Assembly: GCF_002079305.1 (NCBI RefSeq)
Contig: NZ_CP015039.1
Span: 2,067,501-2,131,500 of the forward strand
DNA from: Rhodovulum sp. P5
GTDB lineage: Bacteria; Pseudomonadota; Alphaproteobacteria; Rhodobacterales; Rhodobacteraceae
DNA: 64,000 bases
Direction: 5' to 3'
Part shown: positions 1 to 64,000 of the stretch, in pieces
Layout: every line of letters starts with the position of its first letter
Position numbering within the stretch: position 1 is the first letter of the stretch
Position numbers and translations under genes: made by a program
Notes under the pieces: model-generated
What the model saw: only the letters and a program-made list of their open reading frames with translations
Databases searched by the model: none
What the model was told of the DNA's origin: nothing

Positions 1-2113
1 GTTCTTCGGGGGCCGAGTCGGGCGGGGGCAGCCGCAGCGCCTTGCGCATGTCGAAAAGAGGGACCAGCCGGTCGCGCAGCACGATCTGCGGATTGCCCAT
101 ATGCATATGCACGTCGGCCCGGGGAATGCGGATGGTTTCCTGAACGCTTTCCAGAGGCGCGCCATAGCAGGCATCCGCAACCTCGACCATCATCACCCGA
201 CGCACGGCCATCGACAGCGGCAGGCGGATCGCAACGGTCGTCCCCTTGCCGGCCTCGCTGCTGAGGGAGACCGTGCCGCCGGCGCGCTCCACCATCGAGG
301 CGACGACATCCATGCCGACACCGCGCCCGGAAAGGTCCGACACCTCTGCCGCGGTGGAAAACCCCGGTTGCAGGATCAGGCGCATCGCGTCCGCCTCGGG
401 CAGGGTCGCGGCGGCCTCCGCACTCAGCAGGCCACGCTCGACGGCCTTTTCGCGGACCCGCGCAATGTCGATCCCCTTGCCGTCATCGGCAATCTCGATC
501 ACCACCTGATCCTCCGACAGGCGGGCGGACAGGCGGACAAGCCCCTCCGCCGGTTTGCCAGAGGCCGCGCGGGCATCGGCCGCTTCGATCCCGTGATCCA
601 TCGCGTTGCGGATCAGGTGCACCAGCGGGTCGGCGAGCGATTCAACGACGTTCTTGTCGGCCTCGGTCTCACCGCCTTCGATCTCCAGCCGGATCGGCTT
701 GTTCAACTGGCGCGACAGGTCGCGGACCAGCCGCCGGAACCGTTCGAAGACCGATCCCAGCGGAACCATGCGCACCTGCATCACGGCGCTCTGCAATTCG
801 TCGACGATCCGGTTGAAGACCTCGTATTGCGCCTTGATCTCGCGGGCCATCTTGCGACTGCCGTATTCCTCTTCCGCGCGTTCGGCGAGGTAGGGCAGCG
901 CGTTCTTCGCGACGATCAATTCACCCGCCAGCTTCATCAGCATGTCGATGCGCGACTGGTCGACCTTGAAAACGCTCTTGGCCCGCGGGGCGGGAGATCC
1001 GGACCGGGCGACGGGGGCTGTCGTTTCCGGGGCTGTGTTCTCCGGGGCGGCGGGGGCAGGATCGGGCACCGCCGTCCGCCGTTCCAACTCGTCCAGCGCG
1101 TCGGCCACCAGATCGGCCATCGCAGCGGTGGAGTGCGTCTCGACCGATTGTGCCTTTGCGGGGGCGATCCGGTCGGCCATGGCGTCCAGCCCGGCCGCGG
1201 GCAGAAGGGCCTCCAGCACACGCGCCACGGCGCCCAGGCGCCCGGCAAAGGTTTCGGGCGCCACCTCGGCTGCCAGCGCCTCCGCCTGGGCCGACAGCAG
1301 ATCATGCAGGACGCTGTCGTCAGGGGGCGCGGCCGTGGCCTTCGCCGGAATCTCGTAGGTGCTGGTCTGACTGACGACATAGGCGAGCTTGTCCTCAAGC
1401 TCTGCCCGCGGCGCGCGGCTCAACACCCGGAACCGCAGCGTGCAGCGAAACGGATCGAAGGCGACGCCCGGCTCCAGCGGTTCGGTCGCGGTGACCGACA
1501 GCCAGACCCGCCCGGGCAAGGCCAGCACGGTGCGCAGCGGATCGTCCCCGCGGAAAAAGCAGTCCTCATCCGGCACATAATCGATCGCGACCAGCGCCCT
1601 ACCCTCGCCAAGGACGACCTCGGCCTCGGCCCGCTCGGGCGCGGGCAGATCGCTCAGCCACTCCGCGGGCAGCCCGTCGACGGGGGGCGGCGGGGCGGCG
1701 GTGGGCGCCGCTGCGGCATCGGGACGGAAGGCGGACAGCCGTTCGGCCAGACCGGCCCCTGTGCGCCCCGCATCCGCGGGCAAGCCGTCGGCTTCCTCGA
1801 ACACCTCCAGCCACTCCGTGACCTGGTCGAGGGCATCGAGCAGCGCGTCGGCCATGTCGCCCGTCAGCGCGATTTCCCCCGCCCGCACGCGGTCAAGCAC
1901 GTCCTCGCCCGCATGCACGACCCGGGTCAGCGGCCCGATATCGAAAAGCCCGGAATTGCCTTTCAGGGTGTGCACGGCCCGGAACAGCGCGGCGACAAGC
2001 GCGGGGTCCCCCGGGGTTCGTTCCAACGACAATAGCGCTTCGCTGGCGCGCTCGATCAACTCGCGCGCCTCTGCCAGGAAGCCCTGCTTGAGATCTTCGT
2101 CGGCGTCAGACAT
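1..2113 (-). CDS. cheA: CheA chemotaxis histidine kinase (3' end outside window)
   Basis: Central kinase of the chemotaxis array: it autophosphorylates a histidine and passes the phosphate to CheY/CheB-type receivers. About 704 codons are visible; the C-terminus lies beyond position 1. In order: an N-terminal HPt domain with the phospho-accepting His48 in VHTLKG; a variable Ala/Pro-rich P2 region; a dimerisation helix (QSRIDMLMKLAGELIV); an ATPase domain with the N box (LIRNAMDHGIEA) and glycine boxes DDGKGID and GRGVGMDV; and the start of the CheW-like P5 domain (VMMVEVADACYGAPL). The ATG at 2113 overlaps the upstream response-regulator stop by 8 bases, so translation is probably coupled. 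It is the last visible gene of the minus-strand operon. Confidence 0.96.
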   Translation of the reverse strand, partial: MSDADEDLKQGFLAEARELIERASEALLSLERTPGDPALVAALFRAVHTLKGNSGLFDIGPLTRVVHAGEDVLDRVRAGEIALTGDMADALLDALDQVTEWLEVFEEADGLPADAGRTGAGLAERLSAFRPDAAAAPTAAPPPPVDGLPAEWLSDLPAPERAEAEVVLGEGRALVAIDYVPDEDCFFRGDDPLRTVLALPGRVWLSVTATEPLEPGVAFDPFRCTLRFRVLSRAPRAELEDKLAYVVSQTSTYEIPAKATAAPPDDSVLHDLLSAQAEALAAEVAPETFAGRLGAVARVLEALLPAAGLDAMADRIAPAKAQSVETHSTAAMADLVADALDELERRTAVPDPAPAAPENTAPETTAPVARSGSPAPRAKSVFKVDQSRIDMLMKLAGELIVAKNALPYLAERAEEEYGSRKMAREIKAQYEVFNRIVDELQSAVMQVRMVPLGSVFERFRRLVRDLSRQLNKPIRLEIEGGETEADKNVVESLADPLVHLIRNAMDHGIEAADARAASGKPAEGLVRLSARLSEDQVVIEIADDGKGIDIARVREKAVERGLLSAEAAATLPEADAMRLILQPGFSTAAEVSDLSGRGVGMDVVASMVERAGGTVSLSSEAGKGTTVAIRLPLSMAVRRVMMVEVADACYGAPLESVQETIRIPRADVHMHMGNPQIVLRDRLVPLFDMRKALRLPPPDSAPEE

Positions 2114-2507
2114 CGCTAGGGCTCCCCAGAAGGAGGGTCAGCAGGCGCGTCAGCCAGTCGGGCTCCACCGGTTTGACCTGATAGAAATTCGCGCCGGCCT
2201 CAAACGCCTTGCGCCGGTCTTCGGGCTTCGCCTCGGTCGAGATCATGACGGCGGGAATATCGGCGATCTCGGGATGTTTGCGTGCCTCCGCAAGGAAGCG
2301 ATAGCCATCCATCTGGCGCATGTTCACATCGACAAGGAACAGGCCGAACCGTTCGCTGAGCGCGCGTTCCAGACCTTCCAGCCCATTGGCCGCCTCGACC
2401 ACGGAATATCCGGCCCTCTCGGCAATGTTGCGGATATAGCGGCGCATGGTGACCGCGTCGTCGATCACCAGGATTCGGGGGGCATCGATGGTCGGCGCGT
2501 CTGCCAT
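2106..2507 (-). CDS. single-domain CheY-like response regulator
   Basis: 133-residue stand-alone receiver domain. Acidic pocket Asp16-Asp17 (ILVIDD), phospho-acceptor Asp60 (FLVDVNM), the switch Ser/Thr in VMISTEA, and the conserved Lys in YQVKP are all present, so it should be phosphorylatable. The ATG at 2507 was chosen over an upstream in-frame start because it lies one base after the cheR stop and has GAGGA about eight bases upstream. It lies between cheR and cheA and most likely carries the CheA output signal to a motor or other target. Which target (flagellar motor, another kinase) cannot be told from this window, as no flagellar genes are present. Confidence 0.92.
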   Translation of the reverse strand: MADAPTIDAPRILVIDDAVTMRRYIRNIAERAGYSVVEAANGLEGLERALSERFGLFLVDVNMRQMDGYRFLAEARKHPEIADIPAVMISTEAKPEDRRKAFEAGANFYQVKPVEPDWLTRLLTLLLGSPSDV

Positions 2508-2508
2508 G

Positions 2509-3378
2509 TCATCGGTCCTCGTAGGGTTTTTGATAGACGATGCCCTCGGCAAAGCGACGGACGGCGAAGAGATCTGAAATCCGGTTCATCGATTCCGAGT
2601 GGCCCAGCAGCACGAAGCCGCCGGGCCGGAGCGCCTCGGCGATGTTCTCGACCGCCCGGCGCTGCGCCTGATGGTTGAAATAGATCAGCAGGTTCCGGCA
2701 GAAGACGATGTCGATATCGCCCTGCTGGAACCGCGGCGGCGGCGACAGAAGGTTGACCTTGGCAAAGTCGACCACCTCACGGATTTCGGAGTCGATCTGA
2801 TGCTTGCCGTTCCGGGCGGGGCGGAAATAGCGTTTGCGCAGCTCGGGCGGCAGGTTCTTCAGCGAGCGTTCCGGGAAATAGCCGGTACGCGCCGCCGCCA
2901 GAACCGAGGTATCGATGTCGGATGCCAGCAGGGTGACATCATGGTCGTCGATCCCGCGCCAGTATTCCAGCAGGTAGAAGGCGATGGAATAGGGCTCTTC
3001 CCCCGTAGCGCAGGGCATCGACCAGATCTTGAGCGGCGCGTTGGGACGCCGAGCGCTGATTTCCGGCAGGATGGAGCCGACCAGACATTTGAACTGGTGT
3101 TCTTCCCGGAAGAAGTAGGTTTCGTTGACCGTCATCTCGTTGACGAGGGCCTGAAACTCGGTCTGGGACGGCTCCAGCCGCATGAACGAGAAATAGCTGC
3201 GAAACCGGTCGTGGCCGGTGGCCTCCATCCGGCGCGCGATGCGTTTTCGGACGAAGTAGCGTTTCGACCTGTCGAAGGCGATGCCGGTCTTTCGATAGAA
3301 GAACTCCTCGAAAGCGGCATAGTTCGCCTCGGTCAGGCCGATATCATCGGTCCCGCCAAGGGTTGGGTCATGGCGCAT
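2509..3378 (-). CDS. cheR: CheR chemoreceptor glutamate methyltransferase
   Basis: SAM-dependent O-methyltransferase that methylates receptor glutamates during adaptation, opposing CheB. 289 residues, normal for the family. It has the N-terminal helical CheR domain (about residues 15-75, including the basic stretch RYFVRKRIARRME), then the Rossmann methyltransferase domain with the characteristic ATGEEPYSIAF SAM-binding motif and the IVFCRNLLIYF motif. The ATG at 3378 lies inside the end of the HEAT-repeat gene (11-base overlap) and is preceded by AAGGA. There is no C-terminal TPR extension, so this is the short CheR form. Confidence 0.95.
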   Translation of the reverse strand: MRHDPTLGGTDDIGLTEANYAAFEEFFYRKTGIAFDRSKRYFVRKRIARRMEATGHDRFRSYFSFMRLEPSQTEFQALVNEMTVNETYFFREEHQFKCLVGSILPEISARRPNAPLKIWSMPCATGEEPYSIAFYLLEYWRGIDDHDVTLLASDIDTSVLAAARTGYFPERSLKNLPPELRKRYFRPARNGKHQIDSEIREVVDFAKVNLLSPPPRFQQGDIDIVFCRNLLIYFNHQAQRRAVENIAEALRPGGFVLLGHSESMNRISDLFAVRRFAEGIVYQKPYEDR

Positions 3379-4000
3379 CGAGGGGTCCTTCCGGTTGATC
3401 CGGCGGCCCGGCGAGACGCTCGCAGGCAAAGTCACAGGCAAAACGGATGTAGGTACAGTCTTCGAACCGCGCGGCCGCGGCGCGGATGGCGTCGACCATG
3501 TCGGGCCGGCCGCATTCAGCCAGCCGGTCGATCGCCGTCCCCACCACATTGGGGTCGGTGTCGCGCGACAGAAGCGGCGCGATCCAGTCGGGCGCGTGCG
3601 GATGGGCGAGGTCCTGAAGGATGTCGAGCGCGAAGAGGCGCTGGTCGGGGTCGGGATCGGCCAGCAGCGCCTCGATCCGGTTGGCCACCGCGTCCGGCAT
3701 CTGCTGCGCGGCCTCGACGGCGGCGTTGCGCAACTCGGCATCCTCGCTTTGCAGGCAGGGCAGGATCGCGTCCAGCGCCTCGGGCGTCGCGATCCCGGCC
3801 AGCACCGTGAACATCGCACTGCGCACCGCGTGGTCGGTCTCTCCGGCCAGCAGCGGGGCAAGATCGGCCACGGCCCCTGCCGATCCGTCGAGGTCCTGCA
3901 CCGCATGGCGGCGCATCACCGGATCGGCATCGTCCAAGTGATAGCTGCGGCGCTTCGCCCGGGGGGCGGCGGGGCGTTCGGATTTCGCAAGAAGCGGCAT
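3368..4000 (-). CDS. HEAT-repeat protein of the chemotaxis operon
   Basis: 210-residue soluble protein built largely of short helical HEAT-like repeats (about residues 28-170), each with the pattern D-x-x-V/L-R-x-x-A: for example DADPVMRRHAVQDL, TDHAVRSAMFTVL, DAELRNAAVEAA, DPDQRLFALDILQDL and DPNVVGTAIDRLAE. HEAT arrays are protein-binding scaffolds. Catalytic residues are not evident, and there is no signal peptide or membrane segment. It sits between cheB and cheR and overlaps cheR by 11 bases, so it is co-expressed with the adaptation enzymes. A role in binding CheB, CheR or the receptor is inference from position only. Confidence 0.8.
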   Translation of the reverse strand: MPLLAKSERPAAPRAKRRSYHLDDADPVMRRHAVQDLDGSAGAVADLAPLLAGETDHAVRSAMFTVLAGIATPEALDAILPCLQSEDAELRNAAVEAAQQMPDAVANRIEALLADPDPDQRLFALDILQDLAHPHAPDWIAPLLSRDTDPNVVGTAIDRLAECGRPDMVDAIRAAAARFEDCTYIRFACDFACERLAGPPDQPEGPLDAP

Positions 4001-4014
4001 GGTCTGTCCTCCGG

Positions 4015-5105
4015 TCAGCCGACGAATCGGGTCAGCGTTGCGGCAATGCGGTCGATGTCGACCACGCGGTTGGCGCCGCCGGCCTCGATCAGGGCGCGGG
4101 GCATACCGAAGACGGCGCAGGTTTCTTCCGATTGCGCGATGGTCCGACCGCCGCCGGCGCGGATGCGGGCCATGCTGGCCGCGCCGTCATCGCCCATGCC
4201 GGTCAACAGCGCCGCAACCAGCCGGTTCGCGGGAACAACCTCCAGCGCGCTGTCGACCATCCGGTCGACAGAGGGGGTCCATGTCCATGACTGGTCGGCC
4301 GGGACCGGACCGGCGACCAGCCGTCCGCCGCGGCGTGACACCTGCACATCGGCGTCACCCTGCGCCATATAGGCGGTGCCCGGCTGCAACTCGGTGGTGC
4401 GCGACAATTCCACCACGGGCAGCGGGCCCTGACGGGTCAGCCGTTCGGCAAAGACCTTGGTGAACCGCTTTGGCATGTGCTGGGCCAGGACGATCGGAAC
4501 CGGAAAATCCGGCGAAAGGCGCACCAGAACCTCCTCGACCGCCGTCGGCCCGCCGGTCGACGCGCCGATCAGGACCAGATCGCAACTGGTGGCCTCGGCC
4601 CGGCGCGGGGCAGGCCGGGCCGGACGACGCTCGGCCGCGGGCGCGGGCGGGCGGGCTCGGTCTCCCGCGCGGTGCTGGCGCCAGCAAGCGCAAGCGCGGG
4701 CCGCCGGATCTTGCGTCCGGCCGCCGCGGCGGCGCGCACCTTGGCGATCAGGTCGGGAAAGATGGTGCGCAGGTTCTGCGACACCGTCCCGCCCGGTTTG
4801 GCGATGAAGTCGATGGCGCCAAGCTCCAGCGCCTCGAACGTGGCCAGGGCCCCGGCCTCGGTCAGGGAGGACACCATGACCACGGGGCGGGGCGCCTTTT
4901 CCATGATGAGCGACAGGCAGGTGAGCCCATCCATCACCGGCATGTTGATGTCGAGCGTCACGACATCGGGATCGAAGCTTTCGATCTTGGCCAGCGCGTC
5001 TTTGCCGTCACGCGCGACGGCGCATTCGATATCCGGCTCGGAGGCAAGGCATTCGTTCAGCCATCGGCGCATCAACGCAGAATCGTCGACGATCAGAACA
5101 CGCAT
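4015..5105 (-). pseudogene. cheB: CheB receptor methylesterase, reading frame broken in the linker
   Basis: Both halves of CheB are intact but lie in different frames. The receiver (start ATG 5105; acidic Asp7-Asp8, phospho-acceptor Asp52 in TLDINMPVMDG) reads into an Ala/Pro/Arg-rich linker and stops near 4569. The methylesterase domain continues one frame away, through IGASTGGP (catalytic Ser, about 4550-4575), LAQHMPKRF (His) and LLTGMGDDGA (Asp), to a stop at 4015. The frame change falls somewhere in about 4600-4700, in a GC-rich tract of repeated CCCG units. A single missing base (or two extra) explains it. This may be a true mutation or a sequence error in a hard-to-read tract. The rest of the operon is intact and the esterase half shows no decay, which favours an error or a very recent event. 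Confidence 0.85.
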
Positions 5106-5134
5106 GTCTTGCCTCCTTTCACCGGATCGCAGGG

Positions 5135-6730
5135 TCAGGCCGTGGCGGCCAGATCCTCATCTTCATCCCGAACATCGCAGGTTTCGGTTAAGAGAAGGGC
5201 AGAGGCATCGAGGATCTGGATGATTTTGTCGCCGCCATCGAGGTTTGCGACATTGCCCATCAGGGCGCGCTGTTCATCCGACAGATCCGGGGCTTTCTCG
5301 ATCGAGGCGCGCGACAGGCGCAGAACCTCGGTCACCGAGTCCACGATAAAGCCGGTCTCGACCCCGTCACGGCTGAGAACGATGATCCGCTGCCGGTCTT
5401 CCCGCTCTGCCTCGGGCAGGCCGAAGCGCGTGCGCATCGTCACCACCGGCAGAACCGCGCCGCGCAGGGTGATGATGCCGGCCACGTAATGCGGGGCCCG
5501 CGGCACGCTGCGCAGGTCGTTCGGGACGCGGATGATTTCGCGTACAGCGTCGATCTCGACACCATAGTCCTGCCCGTCCAGCTGGTAGACCACCAGTTGC
5601 GTCTCATCGCCGTCGCCGGCGGCCTGCGCCGTGGTTTCCGCCATGTCGGTCTGGTCCTCTGCTGTCTCTGTCGTCTCGCCTGCCTCATCCAGCGCGGCGC
5701 GGATCGCGGCATCCTGGAACAGGGTGCGCCCCGACAGCACGCCGATCAGGCGCTTGCCCCCCTCCAGCCGGCACATGGTGCCGATCCGGTCCTGGCCGGT
5801 CTGGGAAATCAGGCTGGACACGCCGACCTGATCCTCGCGGGAGGCGGTGATCACCTCGCGCACCTGGTCGACCACAAGGCCGACACGGGCATCGGGGTCG
5901 CCTTCGCGGTCCACATGCAGAACGAGGATGCGGTTCGATTCCGATATTTCGGAACTCGGCAGGCCGAAGAGACGCCGCAAACAGACGATGGGCAGCAGCC
6001 GTTCCCGCAAGTCGATCAGGCCAAGAACATGGCTTGCCGATTGCGGAACCTGAAAGATCGACTCCGGCGGGCGCACGATTTCATCGACCTCGGAAATCTC
6101 GAACGCGTATTCCTGCCCGTCGACCATCAGGTTGACCAACTGGACAAGGGAATCGTCTTCGCCGTCGGCATCCTGCGACGCGGTGGAACCCGCAAGGCCG
6201 GGCTTGGCGTCGGTCGTGCTTTCGGCAGCCACAACGCTGGCCAGCCGAACGGCCTGGCTGACATCGAGGATCTGGATCAGGCCCGCGCCTTCGGTGTCCT
6301 TCACCACACCGTCCAGCAGGGTGTCGATCCCCGTGGCGCCCAGCGAGGCGCTTTCCTCGGGGGTTTCGATCCGGTCGGCGGCAAAGCTCACCACATGGGA
6401 GACGCGATCGACGATAAGACCGACGGGCGTGCCGCAATCCACCACGATGGTGCGGCTTGCGTCATCAACGGGTCGGGGCGGCAGCCCGGTCATCCGGCGC
6501 AGATCCATCACGGGCAAGATCGCGCCCCGAAGATTGGCGAGCCCCTCGAACCCGGGCGGGGTCAGCGGCACGCGGATCGCATCGGGAACGCGAATGATCT
6601 CGCGCACCAGTTCCATCGGCAGGGCAAAGCAGTCCTCGCCCATGTAGAAGGTTACGAACTGCCGCGGTTCGGCGGCAGTCGCTTCGCTGTCGGAGACGGC
6701 GTCCCCGACGTCGGCGGTGTTTCTGGCCAT
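5135..6730 (-). CDS. triple-CheW-domain scaffold protein
   Basis: 531 residues containing three complete CheW folds in tandem: about residues 22-165, 194-343 and 376-520. Each has the CheW signature of an N-terminal strand pair (RQFVTFYMGEDCFALP; VNLMVDGQEYAFEI; LVVYQLDGQDYGVEI), an I/L-VPNxxRxVP-type loop, and a LRG(A)xLPV segment (NLRGAILPVMDL; DLRERLLPIVCL; TLRGAVLPVVTM). Acidic linkers join them. CheW couples receptors to CheA, and usual CheW proteins have one such domain. The ATG at 6730 was chosen because the longer reading has no homologous start region and this ATG begins 22 bases after the receptor gene. No kinase or receiver domain is attached. It probably replaces or supplements single CheW in the array. 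Confidence 0.9.
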   Translation of the reverse strand: MARNTADVGDAVSDSEATAAEPRQFVTFYMGEDCFALPMELVREIIRVPDAIRVPLTPPGFEGLANLRGAILPVMDLRRMTGLPPRPVDDASRTIVVDCGTPVGLIVDRVSHVVSFAADRIETPEESASLGATGIDTLLDGVVKDTEGAGLIQILDVSQAVRLASVVAAESTTDAKPGLAGSTASQDADGEDDSLVQLVNLMVDGQEYAFEISEVDEIVRPPESIFQVPQSASHVLGLIDLRERLLPIVCLRRLFGLPSSEISESNRILVLHVDREGDPDARVGLVVDQVREVITASREDQVGVSSLISQTGQDRIGTMCRLEGGKRLIGVLSGRTLFQDAAIRAALDEAGETTETAEDQTDMAETTAQAAGDGDETQLVVYQLDGQDYGVEIDAVREIIRVPNDLRSVPRAPHYVAGIITLRGAVLPVVTMRTRFGLPEAEREDRQRIIVLSRDGVETGFIVDSVTEVLRLSRASIEKAPDLSDEQRALMGNVANLDGGDKIIQILDASALLLTETCDVRDEDEDLAATA

Positions 6731-6752
6731 GCCTATTCTCCCGACCGCGCGA

Positions 6753-8741
6753 TCAGACGGCCGACTGAAGTTCGTCGGCGGTCGAAGCGATGCTTTCGAT
6801 GGCAGAGGCAAGGTCCGCGATCCCGACCTTTTGCTGGCCGGCGGCCGTTGCGGCCTGACGCGCGGCGGTGCTGGCCTGTTCGGCTGCCGTCGCGATCTGT
6901 TCGGAGCCGGCCTTGGCCTGCGTCACCGCCGCCATCACGCCCTGCGCGCTGGTCTGGATGCTTTCCGCGTCGGCGATCACCTGCCCGATGGCCGTTTCGA
7001 CCTCTTCCATGGCCGCGGTGGTCGTGCGGGCCTGATCGACATCGGCGGCCGACGAGTCGGCGATTTCCAGCATGTCGGTGCGCACCACCCCGATCTGGTC
7101 CTGGATGGCCTTGACGAGGTCCTTGATCGTCTCGGCGTTCTCTGCGGCATCGTCGGCAAGGTTCTGGATGTCGGAGGACACCACCGCAAACCCCTTGCCG
7201 TATTCGCCGGCGCGGGCGGCCTCGACCGCGCCGTTCACGGCCAGCATCGAGGTCTGGATCGCGACATTGGCGATGGCGTCGACGATCTTGTCGATCTTGC
7301 CGCTCAGCATATCGAGGTTCTGGATTTCCTGCGCATTCGCCTTGCCCTGCTCATTGGCCTCGGACACGCCCCGGATGATGTCGTCCACAGCGGTCTTGTT
7401 GGTGTCGAGCAGGCTGGAAATCGTCGAGGCCTGTTCAAGAACGTCGGTCAGGCGCTCTTCGGTGTCGCGCGAGCTGCGCTCGATCTGGGCAAGGCCCGCC
7501 ACGCTTTCTTCCGAGGCGGAGGCCTGCGACATCGCCACCTGTTCGATCTGGTTGATCGCGGTCATGATCTGTTCGGAACTCGACGCCATTTCCTCGACCG
7601 TGGCCGAAAGTTCCTCGGCCGAGGCCGCCAGTTCTTCGCTGCTTTTCGAAATGTCAGCACTGTTGCGCAGATCGTCGGCCAGATCGACAAGGTCGTTCGA
7701 CGCTTCCTCGGCCGAGGACAGCGCGGCGCTTTGCGTCTCGACGGCGGTGATGGTCTGGTTTGCCGCGGCGCTCTGCTCCTCGGCGGCGGCGGCGATCTCC
7801 TCGCTGGCCTTCAGCGCCTGCGTGGTGGCCGACGACATTTCCGACGCGGCACGGTCGATGCCGCGGTTGGCATCGACGATGGCCTCGATCTGCCGCCGGA
7901 CCTGGTTCAGATTGTCGATGACGACGCCGCTTTTCTCGACTTCCGCGCGAGAGGCTTCGGAGGATTCCGTCACGCTTTCCGAGATCTGCTTGATGCCGGT
8001 GCGGATCTGCGCGACCAGGTCCTGAATGCTGCTGGCATTGGTCTCGGACGCTTCGGCCAGTTTGCGCACTGTGTCGGCGACAACGGCAAAGCCCTTGCCG
8101 TGGCGACCTGCACGCGCAGCCTCGATCGCGGCATTCAGCGCCAGAAGGTTGGTCTGGTCGGCGATGCGGATGACCTGATTGACGGAATCGATGATGTTCG
8201 TCGCCTGTTGGTCAAGCTCGGCCATCATGCGCACCGACTGCGTCTGGCGGTCGGCCGCGACGCCGACATTGTCCAGAACCGCGCGAATGCCCGCGCCGGT
8301 CTGGGCGATCAGTTCCTGCAGTTCCAGCCCCTTAGCCTGACCACGGGCCGCGGCCTCGGCCTGGCTTGTCACGCTGTTGTCGATGCTGCGGATCGCCGCC
8401 ATCGACTCCTCTGACGCGGTCGCCGCCTGTTCGGCGCCTTCGCCGATCTGGCGCATCGCGGTGGCCAGTTCCTCTGCCGCGGCCGATGATTCCGTGACAT
8501 TGGCGCTCATCTGCGAGGCGGCGGCGGCCAGCCGTTCGGCGGCCTGCTGCTGGCGCGCAACGGTCCGGGCCCGCTGGCGGTTGGCCTCGGTCGCCTTGCG
8601 GCGACCGGATTTCACAGCCGGACGGGCGCCCGCGGCGGAATGGGCCGTGTGCATGTCGGACATGTCGGCGGGGCCTGCATGCGATGCCAGATGGGCTTCG
8701 GCGTCATAGCCGTTGGCGCGGGAGGACTTCGTGATGGGCAT
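6753..8741 (-). CDS. soluble methyl-accepting chemotaxis protein with two signalling tips
   Basis: 662-residue, strongly helical receptor. No transmembrane segment or recognisable sensor domain (PAS, HAMP, Cache) is visible; the first 50 residues are polar and probably disordered. Remarkably, the highly conserved receptor hairpin tip occurs twice: residues about 193-230 ([19 protein letters not shown], then [16 protein letters not shown]) and about 492-530 ([14 protein letters not shown], then [16 protein letters not shown]). The ATG at 8741 is preceded by AAAGGA and is preferred over longer starts. It is the first gene of the che operon, so it is presumably its cognate receptor and located in the cytoplasm. 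The signal it detects is unknown. Confidence 0.92.
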
Positions 8742-9082
8742 TTCGGGTCCTTTGGATGCTTGAAAGGGCACAAACGGCACGGTGGTCCGGTGCCGCACAC
8801 AACGGCCTGCATGGCCGCGAAACAAACAGGAGTGAGGACGCCAAAAGCGCCGCTCGCGCGCCCAGCATCGAGCCGGTGACCCGGGCGTGGACCGTTTCCG
8901 TTATAGGGGTCGATCAGGCACCGGATTGACCGGAATGTGTCCGTTTTGTGGACATTCGGATCAGGGTTCCCAAGGCGTTGACGCATGGACAACGGCCGGT
9001 GCACGGCGCGAAACCTGCGCCTGACAGGGCCAACCGCGAACGCGACCGATAGGGTGGAGGACCGGGGAAACCCCGCGAACGA
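8742..9082. other. intergenic region upstream of the chemotaxis operon
   Basis: No convincing gene. The promoter of the minus-strand che operon should lie here. On the minus strand a TATAAC hexamer (8900-8905) could be a -10, but no good -35 precedes it, and no clear sigma-28 or sigma-54 motif was found. An imperfect inverted repeat (arms 8930-8942 and 8950-8959 around GTTTTGT) could be an operator or an mRNA hairpin. Confidence 0.5.
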
Positions 9083-9670
9083 TCAGTCCGCGGGAAACGG
9101 AAACCGCTCCGTATCGCCACGGATATACAGCGGATGCTGCGCCGAGCCGTCCTTGTTGAGCTTGAGCGCCATCAAGGGCTTGCCGGTCGCGCGCAAGGCG
9201 GTAAGCGTCTCTTCGACGATAGGGGCATATCGCTTGTGGAGCTTGCCATAGGCGAGAAGGATTTCTTCGGCCTGCGATGCCTCCCGCAGGATGGCTGGCA
9301 GGTTTTCGACGCTTCGCGCAACCTTTGGGTCGTGCGGCACGTCCTTGGGGCTGGTGGCGCGCCAATCCAGCATGTTCACCTTGACGTAGCGGGTAAAGCC
9401 CCAGCGCCGTGCAAAGCGCAGTTCCTTGTCGCAGGTCGGGTCAGAGACATCCGCCCGGGCGACCGAGGGATTCTGACCGACGAACAGGATCGTGCGCGGC
9501 GCCTGCCCCTCCGGCGTCCAGTCGCGGGACAGGGTTTGCCGGTATCGCCCGCATTCCGAAAAGGTCGCGCCGCCAAGAACGCCGTCGGGCAGCCGAATAT
9601 GAACCTTGCCGCCCGGGTCGTGAAGGGCATGCGCATGTTCATTGGCCGATCTGATGCCACCGGATGTCAT
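9083..9670 (-). CDS. DUF1643 family protein
   Basis: 195 residues from the ATG at 9670. The core LFVGQNPSVARADVSDPT matches the DUF1643 signature (L/V-G-x-NPS-x-A-x-x-x-x-DPT), followed by the family's RWGFTRYVKVNMLDWRATSPKD stretch (given here only as motif order), so the assignment is good although no biochemical function is established for the family. A longer frame starts at 9742, but its first 24 residues look non-coding. The start is not well marked by a ribosome binding site. It runs toward the che operon on the same strand, 341 bases away, and is probably a separate unit. No signal peptide or membrane segment. Confidence 0.75.
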   Translation of the reverse strand: MTSGGIRSANEHAHALHDPGGKVHIRLPDGVLGGATFSECGRYRQTLSRDWTPEGQAPRTILFVGQNPSVARADVSDPTCDKELRFARRWGFTRYVKVNMLDWRATSPKDVPHDPKVARSVENLPAILREASQAEEILLAYGKLHKRYAPIVEETLTALRATGKPLMALKLNKDGSAQHPLYIRGDTERFPFPAD

Positions 9671-9749
9671 GGCCGTATCGCGCCAAGGACAGGAGTGCTG
9701 TTGCCGATCATCCGTCCCCTTTCCTTCCGGGCGGCCCCGCAAACAAGAT

Positions 9750-9782
9750 CGGGGCCTGCCGCATGTCTTGCCGCAGGCCCCG
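9750..9782 (-). terminator. hairpin downstream of serA
   Basis: Ten-base-pair GC-rich stem (arms 9750-9759 and 9773-9782, CGGGGCCTGC with GCAGGCCCCG) about 20 bases after the serA stop. On the minus strand it is followed by a short T-rich stretch (ATCTTGTTTG), so it is a moderate intrinsic terminator. Confidence 0.6.
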
Positions 9783-9802
9783 GGATTGTCAAACGGGCTG
9801 GA

Positions 9803-11398
9803 TCAGTTCACCGCGAATTCCAGCGGGCGCACCTGCTGGAACAGGCCGGTGGCGAACAGTTCTTCCTGAACATGCAGCGGCAGCGGCTGGTCGAGGTAGA
9901 GAAGCGCGATCGCGCTTTCGCCGATTCCGGTCCGGCCGAGGGTAAAGTTGGCGATGTTCACGCCATGCGCCCCCATGGTCGCGCCAAGGGCACCGATGAT
10001 GCCGGGCACGTCCTTGTTGGTAGTGTAGAGCATGTGCTCGCCGATCTCGGCATCGATGTTGATGCCCTTGATCTGGATGAAGCGCGGCTTGCCGTCCGAG
10101 AACACGGTGCCCGCGATCGAGCGTTCGCGGCTGTCGGTGACGACGGTCAGCTTGATATAGCCGTCGAAGGTGCCCGACTTGCCCTGCGTCGTGGTAGAGG
10201 TCGCAACGCCGCGTTCCTTGGCCACGACCGGGGCAGAGACCATGTTGATCTCGGGGTTCGCGGGTTTCAGGACACCCGCGATGGCCGCGGCGTTCAGGGC
10301 GGCGGTGTTCATCTCGGCGGCGACACCATCATAAAGGATGTTGATCGCCTTGATCGGCTCATCGGTCATCTGCCCGACGAACGCGCCCAGATGCCCGGCC
10401 AGCTTGATCCACGGGCCCATCACCTTGGCCTCTTCGGCGGTGATCGACGGCATGTTGATCGCGTTGGTCACGGCACCCGTCAGCAGGTAGTCCGACATCT
10501 GCTCGGCCACCTGAAGCGCCACGTTTTCCTGCGCCTCGGTGGTGGACGCACCAAGATGCGGCGTGACGACGACATTGGGCAGGTTGAACAGCACGTTGTC
10601 CTTGGCCGGTTCTTCGGCGAAGACGTCGAACGCCGCGCCGGCGACATGGCCCTCTTTCAGAAGTTCGGCCAGCGCGGCCTCGTCCACCAGACCGCCGCGG
10701 GCACAGTTGACGATGCGCACACCCTTCTTGGTCTTCTTCAGGTTCTCGGCCGACAGGATGTTTGCCGTCTTCTCGGTCATCGGCACATGCAGGGTGATGA
10801 AATCGGCGCGCTTCAGCGCCTCGTCCAGTTCCACCTTGTGCACGCCCAGCTTGGCGGCGCGCTCTTCCGACAGGAACGGGTCATAGGCCAGCACCTTCAT
10901 CTTCAGGCCCAGCGCCCGGTCGGCCACGATGGAGCCGATATTGCCGCAGCCGATCAGGCCCAGCGTCTTACCGGTCAGTTCCACGCCCATGAAGCGGGAC
11001 TTTTCCCACTTGCCGGCATGGGTGGAGGCATTGGCCTCGGGGATTTGACGGGCCACCGCCATCATCATCGAAATCGCGTGCTCGGCCGTGGTGATGGAGT
11101 TGCCGAAGGGCGTGTTCATCACGATGATGCCCTTCTTCGACGCGGCGTTCAGGTCCACATTGTCGACACCGATCCCGGCGCGGCCGATGACTTTCAGGTT
11201 GTCCGCAGCTTCCAGCAGCTTTTCGGTGGCCTTGGTGGCCGAGCGGATGGCAAGGCCGTCATACTTGCCGATCACCTCTTGCAGTTTTTCCTTGTCCTTG
11301 CCGAGGTCGGGCATGAAGTCGACCTCGACCCCGCGGTCGCGGAAGATCTGCACGGCGGTTTCAGAGAGCTTGTCGGATACGAGAACTTTGGGGGCCAT
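9803..11398 (-). CDS. serA: D-3-phosphoglycerate dehydrogenase
   Basis: First step of serine synthesis: oxidises 3-phosphoglycerate to 3-phosphohydroxypyruvate with NAD+. 531 residues, the long (type I) form: substrate/NAD domains at about 1-315 with the dinucleotide motif GLIGCGNIGS (147-156), catalytic Arg in NCARGG and His in PHLGAST; an intervening ASB-type domain; and a C-terminal ACT domain (about 455-531, VPGIIGALGATMGAHGVNI) that usually gives serine feedback. It lies 99 bases downstream of serC on the same strand, forming a serCA operon with two strong hairpins in the gap. Confidence 0.97.
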   Translation of the reverse strand: MAPKVLVSDKLSETAVQIFRDRGVEVDFMPDLGKDKEKLQEVIGKYDGLAIRSATKATEKLLEAADNLKVIGRAGIGVDNVDLNAASKKGIIVMNTPFGNSITTAEHAISMMMAVARQIPEANASTHAGKWEKSRFMGVELTGKTLGLIGCGNIGSIVADRALGLKMKVLAYDPFLSEERAAKLGVHKVELDEALKRADFITLHVPMTEKTANILSAENLKKTKKGVRIVNCARGGLVDEAALAELLKEGHVAGAAFDVFAEEPAKDNVLFNLPNVVVTPHLGASTTEAQENVALQVAEQMSDYLLTGAVTNAINMPSITAEEAKVMGPWIKLAGHLGAFVGQMTDEPIKAINILYDGVAAEMNTAALNAAAIAGVLKPANPEINMVSAPVVAKERGVATSTTTQGKSGTFDGYIKLTVVTDSRERSIAGTVFSDGKPRFIQIKGINIDAEIGEHMLYTTNKDVPGIIGALGATMGAHGVNIANFTLGRTGIGESAIALLYLDQPLPLHVQEELFATGLFQQVRPLEFAVN

Positions 11399-11430
11399 GG
11401 TGGCGAGTCCTTGAATAAAGGGGGTGTCGC

Positions 11431-11491
11431 GCCCCGGGGTCGCACCCGGGGCCTCTTGGGCAGGGGGAAGGTCCCGGGTCAGGCCCGGGAC
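11431..11491. repeat. two tandem perfect hairpins between serC and serA
   Basis: Arms 11431-11438/11445-11452 (GCCCCGGG with CCCGGGGC) and 11471-11478/11484-11491 (GTCCCGGG with CCCGGGAC). Both are perfect 8-bp stems with 5-6 base loops. No U-tract follows on the minus strand, so they are more likely mRNA-stabilising or pause elements than terminators; they could lower serA relative to serC. Confidence 0.6.
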
Positions 11492-11497
11492 GGGATG

Positions 11498-12652
<1,155 letters not shown>

Positions 12653-12707
12653 TGCTGGTATCCTTCCAGATATTCGCCCCTCGTTGGGGAGGGGTGTCCC
12701 ACCGCCG

Positions 12708-12736
12708 CCTATACGGCAACCCTTTGGAATCAGCAA
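12708..12736 (-). promoter_or_regulatory. predicted sigma-70 promoter of serCA
   Basis: Minus strand: TTGCTG (12731-12736), 17-base spacer, TATAGG (12708-12713). Position fits a leader of about 50 bases before serC. The leader contains a small perfect hairpin (CCCCTC/GAGGGG, 12677-12694) whose role is unknown. Confidence 0.55.
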
Positions 12737-12908
12737 GCGTCTTGATGAGGCGGCAGCGCGCTTGCGCAGGATGTCGCAGAACGATGCGGGAACCGCGCCG
12801 CGCGCCGACACCCTTTGCCCTTGCCCGCTTTACCCTTGTCCGGCCCCTTGCCGGGGCGCGACGGATCCTCTAGGCCACGCCGCCATACCCGTTCAAGGAC
12901 ATGCCGCC

Positions 12909-14162
12909 ATGACCGCCCCAACGCTTGCCCTCGACTTCGGGACATCGAATTCCGCCGCGGCGCTCCTTGTGGATAGGCGGGTTCGGCGCCTGGAAATCGA
13001 GGCCGGGGCGGACACCCTGCCCACCGCGGTCTTCCTGCCGACGGATGGTGCCGACATGCGGATCGGCGCGGCGGCAGAGGCCGCCCTGACCGGCGACGAG
13101 GACGGGCGCTATATGCGCGCCTTGAAAAGCGTGCTCGGCACGCCGCTGTTTCACGAAGACCGCCTGATCGCGGGCAAGCGCCGGACGCTGGGCGATATCG
13201 TCACGGCCTTTCTGGCCGAGGTGAAGGCCCGGGCCGAAGCCGCCGCAGGGATACCCTTCGCCAATGTCCTGTCGGGACGGCCGGTTCATTTCCATTCGGA
13301 CGATGCCAGCCGCGATGCCCGGGCAGAGGAGGACCTGCGCGCCTGCTACCTTGCTGCCGGATTCAACAAGGTCGACTTCATTTTCGAACCAGAGGCCGCG
13401 GCCCATGCCACCCGCACGACCGAAGCGCGAGAGGAAACCCGGCTGATCGTCGATATCGGCGGCGGCACCTCTGACTTCTCGGTCGTGCTACTCGGCGCCG
13501 ACCGGGTTGACGTCATGGCCAGCCACGGCATCCGGCTGGGCGGCACGGATTTCGACCATGCGGTGTCGATGGCCCATGCGATGCCCCAACTGGGACTGGG
13601 CGGAGAACTGCGCCGCGCCTTCGGCGAGGGGCTGCTGCCGGTGCCGCGGGCACTGTTCGTCGATCTGTCCACCTGGGCGATGATCCCCTTCCTTTACAGT
13701 CGTGACACCGAACGCATGGTCGCCGACCTGGTGCGCCACGCGGTCGAGCCTGCCCCACTTGAACGGCTTGCCACCGTGATCGAACACCGGCTGGGCCATG
13801 ACCTGGCCTTCGCGGTCGAGCGGGGCAAGATCGCCGCCAATATGGGCACACCCAACGCACGGATCGACATGACCTGCGTGGAGCGTGGCGTCGCGGTGCC
13901 GATCACCGCGGGAACCTTGAACGCCGCGCTCACCCCCTATCGCGACGGGCTGAGAACGGCGCTTTACGAGACCCTGTTCCATGCCCGGGTGACGCCCGCC
14001 GACATCGCCTCGGTCGTTCTGGTCGGCGGCTCCAGCCTGATGTCGCTGGTCGAGGACGAAACCCGCGCCGTCTGCCCGGGGGCCCGGCTGATCCGCTCTG
14101 ACGCCTTCACGGCGGTGGTCGATGGCATTGCCCTTGCCACGAGGCTTTCGGGAAGGCGCTAA
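12909..14162 (+). CDS. Hsp70-family (YegD-like) ATPase
   Basis: 417 residues from the ATG at 12909 (AAGGA ten bases upstream). It has the actin-like ATPase motifs of DnaK: phosphate-1 LALDFGTSNSA (residues 5-16), phosphate-2 VDIGGGTSDFSVV, and the adenosine motif VLVGGSSLM near the C-terminus. The protein ends after the ATPase domain, so the DnaK substrate-binding domain is missing, as in YegD-type proteins. Clients and function are unknown. It is divergent from serC and is followed by the Pho-box operon, with which it shares strand but probably not regulation. Confidence 0.85.
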   Translation: MTAPTLALDFGTSNSAAALLVDRRVRRLEIEAGADTLPTAVFLPTDGADMRIGAAAEAALTGDEDGRYMRALKSVLGTPLFHEDRLIAGKRRTLGDIVTAFLAEVKARAEAAAGIPFANVLSGRPVHFHSDDASRDARAEEDLRACYLAAGFNKVDFIFEPEAAAHATRTTEAREETRLIVDIGGGTSDFSVVLLGADRVDVMASHGIRLGGTDFDHAVSMAHAMPQLGLGGELRRAFGEGLLPVPRALFVDLSTWAMIPFLYSRDTERMVADLVRHAVEPAPLERLATVIEHRLGHDLAFAVERGKIAANMGTPNARIDMTCVERGVAVPITAGTLNAALTPYRDGLRTALYETLFHARVTPADIASVVLVGGSSLMSLVEDETRAVCPGARLIRSDAFTAVVDGIALATRLSGRR

Positions 14163-14214
14163 CCCCGGCAGGGCTGCAAGCGCGTCCCCCGCCGAGGGGC
14201 TGCCCGATAGCCGC

Positions 14215-14254
14215 CTGTCATCCCCCTGTCACAGAACCTTAGCGCGACCGTCAA
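14215..14254 (+). promoter_or_regulatory. Pho box (PhoB binding site)
   Basis: Two 7-base direct repeats CTGTCAT (14215-14221) and CTGTCAC (14226-14232), separated by CCCC, match the PhoB consensus CTGTCAT-N4-CTGTCAT in 13 of 14 positions. The 11-base period continues weakly: CCTTAGC (14237-14243) and CCGTCAA (14248-14254). It lies 72-111 bases before the start of the ABC operon on the same strand. In Pho promoters the box replaces the -35 element; a confident -10 was not located. Confidence 0.8.
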
Positions 14255-14325
14255 CGTTCAGCGATCCGATTGTCATGCGGTCTGGATATCAGAACACACC
14301 GTTTCCGCATCCGGGGGTCATCCGA

Positions 14326-15669
14326 ATGAAATCTGCTCTGCTCGCCGCAACCGCCGCCCTTGCGCTGGCCAATGCCGCACCCGCCTTCGCCGAAGACATC
14401 ACCGTCAAGCTCTGGTCGATGGCCGACCGCTCCGGTCCCTTGCGGGCGGGCAATATCGTGACCGCCGCCGACGAACTCAACGCCATGCTTGAGGCGGCCG
14501 GTTCCGAAAACCGGGTCAAGATCGAACTGATCGAAACCAACTCCAAGGGCTTTGACGCCGACGCGCTGGATCTGCTGAAGGCGCATTCGGTGGGCGAAAC
14601 CCCCGACATCGCCGTGGCCGCCCATGAATGGATCGGCTCCTTCGTCGAGGCGGGCCTTGCCGCGAACCTTGAAGACCACATCACCGGCAACGAGGTTCTC
14701 TACGCCGACATCATCCCGAACCTCTGGAACGCGGTGAAGTACAAGGGCGAGCGCTACGGCATCCCGCAGGACTCCGAGGTCCGGATGTTCTTCGTCAACA
14801 ACGACATCCTGCGCGCCATGGGCAAGTCGGAAGACTTCATCACCGCCCTGCCCGGTCAGGTCGAGGCGGGGGAGTTCACCATGTACGACTGGTGCGACCT
14901 TGCGGCCGAGGCGGTCGACAGCGGCGCGGCCAAATATGGCTGGGTGCACCGCCCGAACGTCGGCCCCGACTTTCAGATGGCGATGGCCAGCTTCGGCATC
15001 GACATCTACAACGAAGACGAGGCCAAGCTGCAGATCACCAAGGACGGTCTGACCGAGTATTACAAATGGCTCGGCTACTGCGTGAACAACGGATCGCTGC
15101 CCGCCGACATGACCTCGTGGTCCTGGGACAGCACCCATGCCGCCTTCCGCGGGGGCGAGGCGATGGGCAAGTTCCACGGCATCTGGAACGTGGGCAAACA
15201 GCTTGAAAGCTTTGGCCTGACGGGCAAGGACGACTATTTCCACAAGCTGACATGGATCCACGCACCGGCCGGTGAAAAGGGCGGGGCGCCGAAGAACCTC
15301 AGCCACCCGATCGTCTATATCGTCGGTGATACCGAGAACAAGGACTTGGCCGCGATGCTGGTCGCGCTGGCCAGCCAGCCTGTGCTGAACACCCGCCACG
15401 CCATCGGCACCAACCACACGCCGATCAATTTCGGCCAGGTGGCCATGCCCGAATTCCAGGAAAAGGGCTGGGCGCTGATCGCCGGCACGCCGATGCTGAA
15501 ATACTCGGAATTCATGCCGAACCACGCCAAGATCGGCCAGTACAACGCGATCACCTATTCCGGTGTTCAGGCTGTCGAAACCGGCGAGATGACCCCCGAA
15601 GACGCCGCCGAGATGGTGCTTGAAGAGCTCGAGATCGAGCTTGGCGACGACGTCATCATCCTCGACTGA
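14326..15669 (+). CDS. ABC transporter periplasmic substrate-binding protein (UgpB/family 1)
   Basis: 447 residues. Start at the ATG directly before a classic signal peptide (residues 1-22, cleavage after AFA). The mature protein has the sugar/glycerol-phosphate binding-protein layout, with VKLWSMAD near the N-terminus, a long lobe I with DIAVAAHEWIGSFVEAGL, and the WSWDSTHAAFRGGEAMGKFHG region in lobe II. It is the first gene of a seven-gene plus-strand operon and is followed by a hairpin. The ligand cannot be read directly; the Pho box and three downstream phosphodiesterase-type enzymes make a glycerophosphodiester or related phospho-compound more likely than a plain sugar. Confidence 0.88.
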   Translation: MKSALLAATAALALANAAPAFAEDITVKLWSMADRSGPLRAGNIVTAADELNAMLEAAGSENRVKIELIETNSKGFDADALDLLKAHSVGETPDIAVAAHEWIGSFVEAGLAANLEDHITGNEVLYADIIPNLWNAVKYKGERYGIPQDSEVRMFFVNNDILRAMGKSEDFITALPGQVEAGEFTMYDWCDLAAEAVDSGAAKYGWVHRPNVGPDFQMAMASFGIDIYNEDEAKLQITKDGLTEYYKWLGYCVNNGSLPADMTSWSWDSTHAAFRGGEAMGKFHGIWNVGKQLESFGLTGKDDYFHKLTWIHAPAGEKGGAPKNLSHPIVYIVGDTENKDLAAMLVALASQPVLNTRHAIGTNHTPINFGQVAMPEFQEKGWALIAGTPMLKYSEFMPNHAKIGQYNAITYSGVQAVETGEMTPEDAAEMVLEELEIELGDDVIILD

Positions 15670-15678
15670 CGCAAGGTC

Positions 15679-15708
15679 CCGCTCCCTCCGATCCAAAGGG
15701 GGGAGCGG
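15679..15708 (+). repeat. hairpin between binding-protein gene and permease gene
   Basis: Perfect 8-bp stem (CCGCTCCC 15679-15686 with GGGAGCGG 15701-15708), no U-tract. Such a structure after a binding-protein gene usually protects the upstream mRNA and lowers downstream expression. Confidence 0.6.
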
Positions 15709-15717
15709 CTGCCAGAG

Positions 15718-16662
15718 ATGACAGAAGCAAACCGCCGCGCCCTAGCCGACAAGGCCCTGTTCCTGGGGCCGGCGGCCTTGTTGCTGGTGCTGTTCTTCCT
15801 TGCGCCGATCTTCGTCAACTTCTTCGTGGCGTTCTCGGACATGGCGCAAACCGTCCGGTTCGACGACTTTCCGACCACGAAACAGTTCAACAAGCTGGGC
15901 CATCTCGACCCCGAGGCCTTTCTGGGCATCGATCTGCGGCGGTCCTTCTACAAGGCGTTGATGCTGACGCTGGTCTTCGTGGTGCTGACGCTGGGCCTTT
16001 TCAACGTCACCTTCGCGCTGATCCTTGCCCTTGCGACCACGGCGATCCCACCCCGGATGGGCGCGTTCTTCCGCGCGGTGTGGCTCTTGCCGCGGATGAG
16101 CCCCTCGGTCGTCTATGCACTGCTTTGGCTGTGGGTCATCGATTCCAGCGAACGGGGGCTTTTCAACCAGATCGTGATGTTCGCGGGACTGCCGCAGATG
16201 AACCTGAAGCTCGACCACCCGATGGCGGTGATCGTGGTGGCCAACGGGCTGATCGGGGCGTCCCTGGGCGTGATCATCTTCACCAGTGCGATCCGGTCGA
16301 TCCCCGAACATCTGTTCCATGCCGCCCGCGCCGACGGGGCCGGGCCGCTGTCCATTGCGCGCCATGTCGTGCTGCCCGCGCTGCGTTGGCCGATCAGCTA
16401 TATCACGATCTACCAGGCGCTCGCGCTGCTGGTGTCCTTCGAATACATCTTCCTGATCATGGGGCCCGCGCGGTCGACCATGACCATGGCGATGCTGTCC
16501 TATACCAAGTCGCTGGCGCCCCAGATCGGCGGGGGGCAATACGCCTATGGCGCCGCCATCGCGACGATCCTGATCGTGATCGGCATCGTGGTGGCCCTTG
16601 TCATGTGGCGGCTGACCAACATGAAGGCGCTGCTGCAGCGCCCTCGGATCGAGGTGCGCTGA
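15718..16662 (+). CDS. ABC transporter permease 1 (MalF/UgpA type)
   Basis: 314-residue inner-membrane protein with about six transmembrane helices (first at about 17-42, LFLGPAALLLVLFFLAPIF). The EAA loop that contacts the ATPase is present at FHAARADGAGPLSIARHVVLP. It carries the extended first periplasmic loop of MalF-type permeases. Its stop overlaps the ATG of permease 2 (TGATG). It forms a heterodimer channel with the next gene product for import of the ligand captured by the binding protein. Confidence 0.92.
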   Translation: MTEANRRALADKALFLGPAALLLVLFFLAPIFVNFFVAFSDMAQTVRFDDFPTTKQFNKLGHLDPEAFLGIDLRRSFYKALMLTLVFVVLTLGLFNVTFALILALATTAIPPRMGAFFRAVWLLPRMSPSVVYALLWLWVIDSSERGLFNQIVMFAGLPQMNLKLDHPMAVIVVANGLIGASLGVIIFTSAIRSIPEHLFHAARADGAGPLSIARHVVLPALRWPISYITIYQALALLVSFEYIFLIMGPARSTMTMAMLSYTKSLAPQIGGGQYAYGAAIATILIVIGIVVALVMWRLTNMKALLQRPRIEVR

Positions 16663-17708
16663 TGACCGCGGTCGACTGGGAAGGACTGGCCCGAAGCGGG
16701 CAACGGGACAGGCGGCTGAGGCAGGGCGCGCTGATCGTCTTTCTGACGGCCGTGTCGATCCCGATTATCCTGCCCTATTTCTGGATGGTGATGATCGCGT
16801 TCACCGCGCGCACCGGCGGGGCGGACAGTGCCACGCTCTGGACCGCTTGCGCGATCCTCGTCCCGGTGACGCTGGGCTATGCCGCGGCCTATCAGGCGCT
16901 GTCGGGCAAGGCGCGGGCCGGGGCCGGGCTGGCCGCAATCGCGGTGGCGGTGGTGCTTCTTTGGGTGTTCCTGCGCGACGACCTGCATCTTTACAACTTC
17001 CGCTTCCTGATCACCCCGAATGTGGTGGAGGACCTGCGCGGGGCCGCCACCGCGGGCGGGCAATTCCCGTGGGTCTGGGACGCGCTGATCAACTCCCTGA
17101 TCCTTGCCAGCAGCCAGACCGTGATCGTCGTGACCGTGTCCACGCTGGCGGGCTATTACCTGTCGCGCTTTGCCTTTGCAGGGCGCGCGGCCTTCCTGCA
17201 ATCGCTGCTGGTGCTGCAGGCGTTCCCGGCCATCACGCTGGTGATCCCGATCTTCCTGATGGTCTACTGGATCGGGCTTTTGAACACGCTGGTGGCCCCG
17301 ATCCTCGTGCTGACGGCGCTGGAACTGCCCTTCTTCATCTTCATCATGAAGGGATTCTTCGACGCCGTGCCGTGGGATATCGAGATGTCGGCCCTGACCG
17401 ACGGCGCCTCGCGCCGACAGGCGTTCCGGATGGTGGTGCTGCCTCAGGTGCGCGTGGGCATGATCGCGGTGGGCGTCTTCTCCTTCATCAAGGGGTGGGA
17501 GGAATACGTCTTTGTCACGGGCCTGCGCACCGGCAACAGCTACTGGGTGATGTCGACATATCTGTATTACGTGCGGGAGGACGTGATGGGTGTGGATTAC
17601 GGGCTGGTGGCGGCAGTGTCGCTGATCTACGTGCTTCCCTCGCTGATCCTGTATCTCTTCGCGCAGAAATACCTCACGCAGATGACCTTGGGCGGGGTGA
17701 AGGGCTGA
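16662..17708 (+). CDS. ABC transporter permease 2 (MalG/UgpE type)
   Basis: 348-residue permease. Helices start at about residue 23; two additional hydrophobic segments (about 55-105) precede the usual five-to-six-helix binding-protein-dependent core. The EAA motif is at EMSALTDGASRRQAFRMVVLP (16 of its core residues conserved). It is longer than MalG by an N-terminal insertion that looks like an extra helix pair. The start ATG overlaps the permease 1 stop by one base and the stop overlaps the ATPase start by one base, so translation is coupled. Confidence 0.92.
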   Translation: MTAVDWEGLARSGQRDRRLRQGALIVFLTAVSIPIILPYFWMVMIAFTARTGGADSATLWTACAILVPVTLGYAAAYQALSGKARAGAGLAAIAVAVVLLWVFLRDDLHLYNFRFLITPNVVEDLRGAATAGGQFPWVWDALINSLILASSQTVIVVTVSTLAGYYLSRFAFAGRAAFLQSLLVLQAFPAITLVIPIFLMVYWIGLLNTLVAPILVLTALELPFFIFIMKGFFDAVPWDIEMSALTDGASRRQAFRMVVLPQVRVGMIAVGVFSFIKGWEEYVFVTGLRTGNSYWVMSTYLYYVREDVMGVDYGLVAAVSLIYVLPSLILYLFAQKYLTQMTLGGVKG

Positions 17709-18772
17709 TGGCACAGGTCGAGATGCGCAACCTGCAAAAGTGCTGGGGCCGGTCGGTCGCGGTGGACGGTGTCAGCCTGACAGTGGAGAACGGCGAATTC
17801 GTCGCGATCCTCGGCCCCTCGGGCTGCGGCAAGTCCACGACCCTGTTCATGCTGTCGGGCGTCTACCAGCCCACGGGCGGAGAGATCCTGTTCGACGGGG
17901 CAGTCGTGAACGAGGTCGAGGCGCGCGACCGAAATGTGGGCATCGTGTTCCAGTCCTACGCGCTCTATCCGAACATGACGGTGTTGCAGAACATCCTGTT
18001 CCCGCTGCGCTTTCAGAAGGCCCCCGATGCCGACACGCGCGCGCGGCAGATGGCCGATCTGGTGCAGGTAGGCGATCTGCTCGACCGCCGGCCCTCTCAG
18101 CTTTCGGGGGGGCAGCAGCAGCGCGTGGCGCTGGCCCGCGCGCTGGTCAAACGCCCGAACCTTCTGCTGCTTGACGAACCGCTGTCCAACCTCGATGCGA
18201 CCCTGCGCCTGACCATGCGGGCCGAGATCCGGCGGATCACGAGAGAGCTTGGCGTGACCACGATCCTCGTCACCCATGACCAGCTGGAGGCCACGACGAT
18301 GGCCGACCGGGTCATCTGCATGAAGGACGGCCGCATCGAACAGGCCGGCCGCGCCGAGGATCTGTACCTGCGTCCCGAAACCCTGTTCGTGGCGGGGTTC
18401 ATCGGGTCACCACCGATGGACCTGATCCCCGGCTCGGTCGTCAACGGACGGCTGGTGGCCGACGCGCCGGCGCTTTCGGTCAACCATGACGGCCCGGTCA
18501 CGCTGGGCATACGTCCGGAAATGCTGAAACCGGCCGAGGCGGGGCTTCCCGTCACCGTTCTGCATGTCGAGGCGATGGGGCGCGAGACGCTGTATTCCGT
18601 CGACAGCGCCCTTGGCCACCTGCGGTTCCTTGAGGCGACCACGCGCCCGCGCTGGCGCGAGGGGGAAAGGCTCTACCTCGACTTCGACCCGGGGGAGGTG
18701 CTGGTCTTCGATCGCGACGGGCAACGCCTGCCCGGCGCCACCGCCCGGCTGGAGGCTCCTGCCCATGCGTAA
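17708..18772 (+). CDS. ABC transporter ATP-binding protein (MalK/UgpC type)
   Basis: 354 residues. Walker A GPSGCGKST, Q-loop FQSYALYPNMTV, signature LSGGQQQRVALARAL, Walker B LLLLDEPLSNLDA and H-switch LVTHDQLEA are all intact. The C-terminal third (about 240-354) is a TOBE/OB regulatory domain as in MalK and UgpC. It energises the two permeases. The stop lies eight bases inside the next gene. Confidence 0.94.
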   Translation: MAQVEMRNLQKCWGRSVAVDGVSLTVENGEFVAILGPSGCGKSTTLFMLSGVYQPTGGEILFDGAVVNEVEARDRNVGIVFQSYALYPNMTVLQNILFPLRFQKAPDADTRARQMADLVQVGDLLDRRPSQLSGGQQQRVALARALVKRPNLLLLDEPLSNLDATLRLTMRAEIRRITRELGVTTILVTHDQLEATTMADRVICMKDGRIEQAGRAEDLYLRPETLFVAGFIGSPPMDLIPGSVVNGRLVADAPALSVNHDGPVTLGIRPEMLKPAEAGLPVTVLHVEAMGRETLYSVDSALGHLRFLEATTRPRWREGERLYLDFDPGEVLVFDRDGQRLPGATARLEAPAHA

Positions 18773-19796
18773 CCCAATCACCACCGCCGTGCCCGCCATC
18801 ATCCCGCCCACGATGGAGGACCGCACCAAGGCCATCGTCGCCGGGGGCAACAGGGCCGCCCACGACCGCTTCATGGCAAGCTGGGCCTGCCTGAACAGTA
18901 TCGAGGTCGCCCCGCCGCCCGCGCCACCTGCGCCAACCGAAAACCTGACCGTCGCCGCGTGGAACATCGAACGCTGCAAACGGGTGGCGGCGAACGCATG
19001 GCGCATCGGGCAGGCACAGGCCGACATCGTTCTGGCGACCGAGATGGACCTGGGCATGGCCCGGTCGGGTCAACGGCACACGACCGCAGATTTGGCCGCG
19101 GCGCTGGGGATGGGCCATGCCTTCGGTGTCGAATTCGTCGAATTGGGCCTTGGCGATGCGTATGAGACCGCCCGCCATGCCGGGGAGACGAACCTGCACG
19201 GTCTGCACGGCAATGCCCTGCTCAGCCGGTGGCCGCTGAAAAACGCCGCACTGATCCCGCTTGATGACGGTGCGGAATGGTATGTGCGCGCCCCCAAGGG
19301 CGACGGCCAGCACCGCGTGGGCGGGCGCATGGCGATGGCCGCGCAGATCGACCTTGCAACCGGGCCCCTCACCCTCGTCTCCGTCCATTTCGAAAGCGAA
19401 AGCGATGCAAGCGGCCGTGCGGCCCAAGCCCGGCGGCTGCTCGACAGCGTCGATGCGATCTATGGCGCGGGCCCTTGCGTGATCGGCGGCGACCTGAACA
19501 CCCGCGGGTTCCTCGACGCCGGGGTGGGGACGGAGGAGATGCTGTCCGATCCCGCGCAGACAGAGCCCTGTTTCACCGCCTTCGCCGAGCACGGATTTGA
19601 CTGGCGCGCCTCGAACACCGGCGCCACGACAACGCGACCGCATCCGGCCGCGCCCCGTGACACGCCCCTAAAGACGCTCGACTGGCTGTTCACCCGTGGG
19701 GTGACGGCAAAGAACGCCTTCGTTGCCCCGGCGATCTGCGATCAGGGGCTTTACCTCTCCGATCACGAATTGATTGGGGTGGAGATTGCGCCATGA
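18765..19796 (+). CDS. endonuclease/exonuclease/phosphatase-fold hydrolase 1
   Basis: 343 residues from the ATG at 18765 (GGAGG upstream, inside the end of the ATPase gene). After a 60-residue N-terminal extension with a Pro/Ala-rich linker, all metal and catalytic motifs of the EEP fold are visible: AAWNIER (Asn67, Glu69), ATEMD, HGNALLSRWPL, VHFES, GGDLNTRG, TLDWLFTRG and LSDHELIG. No signal peptide, so it acts in the cytoplasm on imported substrate. The fold covers phosphodiesterases and phosphatases (sphingomyelinase, inositol phosphatase, nuclease). In this operon a small phosphodiester or phosphomonoester is the most likely substrate. Confidence 0.85.
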   Translation: MRNPITTAVPAIIPPTMEDRTKAIVAGGNRAAHDRFMASWACLNSIEVAPPPAPPAPTENLTVAAWNIERCKRVAANAWRIGQAQADIVLATEMDLGMARSGQRHTTADLAAALGMGHAFGVEFVELGLGDAYETARHAGETNLHGLHGNALLSRWPLKNAALIPLDDGAEWYVRAPKGDGQHRVGGRMAMAAQIDLATGPLTLVSVHFESESDASGRAAQARRLLDSVDAIYGAGPCVIGGDLNTRGFLDAGVGTEEMLSDPAQTEPCFTAFAEHGFDWRASNTGATTTRPHPAAPRDTPLKTLDWLFTRGVTAKNAFVAPAICDQGLYLSDHELIGVEIAP

Positions 19797-20512
19797 CCAC
19801 GCGTATCGTCTGCCACCGGGGCGCCTGCCGCGCCGCGCCCGAGAACACCATCGCCAGCGGCCTTGCCGCCGCGAAACTGGGCGGCGACATCGTGGAACTG
19901 GATGTCCGCCAATCCCGAGACGGGGTGCTATACGTCCTGCATGACGAAACGGTCGACCGGACGACGCCATTCCACGGCGCGATCGCCAAGATGGACAGCA
20001 CCACACTCGACCGGCTGGATGCGGGCGCATGGTACGGGCCCGATTTCGTCGGCGAACCGCTGCCCCGGCTCGATGCCTTCTTCACGGCCCTGTCCCCCCA
20101 TGTCGATTTCTATGTGGAGGTAAAGGCCGCCCGTCCCGAAGACGTCGCCGCGGCGATCCGCAGGGCCGGTCTGGCGGAGCGGTGCTTTGTCTACTCCGAA
20201 ACGCCATCCCTGCGGCAGGGCCTGAGAGAGGCCGCGCCCTGGCTGAAACGCATGGTCAACTGGCGTGACCTCGACCACATGGCAGAGGCGCGGACGGCGG
20301 AGGATGCCCAGATCATCGAATTCCACGCCGAGGACATGACGCCGGACCGGCTGGAAACCGCTGCGGAACTGGGGCTGGAAATCATGGTCCACACCGCACG
20401 GCTTGACCCCGAAGCCTTCGCCGCCGCGCTGAATGCAGAGGCCCACTATCTGAACATCGACCATATCGATCTTGCCATCGAAATGAGGTCAGAACTGCAA
20501 TGCACTGCGTAA
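19793..20512 (+). CDS. glycerophosphodiester phosphodiesterase
   Basis: 239-residue cytoplasmic GDPD (UgpQ-like, no signal peptide). Catalytic residues: His8-Arg9 in CHRGACRAAPENT, metal ligands Glu35 and Asp37 in VELDVRQSRDG, His50 in VLHDETVDRTT, and the EVK strand further on. It hydrolyses glycerophosphodiesters to glycerol-3-phosphate plus an alcohol. The start overlaps the upstream gene by ATGA, and its end overlaps the next gene by 13 bases, so it is an integral operon member. Confidence 0.93.
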   Translation: MTTRIVCHRGACRAAPENTIASGLAAAKLGGDIVELDVRQSRDGVLYVLHDETVDRTTPFHGAIAKMDSTTLDRLDAGAWYGPDFVGEPLPRLDAFFTALSPHVDFYVEVKAARPEDVAAAIRRAGLAERCFVYSETPSLRQGLREAAPWLKRMVNWRDLDHMAEARTAEDAQIIEFHAEDMTPDRLETAAELGLEIMVHTARLDPEAFAAALNAEAHYLNIDHIDLAIEMRSELQCTA

Positions 20513-21369
20513 GCTACAACATCCAGTACGGGCTTGGCGCCGACGGCCGCTATGACCTGCCCCGCATCGCCGCAGAGGTCGCCTCGGCGGACATCATCGC
20601 CCTGCAGGAGGTCGACCGCTACTGGGCACGCTCCGGCATGGTGGACAGCCCTACGGTTCTGGCCGATCACCTGCCCGACCATCACTGGGTCTTCGGCGCA
20701 AATCTGGACATCAGCGCCGATTATCGCGACGGCGGCCGCATCGTGCATCGGCGCAAGCAGTTCGGGACGATGATCCTCAGCCGCTGGCCGATCCTGTCCT
20801 CGCGCAATCACCTGTTGCCGAAATGGGGCGACCGGCAGCACCATTCGATCCAGCAGGGGATGCTGGAGGCCGTGATTGACACGCCCCTGGGCGCGCTGCG
20901 CGTCTATTCCGTCCATCTCAGCCATCTGTGCCCCGAAACGCGACTGCCGCAGGTCGACGCGATCAAGGACATCCTCGCCCGCGCGCCCGCGGAGGGCGGC
21001 GCATGGTGCGGCGGACATCCCGACCCGGCGGCAGGCTGGACCGAGGAACCCGAACCGCCCATGCCCTTGGACCATATCGTCATGGGCGACATGAATTTCG
21101 GCCCCGAAAGCGCAGAATATGCCCGTCTGATCGGCCCCTGCGCCCCGAAATTCGGGCGCCTGACCAACCGCGCCGGTCTGGTCGATGCCTGGGTTGCCGC
21201 GGGCGGCGAGGAGGCCGCGGGCGCCACCCACCCCGATGCCGGGCGGCGGATCGACCATTGCTTCGTGTCGGCCAGCCTGGCCGGGCGCGTTAAGTCCTGC
21301 CGGATCGACGATACCGCGCGCGGGTCCGACCATTGGCCGCTCTGGACGGCGTTTTCCACGCCCGTCTAG
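20500..21369 (+). CDS. endonuclease/exonuclease/phosphatase-fold hydrolase 2
   Basis: 289 residues, a second EEP-fold enzyme clearly different in sequence from the first. Motifs: SYNIQYG (Asn7), LQEVDR (Glu37), GTMILSRWPI, VHLSH, MGDMNF, RIDHCFV and SDHWPL, so the active site is complete. Lacks a signal peptide. A loop around residues 160-185 (ending EEPEPPMPLDH) is an insertion. Last gene of the Pho-box operon. Having two EEP enzymes plus one GDPD suggests successive cleavage of one compound or a set of related head groups. Confidence 0.88.
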   Translation: MHCVSYNIQYGLGADGRYDLPRIAAEVASADIIALQEVDRYWARSGMVDSPTVLADHLPDHHWVFGANLDISADYRDGGRIVHRRKQFGTMILSRWPILSSRNHLLPKWGDRQHHSIQQGMLEAVIDTPLGALRVYSVHLSHLCPETRLPQVDAIKDILARAPAEGGAWCGGHPDPAAGWTEEPEPPMPLDHIVMGDMNFGPESAEYARLIGPCAPKFGRLTNRAGLVDAWVAAGGEEAAGATHPDAGRRIDHCFVSASLAGRVKSCRIDDTARGSDHWPLWTAFSTPV

Positions 21370-21420
21370 GCGCCGAGGCCGCGGCGCAAGGCACCAAGTG
21401 TCAGGGGCGCCCCCGTGGGA

Positions 21421-21729
21421 TCAAAGCGCCCCTTCGTCGTTGAGCGACGTAATCCCCGTCGTGCTTCCATCGCGATAGGCGATACAGCGCCAAAGCCCGG
21501 TCGGCCCGACCCCCACGATGACCTCGGTCCCCGCTTCGGAGAAGGACGAGCTTTTGACCCGGACATCGGAATTGCCGGTATAGTTCGCCACGCCGCGCAG
21601 GCAGGCCTGCTGGGCATTGGCCTCGGCCGTGTTGCCGGGCGCCGTGCTCAGATCCACGGTTTCAACGGTTTCGACACAGGCGGCAAGACCGGCGAGTGCC
21701 AGCCCGCCAAGGACGACTTTCAGTTTCAT
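21421..21729 (-). CDS. small lipoprotein, function unknown
   Basis: 102 residues with a lipoprotein signal: MKLK, hydrophobic core, lipobox LAAC with Cys18. The mature part is about 85 residues, with one further cysteine pair candidate (ACLRGVANYTG and LWRCIAYRDG) that may form a disulphide. No family recognised with certainty. It lies between the Pho operon (convergent) and pgi (same strand, 177 bases upstream), and probably has its own promoter. Confidence 0.8.
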   Translation of the reverse strand: MKLKVVLGGLALAGLAACVETVETVDLSTAPGNTAEANAQQACLRGVANYTGNSDVRVKSSSFSEAGTEVIVGVGPTGLWRCIAYRDGSTTGITSLNDEGAL

Positions 21730-21906
21730 GGGACTGCCCCTTCCGTCGTTCGATCACGTACAAGGTCGCGCCGCGGGGCAAATTCCCGCCTGCGCTTCGC
21801 AGGACATAGCCGCCCCGGCGCGGGCCTTGAAGCGGTCGCGCCACGGGGATCGAAACAGCGCAGAATGCGTTGCCGTCGCGCGACAGCGTTTCGGGGAAAA
21901 AGCGCC

Positions 21907-23523
21907 CTACGAACAGCCCGCCACATAGGCCAGAAGCTGCCGGGTGGACCCGTCCAGATCGGCCGGCGGTTCGGCCCCGGCGAGCATCGGCTCCAGCGAC
22001 TTGGCCAGTTCCTTGCCCAGTTCCACGCCCCACTGGTCGAAGGAATTGATGCCGAGGATCACGCCCTCCACAAAGACGCGATGTTCGTAAAGCGCGATGA
22101 TCTGGCCCAGCATATGCGGCGTCAGTTGCGGATAGATCAGCGTGGTCGATGGCCGGTTACCGGGGAACACCCGGTGGCGGGCCTGACGCTCCAACTCATC
22201 GCCCTCGAACCCTTGGGCGTCGGCGATGGCGCGCGCCTCGTCCAGGGTGCGGCCGCGCATCAGCGCCTTGGACTGCGCCAGCGCATTGGCCAGAAGCAGG
22301 CGGTGATGGTGGGCAAGCGCGGGCTCATGCCCCTTCGCGGCCACAAGGAATTCGCACGGCACGACCTGCGTGCCCTGGTGGATCAACTGGAAAAAGGCAT
22401 GCTGGCCATTCGTCCCCGGCTCCCCCCAGACAACGGGGCCGGTGGGCCGGTCCGGCGCGCTGCCGTCCATCGTGACGCTCTTGCCGTTACTTTCCATCTC
22501 AAGCTGCTGAAGATAGGCGGGCAGGCGCCCCAGCCGCTGGTCATAGGGCAACACGGCGCGGGTGGCGTGGCCCAGAACCTGCGCATGCCACATGCCCACC
22601 AGCGCCAGCAGCACCGGCAGGTTGTCCTTCGGGGCGGCGGTACGGAAATGGGCATCCATCGCGGCCCCGCCGGCAAGGAATTCGTCGAAGCGTTTGGGGC
22701 CGATGGCAATCATCAGGCTCAGCCCGATGGGGCCCCACATGGAATAGCGCCCGCCAACCCAGTCCTCGAACCCGAAGACGCGGTCGGGATGGATGCCGAA
22801 GTCCGCCGTCTTGTCCAGTGCCGAGGACAGCGCCGCGAACTGCGCGCCCGGATCGGCCACCTTTTCGGCCATCCAGCGGCGGGCGGTCTCTGCATTGGTC
22901 ATGGTCTCGACCGTGGTGAAGGTCTTGGAGGCGACGATGACCAGCGTGGTTTCGGGGGCAAGCCGCTTCAGCGTGTCGGTGATGTCCGCCCCATCGACAT
23001 TCGACACGAAATGACAGCGCGGCCCGTCGTGATAGGGGGCCAGCACCCGCACGGCCATCGCCGGCCCAAGATCAGAGCCGCCGATGCCGATATTGACGAC
23101 ATCGGTGATCGCCCCGCCCTGCCCTTCGACCTGGCCGCCCCGCACCGCATCGGCGAAGACATGCATGCGTGCCAGCGTCTCGCGCACGCCGGGCATGATG
23201 TCGTCCTCATTGACCTGAACCGTGCCGTCTAGGTTGCGCAGCGCGGTGTGCAGAACCGCCCGCCCCTCGGTTTCGTTGATCTTCTCGCCCGCGAACATCG
23301 CCGCGCGCCGCTCCGCCAGCCCGGCGGCGGTGACAAGCTCCAGCAGCAGATCGCGGGTTTCGGCATCGATATTCGTCTTGGAATAGTCGAACAGCATATC
23401 GCAGGCCCGCACCGAAAAGGCCGTCGCCCGGTCTGCGTCCTGCTCAAACAATTCCTGTATCGCGCGCGCGTCGATCTGGCCCGCCTTGTCGTCGAGCCGC
23501 TCCCAAATCTGCGAAAGGGTCAA
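21907..23523 (-). CDS. pgi: glucose-6-phosphate isomerase
   Basis: 538 residues, full-length cytoplasmic isomerase interconverting glucose-6-phosphate and fructose-6-phosphate. Family motifs: [29 protein letters not shown], the PGI signature region [14 protein letters not shown], and [22 protein letters not shown]. It is third in the zwf-pgl-pgi operon, four bases after pgl. Together these feed glucose-6-phosphate into the Entner-Doudoroff/pentose phosphate route, with pgi allowing hexose recycling. Confidence 0.97.
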
Positions 23524-23527
23524 AATC

Positions 23528-24190
23528 CTACTCCGTCCAATGCACGGTGGCGTCTTTCAACACTGTGCAGATCGGCGCAAGCCGAGAATCCTCCATCTCG
23601 CGCGCCCGTTCCACGGCCGCACGCTTGGCCCAACCGGTGATCAGCACATGGGTGTTGAGCGCGCCCTTCAGCACCGGGGCCGTCAGGGTGATCCGCGCCT
23701 CGGGTTCCTCGGGCGGGGTTATCTGCATCACCGGCGGCGCATCGGAGGCCAGCGCGGCCTCAAGCTCCGGCGCGCCGGGGAACAGCGACGCGGTGTGCAG
23801 GTCTTCCCCCATGCCCAGCACCGCGACCGACAGGGGCAGCGTGCGCTTGACCCGTTCGGTCAACCCGGCCATCCCGTCAGCGCCGGGACGCAGGCTGATG
23901 AACCGCGCATCGCTGGCCTTTCCGGTCAGCAGCCGGGCCTTCAGAAGAGCTTCGTTCGATCGGGGGTGATCGGCCGGCACCAGGCGTTCGTCCGTCGGGA
24001 TCACCCGCACCCTGTCCCAGTCGAGAGAGGCGCCGCACAAATCGTCGTAAAGCGGGCCGGGCGTCGTGCCGCCGGGCAAGGCAATGGTTATGCGATCCTC
24101 GTGGAACAGCGCGTTCTTGATCTCGCCCGCCAGTTTGTTGGCAAGGTCCATGATCAGCATTTCAAGGTCGGGGTATTCGATCAGGTTCAC
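23528..24190 (-). CDS. pgl: 6-phosphogluconolactonase
   Basis: 220 residues (SOL/DevB type) hydrolysing 6-phosphogluconolactone. Motifs: [23 protein letters not shown] and [15 protein letters not shown]. The start is taken as GTG at 24190 because it forms a GTGA overlap with the zwf stop and is preceded by GGAGGT; the longer frame to 24301 runs inside zwf. In the family motif G-M-G-x-D-G-H the usual Gly-His is Leu-His here, a small variation. Confidence 0.94.
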
Positions 24191-25641
24191 GGTTTCACCT
24201 CCCGCCAGCGCCGCCCGTCGCGATGCATCAGCATCAACGCGTCCTCCGGCCCGGAACTTCCGGGGTCGTAGGGATGCGGCCGGTCCTCCCGGGCTTCCCA
24301 TGCGGCGATGATCGGGTCGGTCCAGGCCCAGGCGGCCTCGACCTCGTCCCCCCGCATGAAGAGCGTCTGGTTTCCACGGATCACGTCCATGATGAGTCTT
24401 TCATAAGCATCCGGAATGTCTTCGGCACCGGGACCAAGTGCCTCGGCAAAGGACATGTCAAGCGGCACCTCGATCAGGCGCATGCCGCCCGGGCCCGGCT
24501 CCTTGATGGTGACCTTCAGCTTGATGCCTTCGTTCGGCTGCAAGCGGATCACCAGCACGTTGGATTTCTGCCCTTCCTGTTCACCGAACAGCGAATGGGG
24601 CGGATCCTTGAAAATGATCGCGATTTCCGACGTCCGCGCCCGCAGCCGCTTGCCCGTGCGCAGGTAGAATGGCGTGCCCTTCCACCGCCACGAGGACACA
24701 TGCGCCTTGATCGCGATGAAGCATTCGGTGCGGCTGTGTGGGTTTTCCACATCGGCGAGGTAGCTGGCATGGCCATTCCCGGCCTCGTACTGGCCGCGCA
24801 CGATATCGGACAGGCGCACCGGGTCGAGCGCGCGGATCACCTTCAGCTTTTCGTCGCGCACGGCGTCGGGGTCGAACGCATAGGGCGGCTCCATCGCGAT
24901 CAGGCACAGAAGCTGCATCATGTGGTTCTGCACCATGTCGCGCATCGCGCCGGACTTGTCGTAATAGCCGCCACGCCCCGCGACGCCCACCGTTTCAGCC
25001 ACGGTGATCTGGATGTGGTCCACGTATTGCGCGTTCCACAGCGGCTCGAACAGCATGTTGCCAAAGCGCACCGCCATCAGGTTCTGGACGGTTTCCTTCC
25101 CGAGGTAGTGGTCGATGCGATAGATCTGATGTTCGTCGAAATGGCAGGCCAGCGTTGCGTTCAGGTCGCGCGCACTGGTCAGATCGTGGCCGAAGGGCTT
25201 TTCCACGACGATCCGGCAATTGTCGGTGTTCATGCCATGCAGGTTCAGCCGCTCGGCCAGATCGCCGAACAGGCTCGGCCCGACCGAGAAGTAATAGGCC
25301 TGTACCGCACCGGGGCGCATCTTCGCGGCCAGTGCGGCCCAGCCGTCCTCACCGCGGGCATCCACGGCCACATAGCTGTTGCGGGCGAGAAAACGTTCCA
25401 TGGCCTGCGGGTCAAGCTTTCCCTCTGGCACGTGTTCTTCCAGCGCTTTTCGAATCTCCGCCCGCCAGCCCTCGTCATCGAAGGGGGAGCGCGCGGCGCC
25501 GACGATGCGGGCCTCCTCCGGCAATTGCCCGGCCAGATCGCGCCGGTAGAGACCGGGCAGGATCTTGCGTGTGGACAGATCCCCGGTGGCCCCGAAGATC
25601 ACCAGATCGAACGGTTCGACCGGTATCACGCGCGAAACCAT
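24187..25641 (-). CDS. zwf: glucose-6-phosphate 1-dehydrogenase
   Basis: 484 residues; oxidises glucose-6-phosphate to 6-phosphogluconolactone with NADP+/NAD+. N-terminal nucleotide motif IFGATGDLSTRKILPGLY, active-site signature RIDHYLGKETVQN, and the EKPFGHD segment are present. First gene of zwf-pgl-pgi. The 209 bases upstream (25642-25850) contain no gene; I saw no confident promoter there. Confidence 0.97.
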   Translation of the reverse strand: MVSRVIPVEPFDLVIFGATGDLSTRKILPGLYRRDLAGQLPEEARIVGAARSPFDDEGWRAEIRKALEEHVPEGKLDPQAMERFLARNSYVAVDARGEDGWAALAAKMRPGAVQAYYFSVGPSLFGDLAERLNLHGMNTDNCRIVVEKPFGHDLTSARDLNATLACHFDEHQIYRIDHYLGKETVQNLMAVRFGNMLFEPLWNAQYVDHIQITVAETVGVAGRGGYYDKSGAMRDMVQNHMMQLLCLIAMEPPYAFDPDAVRDEKLKVIRALDPVRLSDIVRGQYEAGNGHASYLADVENPHSRTECFIAIKAHVSSWRWKGTPFYLRTGKRLRARTSEIAIIFKDPPHSLFGEQEGQKSNVLVIRLQPNEGIKLKVTIKEPGPGGMRLIEVPLDMSFAEALGPGAEDIPDAYERLIMDVIRGNQTLFMRGDEVEAAWAWTDPIIAAWEAREDRPHPYDPGSSGPEDALMLMHRDGRRWREVKP

Positions 25642-25850
25642 GGGAGCCCCTCATTGCGTCGAGTTGGCGGGCGCCCAGGTCAGGCCGCCCCTGAAATCGC
25701 TTTTCATGCGCCGGTCCGATCCACCGGGCCGCCGCAGTGCACAACTTGGCACGTACCACGCCCATGGCAATACGACCAAGGGAAAGCGTCCGCCGACGGC
25801 CCTTTGCTGCCCTTTCGGTGGGCATCCGCCGGCGGGCGATGCCCGATGCC

Positions 25851-26663
25851 CTATCGCCAGAGCATCATTTCAAAGGTCACGCAAATCGGCGCGGCCCCCG
25901 GCGGCAGGTGGCCTTCGAACCGCGCGCCCGCGGGGTCAACGCAGAAGGTCGGCAGCGGCTTGCCCGGACTGGCGCCGGGCAGCAGCAGCACCTCGGAGAT
26001 CGGGGAGGCCATGGGCGGCGCATCAAGGAACTGCGCCCCGATCAGGCTGCCGATCCCGGCGACATGGTCGAAACCGGGTGCAGTTGCGATCTCGGCCACC
26101 GCGGCGGTCAGATCCTCGAACGGGGCAAGTGTGGCGATGGCGGCATTGACCGTTTCGGGCGGCCGTGTCGCCCGCGGGCGAAAGAACGAGAAATTGGTCT
26201 CCTCATCATAGGTCACGTCATAGGTGCCGCCGCTGAAAACCATCGCGGGCAGATCGGCGGCGGCGGCCAGCGTCACCTCATCGGGCAGCAGATGCCCGGC
26301 GGCGATGCCCTCCGGCCCCTCCCACACCGCGTGGCAATGCAGCCACCATGCGCCATCACGCCGTCCGATGATGGCGGTGCCGTGGCGGATGCGGGCATGG
26401 GTGCCGTTATGGGTTTCGCTGTACCATGCGGCGTGTTTTCCGTCGCGGCTGCGATCCGGCATGACGAAACGGAACGGCCCCATTTCCACCCCGTCCATGG
26501 TCAGCACGGCACAGTCCGCCCCGGTGCCATCCATCGCCGCGGCAACCGCCTGCATCAGAACCGCGCCTTGGGGCAGAGAGAGGGTCACGGGACGCGCGTA
26601 CCCCTCCACGACATGGCGGCGCGGTTCGGTCCGGGGGCCGGGATGGCGGATCTGGTGGCTCAT
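25851..26663 (-). CDS. PPC/DUF296-domain protein (two copies)
   Basis: 270 residues. The segment WWLHCHAVWEGPEGIAAGHLLP resembles the PPC (DUF296) metal-binding signature, in which spaced histidines precede a G-GHL turn; a related fold appears to repeat in the C-terminal half (from about residue 165), where the histidines are mostly lost. Function of stand-alone bacterial PPC proteins is not established. It overlaps the acyl-CoA synthetase by ATGA and so is made with it and the thiolase. No signal peptide. Assignment of the domain is from motif recognition. Confidence 0.65.
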   Translation of the reverse strand: MSHQIRHPGPRTEPRRHVVEGYARPVTLSLPQGAVLMQAVAAAMDGTGADCAVLTMDGVEMGPFRFVMPDRSRDGKHAAWYSETHNGTHARIRHGTAIIGRRDGAWWLHCHAVWEGPEGIAAGHLLPDEVTLAAAADLPAMVFSGGTYDVTYDEETNFSFFRPRATRPPETVNAAIATLAPFEDLTAAVAEIATAPGFDHVAGIGSLIGAQFLDAPPMASPISEVLLLPGASPGKPLPTFCVDPAGARFEGHLPPGAAPICVTFEMMLWR

Positions 26664-28279
26664 GCAGGTTCCCCGCTCAACAGCCCCAGCGCATCCAGAT
26701 GTTCGCGCACCAGCTTCTTGGTGATCTTGCCGTAGCCGGTCTTGGGCATCTCTTCGAGAAACACGTAGCGCGCGGGCAGCTTGTATTTCGCGACCTTCCC
26801 GTCGAGATGGGCGGCCAGTGCCTCTGCCGTCGCGGCGCTGCCGTCCTCAAGCACCACGGCGGCCAGCCCGACCTCCCCCCACTTCTCGTCCGCGATGCCA
26901 AGGATCGCGACCTCGGAGACATCGGGATGGGTCAGCAGGACCTCTTCGATCTCGCGCGGATAGACGTTGGAGCCGCCGGAGATATACATGTCCGACGCCC
27001 GCCCGGTGATATAGAGGTACCGCTCCGCATCCATGTGCCCCAGATCGCCGGTCAGGAACCAGCCATTGCGGAAGGATTTCGCATTCGCTCCGTCGTCCTT
27101 GTAGTAACCGGCACAGACCGCGGGACCGGCCACGCAAATCTCCCCCGTTTCATGGGGGCCAAGGATCGCGCCCTTGTCATCCTGAATGGTCACATGCAGG
27201 CCCGTGCGCTCAAACCCGCAGGTGCCCACCCGCGCCTCGGGGCCGTCTTCAATGTGGTGATCGCGGGGCGGCAGAACGGTGATGGCGCCCGTCACCTCGC
27301 CCAGCCCGAAATACTGCACCAGAACCTTGCCGAGCTTGCCTAGCGCGTGTTTCTGGTCAGCCCGGTACATCGGCGCCCCGGCATAGATCACGTAGCGCAG
27401 CGAGGAATGGTCATGGGCATCCACCGCCGGGTGTTCCGTCAGCATCTTCACGATGGTCGGCACGGTGAACATGTTGGTGACCTTGTAATGCTCGACCAGC
27501 CGCCACGCCTCGGCCACGTCGAACCGCCCCGGCGGCGGCAGGATCGACACCACCCCCGCCGCGATCTGGGTCAGCTGGTGCATGCCGGCCCCGTGGGACA
27601 GGGGCGCAACAACCAGCGAGGCATCGCCTGGCGTCGTGCCCGGCATCAGGTCATTCAGGTGGTTCAGCGTGGTGAAGGTCAACTGCCCATGGGTCAGCAC
27701 CACCGCCTTGGGCCGCCCGGTCGAGCCGGAGGTGAAGAACAGCCAGCACGGGTCGTCCCGATCCACGGGCGCGTTCGGCACGTCGGTGCCCAGATGCCGG
27801 GCCACCAGAGCCTCGTAGTCCGCGCCGAAAGCGTCCCCGGCGATCTCTATCACATGGGCCAGATCGGGCGCGGCAGACCGGCAGGCGGCGGCGTGGTCGG
27901 GAAAGGCGGCCTCGCACACCATCGCGCGCACCTCGGCCTTTTGCGCCAGATAGGCGACCTCGTCAGGGCTTTGCCGGAAATTGGCGGGCACCCAGACCGC
28001 GCCGATACGCCAGCAGGCCAGCATCACCTCGGTCATCTGGTTGTTGTTGGCCGATTGCAGCAGAACACGGTCACCGTGGCCCAGCCCGAAATCCTCGCGA
28101 AAGGCCGCGGCAAGGGCCGAGACCCGGGCGTCAAGCTCCGCCCAAGTCCAGCGCTTGTCCCCCCAGATGATCGCCGGGCGGTCGCCCAGACGCGCCCGGT
28201 TGCGGGTCAGGAAATGCGCAAGGTTGTGGGACAGCGTCGACCACGGCAGCGCGGTGTCGCGGTTTTCCGTGGCGCTCAT
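26660..28279 (-). CDS. acyl-CoA synthetase (AMP-forming)
   Basis: 539 residues of the ANL superfamily; activates a carboxylic acid to its CoA thioester via an acyl-adenylate. Motifs: P-loop LFFTSGSTGRPKAVVLTH, the gate/A5 region YFGLGEVTGAIT (the common G/E-x-T-E replaced by GLGEVT), A7 WFLTGDLGHMD, A8 ITGRASDMYISGGSNVYP and the C-terminal catalytic Lys in KTGYGKITKK. It overlaps the thiolase by four bases upstream and the PPC gene downstream. The substrate is not readable; a TRAP-imported carboxylate is plausible. Confidence 0.92.
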   Translation of the reverse strand: MSATENRDTALPWSTLSHNLAHFLTRNRARLGDRPAIIWGDKRWTWAELDARVSALAAAFREDFGLGHGDRVLLQSANNNQMTEVMLACWRIGAVWVPANFRQSPDEVAYLAQKAEVRAMVCEAAFPDHAAACRSAAPDLAHVIEIAGDAFGADYEALVARHLGTDVPNAPVDRDDPCWLFFTSGSTGRPKAVVLTHGQLTFTTLNHLNDLMPGTTPGDASLVVAPLSHGAGMHQLTQIAAGVVSILPPPGRFDVAEAWRLVEHYKVTNMFTVPTIVKMLTEHPAVDAHDHSSLRYVIYAGAPMYRADQKHALGKLGKVLVQYFGLGEVTGAITVLPPRDHHIEDGPEARVGTCGFERTGLHVTIQDDKGAILGPHETGEICVAGPAVCAGYYKDDGANAKSFRNGWFLTGDLGHMDAERYLYITGRASDMYISGGSNVYPREIEEVLLTHPDVSEVAILGIADEKWGEVGLAAVVLEDGSAATAEALAAHLDGKVAKYKLPARYVFLEEMPKTGYGKITKKLVREHLDALGLLSGEPA

Positions 28280-29445
28280 TTCTCCCGCTCCAGGATCGAG
28301 ACGTAATTTGCCACCGCCGCGCCGCCCATGTTGAACACACCGGCCAGGCCGGCCCCCTCGATCTGCATCTCGCCGGCTTCACCCATCAACTGCATCGCGG
28401 CCATGACATGCTGGGACACACCCGTCGCCCCGACCGGATGCCCCCGCGCCTTCAGCCCGCCCGAGGGGTTCACCGGCAACCGCCCGTCGCGCCGGGTGAT
28501 GCCGTCACGGATCACCCGGTGGCCCTGTCCGCGCTCGGCCAGCCCCATCGCCTCGTATTCGATCATCTCGGCGATGGTAAAGCAGTCGTGGGTCTCCACC
28601 AGATCCAGATCGTCGATGCTCAGCCCCGCTTCCTCCAGCGATTTCGCCCAGACCTTGCGCGGCCCGGCAAATTCGGTCGGGTCGCGGCGCGACAGCGCAA
28701 GAATGTCGTTGACCTGATTGCGGGCGCGGAAGGCGATGGCACGCTCCATCCCCGCGGCGGTTTCGGCATCGGCCAGCACAAGGGCCACCGCCCCGTCCGA
28801 GATCAGCGAACAATCGGTGCGACGCAGGGGCGGGGCGACATACGGGTTCTTGTCACTGATCGTGTTGCAGAACTCCACGCTCAGATCCTTGCGCATCTGG
28901 GCCAGCGGGTTCCGCACGCCGTTCTTGTGGTTCTTGGACGCAATCATCGCCAGTTCTTCGGACCGGTCGCCATTCTGCTGGAAATAGGCCTGCGCGATGC
29001 GGCCGAAGACCCCGGCAAAGCCCGCCGGTTCCCCCCCTTCCTCTTCGCGATAGGAGGCGGTCAGCAGGATGTCGGACACCTCGGCCAGGGGCGTGGCGGT
29101 CATCTTCTCGGCGCCCACGACCAGCGCGATCTTCGACCGGCCCGCGGCGATATTATCAAGCGCGGCATAAATCGCGGCCGACCCCGTGGCGCAGGCGTTT
29201 TCCATCCGCACCGCGGGCACATGGCGCAGCGCGTCCAGCCCCATCGCGACCAGCGACGCCTCGAACGCCTGGCTGGAAAAGCCGTGGTTATAGACGCCGA
29301 CGAAGATGCCATCGACATCCTCGGCCCCGATCCCGGCATGGGTCAGCGCGCCGGGCACCACCTCGGCCATCAGCGCCTCCAGCCCCGGGGCCTCGGACTT
29401 GCCAAAGGGCGTGTGGGCCCAGCCCACGATCCGTGCGTGTTGCAT
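28276..29445 (-). CDS. thiolase-family acyltransferase (SCP2-thiolase type)
   Basis: 389 residues. Catalytic Cys85 in ENACATGSAA, His in VETHDCFTIAEM and the second active-site loop NPSGGLKARGHPVGATG. These loop forms, in particular ETHD and a His-Pro in place of the Cys-x-Gly loop, are those of the lipid-transfer-protein/thiolase subgroup rather than classical beta-ketothiolases. It likely cleaves or forms a beta-ketoacyl-CoA. First gene of the minus-strand thiolase-synthetase-PPC operon, divergent from the TRAP operon. Confidence 0.9.
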   Translation of the reverse strand: MQHARIVGWAHTPFGKSEAPGLEALMAEVVPGALTHAGIGAEDVDGIFVGVYNHGFSSQAFEASLVAMGLDALRHVPAVRMENACATGSAAIYAALDNIAAGRSKIALVVGAEKMTATPLAEVSDILLTASYREEEGGEPAGFAGVFGRIAQAYFQQNGDRSEELAMIASKNHKNGVRNPLAQMRKDLSVEFCNTISDKNPYVAPPLRRTDCSLISDGAVALVLADAETAAGMERAIAFRARNQVNDILALSRRDPTEFAGPRKVWAKSLEEAGLSIDDLDLVETHDCFTIAEMIEYEAMGLAERGQGHRVIRDGITRRDGRLPVNPSGGLKARGHPVGATGVSQHVMAAMQLMGEAGEMQIEGAGLAGVFNMGGAAVANYVSILEREK

Positions 29446-29555
29446 CTTGTCCTCCCTGAACGGTCATATCCCGACCCGTTGTCAGTCTGCCGGGCCTTTC
29501 AGAGGAGGAGTGTGCGCGAGATCGGCAGCGGGAACAAGAATGCGGTGGAAAGGGT

Positions 29556-29584
29556 TTGCAAGCCCGCCGAGCCGTCCCTAACGT
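29556..29584 (+). promoter_or_regulatory. candidate promoter of the TRAP/SDR operon
   Basis: TTGCAA (29556-29561), 17-base spacer, TAACGT (29579-29584), 74 bases before dctP in the 212-base divergent gap. The -10 is imperfect; only a candidate. Confidence 0.35.
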
Positions 29585-29657
29585 GAGCGAACCAACGACC
29601 AGAAATCCGGCGCACCCATCGCGACAAGACGACGGCGCGCCAACGGGAGGAAAATTG

Positions 29658-30680
29658 ATGCGGAAGTCTCTCGCCACGGCGGCGGCCTGTTTCGTGGTTG
29701 CAGCCGGCGCCCATGCCGAAAACCTTGTCATGCAAAGCGTCTATCCGTCGTCGCTGCCGCTTCTGGGCGACACGGGCGTGAAGCTGACCGAACAGGTCGC
29801 CAAGCTGACCGATGGCGATCTGACCATCGAGTTCAACGAACCCGGCGCCATCGTCGGCGGAAACGAGATGTGGGACGCGATCTCCACCGGGGCGGTCGAT
29901 GCGGGCTGGTATTCGCCGGGCTTTGCGCAAGGGATCATCCCGTCGGCGGCGATCTTTACCGCGGTGCCCTTTGGCCCCGATGTGCGCGAATACACCGCGT
30001 GGTGGTATTACGGCGGCGGCAAGGAAATCTGGGCCGACATCACCAAGCCCTACAACATCCATACGGAGCTTTGCGCGATCCTTGTGCCAGAGGCGTCGGG
30101 CTGGTTCGCGAACGAGATCGACAGCCCCGAGGATCTGAAGGGCGTCAAGATGCGTATCTTCGGCCTTGGCGCCGCGGTCATGCAGAAACTGGGGGTCGAG
30201 GCGCAGTCGATGCCCGTGGCCGACACGATGACGGGCCTGCGTCTGGGCACCATCGACGCGGCCGAGATCTCCTTCCCGCTGATCGACAAGGCGCTGGGGA
30301 TGAACGAGCACGCCAATCACTACTACTTCCCCGGCTGGCATCAGCAGACATCGCTGATCACCTTCATCGCCAACCAGGATGTGTGGGACGGGCTGTCGGA
30401 CACGCATCGGGAGATCATCAAGACCGCCTGCGCCGCCAATGTCGCCTATACCGCGGCCGAGGGCGAAGCCAAGCAGCTTGAACCGCTGGCCGCGCTGAAA
30501 GCCGAAGGCGTGCAGGTGCATATGTGGAATGACGAGATGATGGCCGCCTTCCGCGGCGCATGGGACGAGGTCGTCGCAGAACAGACGGCGAAAGACCCCG
30601 ATTTTGCCCGCGCATGGACCTCGCTCTCGGACTTCCGCGAGAAGTACAAGGACTGGGCCGCGATCGGTTACCTGAAGTAA
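29658..30680 (+). CDS. dctP: TRAP transporter substrate-binding protein (DctP family)
   Basis: 340 residues; start ATG 29658 with GGGAGGA upstream. Signal peptide 1-20 (cleavage after AHA). DctP layout: QSVYPSSLPLLGDTG at the mouth of the cleft, VKMRIFGLGAAVMQKLGVEA containing the conserved Arg that salt-bridges the ligand carboxylate, and the following PVADTMTGLRLGTIDAAE segment. The SYFPG-like HYYFPGWHQQ loop resembles the 2-oxo/aromatic-acid group (TAXI-independent), but the ligand is unknown. A stable hairpin follows the gene. Confidence 0.92.
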   Translation: MRKSLATAAACFVVAAGAHAENLVMQSVYPSSLPLLGDTGVKLTEQVAKLTDGDLTIEFNEPGAIVGGNEMWDAISTGAVDAGWYSPGFAQGIIPSAAIFTAVPFGPDVREYTAWWYYGGGKEIWADITKPYNIHTELCAILVPEASGWFANEIDSPEDLKGVKMRIFGLGAAVMQKLGVEAQSMPVADTMTGLRLGTIDAAEISFPLIDKALGMNEHANHYYFPGWHQQTSLITFIANQDVWDGLSDTHREIIKTACAANVAYTAAEGEAKQLEPLAALKAEGVQVHMWNDEMMAAFRGAWDEVVAEQTAKDPDFARAWTSLSDFREKYKDWAAIGYLK

Positions 30681-30684
30681 GGGA

Positions 30685-30702
30685 CGGGGGCCCCGGCCCC
30701 CG
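30685..30702 (+). repeat. hairpin after dctP
   Basis: CGGGGG (30685-30690) pairs with CCCCCG (30697-30702) around a six-base GC loop; no U-tract. Same position relative to a binding-protein gene as the hairpins at 15679 and 42280. Confidence 0.55.
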
Positions 30703-30708
30703 CTTTCC

Positions 30709-31248
30709 ATGCGGACGCTTCTGCGCCTTTCCGATATCCTCGCATGGCCCTGCCGGATCGTTGCCCGGGCCATGGGCTGGCTGTTGATCGTGCTGATGCT
30801 GGTCATCCTGTACGACGTCATCGGGCGGCGCTTCTTCGCGACCGGATCGTTCAAGCTGCAAGAGCTTGAATGGCACCTGCACGGGGCCATCGCGGTGTTG
30901 TGCTTCGGCTGGGCCTATATCGAGAATGCCCATGTCCGGATCGACGTGTTCGCCGACCGCCTGTCGGACCGGATGCGCCTGCGCTGGGAAATCGCGGTGA
31001 TCTGCCTGTTCCTGATCCCGTTCATGGGCCTGTTGACATGGTATGCGTGGGATTTCGTCGTGCGCTCCTACATCCGGCATGAGGGGTCCTCGGGCGGTGT
31101 TGGGTTGCCGAACCGCTGGATCATCAAGTCCGCGATTCCGATTGGCGCGGTTCTGACGATCATGGGCGGGCTTTCGGTCCTGTGCCGGGCGGTCGTTGCC
31201 CTGCGCCGGCCTGATCTTCTCTCCGATCCGTGGAGGGTACCGACGTGA
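30709..31248 (+). CDS. dctQ: TRAP transporter small permease (DctQ)
   Basis: 179 residues with four hydrophobic helices (about 8-33, 47-67, 90-112, 136-160). Typical DctQ features: VILYDVIGRRFFATGSFKLQELEWHL (only motif order is meant) with the conserved D-V-x-x-R and E-L pair in the first helix-loop. It is the small membrane subunit that pairs with DctM. The stop shares bases with the GTG start of dctM. Confidence 0.92.
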   Translation: MRTLLRLSDILAWPCRIVARAMGWLLIVLMLVILYDVIGRRFFATGSFKLQELEWHLHGAIAVLCFGWAYIENAHVRIDVFADRLSDRMRLRWEIAVICLFLIPFMGLLTWYAWDFVVRSYIRHEGSSGGVGLPNRWIIKSAIPIGAVLTIMGGLSVLCRAVVALRRPDLLSDPWRVPT

Positions 31249-32612
31249 TCGAGGCGATCTCGGCCGCCTTGCCCGGGGCGATGTTCCTGTCGCTGGTCGT
31301 CGGGCTTTTCTCGGGTGCGCCGGTGGCGATCATGCTGATGGGGGTCAGCCTTGTGTTCGGGCTGCTGGCGGTCTGGACGGGCGACATGCGGCCGGTGCAT
31401 GCCACGCTGCTGCCCAACCGGATCTTTTCGGGCACCATCGAGAACCCGGTTCTGGTCGCGGCACCGATGTTCATCTTCATGGGCGTGGTGATGGAACGCA
31501 CCCGCATCGCCGAGGATCTGCTGATCACCCTGCAGCGGCTGATGCGGGCCGTGCCCGGCGGGCTGGCGCTGGCGGTCGTGCTGATGGGCACGATCCTGGC
31601 CGCGGCGACGGGGATCATCGGCGCCTCGGTCGTGATGCTGACGCTCTTGGCCGTGCCGACCATGCTGGAGCGTGGCTATGACAAGGGGCTTTCGGCGGGC
31701 ACCGTCGCCTCCGCCGGGACGCTGGGCATCCTGATCCCGCCATCGGTCATGCTGGTCTTCATGGGCGATCTGCTGTCGGTGTCACTGGGGCGGCTTTTCG
31801 TGGCCGCGCTGATCCCCGGACTGGCACTGTCGGCGGTCTATGTCGTCTACATCGTCATCCGCTCTGCCCTGCAGCCATCGCTCGCCCCCAAGGCGCCACC
31901 GCTCTCGGCCGAGGAAGCCCGCGGGCTTTGGCTGGAAACCCTGAAATCCGTGCTGGCCCCGCTGATCCTCATCATTGCGGTTCTGGGCTCCATCCTCGCC
32001 GGCATCGCCACCCCGACCGAGGCATCTGGGGTGGGCGCGGCGGCGGCGCTTTTGCTGGGGCTGGTGCGCGGGCGGCTGGGAATGGCGACCTTGCAGGCGT
32101 CGATGAACGGCTCCATCCGGCAGCTGGCGATGCTGTTCTTCATCTTCGTTGGCGCGACGGCCTTTGCCTATATCTTCCGCAAGGTCGGGGGGGAGCATTT
32201 CATCGTCGACACCGCCCGGTCCCTGCCGCTGGGCGACTGGGGGCTTCTGTTCGCGATGATGGGCATGATCTTCGTGATGGGCTTCTTCTTCGACTGGATC
32301 GAGATCACGCTGATCATGCTGCCGATCTTCGCCCCCATCGTGCCGCTTCTCGACCTTGGCGGGCATGTGGAACCCGCGCAGATGATCTACTGGTTCGCGA
32401 TCCTCGTCTCGCTGAACCTGCAAACGAGCTTTCTGACACCACCCTTCGGATTTGCACTGTTCTACATGAAAGGCGCGGCGGGCCGGATGCTGTCGATGCG
32501 CGATATCTATCGCGGCGTGGCGCCCTTCGTGATGCTGCAGCTGGTCGTTCTGGGGATTGCCATCGCATGGCCCGACCTCGTGCTGTGGTTGCCCGGAAAG
32601 CTGATGCCATGA
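31245..32612 (+). CDS. dctM: TRAP transporter large permease (DctM)
   Basis: 455 residues, about 12 helices, sodium-driven symport subunit. Family features: GMxxG-type loops such as FMGVVMERTRIAEDLL, the conserved LIPPSVMLVFMGDLLSVSLGRLF region (shortened here to name the motif), and GFFFDWIEITLIMLPIFAPI. Start chosen as GTG 31245 (GTGA overlap with dctQ, GGAGGG seven bases upstream) rather than GTG 31230, whose own upstream region lacks a site. It ends in an ATGA overlap with the first dehydrogenase gene. Confidence 0.94.
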   Translation: MIEAISAALPGAMFLSLVVGLFSGAPVAIMLMGVSLVFGLLAVWTGDMRPVHATLLPNRIFSGTIENPVLVAAPMFIFMGVVMERTRIAEDLLITLQRLMRAVPGGLALAVVLMGTILAAATGIIGASVVMLTLLAVPTMLERGYDKGLSAGTVASAGTLGILIPPSVMLVFMGDLLSVSLGRLFVAALIPGLALSAVYVVYIVIRSALQPSLAPKAPPLSAEEARGLWLETLKSVLAPLILIIAVLGSILAGIATPTEASGVGAAAALLLGLVRGRLGMATLQASMNGSIRQLAMLFFIFVGATAFAYIFRKVGGEHFIVDTARSLPLGDWGLLFAMMGMIFVMGFFFDWIEITLIMLPIFAPIVPLLDLGGHVEPAQMIYWFAILVSLNLQTSFLTPPFGFALFYMKGAAGRMLSMRDIYRGVAPFVMLQLVVLGIAIAWPDLVLWLPGKLMP

Positions 32613-33403
32613 GGGTCGCGGGCAAGCGGGCCATCGTGCTGGGCGCGGGATCGGTCGGGCCGGGCTGGGGCAACGGCAAGGCGGCGGCGGTGCTGTATGC
32701 CCGAGAGGGCGCGTCGGTCCTGTGTGTCGATCGCGACCGCGCCGCGGCCGAGGAAACCGCACGGATCATCCGCGGCGAAGGCGGCCGGGCAGAGGTGTTT
32801 GCGGGCGATATGACCGACCCGGGCGCAGCCACCAGTGCCGTGGCCGCGGCGGTGGCGGCCTTCGGCGGGCTCGACATCCTGCATTACAATATCGGCATCT
32901 CGACCCGCGGGGGCATTACCGAGACCCGCCTCGAAGACTGGCAACGCGTGTTCGCCGTCAACCTCGACGGGGCGTTCCTGACCACGCAGGCCGCGCTGCC
33001 CGCGCTGGAGGACGGCGGCGGCGCCATCGTCTATATCGCCACGCTGGCCGCGGTGATGAATGGCCCCTACCCGTATGTCGGCTACGAGGCGTCGAAGGCG
33101 GCGCTGGTTCGGCTCGCCTCCTCCGTTGCCATCGAATATGCCGCCCGCGGCGTGCGCGCCAATGCGGTCCTGCCGGGCATGATCGACACGCCCCATGTGC
33201 AGGCGATGATCGCCCCCGGCACCGATCCGGCCACACTGGCCGCCACCCGCGCCGGGCAGGTGCCGATGCGCCGGCAGGGCACCGCGTGGGACGTGGCAGA
33301 GGCCGCGCTGTTCCTTGCATCGGATGCGGCAGGTTTCATCACCGGGGAAACCCTGCGCGTCGATGGCGGCATGGGCATCCTTACAGGCCAATCGGAGAGA
33401 TAG
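32609..33403 (+). CDS. short-chain dehydrogenase/reductase 1
   Basis: 264 residues. Cofactor motif is a variant of TGxxxGxG: LGAGSVGPGWGNG, with an unusual insertion between the glycines. Catalytic residues: NIG (for NxG), Ser/Thr region VYIATLAAV where the usual Ser is Thr, and YEASK with Tyr and Lys. The C-terminal LRVDGGMG is canonical. The Thr for Ser change should reduce but may not abolish activity. It is made with the TRAP transporter and likely oxidises or reduces the imported hydroxy- or keto-acid. Confidence 0.85.
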   Translation: MRVAGKRAIVLGAGSVGPGWGNGKAAAVLYAREGASVLCVDRDRAAAEETARIIRGEGGRAEVFAGDMTDPGAATSAVAAAVAAFGGLDILHYNIGISTRGGITETRLEDWQRVFAVNLDGAFLTTQAALPALEDGGGAIVYIATLAAVMNGPYPYVGYEASKAALVRLASSVAIEYAARGVRANAVLPGMIDTPHVQAMIAPGTDPATLAATRAGQVPMRRQGTAWDVAEAALFLASDAAGFITGETLRVDGGMGILTGQSER

Positions 33404-34171
33404 ATGGACAAGACGGCACTCGTGACGGGCGCGGCCCGCGGCATCGGTCTGGCGACCACGCATCTGTTCCTGGAAGAAGGGCGCCGCGTCGCGATGATCG
33501 ACCGCGATGCCGAGGCGCTGGCCGCCGCCGCCGAGGGGCTGGAGGGCGCGCTGCCCATCGTCTGCGACGTGTCGATCCCCGACCAGGTCGACGCGATGGT
33601 GGCTGAGGTGACGGCCGCCTTTGGCCGGATCGACGCGCTGGTCAACAATGCGGGCGTCGCCGATTTCGGCCCGATCGGAGAGACCGACTTTCAGCGCTGG
33701 CGCAGGGTGATGGAAACGAACCTAGACGGCGTCTTTCTTGTCAGTCAGGCCTGTGCCCCGGCGCTGTGCGCGCAGGGCGGCGCCATCGTCAATATCGCGT
33801 CGATCTCCGGCCTTCGGGCCTCCACCCTGCGGGTGGCCTATGGCACGTCCAAGGCCGCAGTCATGCACCTGACCCAGCAGCAGGCGGCGGAGTTGGGGGA
33901 GTTCAACGTGCGCTCTAACTGCGTGGCGCCGGGCCCGGTGAACACCAAGCTCGCGCTCGCCGTTCATACGCCCGAGATCCGCGCGGCCTATCACGACGCG
34001 ATCCCGCTGAACCGCTACGGGTCGGAGCGGGAGATTGCCGAGGTCATCGTGTTCCTGTGTTCGGACCGGGCCAGCTATGTCTCTGGCCAGACCATCGCGG
34101 TGGATGGCGGCTTTGGCTCGACCGGCATCGGCCTGCCCGCACTGCGTCAGGTCACGGATCAGAAGGTCTGA
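33404..34171 (+). CDS. short-chain dehydrogenase/reductase 2
   Basis: 255 residues, fully canonical classical SDR: TGAARGIG cofactor loop, Asp33 area (VAMIDRD) suggesting NAD(H) preference, NNAG, IASISG with catalytic Ser, YGTSK with Tyr/Lys, and VDGGFG near the C-terminus. It starts directly after the stop of SDR 1. Last gene of the TRAP operon; a strong hairpin terminator follows. Substrate unknown. Confidence 0.92.
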   Translation: MDKTALVTGAARGIGLATTHLFLEEGRRVAMIDRDAEALAAAAEGLEGALPIVCDVSIPDQVDAMVAEVTAAFGRIDALVNNAGVADFGPIGETDFQRWRRVMETNLDGVFLVSQACAPALCAQGGAIVNIASISGLRASTLRVAYGTSKAAVMHLTQQQAAELGEFNVRSNCVAPGPVNTKLALAVHTPEIRAAYHDAIPLNRYGSEREIAEVIVFLCSDRASYVSGQTIAVDGGFGSTGIGLPALRQVTDQKV

Positions 34172-34194
34172 AACGACGACGAGAGGACAAGCAA

Positions 34195-34223
34195 AGGGCG
34201 ACCGGAACGGATCCGGTCGCCCT
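34195..34223. terminator. bidirectional hairpin terminator
   Basis: Perfect 12-bp stem (34195-34206 with 34212-34223; AGGGCGACCGGA and TCCGGTCGCCCT) and a five-base loop, located between the convergent SDR 2 and VPLPA-CTERM genes. Short T-rich flank (CTCTTC) on the plus side and AAA on the other. Confidence 0.75.
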
Positions 34224-34241
34224 CTTCATGTCGGTCATGGC

Positions 34242-34985
34242 TTAGCGCTTGGTGCGACGGCGCTTCAGCCCCACCAGGGCAAGGCCACCCGCAGCCATCA
34301 GCGGCAGCGCGCCCGGCAGCGGCACGACCGGCCCATCTTCGATGTCTTCATAGGCAACGAAGACAGCGCCGGTGTCATCCATCGCGACGGCGTCTCCCCC
34401 GCTCAGATGGGCGTAGGCGTCAACGGCAAACGACATCGAACTGTCAGAGATATCCGTGTCTTCCAGCGAGGCGTCGGTGAAGGGCATGACGGTCCGGCCC
34501 GTGGTGTACTGGATCGCGCTGCCGATGCCCGTCAGAAGGCTGTTATAGGCAGAGTAAAGGGACGAACCGGCCGTGGCTTCGAGGATGACCAGAACGTCGC
34601 CGCCATCCGACACGAAGTTCGCCACGCTTGCGATTTCCGCAGCGGTGTAGTCGATGGCGTTGTTGTAGAAACGCGTAATCACCAGCAGATCGACACCCGC
34701 CAGCAGCGCGTCGGTCAGCGTGGACGCATCTTCAACGGCCGAAACGCCGGCTTGGGCGTTGAAAAGGGCGCGGGTATCGCTCTGCTGTTCTTCGTTACGG
34801 GAAAACAGAACGCTCGTCGCGCTATCAAGAACGTTCAGGTACAGCGCGTCATTGACCGCCTTCCCCGCGGTGTTGACGTCGGCAACAACGGTCACGGAAG
34901 CAGCAGAGGCACTGACGGCCGCGGCGGCGGTCAGCGCGATGGAAAGGGCAGCACTCTTCAACGTACCAGATTTAAATTTGAACAT
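34242..34985 (-). CDS. exported VPLPA-CTERM protein
   Basis: 247 residues from the ATG at 34985. Signal peptide about residues 1-29 (Ala-rich, ending SASAA). C-terminus carries the tripartite sorting signal: VPLPGALPL, a hydrophobic helix (MAAGGLALVGL) and a basic tail KRRRTKR, matching the VPLPA-CTERM/PEP-CTERM type processed by exosortase-like enzymes. The body has a flavodoxin/GATase-like alternation (VTVVADVNTAGKA; LLAGVDLLVITRFYNN; VANFVSDGGDVLVIL), as in proteins that resemble a ThuA/GATase fold without clear catalysis. Monocistronic, bounded by hairpins. No exosortase gene is in the window. Confidence 0.82.
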   Translation of the reverse strand: MFKFKSGTLKSAALSIALTAAAAVSASAASVTVVADVNTAGKAVNDALYLNVLDSATSVLFSRNEEQQSDTRALFNAQAGVSAVEDASTLTDALLAGVDLLVITRFYNNAIDYTAAEIASVANFVSDGGDVLVILEATAGSSLYSAYNSLLTGIGSAIQYTTGRTVMPFTDASLEDTDISDSSMSFAVDAYAHLSGGDAVAMDDTGAVFVAYEDIEDGPVVPLPGALPLMAAGGLALVGLKRRRTKR

Positions 34986-35092
34986 CTTATTCCCCCCAGA
35001 GAGAAAAGTTTCGCGTCGGAAAGGCCACGACAAGCTGCCGTAGCGTCAATAGTGTCACCCTAGAGACAGTTTAAATCAAGGTTTAGTTAAGG

Positions 35093-35119
35093 GACCTGTC
35101 CTGTCGAAAAGGACAGGTC
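35093..35119 (-). terminator. hairpin between cynS and the VPLPA-CTERM gene
   Basis: Perfect 9-bp stem (GACCTGTCC 35093-35101 with GGACAGGTC 35111-35119), nine-base loop. It lies upstream of the VPLPA-CTERM gene and downstream of cynS on the minus strand; terminator or leader hairpin. The rest of 34986-35274 contains no gene; TTAAAC-17-TATTGA at about 35043-35072 on the minus strand is a weak promoter candidate for the VPLPA-CTERM gene. Confidence 0.5.
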
Positions 35120-35197
35120 TTCAACCCTCTTTTGCAGGCCGCGCCCGCCCAGTCGATCGATCACCAGCCGGGCGCGCACATTCTGGGGCAAAGGCCG

Positions 35198-35218
35198 GGG
35201 CGGGCGTCCTGCCCGCCC
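35198..35218 (-). terminator. hairpin just downstream of cynS
   Basis: GGGCGGGC (35198-35205) pairs with GCCCGCCC (35211-35218), five-base loop, about 55 bases after the cynS stop. Only CCTTTG follows on the minus strand, so termination strength is uncertain. Confidence 0.5.
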
Positions 35219-35274
35219 GGCGCCAAATCGGCCGCGGACAGGTCCGATAGATTGGCCGGTGCAGACGGGGCCGA

Positions 35275-35742
35275 TTACCAGGAATTGTAGGCGAGGTACT
35301 TGCCCGACATCTCGATCTTCACCCGGTCGCCCTTGGGGTGTTCCACGCGGGTGACGTGCATGTCGAAATCGATGGCCGACATGATGCCGTCGCCGAATTT
35401 CTCATGGATCAGCGCCTTGATCGTGGGGCCGTAGACGCCGACGATTTCATACAGGCGATAGATGCAAGGATCGGTCGGCACGGTCTGTTCCCAGACCTTG
35501 GTCGGGCATTCCTCCAGCACCGGTGCGGCCTCGGCCGGCAGGCCCAGCAGTTTCACCAGCGCCTCGGCCTTTTCTTTCGGCATGGCATTCATGCCCATCG
35601 CGGCGGAATGCGTCCAGACCGGCGACATGCCGATCGCCTCGGCGATCCCTTCCCAAGTCAGGCCCTGCCGTTTCTTGACAGAGATGATCATGGCGGTGAG
35701 GTCTTCCTTGGTCAGGTCATCGGTGTGGGTGAGGTCTTTCAT
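35275..35742 (-). CDS. cynS: cyanate hydratase (cyanase)
   Basis: 155 residues, same length and numbering as the E. coli enzyme: catalytic Arg96, Glu99 and Ser122 align exactly (IYRLYEIVGVYG; DGIMSAIDF). N-terminal helix-turn-helix-like domain (about 15-75) and C-terminal catalytic domain ending KYLAYNSW. It converts cyanate plus bicarbonate to ammonia and CO2, giving usable nitrogen. It lies 27 bases after the PP2C-kinase gene on the same strand and near the nitrate/nitrite genes, which fits a nitrogen-scavenging role. Confidence 0.97.
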   Translation of the reverse strand: MKDLTHTDDLTKEDLTAMIISVKKRQGLTWEGIAEAIGMSPVWTHSAAMGMNAMPKEKAEALVKLLGLPAEAAPVLEECPTKVWEQTVPTDPCIYRLYEIVGVYGPTIKALIHEKFGDGIMSAIDFDMHVTRVEHPKGDRVKIEMSGKYLAYNSW

Positions 35743-35769
35743 CGCGTGTCTCCCTGTTGATTGCGATGG

Positions 35770-37497
35770 TCATCCGCCGAGTTGCGCCAGCAACACGACG
35801 ACAATTAAGGCAAGGGTGGCAGAGACGCCCTGCCAGAAGCGAACCGGATGGCGTTCGACCAGCGGCACATGGCGCGCGGCCCGATAGGTGGGCGGTGGCC
35901 TGTGCAGATCGGACATGAACTCGGACAGCGCATCATAGCGGCGCAGCGGATCGGGATGGACGGCACGGGCCAGCGCGGCGTCGACCCAGTCGGGCACACC
36001 ATGGGTGTCGTCGCGGGCGGGCCGGTAGCGCAGGCGCCGCTGATCGTTTCGGTTGCGGACCTTGGCGACCTCGGCCCCATAGGGCAGCCGCCCGGTCAAC
36101 AGTTCATAGGCGATGACCCCAAGGGCATACTGGTCCGACCGCCAGCTGACCGCATCGCCCGACAGGTATTCCGGCGCGGTGTACTGGTACGTTCCCATCA
36201 TGTCGCCGGCGAGGCCAGGCACGGTCTCTTCCAGCCCCGCCACCCGGACAGAGCCGAAATCGATGATCTTCACGGTGCCGTCGCCGTCGATCATGACGTT
36301 TTCGGGCCGCAGATCCTGATGGATCATCTCGCGCCGGTGAAAGGCGCGCAGGCCCCAGGCGATCTGGTCGACGATGTCGCGCACCTGATCCAGCGTCGGG
36401 CGCGGCGTGTCGGTCATCCATTGGCGCAGGGTCCGCCCCTCGACGAACTCCGTCACCGAATATAGCGCCGAGCGCTTTTCGCACGGGGCAGAGCGCAGCA
36501 CGTGGAACGAGACGATGCGGCGCGCCACCCAGTCTTCCAGAGCGAAGCGGCGCAGGAAGTCCGGGTCCTCCTGCATGCCCGTCGCCGGGATCTTCAGCGC
36601 CACCCGCGTGCCGCCCGCGGTGACCGCCAGAAACACATGGCTGCGGGATGAGGCATGCAGGGGGCGCACAACCCGGAACCCGTCGATCCAGTCGCCGGCC
36701 CGCGGCAGGGGCGGCACGGGCAGGGTCGCGTGCCCGGCGTCGAGATCGCCATCCTGCATGGCGGGCAGCGCATGGATGCGCAGGATCTGAACGGTCAGGT
36801 TGTCGGCGCTGCCCGCATCGAGCGCAAGATCGGCAAGCGCGCGGGCCGCCGCGGTCAGGTCCGGCGCCGCCGCGATTTCGCGGGCCACGGCGCGGCCAGT
36901 CACATGATCATGCACGCCGTCGGTGGTCAGAACGAATACGTCACCGACAGACAGCGGCACGCAGCGATAGTCGATTTCGATCTGCGGGGCCGCCCCAAGG
37001 GCACGACCAAGATAGGTTTCCGTGTCCGAAATACGGACCTTGTGGTCGTCGGTCAGGGGCTCAAGGCTGTCACCGGACAGGCGCGCAATCCGGCTGTCGC
37101 CGATATGGAACAGATGTGCCTCCCGCCCTTTCAGGATCAGGGCTGAAAGCGTGCAGACATGGCCGCGATTGGCATCGCCGATCGTGCCGTTCCGCGCATG
37201 CAGCCACGCATTCGTCGCCGCGATCACGCGGGAGGCCGCGGTCTTGACCGTCCATGTCTCCGGCGTGCTGTAGTAATCGGCCATGAGGCTTGAGATCGCG
37301 GTCTCGGACGCCTCGCGCGAGACGGGGCTGGAACTGATGCCGTCCGCCACGGCCAGCGTCAGGCCCTTGAACACCCGTTCGGGCCCCTCTGGCAGGCAGG
37401 CCCCGAAGAAATCCTGGTTCTGCGGCTTCCGCCCGGCCGCGGAATACTGGCCGATCGACACGGCAAGACCGGTCTGGTCGCAGGCATCCTTGGGCAT
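35770..37497 (-). CDS. PP2C phosphatase / Ser-Thr protein kinase fusion, membrane-anchored
   Basis: 575 residues. Residues about 10-242: PP2C phosphatase with its metal motifs (ADGISSS at 51-57, HIGDSRIARL, TTDGVHD at 191-197, ADNLTV at 231-236). Residues about 270-530: Hanks-type kinase with Lys302 (VALKIPA), HQDLRPEN (Asp395; Gln replaces the usual Arg of HRD), Asp413 in IIDFGS, and APE 441-443; the glycine-rich loop (PLHASSRSHVFLA) is degenerate. One C-terminal transmembrane helix (about 554-573). Fused phosphatase-kinases of this type are known beside nitrite transporters and assimilatory nitrate genes. Gln in HRD and the weak P-loop leave kinase activity open; targets are unknown. A terminator separates it from the channel gene. 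Confidence 0.9.
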   Translation of the reverse strand: MPKDACDQTGLAVSIGQYSAAGRKPQNQDFFGACLPEGPERVFKGLTLAVADGISSSPVSREASETAISSLMADYYSTPETWTVKTAASRVIAATNAWLHARNGTIGDANRGHVCTLSALILKGREAHLFHIGDSRIARLSGDSLEPLTDDHKVRISDTETYLGRALGAAPQIEIDYRCVPLSVGDVFVLTTDGVHDHVTGRAVAREIAAAPDLTAAARALADLALDAGSADNLTVQILRIHALPAMQDGDLDAGHATLPVPPLPRAGDWIDGFRVVRPLHASSRSHVFLAVTAGGTRVALKIPATGMQEDPDFLRRFALEDWVARRIVSFHVLRSAPCEKRSALYSVTEFVEGRTLRQWMTDTPRPTLDQVRDIVDQIAWGLRAFHRREMIHQDLRPENVMIDGDGTVKIIDFGSVRVAGLEETVPGLAGDMMGTYQYTAPEYLSGDAVSWRSDQYALGVIAYELLTGRLPYGAEVAKVRNRNDQRRLRYRPARDDTHGVPDWVDAALARAVHPDPLRRYDALSEFMSDLHRPPPTYRAARHVPLVERHPVRFWQGVSATLALIVVVLLAQLGG

Positions 37498-37511
37498 GGG
37501 CGGCTCCGGTT

Positions 37512-37544
37512 GAAAAAGACGGGGCCCCGCGCACCGGGGCCCCG
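37512..37544 (-). terminator. intrinsic terminator between the FNT channel and the kinase gene
   Basis: Minus strand: 9-bp stem (CGGGGCCCC/GGGGCCCCG, 37520-37528 with 37536-37544), seven-base loop, then UCUUUUUC (37512-37519). A strong rho-independent signal directly after the channel gene; the kinase and cyanase need read-through or a second promoter. Confidence 0.8.
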
Positions 37545-37553
37545 AAGGACCGA

Positions 37554-38405
37554 TTATTCGGCCGGCATGGTGGACACGTCACTGTTGTGGGTCACGGCCG
37601 CCTTGCGCGAGGGCGAGGTCTTGTAGTGGGTCGAGTAGATCATCGCGCCCACGAAGGTCAGACCGCCCACGAGGTTGCCCAGAACCGTCGGGATCTCGTT
37701 CCAGAACAGGTAGTCGGTGATCGTGAAGTTACCGCCCAGCAGAAGGCCCGAGGGGAACAGGAACATGTTCACGATGGAATGTTCGAAGCCGAGGTAGAAG
37801 AAAACGAGGATCGGCATCCACATCGCGATGACCTTGCCCGACACGCTGGTCGACATCATCGCGGCGACCACGCCGGTGGACACCATCCAGTTGCACATCA
37901 CCGCCCGGACAAAGAGTGTCAGCATGCCCGACGCCCCGGCCTCGGCATAGCCGACGGTGCGGGCCTCTCCGATCACGCCGATCTTCTGGCCGACGGCGTT
38001 CGGTTCATGGCTGAACCCGGTGGTGAAGATGATCGCCATGAAGATCGCGACGGTGAAGGCCCCGGCAAAGTTGCCGACGAAGACAAGGCCCCAGTTGCGC
38101 AGCACGCCCTTGACCGTGACACCCGGCCGCTTGTCGAGCAGGGCAAGCGGCACCAGCGTGAACACGCCCGTCAGCAGGTCGAAGCCCAGCAGGTAGAGTG
38201 TGCAGAACCCGACCGGGAACAGCAGCGCGCCGATCAGGAATTGCCCGGTGTTCACGGCCACCGTCACGGCAAAGGCCGCCGCCAGCGCGAGAATGGCACC
38301 GGCCATATAGGCGCGGATCAGCGTGTCCTTGGTCGACATGAAGACCTTGGCTTCACCGGCATCGACCATCTTCGATGCAAATTCGGGTGGATTGATGTAG
38401 GACAT
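37554..38405 (-). CDS. formate/nitrite transporter family channel (NirC/FocA type)
   Basis: 283 residues, six transmembrane helices. Start ATG 38405 with AGAGGA upstream; the longer frame to 38573 runs through the RNA leader described below. Family motifs: AGAILALAAAFAV near helix 1, VGNFAGA in helix 3 (the FNT omega-loop region), VCNWMV-type segment as MCNWMVSTGV, and GFEHSIVNMF with the central pore His. It moves nitrite or formate across the inner membrane. Neighbouring nitrite reductase and nasT genes support nitrite. Preceded by a two-hairpin ANTAR-type leader. Confidence 0.93.
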   Translation of the reverse strand: MSYINPPEFASKMVDAGEAKVFMSTKDTLIRAYMAGAILALAAAFAVTVAVNTGQFLIGALLFPVGFCTLYLLGFDLLTGVFTLVPLALLDKRPGVTVKGVLRNWGLVFVGNFAGAFTVAIFMAIIFTTGFSHEPNAVGQKIGVIGEARTVGYAEAGASGMLTLFVRAVMCNWMVSTGVVAAMMSTSVSGKVIAMWMPILVFFYLGFEHSIVNMFLFPSGLLLGGNFTITDYLFWNEIPTVLGNLVGGLTFVGAMIYSTHYKTSPSRKAAVTHNSDVSTMPAE

Positions 38406-38892
38406 GTTCGGTTCCTCTGTCTGTTCGGGCCTGCGTTTCGGAGGCCGATCAAAGGGCGCAGTCGCGGCGCCGTTTTGGGAGAGGCAGGTCAGGGAACACG
38501 GCAAACATGACGCCGCGTCCTCGGACCGGCCCCGTGGGGCGGTTTCGAAGGAAGCAGCGCCGTTGCTGCACACCCAGAAAGGGTATCAGATCGGAAAGGG
38601 CCGCGCCGTTGCGGCTTGGGGCAGGTGTGACCACCGGCCATGTTTCGATTAGGCCCGCACCACGCACGCAAGCAAGCGAATCGAGACCGATTGCCGCAAG
38701 TTTCGGTCGAATCGAACACATCCTGATTGTTTCGCCGCATTCCTGCGCAGCATCTGGCAAGATTTGTGACCATTCGCCCATTTCGCGGGCGCAGCATGTC
38801 TGGAATGATTCGATGATGCCCCTGCACACGCGCGCCGCTTGCTGCGCCTTGCCGCGGCGCCTAGCCATGCGGGGGGACAGACGAGAGGCCAA
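38406..38892. other. divergent region between the FNT channel gene and nasT
   Basis: 487 bases with no convincing gene; the reading frames here are shadows. It contains the two ANTAR-type hairpins of the channel leader (separate entry) and should contain both divergent promoters. I could not fix either: no good sigma-70 pair, and TGGCAAGATTTGTG at about 38754 only partly resembles a sigma-54 site. Confidence 0.5.
38554..38615 (-). promoter_or_regulatory. candidate ANTAR (NasT) two-hairpin RNA target upstream of the FNT channel
   Basis: Read on the minus strand (transcript sense): hairpin P1, GCCGC-AACGGC-GCGGC (38615 to 38600), and hairpin P2, GCAGC-AACGGC-GCTGC (38569 to 38554). Both have perfect 5-bp stems and the same hexaloop, with A at loop position 1 and G at position 4, as required in known ANTAR targets. 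The linker is 30 bases and itself holds ACCC-TTTCT-GGGT. The leader then runs about 148 bases to the channel ATG. I found no U-tract terminator overlapping P2, so the mode of control may differ from the nrtA leader. Confidence 0.65.
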
Positions 38893-39477
38893 ATGCCCGA
38901 CATGATTTCCATCGTCGTGGTCGAAAGCGACCGAGACCGCGCGCTTCTGATCGTGGACAGCCTGCGGGAAGCCGGCGATTTCGACGTCTTCGTCGTCTCC
39001 GAGATGACCGGACTTGCGCGCCAGATTTCAGAGCGGAACCCGGACGTGGTTCTGGTGGACGTCACCAGCCCCTCTCGCGATATCCTGGAAGAACTGGCGC
39101 TGGCCTCGGGCCCGCTGGACCGACCGGTGGCGATGTTCGTCGACCGGTCGGACGACAGCCTGACCAAGGCCGCGATCGAGGCGGGCGTATCCGCCTATGT
39201 GGTCGACGGGCTGCGCGCCGACCGGATCAAGCCGATCATGGATGCCGCCATCGCCCGCTTTCACATGTTCGCGCGGATGCGCGCAGAGTTGGAGGCGACA
39301 CGCCGGGCGCTGGAGGAACGCAAGGTCATCGACCGCGCCAAGGGCATGCTGATGAAGGCCAAGGGGCTGGACGAAGACGCGGCCTATGCGCTGTTGCGCA
39401 AGACGGCGATGGACCAGGGGCGCAAGGTCGTCGATGTCGCACAGGCGCTGGTCACGGCTGCGGGGCTGTTGTCGTGA
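38893..39477 (+). CDS. nasT: NasT, ANTAR-domain transcription antiterminator
   Basis: 194 residues; ATG 38893 with GAGAGG upstream. N-terminal receiver-like domain (acidic Glu11/Asp13, Asp56 in VLVDVTSP, Lys in the KPIMDAA region) and C-terminal ANTAR RNA-binding domain (about 128-190: LEERKVIDRAKGMLMKAKGL, then DEDAAYALLRKTAM), given here as two segments. In known NasS/NasT systems NasT binds hexaloop hairpins in the leader of nitrate assimilation mRNAs and prevents termination, and is held inactive by NasS without nitrate/nitrite. It overlaps nasS by GTGA. Confidence 0.93.
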   Translation: MPDMISIVVVESDRDRALLIVDSLREAGDFDVFVVSEMTGLARQISERNPDVVLVDVTSPSRDILEELALASGPLDRPVAMFVDRSDDSLTKAAIEAGVSAYVVDGLRADRIKPIMDAAIARFHMFARMRAELEATRRALEERKVIDRAKGMLMKAKGLDEDAAYALLRKTAMDQGRKVVDVAQALVTAAGLLS

Positions 39478-40643
39478 GCATGGTGGACTTGCAGGTCGGG
39501 TTCATCCCGCTGGTCGATGCCGCCCCCCTGATCGTGGCGCGCGAAATCGGCTTTGACGAGGAAGTCGGGCTGCGGCTTTCCCTGCGCTCGGCCCCAAGCT
39601 GGGCAACCTTGCGCGACATGCTGGTGATGGGTCAGGTCGAGGCCGCGCATCTTCTGGCGCCGATCCCCGTGGCGATGGCGCTGGGTCTTGGGGGCATGGC
39701 GACGCGGCTGGACGTGCTGTCGGTGCTGTCGGTCAATGGCAATGTGATCGGCGTATCGACGCCCTTGGCGGACCGCATGCGCGCCGCCGGCTTCGGTTTC
39801 GATTTCACGGATGCGCGGGCGGCCGGGCAGGCGCTGATCGCCGCCTGTGATACCCGCCCCCGGATCGGCGTGCCCTTCCCGTTCTCGATGCATGCGGAAC
39901 TGCTGTATCACTGGCTGGGCGTCCGGGCCCCGCAGGATCTGGATGTCAGAACCGTCCCGCCCCCCCTGATGGCCGATGCGATGGCCGCGGGAGAGATCGA
40001 TGCCTTCTGCGTGGGCGCGCCCTGGGGGTCCATCGCGGTGGAAACCTGTGTGGGGTCGCTGTTGCTGCCGGGCACCGCGATCTGGGCCTTTGCCCCGGAA
40101 AAGGTGCTGGCCGTCCGGCATGACTGGGCAGAGAGCGAACCCGGCCTTGCGCGCCGCCTGATGCGGGCGGTCTGGCGGGCCGGGCGCTGGCTGGGACAGG
40201 CGGACAACCTGTCGACCGCGTCCGAAATTCTGGCGCGGTCGGAATATGTCAACGTGCCCGCCGAACTCATCGAACGGGCGCTGACCGGGCGGGTCACGAT
40301 CAGCCCGCGGGGCGAGCTTCGCCGGGTGCCCAATTTCCTTGTGTTCCATCATGGCGCGGCGAGTTTTCCGTGGAAGTCGCAGGCCGCGTGGATCGCCGCC
40401 CGGCTGGCAGAGCGGAACGGGCTTGACCGGGCGCAGGCCATGCAGACCGCGCGCGGGGTCTTCCGCACCGATCTCTACCGCCGGAATCTGGGCGATCTGG
40501 GCGCCGAATTGCCCGGTGCGTCGGAAAAGGTCGAAGGTTCGGTGCAGGTGCCGACGCCGGTTGCCTCCGAAACGGGACGGCTGATTCTTCAGCCTGATCG
40601 TTTCTTCGACGGGCATATTTTCGACCCAAGCGCGACAAACTGA
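39474..40643 (+). CDS. nasS: NasS, nitrate/nitrite sensor (cytoplasmic NrtA-like)
   Basis: 389 residues from GTG 39474 (or 387 from ATG 39480). It is homologous to the nitrate-binding protein NrtA encoded downstream (shared VGFIPLVDAAPLIVA / [15 protein letters not shown] starts, PFPFSMHAELLYHWLG, PPLMADAMAAGEIDAFCVGAPW) but has no signal peptide, which is the hallmark of NasS. Binds nitrate or nitrite in the cytoplasm and releases NasT. Followed by a small hairpin terminator, then the nrtA leader. Confidence 0.92.
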   Translation: MSMVDLQVGFIPLVDAAPLIVAREIGFDEEVGLRLSLRSAPSWATLRDMLVMGQVEAAHLLAPIPVAMALGLGGMATRLDVLSVLSVNGNVIGVSTPLADRMRAAGFGFDFTDARAAGQALIAACDTRPRIGVPFPFSMHAELLYHWLGVRAPQDLDVRTVPPPLMADAMAAGEIDAFCVGAPWGSIAVETCVGSLLLPGTAIWAFAPEKVLAVRHDWAESEPGLARRLMRAVWRAGRWLGQADNLSTASEILARSEYVNVPAELIERALTGRVTISPRGELRRVPNFLVFHHGAASFPWKSQAAWIAARLAERNGLDRAQAMQTARGVFRTDLYRRNLGDLGAELPGASEKVEGSVQVPTPVASETGRLILQPDRFFDGHIFDPSATN

Positions 40644-40674
40644 CGCCATATTGGGCAGAATGCTGCGCCGCAAA

Positions 40675-40694
40675 GACAGGAAGCCTGTCATTTT
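40675..40694 (+). terminator. terminator of nasTS
   Basis: GACAGG (40675-40680) pairs with CCTGTC (40684-40689) around AAG, followed by ATTTT and, after CC, ATTTTT. Located 31 bases after the nasS stop. Confidence 0.65.
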
Positions 40695-40748
40695 CCATTT
40701 TTGAACTGGAACAGATTGACGCCCGCGGAGTGCATTTGCATGGTGAAT

Positions 40749-40824
40749 GTGTGGCGGGGCAAGGATGTCTCGTCACACGAAATTCACCCACGATGATGCG
40801 GGTATTCCTGAGCAAAGCCGCTCG
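40749..40824 (+). promoter_or_regulatory. candidate NasT-binding two-hairpin antiterminator in the nrtA leader
   Basis: P1: arm 40749-40760 pairs with 40767-40778 over 12 contiguous pairs (some G-U), hexaloop AAGGAT (40761-40766). P2: GAGC (40810-40813) pairs with GCTC (40820-40823), hexaloop AAAGCC (40814-40819), closed by a U-G pair. Both loops have A at position 1 and G at position 4, the conserved ANTAR-target bases. P2 uses bases 40816-40823 of the terminator's 5' arm, so P2 and the terminator cannot form together. The linker (40779-40809) holds an ACCC/GGGT mini-hairpin like the one upstream of the FNT gene. Confidence 0.75.
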
Positions 40825-40868
40825 ACCCTTCGCATGAATGCGAGGCTGGTCGGCGGCTTTTTTGTTTT
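40816..40868 (+). terminator. leader terminator upstream of nrtA
   Basis: 5' arm 40816-40827 (AGCCGC, bulged T, CGACC) pairs with 40848-40858 (GGTCGGCGGCT); an inner stem (40828-40834 with 40839-40845) extends it. It is followed by TTTTTTGTTTT (40858-40868). A very strong intrinsic terminator placed 43 bases before nrtA, so the operon needs antitermination to be expressed. Confidence 0.85.
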
Positions 40869-40910
40869 CCTGCCCGCACCCACGGGCCCTGATCGAGGAT
40901 CGAACTCCAC

Positions 40911-42275
40911 ATGAAACGCGCGATTGCCCTTCTGGCCGCTTCGACGATGCTGACCGCCCCTGCCTGGGCCGAGATGCTGGATGTCGAGAAGGACGAGCTG
41001 AAATTCGGCTTCATCAAGCTGACGGACATGGCGCCGCTCGCCGTGGCCTACGAGATGGGCTATTTCGAGGATGAGGGCCTGTTCGTCACACTGGAGCCGC
41101 AAGCCAACTGGAAGGTGCTGCTGGACCGCGTGATCGACGGCGAACTGGACGGCGCGCACATGCTGGCCGGTCAGCCGCTGGCCGCGACCATCGGCTTCGG
41201 GACCGAGGCCCATGTCATCACCCCCTTCTCGATGGATCTGAACGGCAACGGCATCACCGTGTCGAACGAGATCTGGGCGCAGATGAAGGAGAACATCCCC
41301 CACGAAAACGGCAAGCCGGTGCACCCGATCTCTGCCGCGGCGCTGAAGCCGGTGGTCGAAAGCTACCGCGCCGAGGGCAAGCCGTTCAACATGGGCATGG
41401 TGTTCCCGGTCTCGACCCACAACTACGAACTCCGCTACTGGCTGGCCGCGGGCGGGCTTGAGCCCGGATATTACAGCCCCGACAATGTCAGCGGCCAGAT
41501 CGGCGCCGAGGTTCTGCTGTCGGTGACGCCGCCGCCGCAGATGCCCGCCACGATGGAGGCCGGCACGATCTATGGCTACTGCGTGGGTGAGCCGTGGAAC
41601 CAGCAGGCGGTGTTCAAGGGCATCGGCGTGCCGGTCGTCACCGACTACGAGCTTTGGAAGAACAACCCCGAAAAGGTGTTCGGCATCACCGCCGAGTTTG
41701 CCGAAGAATACCCGCAGACGACGCTCGCTGTGACCAAGGCGCTGATCCGGGCCGCGATCTGGCTGGATGAAAACGACAACGCCAACCGGGAAGAGGCGGT
41801 CGAGATCCTCAGCCGGTCCGAGTATGTGGGCGCGGACGCAGAGGTGATCGCCAACTCGATGACCGGCACCTTCGAATACGAAAAGGGCGACAAGCGCGAG
41901 GTGCCCGACTTCAACGTGTTCTTCCGCTATAACGCGACCTATCCCTTCTATTCCGATGCGGTCTGGTACCTGACCCAGATGCGCCGCTGGGGCCAGATCG
42001 CCGAGGCCAAGCCGGACTCCTGGTATGACGAGGTGGCGAAGTCGGTCTACAAGCCGGAAATCTACCTGGAAGCCGCGCGCATGCTGGTGGACGAAGGTCT
42101 GGCGAACGAGGCAGACTTCCCCTGGGACAGCGACGGCTACAAGGCAGCGACGCCTGCCGCGGATGTGATCGACGGCATCGGCTATGACGGCCGCCAGCCC
42201 AATGCGTATCTCGACAGCCTGCCGATCGGGCTGAAGGGCGACCAGACGGTCGTCGGCAACGAGGTACAGGGCTGA
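40911..42275 (+). CDS. nrtA: nitrate/nitrite ABC transporter substrate-binding protein
   Basis: 454 residues of the NrtA/CmpA family. Signal peptide 1-20 (cleavage after AWA). Family segments: [72 protein letters not shown]. No lipobox, so it is probably a free periplasmic protein rather than a lipoprotein as in cyanobacteria. First gene of the nitrate assimilation operon, behind the NasT-type leader. Nitrate or nitrite is the likely ligand; cyanate is known for close relatives and cannot be excluded given cynS nearby. Confidence 0.93.
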
Positions 42276-42279
42276 GCCC

Positions 42280-42317
42280 GCGCGCGGGGGTGATCTCCTC
42301 CCTGGGCCCCCGCGCGC
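42280..42317 (+). repeat. strong hairpin between nrtA and nrtB
   Basis: 11-bp perfect GC stem (42280-42290 with 42307-42317, GCGCGCGGGGG and its complement), 16-base loop, followed by CCATTTT. Partial terminator or 3'-end protector that should make nrtA more abundant than the permease. Confidence 0.7.
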
Positions 42318-42339
42318 CCATTTTCCAAAGGACGCTCCG

Positions 42340-43416
42340 ATGACCGCAATCGACCCCGATACGCTGGGCCGGGCAGAGGCCCGCCGCACCGCCCTCTTTA
42401 CCCGGATCAACAAGGCCGATGGCTGGTTCCGGATCCTCGGCCTTGGCTGGCTGACCCCGATCCTGCGCGCCGCGGCTGGCGACAACCCCAAGGCGCAGAT
42501 GCGCGAGTTGTGGCAGTTGCTGGGCGTGCCGCTGGCCGCGATCCTGATCTTCCTTGTGGCCTGGGGCACGCTGGCGCCCAAGGTTCAGACCTCTCTCGGC
42601 GCCATTCCGGGGCCGGCACAGGTCTGGGCACAGGTGCAGGTGCTGCACGCCGATCACGTTCGGACCCAGGAAAAGGCCGCCGCCTTTTACGAACGGCAGG
42701 AGGCGCGGAATGAAAAGCTGATCGCCGCCGGCAAGGAAGACAAGGTCAAGTGGCGCGATTTCACCGGAGCGCCGACCTATTATCAGCAGATCTGGACCTC
42801 GATCCAGACGGTGTTCTTCGGCTTCATGCTGGGCACCATCGTGGCCGTGCCGCTGGGCATCGCGGCGGGCCTGTCGCGCACCGCGAATGCCGCGCTGAAC
42901 CCGCTGATCCAGATCTTCAAGCCGGTCTCGCCGCTGGCATGGCTGCCCATCGTCACCATGGTCGTCTCTGCGGTCTATGTAACCAATGACGGCATGTTCT
43001 CGAAATCCTTCCTGACCTCGGCGATCACCGTCACGCTGTGTTCGCTCTGGCCCACGATCATCAACACCGCGCTTGGCGTGTCCTCCATCGACAAGGATCT
43101 GGTGAACGTCTCCAAGGTGCTGAAGATGGGCACCTGGACCAAGATCACCAAGCTGGTCCTGCCCTCCGCGCTGCCGCTGATCTTCACCGGGCTGCGGCTG
43201 TCGCTGGGCGTGGGCTGGATGGTGCTGATCGCGGCGGAAATGCTGGCGCAAAACCCCGGCCTTGGCAAATTCGTCTGGGACGAGTTCCAGAACGGGTCTT
43301 CCGACAGCCTTGCCCGGATCATGGTCGCGGTCTTCACCATCGGCCTCATCGGCTTCGCGCTGGATCGGCTGATGTACGCGATCCAGTCCATGTTCACCTT
43401 CTCGGCCAACCGGTGA
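42340..43416 (+). CDS. nrtB: nitrate/nitrite ABC transporter permease
   Basis: 358 residues, NrtB/CynB/SsuC family. AAAGGA precedes the ATG. An N-terminal 75-residue cytoplasmic part precedes helix 1 (about 61-80, VPLAAILIFLVAWGTLAP), then a long loop and the core of five helices. The EAA-type loop is NVSKVLKMGTWTKITKLVLPSALP, and the motif KPVSPLAWLPI is typical of the family. It pairs with the double ATPase encoded next. Confidence 0.93.
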   Translation: MTAIDPDTLGRAEARRTALFTRINKADGWFRILGLGWLTPILRAAAGDNPKAQMRELWQLLGVPLAAILIFLVAWGTLAPKVQTSLGAIPGPAQVWAQVQVLHADHVRTQEKAAAFYERQEARNEKLIAAGKEDKVKWRDFTGAPTYYQQIWTSIQTVFFGFMLGTIVAVPLGIAAGLSRTANAALNPLIQIFKPVSPLAWLPIVTMVVSAVYVTNDGMFSKSFLTSAITVTLCSLWPTIINTALGVSSIDKDLVNVSKVLKMGTWTKITKLVLPSALPLIFTGLRLSLGVGWMVLIAAEMLAQNPGLGKFVWDEFQNGSSDSLARIMVAVFTIGLIGFALDRLMYAIQSMFTFSANR

Positions 43417-43421
43417 GCGCC

Positions 43422-45101
43422 ATGGGTATTCTTGAGTTCCAGAACGTCTCCAAGGGCTTCGGCGAAGGTGCGGCGCGAGAGGAGGTCTTGAAAGACATCT
43501 CCCTGACGGTCGACGAGGGCGAGTTCCTGGCGATCCTCGGCTTTTCCGGCACTGGCAAGTCGACGCTGATCAACCTGATGTCGGGGCTGGTCACGCCCGA
43601 CCGCGGCACGGTGCGTTTCAAGGGCGCGCCGGTAACCGGGCCGGGGCCGGAGCGGGGGCTGGTATTCCAGTCCTACTCCCTGATGCCGTGGCTGACCGTG
43701 GCGGGCAACATCGCATTGGCGGTCGATGCCGTGCACAAGGGCACGCCCAAGGCGGAGCGCCAGGCGCTGGTGGAGAAATACATCGCCATGGTCGGGCTCA
43801 GCCACGCCGCCCAGCGCCGCCCGGCTGAACTGTCGGGGGGCATGCGCCAGCGGGTCGCCGTGGCGCGTGCGCTTGCGATGGACCCAGAGGTTCTGTTGAT
43901 GGACGAACCGCTTTCGGCGCTGGATGCGCTGACGCGAGCCAACCTGCAGGACGAGATCGAGGCGATCTGGGAGGCCGACCGCAAGACCGTGGTCCTGATC
44001 ACCAATGATGTGGACGAGGCGATCCTGCTTGCCGACCGGATCGTGCCGCTGAACCCGGACGGCACCTTGGGTGATGCGTTCAAGGTCGACCTGCCGCGCC
44101 CGCGCGACCGGACGGCCATGAACCATGACCCGGCGTTCAAGGCGCTTCGCGGACGCGTTACAACCTATCTGATGGATGTGGGGATCGCCGCCAAGGTGGC
44201 CGAAACCCGGACCCTGCCGAATGTCACGCCGATCCATTCCGTGCCGAAGGTCGTGGCCGAGGCCGCGCAATCGGCGCTGGAGGCGAAGTACCTGGAATTT
44301 TCCAAGGTCCACAAGATCTACCCAACGCCCAAGGGCCCGCTGACCGTGGTCGAGAATTTCGATCTAAAGGTCCGTAAGGGAGAGTTCATCTCTCTGATCG
44401 GGCATTCGGGCTGCGGCAAGTCCACGGTGCTGACCATGACCGCGGGGCTGAACGATATCTCCAAAGGTGTCGTGAAGCTGGATGGATATGAGGTCACCGG
44501 CGCAGACCCCGAACGCGCCGTGGTGTTTCAGGCGCCGTCGCTCTTCCCGTGGCTTTCCGCCAAGGAAAACGTCGCGGTGGGCGTCGACCGGGTCTATCCG
44601 AAGGCCTCCCAGGCGGAACGGCAGGACGTGGTGGAATACTACCTTGAACGGGTTGGACTGGCCGACGCGATGGACAAGCCCGCCAGCGAGTTGTCGAACG
44701 GCATGAAACAGCGCGTCGGCATCGCCCGGGCCTTTGCCCTTTCGCCGAAACTGCTGCTGCTTGATGAACCCTTCGGCATGCTCGACAGCCTCACCCGGTG
44801 GGAGCTGCAAGAAGTGCTGATGGAGGTCTGGTCGCGCACCAAGGTCACCGCCGTCTGCGTGACCCATGACGTGGACGAGGCGATCCTGTTGGCCGACCGC
44901 GTGGTGATGATGACCAACGGCCCGCAGGCGACCATCGGCAAGATCATGGAGGTGAACCTGCCGCGCCCGCGCACCCGCAAGGCGCTGCTCGACCACCCCG
45001 ACTACTATGCCTATCGCGAGGAACTGCTCGGCTTCCTTGAGGAGTACGAACACGGCGCGAAACCCCGGAAACCCGCCCCCCGGGCCATCGCCGCGGAGTG
45101 A
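43422..45101 (+). CDS. tandem double ATP-binding cassette protein of the nitrate transporter
   Basis: 559 residues with two complete NrtD-like ATPase domains. Domain 1: Walker A GFSGTGKST (40-48), signature LSGGMRQR (137-144), Walker B LLMDEPLSALD (158-168), but Asn195 in LITNDVDEA replaces the H-switch His. Domain 2: Walker A GHSGCGKST (327-335), signature LSNGMKQR (424-431), LLLLDEPFGMLD (444-455), canonical His482 in VTHDVDEA. Cyanobacteria use separate NrtC and NrtD subunits; here both cassettes are joined, so a single chain would serve the permease dimer, with one hydrolytically weak site predicted. GTG 43413 (GTGA overlap with nrtB) is an alternative start. Confidence 0.9.
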   Translation: MGILEFQNVSKGFGEGAAREEVLKDISLTVDEGEFLAILGFSGTGKSTLINLMSGLVTPDRGTVRFKGAPVTGPGPERGLVFQSYSLMPWLTVAGNIALAVDAVHKGTPKAERQALVEKYIAMVGLSHAAQRRPAELSGGMRQRVAVARALAMDPEVLLMDEPLSALDALTRANLQDEIEAIWEADRKTVVLITNDVDEAILLADRIVPLNPDGTLGDAFKVDLPRPRDRTAMNHDPAFKALRGRVTTYLMDVGIAAKVAETRTLPNVTPIHSVPKVVAEAAQSALEAKYLEFSKVHKIYPTPKGPLTVVENFDLKVRKGEFISLIGHSGCGKSTVLTMTAGLNDISKGVVKLDGYEVTGADPERAVVFQAPSLFPWLSAKENVAVGVDRVYPKASQAERQDVVEYYLERVGLADAMDKPASELSNGMKQRVGIARAFALSPKLLLLDEPFGMLDSLTRWELQEVLMEVWSRTKVTAVCVTHDVDEAILLADRVVMMTNGPQATIGKIMEVNLPRPRTRKALLDHPDYYAYREELLGFLEEYEHGAKPRKPAPRAIAAE

Positions 45102-45106
45102 AAGCC

Positions 45107-45526
45107 ATGACACCTCAACAGATTTCACTGGTCCGCGAAAGCTTTGCCAAGGTCATCCCGATGAGTGAGGACGCGGCACACATCTTCTATGGGCGGCTGT
45201 TCGAGATTGCCCCCCAGACACGCGGTCTCTTCCACGGTGACATGGACGAACAGGGCCGCAAGCTGATCGCCACGCTGGCCGCGGTTGTCGACGGGCTCGA
45301 CCGGCTGGACGAGATCGTGCCGGTGGCAGAGGCGCTGGCCGTGCGCCATGTCGGCTATGGCGTGAAACGAGAGGACTACGCCCCGGTCGGCACCGCCCTG
45401 ATCTACACCCTGTCCGCCGGGCTGGACCATGAATTCGCCCCCGAGACCAAGGCCGCGTGGAGCGCCGCCTATGACCTGCTGTCCGCCACGATGACCGCGG
45501 CGGCCTATCCCCATGCAGCGGAGTAA
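45107..45526 (+). CDS. single-domain bacterial haemoglobin
   Basis: 139 residues of the globin fold (Vgb/flavohaemoglobin-type head). Proximal His in LAVRHVGYGVKREDY (F8 with the HxxYxV pattern), distal-side helix DEQGRKLIATLAAVVDGLD, and the PVGTALIYTL G-helix match. No reductase domain follows. ATG 45107 has GGAG nine bases upstream; a GTG at 45098 overlaps the ATPase stop and is less likely. In some alphaproteobacteria a globin in the assimilatory nitrate operon removes nitric oxide formed from nitrite; the same role is likely here. Confidence 0.92.
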   Translation: MTPQQISLVRESFAKVIPMSEDAAHIFYGRLFEIAPQTRGLFHGDMDEQGRKLIATLAAVVDGLDRLDEIVPVAEALAVRHVGYGVKREDYAPVGTALIYTLSAGLDHEFAPETKAAWSAAYDLLSATMTAAAYPHAAE

Positions 45527-45533
45527 GACCGAA

Positions 45534-47981
45534 ATGGAAAGACAGAAACTCGTCGTCATCGGGGCCGGCATGGCCTCCGGCCGGGCGCTGGAACATCTTC
45601 TGGAAGCCAGCCCCGGCGCCTACGACATCACCCTTTTCAACGCCGAACCCCGCGGCACCTATAACCGCATCCTGCTCAGCCCGGTTCTGTCGGGCGAGAA
45701 GACCTTTGACGAGATCGTCACCCATGACGAAACCTGGTACGCGACCTCCGGCATCGCCTGCCGCTTTGGCGAGAAGGTGCTGGGGATCGACCGCGACCGG
45801 AAAACCGTCACCGGCGAAAAGGGCGAAGTCTCCTATGACAAGCTGCTGATCGCCACCGGGTCCACCCCGGTCATCATCCCGCTGCCGGGCCACGACCTGA
45901 ACGGCGTGATCGCCTATCGCGATCTCGAAGATACCGAGACGATGGCGGAGCTTGCCAAGAAACCCGGCGCCCGCGTCGTGGTGATCGGTGGCGGCCTTCT
46001 GGGGCTGGAGGCCGCGGCGGGCATGGCCGCCCACGGGGCCGACGTGACCGTGGTGCATCTGATGGGCCACCTGATGGAACGCCAACTCGACGAGGCCGCC
46101 GGGTATCTTTTGCGCAAGGCGCTGACCGATCGCGGGATCAAGGTGCTGTGCTCGGCGAACTCCAAGGAAATCCTCGGGCAGGACGGCCATGTGCGCGCGC
46201 TGTTGCTGGACGATGGCACGGAACTGCCCTGCGACCTGCTGGTGATGGCCGTCGGCATCCGGCCCGGCACCGCCTTGGCGAAAGAGGCCGGCCTGGCCGT
46301 GGGCCGCGGTATCCATGTCGACGACCAGATGATCACCTCCGATCCCGATATCCTCGCCGTCGGCGAATGTGTCGAGCATGACGGCGCCATCTTCGGCCTT
46401 GTCGCGCCGCTTTACGATCAGGCGAAGGTGGTGGCCAAGACGCTTTTGGGCGACGACGCGGCCTATGTGCAGCGGGAGGTGTCCACCAAGCTGAAGGTCA
46501 CCGGCTGCGACCTGTTCAGCGCGGGTGATTTCGCCGATGGCGAGGGGCGAGAGGACATCGTGTTCCGCGACCCCGCCCGGGGCGTCTACAAGCGGCTGGT
46601 GATCGAGGGCGACCGCCTGATCGGCGCGGTGATGTATGGCGACACCGGGGACTCCGGCTGGTTCTTCAACCTGATCCAGTCGGGCGAGGATATCGGAGAG
46701 ATGCGGGACACGCTGATCTTTGGCCCGGCCTATCAGGGGGGCGCGGCCGTGGACCCTATGGCGGCCGTTGCAGCCTTACCGCCTGAGGCGGAGATCTGCG
46801 GCTGTAACGGCATCTGCAAGGGGCAGATCGTCGACGCCATCGCCGGGGGCGCGACCGACCTGGGCGCCGTCCGGGTCGTGACCAAGGCCAGCGGGTCCTG
46901 CGGAACCTGCACGGGGCTGGTGGAACAGGTGCTGGCGGTGACGCTGGGCGATGCCTATCAGGCGCCCGCCGCGCAGCCAGTCTGCGGCTGCACCGACCTG
47001 ACGCATGAGGACGTCCGCCGGCTGATCAAGGCGCAAGAACTGAAATCCCAACCCGCCGTCTGGCAGGAACTGGGCTGGAAGACACCCAACGGCTGCCATG
47101 TCTGCCGCCCGGCGGTGAACTACTACCTGCTGGCCGACTGGCCGCTGGACTATGCCGACGATCCGCAAAGCCGCTTCGTCAACGAGCGCAACCACGCCAA
47201 CATCCAGAAGGACGGCACCTTCTCGGTCATGCCGCGGATGTGGGGCGGGATCACCACCCCCGACGAGTTGCGCGCGATTGCCGATGCCGCCGACAAGTAT
47301 CAGGTGCCCACGGTCAAGGTGACGGGTGGCCAGCGGATCGACCTTCTCGGCGTGAAGAAAGAGGACCTGCCCGCGATCTGGTACGATCTGAACCGGGCGG
47401 GGATGGTGTCGGGCCACGCCTATTCCAAGGGGCTGCGCACGGTGAAGACCTGCGTCGGCACCGACCATTGCCGGTTCGGCACGCAGGATTCCACCGGGCT
47501 GGGCATCAAGCTGGAAAAGACGCTGTGGGGGTCGTGGACGCCGCACAAGGTCAAGCTGGCCGTGTCGGGCTGCCCACGCAACTGCGCCGAAGCGACCTGC
47601 AAGGATGTGGGCATCGTCTGCGTCGACAGCGGATACGAGGTCGGCGTGGCGGGGGCTGCGGGGATGGACGTCAAGGAGACCGAATTCCTCGCCAAGGCAG
47701 AGAGGGAGGAAGAGGCCATCGCGCTGACCGTCGCCTTCATCCAGCTTTACCGGGAAAACGCCAAATACCTGGATCGACCCTACAAATGGGTCGCCAAGGT
47801 GGGGCTCGACTGGGTCAAGGCGCAGGTGGTGGACGACCTCGACACCCGCGCGGCGCTGGTCGAACGCTTCGAGATCTCGCAATCGGTCTACCGCAAGGAT
47901 CCGTGGGCCGAACATGCCAAACCCGATACGGCCGTGCGCTTCCAGCCGATGGCCGACCTGACGCTGGAGGCCGCGGAATGA
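45534..47981 (+). CDS. nirB: assimilatory nitrite reductase [NAD(P)H], large subunit
   Basis: 815 residues. Reduces nitrite to ammonia in the cytoplasm. In order: FAD domain (VVIGAGMASGRALEHL) and NAD(P) domain (VVVIGGGLLGLEAAAG), a Bfd-type [2Fe-2S] domain (CGCNGICKG, then GSCGTCTG) and a second similar cysteine set (CGCTDLTHEDV, GCHVCRP), then the sirohaem/[4Fe-4S] domain with CVGTDHCRFG and SGCPRNCAEATC. ATG 45534 (GGAG upstream) is preferred over ATG 45513 inside the globin gene. It overlaps nirD by ATGA; cysG further on supplies the sirohaem. Confidence 0.96.
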   Translation: MERQKLVVIGAGMASGRALEHLLEASPGAYDITLFNAEPRGTYNRILLSPVLSGEKTFDEIVTHDETWYATSGIACRFGEKVLGIDRDRKTVTGEKGEVSYDKLLIATGSTPVIIPLPGHDLNGVIAYRDLEDTETMAELAKKPGARVVVIGGGLLGLEAAAGMAAHGADVTVVHLMGHLMERQLDEAAGYLLRKALTDRGIKVLCSANSKEILGQDGHVRALLLDDGTELPCDLLVMAVGIRPGTALAKEAGLAVGRGIHVDDQMITSDPDILAVGECVEHDGAIFGLVAPLYDQAKVVAKTLLGDDAAYVQREVSTKLKVTGCDLFSAGDFADGEGREDIVFRDPARGVYKRLVIEGDRLIGAVMYGDTGDSGWFFNLIQSGEDIGEMRDTLIFGPAYQGGAAVDPMAAVAALPPEAEICGCNGICKGQIVDAIAGGATDLGAVRVVTKASGSCGTCTGLVEQVLAVTLGDAYQAPAAQPVCGCTDLTHEDVRRLIKAQELKSQPAVWQELGWKTPNGCHVCRPAVNYYLLADWPLDYADDPQSRFVNERNHANIQKDGTFSVMPRMWGGITTPDELRAIADAADKYQVPTVKVTGGQRIDLLGVKKEDLPAIWYDLNRAGMVSGHAYSKGLRTVKTCVGTDHCRFGTQDSTGLGIKLEKTLWGSWTPHKVKLAVSGCPRNCAEATCKDVGIVCVDSGYEVGVAGAAGMDVKETEFLAKAEREEEAIALTVAFIQLYRENAKYLDRPYKWVAKVGLDWVKAQVVDDLDTRAALVERFEISQSVYRKDPWAEHAKPDTAVRFQPMADLTLEAAE

Positions 47982-48310
47982 ACTGGATCGATATCGGCGC
48001 CATCGACGACATCCCCCTGCGCGGCGCGCGCGTTGTGAAAACCCGCCATGGCTGTGTCGCCGTTTTCCGCACGGCAGAGGCGGAGGTCTTCGCCACATCG
48101 GACCGCTGCCCGCACAAGGGCGGGCCGCTCTCCGACGGGATCGTGCATGGCCGCAAGGTGACCTGCCCGCTGCACAACTGGGTATTCTCGCTGGAAACGG
48201 GGCAGGCGCAGGGCGCGGACGAAGGGCAGATCGAAACCTTTGCCGCAAAGGTCGAAGACGGCCGCATCCTTCTGGATGCTGCCCGCCTGATGGCGCGGAG
48301 TGCCGCGTGA
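47978..48310 (+). CDS. nirD: nitrite reductase small subunit (Rieske-like)
   Basis: 110 residues with a Rieske-fold: CPHKGGPLSDG and CPLHNWVF give Cys-x-His and Cys-x-x-His, so unlike some NirD proteins that lost the cluster ligands this one could hold a [2Fe-2S] cluster. Partner of NirB. Starts in an ATGA overlap with nirB and its stop shares bases with the nasA start (TGATG). Confidence 0.94.
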   Translation: MNWIDIGAIDDIPLRGARVVKTRHGCVAVFRTAEAEVFATSDRCPHKGGPLSDGIVHGRKVTCPLHNWVFSLETGQAQGADEGQIETFAAKVEDGRILLDAARLMARSAA

Positions 48311-50931
48311 TGGCCACCTGCACGACCTGCCCCTATTGCGGCGTGGGCTGCGGCGTGATCGCCGCGCCCGACACGGCCGGGGGCTGGTCCTTCAAGGGCG
48401 ACCCGACCCATCCTGCAAACCTTGGGCGGCTATGTTCGAAGGGCACCGCGCTGGGCGAAACGCTGGATCTGTCCGACCGGTTGCTGACCCCACTGATCGG
48501 TGGACATCCGGCGGGCTGGGACAACGCGCTGGACCTTGTCGCCAGCCGGTTCCGGGCGGCGATCGACGCACATGGGCCCGACAGCGCGGCCTTTTACGTC
48601 TCTGGCCAGTTGCTGACCGAGGATTACTATGTCGCGAACAAGTTGATGAAGGGCTTCATCGGCTCGGCCAATATCGACACCAATTCCCGGCTGTGCATGG
48701 CGTCCTCGGTCGCCGGGCACAAGCGCGCCTTTGGCACCGACACGGTTCCGGGGCAATATACCGATCTGGAAGAGGCCGATCTGGTGGTGCTGGTTGGGTC
48801 GAACCTCGCCTGGTGCCACCCGGTGCTCTACCAGCGGATCGTCGCGGCCAAGAAGGCCCGCCCCGGGATGCGCGTTGTCAATATCGACCCGCGCCGGACG
48901 GCAACCTGCGATATTGCCGACCTGCATCTGCCAATCGCGCCGGGGGGGGATGTGGCCCTGTTCAACGGGCTTCTGGCCCGGATCGTGGAACAGGGCGCCG
49001 TGGATGAGGCCTATGTGAAGGCCCATGTCGACGGGTTCGATGCCGCGCTGGAGGCCGCAAGCGACGCCGATCTTTCCGCCACGGGCCTGTCGCCCGACGA
49101 CCTGCGCCGTTTTTATGACCTTTGGGTCCGGACCGAGAAGGTCGTGACCGTCTACTCCCAGGGGGTCAACCAGTCCTCTGCCGGGACCGACAAGGTCAAT
49201 GCGATCCTGAACTGCCACCTTGCCACCGGACGGATCGGGCGGCGCGGCATGGGGCCGTTCTCGGTCACCGGGCAACCGAACGCGATGGGCGGGCGCGAGG
49301 TCGGGGGGCTGGCCAACATGCTGGCCTGCCATCTGGACATCGAGAATGCCGAACATCGCGCGGCCGTCAGGGCCTTCTGGGACGCCCCCGCAATGCCCGA
49401 GGCCCCCGGGCTGAAGGCCGTCGACATGTTCCGCGCCGTGGCCGACGGCCGGATCAAGGCGCTGTGGATCATCCACACAAACCCAGCGGTCAGCATGCCC
49501 GAGGCCGACGCGGTGCGCGACGCCATCGCCGGGTGCGATTTCGTCGTGGTCAGCGACATCACCGCCGCCACCGATACCGCCCGGCTGGCCGATGTCGTGC
49601 TGCCCGCGGCGGCGTGGGGCGAGAAGGACGGCACCGTCACCAATTCCGAACGCTGCATCAGCCGGCAGCGGCGCTTTCTGCCCGCACCGGGCGCGGCGCG
49701 GCCCGACTGGCAAATCCTGTGCGATGTGGCCGCGCGGATGGGCTGGGCGCAGGCCTTCGACTATCGCGGTCCGGCCGAGATCTTCCGGGAATACGCCGCC
49801 CTTTCCGGCATTGCCGGGCGGTTCGGGCGCGATTTCGATATCTCGGGGCTCGCCGGTCTCGGCGACCGCGCCTATGACGACATGGCCCCGACGACATGGC
49901 CGGTGAGCGACACTCGACAAGGTGGCCGGTTCTTTGCCGGGGGCGGGTTCTACACCCCCGATGGCCGCGCGCGGATGCTGCCCCTGCACCACCGCGCCCC
50001 CGCCACCCAGACCACGCCGGAGCATCCGTTCCGGCTGAACACGGGCCGCGTGCGCGACCACTGGCACACGATGACCCGCACGGCGAAATCGCCGCGGCTG
50101 AGCCAGCACATGGCCGAACCCTATCTGGAAGTGCATCCCGCCGATGCCGCCCAACTGGGCCTGACGCCGGCCGGGATCGCAGAGGTCACGAGCCCCGCCG
50201 GTCGCGCGCTGCTGCGCGTGGTCGTCACAGATCGCGTCAGGCGGGGGGAGGTCTTCGCGCCCATGCATTGGACCGGAGAGACCGCTGCCCTCGGCCGGGT
50301 CGATGCGCTGGTGCCCGCGGTGACCGACCCGGTTTCGGGCCAACCCGAAAGCAAGGCGGCGGCCGTTCACGTCGCCCCACTGGCTGCCACCTGGTACGGG
50401 TTTGCCGTCGCCGCGGACAGCATCCGGCCCGAAAGCAGCTATTGGGCACGGGCGCGGTCGAAAACCGGATGGCAGGTCGAAATGGCCTGCACCGACCGCC
50501 CGTCCGACTGGGAAGGCTACGCCCGGCGCCTGTTCGCTCTGCCAAAGGCAGAGGCCGTATCCGTGATCGACGCGGGCCGCGGCACGGCCCGGGTCGCCCT
50601 GATGCAAGACGGGCGTGTGGCGGCGATGCTTTATGCCGGGCTGGACCCGGTCGCGCTGTCCCGGCCGCATGTCGCCGCGCAGATCGGCGCCGAGGGCACG
50701 CTTGATGTGCTGTCGGGCCGTCCGGGTGCAAATCGGCCCGAACCCGGCCCAACCGTGTGCGCCTGTTTCGAAGTGGGTGTGAACACCATCATGGCCGCCA
50801 TCCAATCCCAGCGCCTGACCTCGGTCGAGGAGATCGGCACAGCCCTGCGCGCGGGGACGAGTTGCGGATCGTGCCGCCCGGAACTGGCGACACTCCTTGC
50901 CCGGGCGACGCGGGTGGAGGCCGCGGAATGA
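48310..50931 (+). CDS. nasA: assimilatory nitrate reductase, molybdopterin catalytic subunit
   Basis: 873 residues. Reduces nitrate to nitrite in the cytoplasm (no Tat signal). N-terminal [4Fe-4S] ligands CTTCPYCGVGC and CSKG; Mo-bisMGD domains with SGQLLTEDYYVANKL, NIDTNSRLCMASSV (Cys as the Mo ligand, as in Nas/Nap enzymes), QGVNQSSAGTDK and the C-terminal molybdopterin dinucleotide domain (LNTGRVRDHWHTMTRT). An extra C-terminal Bfd [2Fe-2S] domain (CACFEVGVN, then GTSCGSCRPEL) is present, as in the Klebsiella-type NasA. Called nasC in some species. It overlaps the next gene by ATGA. Confidence 0.95.
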   Translation: MATCTTCPYCGVGCGVIAAPDTAGGWSFKGDPTHPANLGRLCSKGTALGETLDLSDRLLTPLIGGHPAGWDNALDLVASRFRAAIDAHGPDSAAFYVSGQLLTEDYYVANKLMKGFIGSANIDTNSRLCMASSVAGHKRAFGTDTVPGQYTDLEEADLVVLVGSNLAWCHPVLYQRIVAAKKARPGMRVVNIDPRRTATCDIADLHLPIAPGGDVALFNGLLARIVEQGAVDEAYVKAHVDGFDAALEAASDADLSATGLSPDDLRRFYDLWVRTEKVVTVYSQGVNQSSAGTDKVNAILNCHLATGRIGRRGMGPFSVTGQPNAMGGREVGGLANMLACHLDIENAEHRAAVRAFWDAPAMPEAPGLKAVDMFRAVADGRIKALWIIHTNPAVSMPEADAVRDAIAGCDFVVVSDITAATDTARLADVVLPAAAWGEKDGTVTNSERCISRQRRFLPAPGAARPDWQILCDVAARMGWAQAFDYRGPAEIFREYAALSGIAGRFGRDFDISGLAGLGDRAYDDMAPTTWPVSDTRQGGRFFAGGGFYTPDGRARMLPLHHRAPATQTTPEHPFRLNTGRVRDHWHTMTRTAKSPRLSQHMAEPYLEVHPADAAQLGLTPAGIAEVTSPAGRALLRVVVTDRVRRGEVFAPMHWTGETAALGRVDALVPAVTDPVSGQPESKAAAVHVAPLAATWYGFAVAADSIRPESSYWARARSKTGWQVEMACTDRPSDWEGYARRLFALPKAEAVSVIDAGRGTARVALMQDGRVAAMLYAGLDPVALSRPHVAAQIGAEGTLDVLSGRPGANRPEPGPTVCACFEVGVNTIMAAIQSQRLTSVEEIGTALRAGTSCGSCRPELATLLARATRVEAAE

Positions 50932-51899
50932 GCCTTGCCCCCTTCATCCATGCCATGGGCCGCGGACCGTCCCGCGGCCGGTCGCTGACCCGGGACGAGG
51001 CGCGGGACGCGATGGGCCTGATCCTGTCGGGACATGCCGCGCCCGAGGCCGTGGGGGCTCTGCTCATGCTGATGCGCTATCGCGGAGAGACCGCCGGAGA
51101 GGTTGCAGGCTTTGCCCAAGCCCTGCGCGAGACGCTGCCCGCCTGGCCGGGCGCGGCACCGGGGATGGATTGGCCGAGCTTTGCCGCCGGGCGAACGCGG
51201 GGGCTGCCGTGGTTCCTGCTGTCGGCGCGGCTGGTGGCGATGGCGGGGGTGCCGGTACTGATCCATGGCTGGAACTCTCATCAAAGCCCGGTTGCCGCGG
51301 TGCGCGATGCGCTGCCGCTGGCCGGGATCGGACAGGCCCGCGACATGGCCGAGGCCGCGGAGATCATTGCAGCCCGCGGTATCGCCTATCTACCGCTGGA
51401 AGCCTATTCGCCAGCGGCGCTCGACCTTCTGCGCCTGCGCGATGTTCTGGGCCTGCGCTCTGCCGTCAACACGGTGCTGCGCGTGCTGAACCCCGCCGGG
51501 GCGGGCGCCGCGGTTCAGGGTGTGTTTCACCCGCCCTATCGCGAATTGCAGGCGGATGCCGGCGCCCTGCTGGGCACGCGCAACCTCACCGTTCTGAAGG
51601 GCGGCGGGGGAGAGTTCGAACGCCATCCGTCAAAGGACATCGCGCTGTTCGGCCTGCGCGACGGCCAACCGTGGCAGGCCGGGTCCCCCGCCCTGCTGGA
51701 GGACACGCGCCGCCTTGCCGACACCCTGAACGACCCGGCAGACCTTGCGCGCCTGTGGCGGGGCGAGCTATCCGATCCCTTCGCCGAGTCCGTTGTGATC
51801 GGCACGGCTGCGCTGGCGCTGGACACCGCCGGACGGACCGATTGCCTGCCCCTTGCCCGCACGCTTTGGGCCGACCGTCACGATGCCAAGGCCGCCTGA
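50928..51899 (+). CDS. TrpD2-like (anthranilate phosphoribosyltransferase-fold) protein
   Basis: 323 residues. N-terminal domain matches the class-IV phosphoribosyltransferase helix bundle (LTRDEARDAMGLILSG, then APEAVGALLMLMRYRGET). The phosphoribosyl-pyrophosphate loop GTGGD of true TrpD is absent: the equivalent place reads SFAAGRTRGLPWF followed by PVLIHGWN. This is the TrpD2/YbiB type, for which DNA binding rather than transferase activity has been shown in E. coli. Its presence in nitrate assimilation operons is known for related bacteria, but the reason is not. It overlaps nasA by ATGA and precedes cysG by 14 bases. Confidence 0.8.
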   Translation: MSLAPFIHAMGRGPSRGRSLTRDEARDAMGLILSGHAAPEAVGALLMLMRYRGETAGEVAGFAQALRETLPAWPGAAPGMDWPSFAAGRTRGLPWFLLSARLVAMAGVPVLIHGWNSHQSPVAAVRDALPLAGIGQARDMAEAAEIIAARGIAYLPLEAYSPAALDLLRLRDVLGLRSAVNTVLRVLNPAGAGAAVQGVFHPPYRELQADAGALLGTRNLTVLKGGGGEFERHPSKDIALFGLRDGQPWQAGSPALLEDTRRLADTLNDPADLARLWRGELSDPFAESVVIGTAALALDTAGRTDCLPLARTLWADRHDAKAA

Positions 51900-51913
51900 A
51901 AGGAGACTGAACC

Positions 51914-53359
51914 ATGAAGACCTTCCCGATGTTCCTGACCCTTTCAGGCCGCGAAGTAGTGATTGCCGGCGGCGGAGAGCAGGCGGCGCAAAAGGCGCGC
52001 CTGATCCTGAAGACCGAGGCCGATCTGACCCTTGTGGCGCCAGAACTTGACCCCGAACTGGCCGCGCTGGTTGCCGCGGGCCGCGCACGGCACCACGCCG
52101 GTGCGATCTGCCCTGCGTGCTTTGGCGATGCGGCGCTGGTCTTCATCGCGACGGGCTGTCCGGGGGTCGACCGGGCCTTGCACGCCTTGGCGAAAGAGGC
52201 CGGCGCACTGGTGAACGTGGTGGACCAGCCCGCCTTGTGCGATGCGGTGACCCCCTCCATCGTCGACCGCGACCCGGTGGTCGTGGCCATCGGAACCGAG
52301 GGAACCGCCCCGGTTCTGGCCCGCCAGATCAAGACCCGGGTCGAGCAGATGCTGGAGCCGCGCCTTGGCGATCTGGCCGCCATGGCGGGGCGGATGCGCG
52401 AGGCGGTGGCCGCCCGCGTGCCGGCCGACCGGCGCCGGGCGTTCTGGCGCTGGGTGTTCGACGGTGCGCCGCGTACCCTGCATGCCTCTGGCGCCGAACG
52501 CGACGCAGCCCGCGCCCTGAAGGCGGCGATGGAGGAAGGCCGCGCCCCCGACGCGTGCGAAACCGGGCTGATCAGTCTCGTCGGCGCGGGCCCCGGTGCG
52601 CGCGACCTGCTGACCCTGCGTGCGGTTCAACGCCTGCAAGAGGCCGACGTGATCTTCTATGACCGGCTGGTCGATCCGGAGGTGCTGGAACTTGCCCGCC
52701 GCGATGCAGAGCGTGTCTATGTGGGCAAGGCCGTCGGTGCCCATGCCTGGCCACAGGAAAAGATCGACGCGGTGATCGTGGCCGCCGCGAAACGCGGGCA
52801 GCGGGTGGTGCGGCTGAAAAGCGGCGATCCGGGCATCTTCGGCCGCGCGACCGAGGAGTTGGACGCCGCGCGGCAGAACGGCATCGCCGTGGAGGTCGTG
52901 CCCGGCGTGACGGCCGCCTCTGCCGCCGCGGCCGCCACGGGGCGCGCGCTGACCGAAAGGGGCGCGACCGACCGGGTGGTCTTCGCGACCGGCACCTGCC
53001 GCCCCGGCGATGCCGACCCGGACTGGGCCAGCCTGCTGCTTCCCGGCACGACGCTGGCGCTTTACATGGCGGTCAGCAAGGCCCCCGCGGTGCAGGCCAA
53101 CCTGCTGTCCGCCGGCGTGTCCCCGGACAGCGAGGTCGAACTCGTCGCGTCCGCCTCCACCACCGGGGAGACGGTGACGCGCTGCCCCCTGTCTGACCTC
53201 GCGGCCACTGTTGTGGCGCAGAAGGTTCAGAACCCCGCGATCATCTTCATTCGTCGGCCGAAGACAGCCGCGATCATGGTCGAGACCTCGCCGAACGTGG
53301 CGGCCGACGCCAGCGGACCGGCACCGGCACAAATGCCCCGTCTGGCCGCACTGGCCTGA
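51914..53359 (+). CDS. cysG: sirohaem synthase (fused CysG)
   Basis: 481 residues, trifunctional. Residues about 1-205: precorrin-2 dehydrogenase/ferrochelatase (VVIAGGGEQAAQKARLI; NVVDQPALCD). Residues about 215-460: uroporphyrinogen-III methyltransferase with LVGAGPGARDLLTLRA, FYDRLVDPEVL, VRLKSGDPGIFGRATEE and VVPGVTAASAAAA. AAAGGAGA precedes the ATG. It makes the sirohaem of NirB, which explains its place at the end of the nitrate/nitrite operon. Convergent with gyrB, nine bases away, so no room for a dedicated terminator. Confidence 0.96.
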   Translation: MKTFPMFLTLSGREVVIAGGGEQAAQKARLILKTEADLTLVAPELDPELAALVAAGRARHHAGAICPACFGDAALVFIATGCPGVDRALHALAKEAGALVNVVDQPALCDAVTPSIVDRDPVVVAIGTEGTAPVLARQIKTRVEQMLEPRLGDLAAMAGRMREAVAARVPADRRRAFWRWVFDGAPRTLHASGAERDAARALKAAMEEGRAPDACETGLISLVGAGPGARDLLTLRAVQRLQEADVIFYDRLVDPEVLELARRDAERVYVGKAVGAHAWPQEKIDAVIVAAAKRGQRVVRLKSGDPGIFGRATEELDAARQNGIAVEVVPGVTAASAAAAATGRALTERGATDRVVFATGTCRPGDADPDWASLLLPGTTLALYMAVSKAPAVQANLLSAGVSPDSEVELVASASTTGETVTRCPLSDLAATVVAQKVQNPAIIFIRRPKTAAIMVETSPNVAADASGPAPAQMPRLAALA

Positions 53360-53368
53360 GGCAAGGGC

Positions 53369-57593
<4,225 letters not shown>

Positions 57594-57634
57594 GCCGCGG
57601 CCTTCTTCTTGGCGAAAATACCCTCGGCGAAGCC

Positions 57635-57651
57635 ACCCGGCAAAGCCGGGT
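57635..57651. repeat. hairpin between dnaN and recF
   Basis: Perfect 7-bp stem ACCCGGC/GCCGGGT around AAA; no U-tract. Possible pause or mRNA-processing element. Confidence 0.45.
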
Positions 57652-57669
57652 TCCCCCGCGACGTCGCCG

Positions 57670-58788
57670 TCACACGCGCATCGGCATCACGACATAGACG
57701 GCCGACTCGTCGTTGCCTTCGCGCATCAGGGTCGGATCGCCCGCGGAATTGAACAGGAAGACCGCGTTTTCACGATCCACCTGGCTGGCGATTTCCAGCA
57801 GGTACTTGGCGTTGAAGCCGATCTCCAGCTTCTCGTCGCCATAGGCGACGGCCAGTTCTTCTTCCGCGGCACCGCTGTCGGGTGCGTTGACCGACAGCAC
57901 CATCCGGTCCTCGTCCAGCGCCAGCTTGACCGCGCGGGAGCGTTCGGAACTGACGGTGGCCACGCGGTCGACGGCGCGGGCGAATTCCGCGGCATCGACT
58001 TCCAGACGCCGGGTGTTGCCCGCCGGAATGACCCGGGAATAGTCGGGGAAGGTGCCGTCAATGACCTTGGAGGTCAGCGTGATCTCGGGCGTGGCAAACC
58101 GCACCTTGGTTTCGCTGACCGATACCGCGATCTGGGTGTCGTCGTCTTCCAGCAGCTTGCGCAACTCGCCCACGGTCTTGCGCGGCACGATCACGCCCGG
58201 CATGGTCTCGGCCCCCGCCGGCAGCGCAGCGTCGATCCGCGCCAGCCGGTGCCCGTCGGTCGCGACGCAGCGCAGAACCCGGCCGTCCTCGCCATCGGCC
58301 ACATGCATGTAGACGCCGTTGAGGTAGTAGCGCGTTTCCTCGGTCGAGATGGCGAATTTCGACTTGTCGAACAGCCGCCGCAGCACCGGCGCCTCGGCGG
58401 AGAAGTTGGAGGTGTATTCCGAGGACGCCATCACCGGGAAGTCTTCCTTCGGCAGGGTCGCCAGCGTGAAATGGGACCGTCCGGCCCGCACCTCCAACCG
58501 CCCGGACGCGCCATCGTCAGAGAGTTCCACCAAGGCCCCGTCGGGCAATTTGCGCACGATCTCGTGCAAGGTCACGGCGGGCACCGTCGTTGCCCCGGCC
58601 CGCTCCACCATGGCCTGCACCTTGTCGACGACCTCTATATCCAGGTCCGTCGCGCGGAAGCTGACGCTGGCGCCCTCCGCCTCGATCAGCACATTGGCAA
58701 GGATCGGGATGGTGTTGCGACGTTCCACCACCGATTGCGCCTGACCGACCGCCTTCAAAAGCGCGCCGCGTTCGATGCTGATCTTCAT
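57670..58788 (-). CDS. dnaN: DNA polymerase III beta sliding clamp
   Basis: 372 residues from ATG 58788. Begins MKISIERGALLKAVGQAQSV and ends YVVMPMRV, both typical of DnaN; three clamp domains of about 120 residues; the hydrophobic pocket residues near the C-terminus (VYVVMPMR) are present. Processivity factor that encircles DNA. 117 bases after dnaA. Confidence 0.97.
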   Translation of the reverse strand: MKISIERGALLKAVGQAQSVVERRNTIPILANVLIEAEGASVSFRATDLDIEVVDKVQAMVERAGATTVPAVTLHEIVRKLPDGALVELSDDGASGRLEVRAGRSHFTLATLPKEDFPVMASSEYTSNFSAEAPVLRRLFDKSKFAISTEETRYYLNGVYMHVADGEDGRVLRCVATDGHRLARIDAALPAGAETMPGVIVPRKTVGELRKLLEDDDTQIAVSVSETKVRFATPEITLTSKVIDGTFPDYSRVIPAGNTRRLEVDAAEFARAVDRVATVSSERSRAVKLALDEDRMVLSVNAPDSGAAEEELAVAYGDEKLEIGFNAKYLLEIASQVDRENAVFLFNSAGDPTLMREGNDESAVYVVMPMRV

Positions 58789-58905
58789 GCCCTCGCTCCT
58801 CATGCAGCCGGGAGGCGAACCGTAACGGTTTCGCCTCCGGCCTCAAGGTTTTTCTGGAATGTCCGGGACTTTTCCAAGGGCGTCAAGGGCGTACACGTCA
58901 GACCG

Positions 58906-60261
58906 TCAGGCGTCGAGCATCCTGCGCAACAGTTCCAGATCCTCGTCGATCTGCGGATCGCTCAACCGCAGCTCGTCGATGCGCTTGACAGCATGCATCA
59001 CGGTGGTGTGGTCGCGCCCTCCGAACCGGCGCCCGATCTCGGGCAGACTGCGCGAGGTCAGGTGCTTGGACAGATACATCGCGATCTGCCGCGGCCGCGC
59101 GATGGTGCGGTGCCGCTTGGGCCCGATCATGTCGGCAAGGCGCATGTTGTAGTGCTCGCTCACCTTGCGCTGGATTTCCTCGACCGTCACCTTGCGGTCG
59201 GTCGTGCGCAGGATGTCGGCCAGACAATCCTGTGCCAGATCCAGCGTGATTTCCTTACCCACCAGAGAGGCGAAAGCGAAAAGCCGGGTCAGCGCCCCTT
59301 CGAGTACACGGACATTCGTGGAAATCCGGTGGGCGAGGAATTCCAGAACGCCATCGGCGATGGCAAGGCCGGGATACTGCGTGCGGTACATGTCCACCTT
59401 CTGCTGAAGGATGCCCAGCCGCAATTCATAGTCCGTGGGATGCAGATCGACGACAAGACCGCATTGCAGGCGGCTGCGGATGCGGTCTTCCATGTCCTTG
59501 ATCTCCCCCGGCGCGCGGTCGGCGGAAATCACGATCTGCTTGTTCTGGTCCACCAGCGCGTTGAAGGTGTGGAAGAACTCCTCCTGCGTGCTGTCCTTGC
59601 CGGCGATGAACTGCACGTCATCGACCATCAGCACATCGACCGACCGAAAGAGCGACTTGAACCCCATCATGTCGCGTTCGCGCAGCGCCTGCACGAAGCG
59701 GTACATGAACTGCTCCGCCGAGAGATAGACGACCTTCTTTTCCGGCGACCGTTCCAGAAGCTCCCACGCGATGGCGTGCATCAGGTGCGTCTTGCCAAGC
59801 CCCACACCGCCGTAAAGGAACAGCGGGTTGAAGGTGACAGCGCCGCCTTCGGCGACCCGGCGGGCCGCGGCATGGGCCAGCGCGTTGGGCTTGCCGGTGA
59901 CGAAGGTGTCGAAGGTGAACCGCGCATCCAGCGGGGCACCGGGCAGATCAGCATCGGCGCGCGCCTCGGCCCCGGCGGGGGCCGATGACCGGTTGGCCGG
60001 CACCGCCACGTCATTGCGACCGGACGCGACCGAGAACACCAGACGATCGGCCATCACGCCATTCTGCGTCATGTTTTCCAGAATCTTGTCGCCATAGTGC
60101 CGCTTGACCCAGTCGCCGACAAAGGTGGTCGGAACGGAAAACTCTGCCACCCCGTCCTCAAGCGTCCGGAATTCGAGGGGTGCGATCCAAGTTACGAAGT
60201 TGTTCTTTCCAATAGCCTTTTCCAGGTTTTCACAGATCCGCCCCCACGTTTCGTCTTTCAT
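58906..60261 (-). CDS. dnaA: chromosomal replication initiator DnaA
   Basis: 451 residues. Domain I 1-75 (ETWGRICENLEKAIG), short variable domain II, AAA+ domain III with Walker A GGVGLGKTHL and Walker B VLMVDDVQFIAG, and domain IV with the DnaA-box reading motif GRDHTTVMHAV. Start ATG 60261. Opens the origin and regulates replication timing. rpsT lies upstream on the same strand; a strong terminator separates them. Confidence 0.98.
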   Translation of the reverse strand: MKDETWGRICENLEKAIGKNNFVTWIAPLEFRTLEDGVAEFSVPTTFVGDWVKRHYGDKILENMTQNGVMADRLVFSVASGRNDVAVPANRSSAPAGAEARADADLPGAPLDARFTFDTFVTGKPNALAHAAARRVAEGGAVTFNPLFLYGGVGLGKTHLMHAIAWELLERSPEKKVVYLSAEQFMYRFVQALRERDMMGFKSLFRSVDVLMVDDVQFIAGKDSTQEEFFHTFNALVDQNKQIVISADRAPGEIKDMEDRIRSRLQCGLVVDLHPTDYELRLGILQQKVDMYRTQYPGLAIADGVLEFLAHRISTNVRVLEGALTRLFAFASLVGKEITLDLAQDCLADILRTTDRKVTVEEIQRKVSEHYNMRLADMIGPKRHRTIARPRQIAMYLSKHLTSRSLPEIGRRFGGRDHTTVMHAVKRIDELRLSDPQIDEDLELLRRMLDA

Positions 60262-60774
60262 CTATCGCCCGCTTTCTTTCAGTCCCGCTCTTCTTTTTCG
60301 CCGGCTGCGCCCGACCTGTCCGCACGGACAATAGCCGAACCGGCTCTTACCCACCGGGCAAAGAGGGACAGGCCATTGACAGGAAACAAGAAGATTGTCC
60401 GATGGACGCAACGTCCCCGGCGATCATCCCATTACGCCGCCATGGCGCTTTATATTATGGACATGAGACGCAGTGTTCGCGAACCACCACAATTCGCGCA
60501 TCCTGCGAATGCATCAAAACGCGATGAACCCCCTCAGTTTCACGCGCCCTGTTTTTCTCCGTTCATGCCGGATTCCGACGGCAGCGTCGGCCAGTCCAGC
60601 ACCTGCGGAGGCTGCATCACGTCATGTCCCCCCAAAGCCGATGTGACTCGTAGGGACTAAGTTAGAACCCGCAGCCAGCACCGCGCAACAGAACTATGAC
60701 CTTGACTAGGACTGGAGCGAAAACGAATCCGGATGGCGTTGCGATGGCGACACGAGGTCGATTTTTCACAAAAA
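60262..60774. other. dnaA-rpsT intergenic region
   Basis: 513 bases without a credible gene. It must hold the dnaA promoter. On the minus strand CCATAATATAAAGC (about 60450-60463) is a possible -10 area without a clear -35. One relaxed DnaA-box match (TTTTTCACA, 60762-60770) overlaps the rpsT terminator flank; a single match does not make an origin. A perfect TTCGCGAA palindrome lies near 60477. No tRNA or small RNA recognised. Confidence 0.5.
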
Positions 60775-60804
60775 AGAGGGCACGGCTGCGCGGCCATGCC
60801 CTCT
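60769..60804 (-). terminator. intrinsic terminator of rpsT
   Basis: Minus strand: AGAGGGCA/TGCCCTCT 8-bp outer stem (60775-60782 with 60797-60804), C-A mismatch, 3-bp inner stem, six-base loop, then TTTTTT. Strong, 24 bases after the rpsT stop. Confidence 0.9.
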
Positions 60805-60827
60805 GCATTCGAATCGGAGATATGGCC

Positions 60828-61094
60828 TTAGCTGCCCAGCGCCTTCACGCGGGCGGACAGGCGCGACATCTTCCGCGCGGCGGTGTTCTTGTGAACGACG
60901 CCCTTGGTCACGCCGCGCATCAGTTCCGGCTGCGCCTCGCGCAGGGCGGTTGCCGCGGCGTCCTTGTCGCCAGAGGCGATCGCCTCTTCGACCTTGCGCA
61001 GGTAGGTCCGGATGCGCGAACGACGCGCCTTGTTCACGGCATAGCGGCGCTCGTTCTGGCGGGCGCGTTTCTTGGCTTGGGGCGAATTTGCCAT
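60828..61094 (-). CDS. rpsT: 30S ribosomal protein S20
   Basis: 88 residues from ATG 61094 ([18 protein letters not shown]), typical S20 start and length; Lys/Arg-rich helices, [20 protein letters not shown], and conserved [15 protein letters not shown]. Binds 16S rRNA early in 30S assembly. The longer frame to 61130 is rejected. Confidence 0.97.
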
Positions 61095-61210
61095 CTCGTC
61101 TGGTTCCCTTCTCCGGGTCTCATCGTTCAAAATTCTCGCGCAACGAGCCCCGGCCGGGTTTTGCAGACTACCGGCTGATTCCGGCCAAAGCGGGCCTCAC
61201 GCGCATGTAA

Positions 61211-61236
61211 GGGCCGTCGCTTAGGCGAGACGGCCC
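61211..61236 (-). terminator. hairpin downstream of the enoyl-CoA hydratase gene
   Basis: GGGCCGTC (61211-61218) pairs with GACGGCCC (61229-61236), with a small inner GC pair set; only a short T stretch (TTAC) follows. Moderate terminator, about 40 bases after the gene. Confidence 0.5.
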
Positions 61237-61276
61237 CAAAAGGCAACCGGAAATTGCACCGGCTTGTCGTCAACCG

Positions 61277-62053
61277 TCACTTGTCGCGGAATTGCGGTTC
61301 CCGCTTGTCGACGAAGGCCTGCATGCCCTCGGTCTGGTCTTCGGTGGCAAAGAGCGCGTGGAACATCCGCCGCTCGAACAGCAGGCCCTCGCGCAGGGTC
61401 GTCTCATAGCTGCGGTTGACGCATTCCTTGACGGCCATGGTGGTGATGGCGGATTTCTCGGCGATCTTGCCGGCGGCGGCCATCGCCTCTTCCATCAGCT
61501 TCTTGGCGGGGACCACCCGACTGACAAGGCCGGAGCGTTCCGCCTCTTCCGCGTCCATGAAGCGGCCGGTCAGATGCATATCCATCGCTTTCGACTTGCC
61601 CACGACGCGGGTCAGGCGCTGGGTGCCACCGATCCCGGCCACGACGCCCAGGTTGATCTCGGGCTGGCCGAACTTGGCGGTGTCGGCCGCGATGATGAAG
61701 TCGCACATCATCGCCAGTTCGCATCCGCCGCCCAGCGCATAGCCCGACACCGCCGCGATGATCGGCTTGCGGCAGGCCAGAAAGCGTTCGGTTTCGCGCG
61801 TGAACAGGTCGCCGGTAAAGACGTCGACGAAACTCTTCTCGCTCATCTCGCGGATATCGGCCCCCGCGGCAAAGGCCTTTTCCGACCCCGTCAGGACGAT
61901 GCAACGCACCCGGTCGTTGTCGTTCGCCTCGGTCACGGCGTCGGCCAGTTCGGCCATCAACTCGCCATTCAGGGCGTTCAGCGCGTCGGGCCGGTTCAGG
62001 CGGATCAGCGCCACGTGGTCCTCGATCTCGACGATCAGCGTCTTGTAAGCCAT
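61277..62053 (-). CDS. enoyl-CoA hydratase
   Basis: 258 residues, crotonase fold. Oxyanion-hole segments [11 protein letters not shown] and [16 protein letters not shown], and both catalytic glutamates: Glu in GGGCELAM and Glu in [20 protein letters not shown] (given as motif order). Hydrates trans-2-enoyl-CoA to 3-hydroxyacyl-CoA in beta-oxidation. In the conserved mutM-ech-rpsT-dnaA neighbourhood. Confidence 0.95.
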
Positions 62054-62115
62054 CTTGCTCCGGCCTCCATGTCGTTCGGGGCCGAGTCCTTAGCAGCCTC
62101 ACGCCCGCTTTCAAG

Positions 62116-62967
62116 TTATCTTTGGCATTGCGGGCAGTAGAAGCTCGATCGCCCCGACTGCGTGATTCGGGCAATCGTGCCGCCACACCCCGGCGTCAGG
62201 CAGGGTCGGCCTTCCTGCGCGTAGACCCGGAAACTGTGCTGGAAATAGCCAAGTTCGCCGTCCGTATGCCGATAGTCACGCAAACTTGACCCACCGGCCG
62301 CGATGGCCTCCTCCAACACCGCGCGGATCACCGGAACCAATCGGGCGACCCGCGGCGCGGCGATGCGCCCGGCCTTGCGCCGGGGCGAAATTCCCGCCCG
62401 GTGCAGCACCTCGCAGACATAGATGTTGCCCAGGCCCGCCACGATCCGCTGATCCAGCAGCGCCGCCTTGATCGGCGTCATCCGTCCCTTGAGCCGCGCG
62501 ACAAGATAGTCCTCGTGAAAAGCATTGCCCAGCGGTTCGGGGCCGAGATCTGCCAGCAGCCAGTGGTCGCCCAGGCGCGCGGTATCGATCAGGTCCATCG
62601 CGCCGAAGCGCCGGGCGTCGTTAAAGGTAATCCGTGCCCCCCCGTCCATGTCCAGAACGACATGGTCGTGCTTCTGCGGGGCGGCGACGGGATGGTGGAA
62701 CGCCCCGGGCATATCGCCCGAGATCAGCATCCGCCCCGACATGCCCAGATGGATCAACAGCGTCTCCTCGGTGGAAAGCTCCGCAAGGATATATTTCGAC
62801 CGCCGCCCGAGCCGCAGCACCCGCGCCCCGGTCAGACGCTCTGCCATGCCTTCGGGCAGGGCCCAACGCAGGTCGGGGCGGTTGACCTGCGCGGCCGCGA
62901 TCACCCGCCCCTCCATCACGGGGGCAAGCCCGCGACGCACTGTCTCGACCTCGGGCAATTCGGGCAT
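62116..62967 (-). CDS. mutM: formamidopyrimidine-DNA glycosylase
   Basis: 283 residues from ATG 62967, so that the mature protein begins [13 protein letters not shown] with Pro2 nucleophile and Glu3. Also [10 protein letters not shown], the H2TH region ([20 protein letters not shown]) and a C-terminal zinc finger with CLTPGCGG and YCPQCQR. Removes 8-oxoguanine and nicks at the site. Divergent from ubiE. Confidence 0.96.
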
Positions 62968-62994
62968 CGGCACTTTCCTCCGGCGCGGGGTGCA

Positions 62995-63022
62995 TTGTAG
63001 TCCCCGACGAGCGCCTTATAAG
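62995..63022 (+). promoter_or_regulatory. candidate ubiE promoter
   Basis: TTGTAG (62995-63000), 16-base spacer, TATAAG (63017-63022), 32 bases before the ubiE ATG in the short gap to mutM. Confidence 0.4.
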
Positions 63023-63054
63023 AAGGCCCGAACAGTACAACGGCAAGGCCACCC

Positions 63055-63807
63055 ATGACCGACACTCAGGATACCACCACGCATTTCGGCTTTCAGACCG
63101 TGTCGGAGTCGGAGAAGGCCGGCATGGTGCACGGTGTCTTTACCCGTGTCGCCTCCCGCTATGACCTGATGAACGACCTGATGTCGGCGGGCATCCATCG
63201 CATCTGGAAAGACGCGATGATGGACTGGCTGGCCCCGCGCCCGCATCAGCGCCTGCTGGACGTGGCCGGCGGCACCGGCGACATCGCCTTCCGTTTCCTC
63301 AGGCGTGCCCCCGGCGCGACCGCGGTCGTCTGCGACATGACCGAGTCGATGCTGATTGAGGGGCAGAAGCGCGCCGATGCCGAGGAACTGGGCGCAAGCC
63401 TTGACTGGGTGGTCGGCGATGCGATGGATCTGCCCTTCGAGGACAACAGCTTCGACGTGGTCACCAACGCCTTCGGCACCCGCAACGTTACCCGGATTCA
63501 GGATTCGCTGACCGAGGGCTATCGCGTGCTGAAACCCGGCGGGCGCATGATGACGCTGGAATTCAGCCAGATGCCCAACCCGATGATGCAGTGGGCCTAT
63601 GACCGCTATTCCTTCAACGTGATCCCGGTCATGGGGCAGGTCGTGGCCAACGACCGGGACAGCTATCAGTACCTCGTTGAATCGATCCGCAAGTTCCCCG
63701 AACAGGAAACCTATGCCGACATGTTCCGGGCCGCGGGGTTCGAGCAGGTGAAATACCGCAACCTGTCGATGGGCATCGCAGCACTGCATTCGGGCTGGAA
63801 GATCTGA
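63055..63807 (+). CDS. ubiE: ubiquinone/menaquinone biosynthesis C-methyltransferase
   Basis: 250 residues. SAM motif [17 protein letters not shown], signature [18 protein letters not shown] (given as a pointer), [11 protein letters not shown] and [12 protein letters not shown]-methylates the quinone ring in ubiquinone synthesis. Followed one base later by the TTG start of ubiB, forming a ubiEB operon. Confidence 0.96.
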
Positions 63808-63808
63808 G

Positions 63809-64000
63809 TTGCGCGGACCTCACAATATCTGGCGGCTGGTGCAGACACTGGCCACGATGGAGCGCACGGGCGCCAACCGCTTCGTGCTGCAGCAACTGGG
63901 TGCACCGGCCAGCGTCGCGGCCTTGGCCCGCGTGCTTGGCTGGCCACTGAAATGGCTGGGGGAAAAGGGCGACCCGGACCTTCCCCCCACGACCCGAGCG
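63809..64000 (+). CDS. ubiB: UbiB, ubiquinone biosynthesis kinase-like protein (partial)
   Basis: First 64 codons only; the gene runs off the window. Reads RGPHNIWRLVQTLATMERTG, then VLGWPLKWLGEKGDPDLPP, which matches the conserved N-terminus of alphaproteobacterial UbiB. The start is TTG at 63809, one base after the ubiE stop; no ATG or GTG fits nearby. UbiB is an atypical ADCK/ABC1-family ATPase needed for ubiquinone synthesis. Confidence 0.88.
   Translation, partial: MRGPHNIWRLVQTLATMERTGANRFVLQQLGAPASVAALARVLGWPLKWLGEKGDPDLPPTTRA

Follow-up and report, generated by a model that had tools for sequence, protein, structure and literature searches.

The window, as we call the whole 64-kb stretch of DNA that was analysed, holds an FNT channel gene (formate/nitrite family) and, divergent from it, nasT followed by nasS. 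The 487-nt intergenic region shared with nasT carries two hairpins, P1 and P2, upstream of the FNT start codon (ATG, 38405) and in the sense of FNT. The genes and leader features are as follows.

35275..35742, minus strand: cynS, cyanate lyase, the last gene of the FNT run
35770..37497, minus strand: fused PP2C phosphatase/Ser-Thr kinase gene, next in the FNT operon
37554..38405, minus strand: FNT channel gene (Pfam PF01226); similarity and gene order mark it as the ortholog of Paracoccus nasH
38406..38553, minus strand: remaining leader, C-rich, G-poor and without a U-tract terminator; candidate Rho-loading stretch
38412-38418, minus strand: ribosome-binding site AGAGGAA, within the FNT leader
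38511..38559, minus strand: predicted alternative hairpin with the P2 3' arm
38554..38569, minus strand: P2 hairpin, GCAGC-AACGGC-GCTGC, five Watson-Crick pairs, hexaloop A1/G4
38570..38586, minus strand: PL, a third hairpin, in the linker, six pairs, directly abutting P2 (fold and shuffle test)
38600..38615, minus strand: P1 hairpin, GCCGC-AACGGC-GCGGC, five Watson-Crick pairs, hexaloop A1/G4
38620..38639, minus strand: P0, a hairpin immediately 5' of P1 (shuffle test over 20 leaders; p 0.056 in the window)
38893..39477, plus strand: nasT, receiver-like plus ANTAR protein, the likely reader of the element
39474..40643, plus strand: nasS, NMT1-like
40756..40863, plus strand: first element, in the nrtA leader downstream of nasS (P1 40756-40771, P2 40809-40824)
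45513-47981: nirB, now within the nrt operon of the window

We take NasS, by homology, to be the nitrate/nitrite sensor partner of NasT. A sensor role of NasS is described in the abstract of PMC3795266. Elsewhere in the genome a second ANTAR domain (C1:3044473-3044604, minus strand) was barely significant, at 27.6 bits with a cut-off of 27.3. A PP2C/Ser-Thr kinase fusion gene was found beside FNT in 47 of 80 loci, and its product might modify the FNT channel or another nitrogen protein.

P1 and P2 had been described in the earlier note as perfect 5-bp stems with identical AACGGC loops, spaced by 30 nt in the sense of FNT, and this was confirmed in the sequence: on the minus strand P1 (38615-38600) is followed by a 30-nt linker and then by P2 (38569-38554). 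An ANTAR target RNA has two hexaloop stem-loops with 3 or more pairs each; both loops keep A as their first base and G as their fourth (A1/G4), the linker is short, and the genome carries an ANTAR gene. Here each stem has 5 pairs, both loops carry A1 and G4 and nasT is the ANTAR gene; the linker is not short, though 17 of its 30 nt form a hairpin. ANTAR proteins are known chiefly as antiterminators at U-tract terminators, and the classic ANTAR antitermination leader has an intrinsic terminator overlapping P2. A scan of 38380-38920 found no U-tract terminator, as the earlier note had said. The nrtA leader, which holds the first element, does have P1, P2 and an overlapping terminator (40816-40858) with a T run.

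The pair before FNT was the only 5-pair A1/G4 hexaloop pair on either strand of the 64-kb window; 40 shuffles of the 64 kb contained 0.15 pairs on average and 2 at most. When the intergenic region was shuffled, any pair arose in 7 of 20,000 sequences and identical loops in 0 of 20,000. Single-strand folding of a 68-nt piece returned P1, P2 and the third hairpin within the linker; the shuffle z-score of this piece was a modest -1.63, and 12 of 200 shuffles folded equally well. In the predicted fold of the longer leader P1 had a probability of 0.91 and P2 of 0.04, P2 being mostly displaced. A gathering search of Rfam returned no family at the FNT leader element, and a promoter scan of the FNT leader gave 0 promoter-like sites and identified no transcript start. 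Elsewhere in the window, a serC leader (RF00517) lies at 12653-12704 on the minus strand (73.9 bits).

We used two covariance models to search for relatives of the element. R1 was built from nine FNT leaders, with the window among the seeds, and R2 from nine leaders at nirB starts, with the window excluded (one of the nine, L045, has a nirB remnant). Because the sites that trained R2 had been picked up by R1, tests with the two models are not fully independent; the E-values of both are rough. In the window's own genome (4.47 Mb) the FNT leader element was the sole clear match of R2, at 58.3 bits and E 2.9e-10; the next best had E 0.38. The hairpins are conserved among relatives, a point on which the earlier note had let its proposal stand or fall. 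P1 pairs were changed on both sides at 4 of 5 positions in the FNT set and at 3 in the nirB set, and P2 pairs were likewise altered on both sides among relatives. A1 and G4 of the loops were invariant in 9 of 9 rows of A2 (window included), where sites were chosen by the A1/G4 rule, and in 9 of 9 rows of A3, where sites were chosen by a model built from A2.

R1 was searched against 394 genomes of the family with stricter filters; by size and handles this appears to be the same draw as that of the FNT census. It gave 15 matches at E<1e-5, all within the 29 FNT-bearing genomes and none in the 365 others, FNT-bearing being defined by an FNT match at E<=1e-100, a threshold that places G263, with its broken and weaker match, among the FNT-negative genomes. 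With the 9 training genomes removed, matches were found in 6 of 20 FNT-bearing genomes vs 0 of 365 others (p 9e-9). All six matches outside the training set lie directly before nirB. Five of these belong to nirB-FNT operons with nirB as the first gene. In the remaining one (G039) the PP2C gene comes after nirB, and FNT lies apart with a separate element in front of it. Another 19 rows had an E-value from 1e-5 to 0.05, about as many as chance would give in 394 genomes, and were left uncounted, yet one of them, G371, counts as a weak positive in the comparison of gene contexts below.

R1 was also run over 79 of the 80 FNT loci, L017 being left out as it comes without upstream sequence. L030 and L112 are the same leader and were counted once, as were L067 and L094. 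Among 385 genomes of the class, R2 gave matches at E<=0.001 in four: the window's own, L226, L227 and L228. L226 and L227 are FNT leaders in other families, and in L226 nasS-nasT diverges from element-FNT-PP2C in the arrangement of the window. L228 (E 6.6e-4) has none of the panel genes adjacent and was treated as a false match. Weak model matches were seen before cynS (L014:3680-3741, 27.4 bits) and before a nasC-like gene in three Sinorhizobium/Ensifer loci (L056, L060 and L074, near 5770-5839, 18-20 bits); these may be further NasT targets.

Next to the model searches stands a comparison of gene contexts in the same 394 family genomes, 29 of which have an FNT ortholog. Upstream regions of the FNT orthologs were scanned for the P1/P2 geometry, and a P1/P2-type pair was found to precede FNT where FNT does not lie behind nirB. 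The earlier note had pointed to other Rhodobacteraceae as the place to look for the pair; an ANTAR gene together with a nirB/FNT unit not directly behind nrt genes occurs in 19 of the 29 genomes, and 17 of these 19 have the pair before FNT or nirB. It precedes FNT in ten (G000, G293, G130, G346, G231, G322, G039, G188, G203, G226) and nirB in seven (G016, G092, G254, G189, G262, G042, G371), while G127 and G360, which have an ANTAR gene and a split FNT, showed a P2-like hairpin but no full pair. The element was missing from all seven genomes in which nirB-FNT directly follows nrt (G067, G063, G048, G258, G276, G143, G326); there nasT-nasS-nrt-nirB-FNT form one run, with nirB at most ~1 kb after the nrt match. 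It was also missing from all three genomes without an ANTAR match (G061, G003, G187). Such a match is present in 26 of the 29 FNT-bearing genomes, and one of the three lacking it is 91% complete.

Taken together, the element occurs in 17 of 19 vs 0 of 10 genomes (p 3e-6), the split and not-split classes having been drawn after the data were seen and the Fisher tests, like all combined p values below, treating related genomes as independent. Three positives are weak: G371 scored 24.9 bits and shows a P1 mismatch by eye, G042 scored 35.9 bits and came up in the local search alone, and the element before FNT in G039 scored 24.2 bits. G254 is borderline, as its element-bearing nirB-FNT comes after nasT-nasS-nrt, nasC and cysG on one and the same strand. 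With this genome reclassified, the counts become 16 of 18 vs 1 of 11 (p 3e-5); leaving out G371 as well gave p 3e-4. The element was on the strand of the downstream gene in 22 of 22 loci; the first hairpin scans were sense-only and the model searches covered both strands. FNT-first positives came from the sense-strand hairpin scan, which required pairing, so their pairing percentages and strand are biased by design.

Of the 17 carriers, 13 have the nasT/ANTAR match on a different contig from the element; the distance is 370 kb in G203 and ~10 kb in G254, and nasT is divergent beside the element in only two, G000 and G016. With nasT distant in most carriers, the element would act in trans, and the divergence from nasT to which the earlier note had tied the control is incidental. 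A divergent nasT-element layout was also found in one genome of another family (G513). In three betaproteobacterial loci (L006, L047, L061) FNT is behind nasT on the same strand with, by eye, a U-tract terminator in between. FNT proteins 75-80% identical to that of the window were found in Actinobacteria (L020, L035, L039, L041, L070, L081, L082), a similarity that suggests gene transfer.

The leader contains more structure than P1 and P2. In a shuffle test over 20 leaders the P0 region (36 nt before P1) folded better than its shuffles (combined p 1e-7; 7 of 20 individually <0.05), and so did the linker with PL (combined p 9e-6; again 7 of 20 <0.05); 38 control segments farther upstream showed no excess folding (p 0.54). 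The P0 and linker folds are often conserved in shape while their sequences vary, and the linker hairpin was not formed in L196 and L199. As the linker columns sit in R1 as plain sequence, the linker hairpin is not fully independent evidence for sites found with R1; P0 is outside the model. RNAalifold on the 20 extended leaders recovered P1 and P2 and nothing else. The stretch after P2 as a whole beat its shuffles in 7 of 19 leaders (combined p 6e-5), and there may be further structure downstream of P2. A long-range helix between the P1 3' arm and downstream sequence was tried and rejected (5 of 19 leaders at p<0.05, combined p 0.0017, p 0.50 in the window).

The observed anatomy, conservation, gene context and co-occurrence with ANTAR genes point to a NasT target RNA. 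The claim of the earlier note that an ANTAR-type element lies in the FNT transcript is backed by the comparison with relatives and by the ANTAR gene co-occurrence. Very probably, the element serves as a NasT-binding ANTAR target RNA within the 5' leader of the FNT-(PP2C/kinase)-cynS operon; it apparently derives from a nirBD-FNT leader. We infer NasT binding and a positive sign of control, and propose the following course. Nitrate or nitrite would release NasT from NasS, and the freed NasT would bind the P1 and P2 hexaloops of the nascent leader, the linker hairpin bringing the two loops close together. Binding would permit expression of the FNT operon alongside the nrt/nir genes, whose leader is the classic version. 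The bacterium thus probably turns on its nitrite channel along with the genes for nitrate uptake.

The output step is the least certain part. Our best guess, tentatively held, is that NasT relieves termination by Rho within the C-rich leader; second come a weakly acting intrinsic terminator or an effect on RNA stability, and translation last. C exceeds G in the stretch after P2 in 21 of 21 leaders vs 11 of 21 upstream segments. The Rho signal is nevertheless weak, because C also exceeds G in 17 of 17 nrtA leaders, 12 of 17 nasT leaders and 92 of 141 unrelated ones. In a simple scan of 17 nrtA leader regions from the same genomes, 11 showed the A1/G4 pair, 10 had a U-tract terminator and 4 had neither of the two; the linker was 30-39 nt in 9 of the 11 regions of the family with a listed pair.

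An intrinsic terminator would be a sub-case of the NasT reading, differing in the output step: the P2 3' arm pairs downstream (38559-38511) ahead of a poor U tract, and NasT prevents this. P2 is indeed predicted to be mostly displaced in the window, where the alternative pairing beats shuffles (p 0.003), and Cupriavidus L011 has the classic form: 30 nt ahead of FNT, its pair is overlapped by a U-tract terminator. However, the U-rich stretch after the alternative hairpin (38503-38510) has only 5 T in 8 and the scan lists no terminator-like site. The pairing, strongest in the window, reached p<0.05 in only 3 of 19 leaders (combined p 0.034), and among the FNT upstream regions of L004-L115 an overlapping terminator was found in L011 and nowhere else. 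We consider this output unlikely. A second sub-case, in which NasT binding alters access to the ribosome-binding site, appears less likely still. Predicted access in the window rose from 0.18 to 0.39 with P1 and P2 imposed, and ANTAR RNAs over ribosome sites are reported in Actinobacteria (PMC8164766). In L079 (98-245) the fold pairs the P2 3' arm with the nirB start region, a possible translational version, the start codon used in this computation being probably slightly upstream of the true one. Across 18 leaders, however, access showed no consistent change, on which ground general masking of the ribosome site was rejected, and in 17 of the 18 the distance between P2 and the start codon is 99-386 nt.

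Could the inverted repeats be DNA operators, for NtrC or another regulator, common to the divergent nasT and FNT promoters? Their location between divergent genes and the dyad symmetry of both repeats would suit this, but the stems vary on both sides around a constant loop A1/G4, the strand is that of the gene in all 22 loci, and in 15 of 17 carriers nasT is not a neighbour of the element. Allowing <=1 mismatch, the published NtrC consensus of Paracoccus had 0 matches here, and the 4 it had in the window are no more than chance would give. The operator reading was rejected as highly improbable on the covariation of the stems, the constant strand and the distance of nasT. Chance hairpins without function, for which speak only the short stems favoured by GC-rich DNA and the modest z-score, are practically negligible given the shuffle odds and the conservation of the element.

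In a Rhodobacteraceae MAG (L045) a nirB leader precedes 27 residues still recognisable as nirB, an unrecognisable stretch, 81 residues matching the end of nirD, and then FNT. This looks like an operon losing nirB, with FNT retaining the leader. Since nirB of the window is now in the nrt operon, its FNT unit fits a history of the L045 type. From such neighbours rather than from a tree, we infer that the window element is apparently the retained leader of a former nirBD-FNT operon: nirBD would have been lost or moved into the nrt operon, and the inherited leader left before FNT. This suggests operon break-up with a regulatory RNA staying on the remaining genes, which keeps nitrite uptake coupled to nitrate sensing.

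NasT control of a nitrite channel is already known from Paracoccus nasH, and the window element is a variant form. The earlier note had presented nitrite transport as a new extension of the regulon; passages of PMC5424462 place nasH of Paracoccus denitrificans in the NasT-dependent nasABGHC operon, where hairpin I of the leader is needed for nitrate induction. Nor is this kind of target undescribed, as that note had supposed: ANTAR RNAs upstream of 'nitrate and nitrite transporters' are mentioned in the text of Ramesh et al. 2012 (PMC3369931), where many predicted ANTAR RNAs are without a terminator. A literature search for 'ANTAR' with 'formate nitrite transporter' returned no papers; an FNT case may stand in the supplementary tables of PMC3369931, outside that search. 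The Rhodobacteraceae leaders and those of other alphaproteobacterial families could form a separate ANTAR leader class of the order P0-P1-linker hairpin-P2, where NasT would either block Rho or work in some other way independent of an intrinsic terminator, and where a hairpin in the linker would take the place of the short linker needed in other ANTAR RNAs, a proposal we hold a little more loosely than that of Rho relief itself. As conserved, experimentally tractable NasT leaders without U-tract terminators, they would make the mode of action of terminator-less ANTAR targets testable.

The ANTAR targets eutP, nasF and amiE share with the window two hexaloop hairpins with A1 and G4, a place in the leader of a nitrogen gene and an ANTAR gene in the genome. 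The window differs in its 30-nt linker with a third hairpin, in the extra hairpin before P1 and in having no overlapping intrinsic terminator. The linker speaks against a NasT target RNA to some extent, being longer than the 5-12 nt of eut RNAs, in which lengthening abolished activity according to passages of PMC3369931 and PMC8934654. ANTAR RNAs of Actinobacteria, in the sections of PMC8164766 drawn on here, resemble the window in mostly lacking a terminator (few lie upstream of one); there linkers were limited to 2-25 nt, compared with 30 nt in the window, and ~37% of the RNAs are at or near a ribosome site. The nas leader of Paracoccus denitrificans shares with the window the regulator type and the channel gene (its ortholog nasH is 82% identical, L013), and it has two described hairpins (PMC5424462). 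There the channel is inside the nas operon behind the nasA leader, whereas FNT in the window heads its own operon with its own element, without a U-tract terminator. In Bradyrhizobium diazoefficiens, NasT hairpins are described in the leaders of nosR, nirA, coxS, narK and bjgb (PMC6759348), in whose main text 'FNT' and 'nitrite transporter' occur 0 times and no FNT target was found. As in the window, several separate operons there, including that of the assimilatory nitrite reductase, are NasT targets or candidates according to the same main text.
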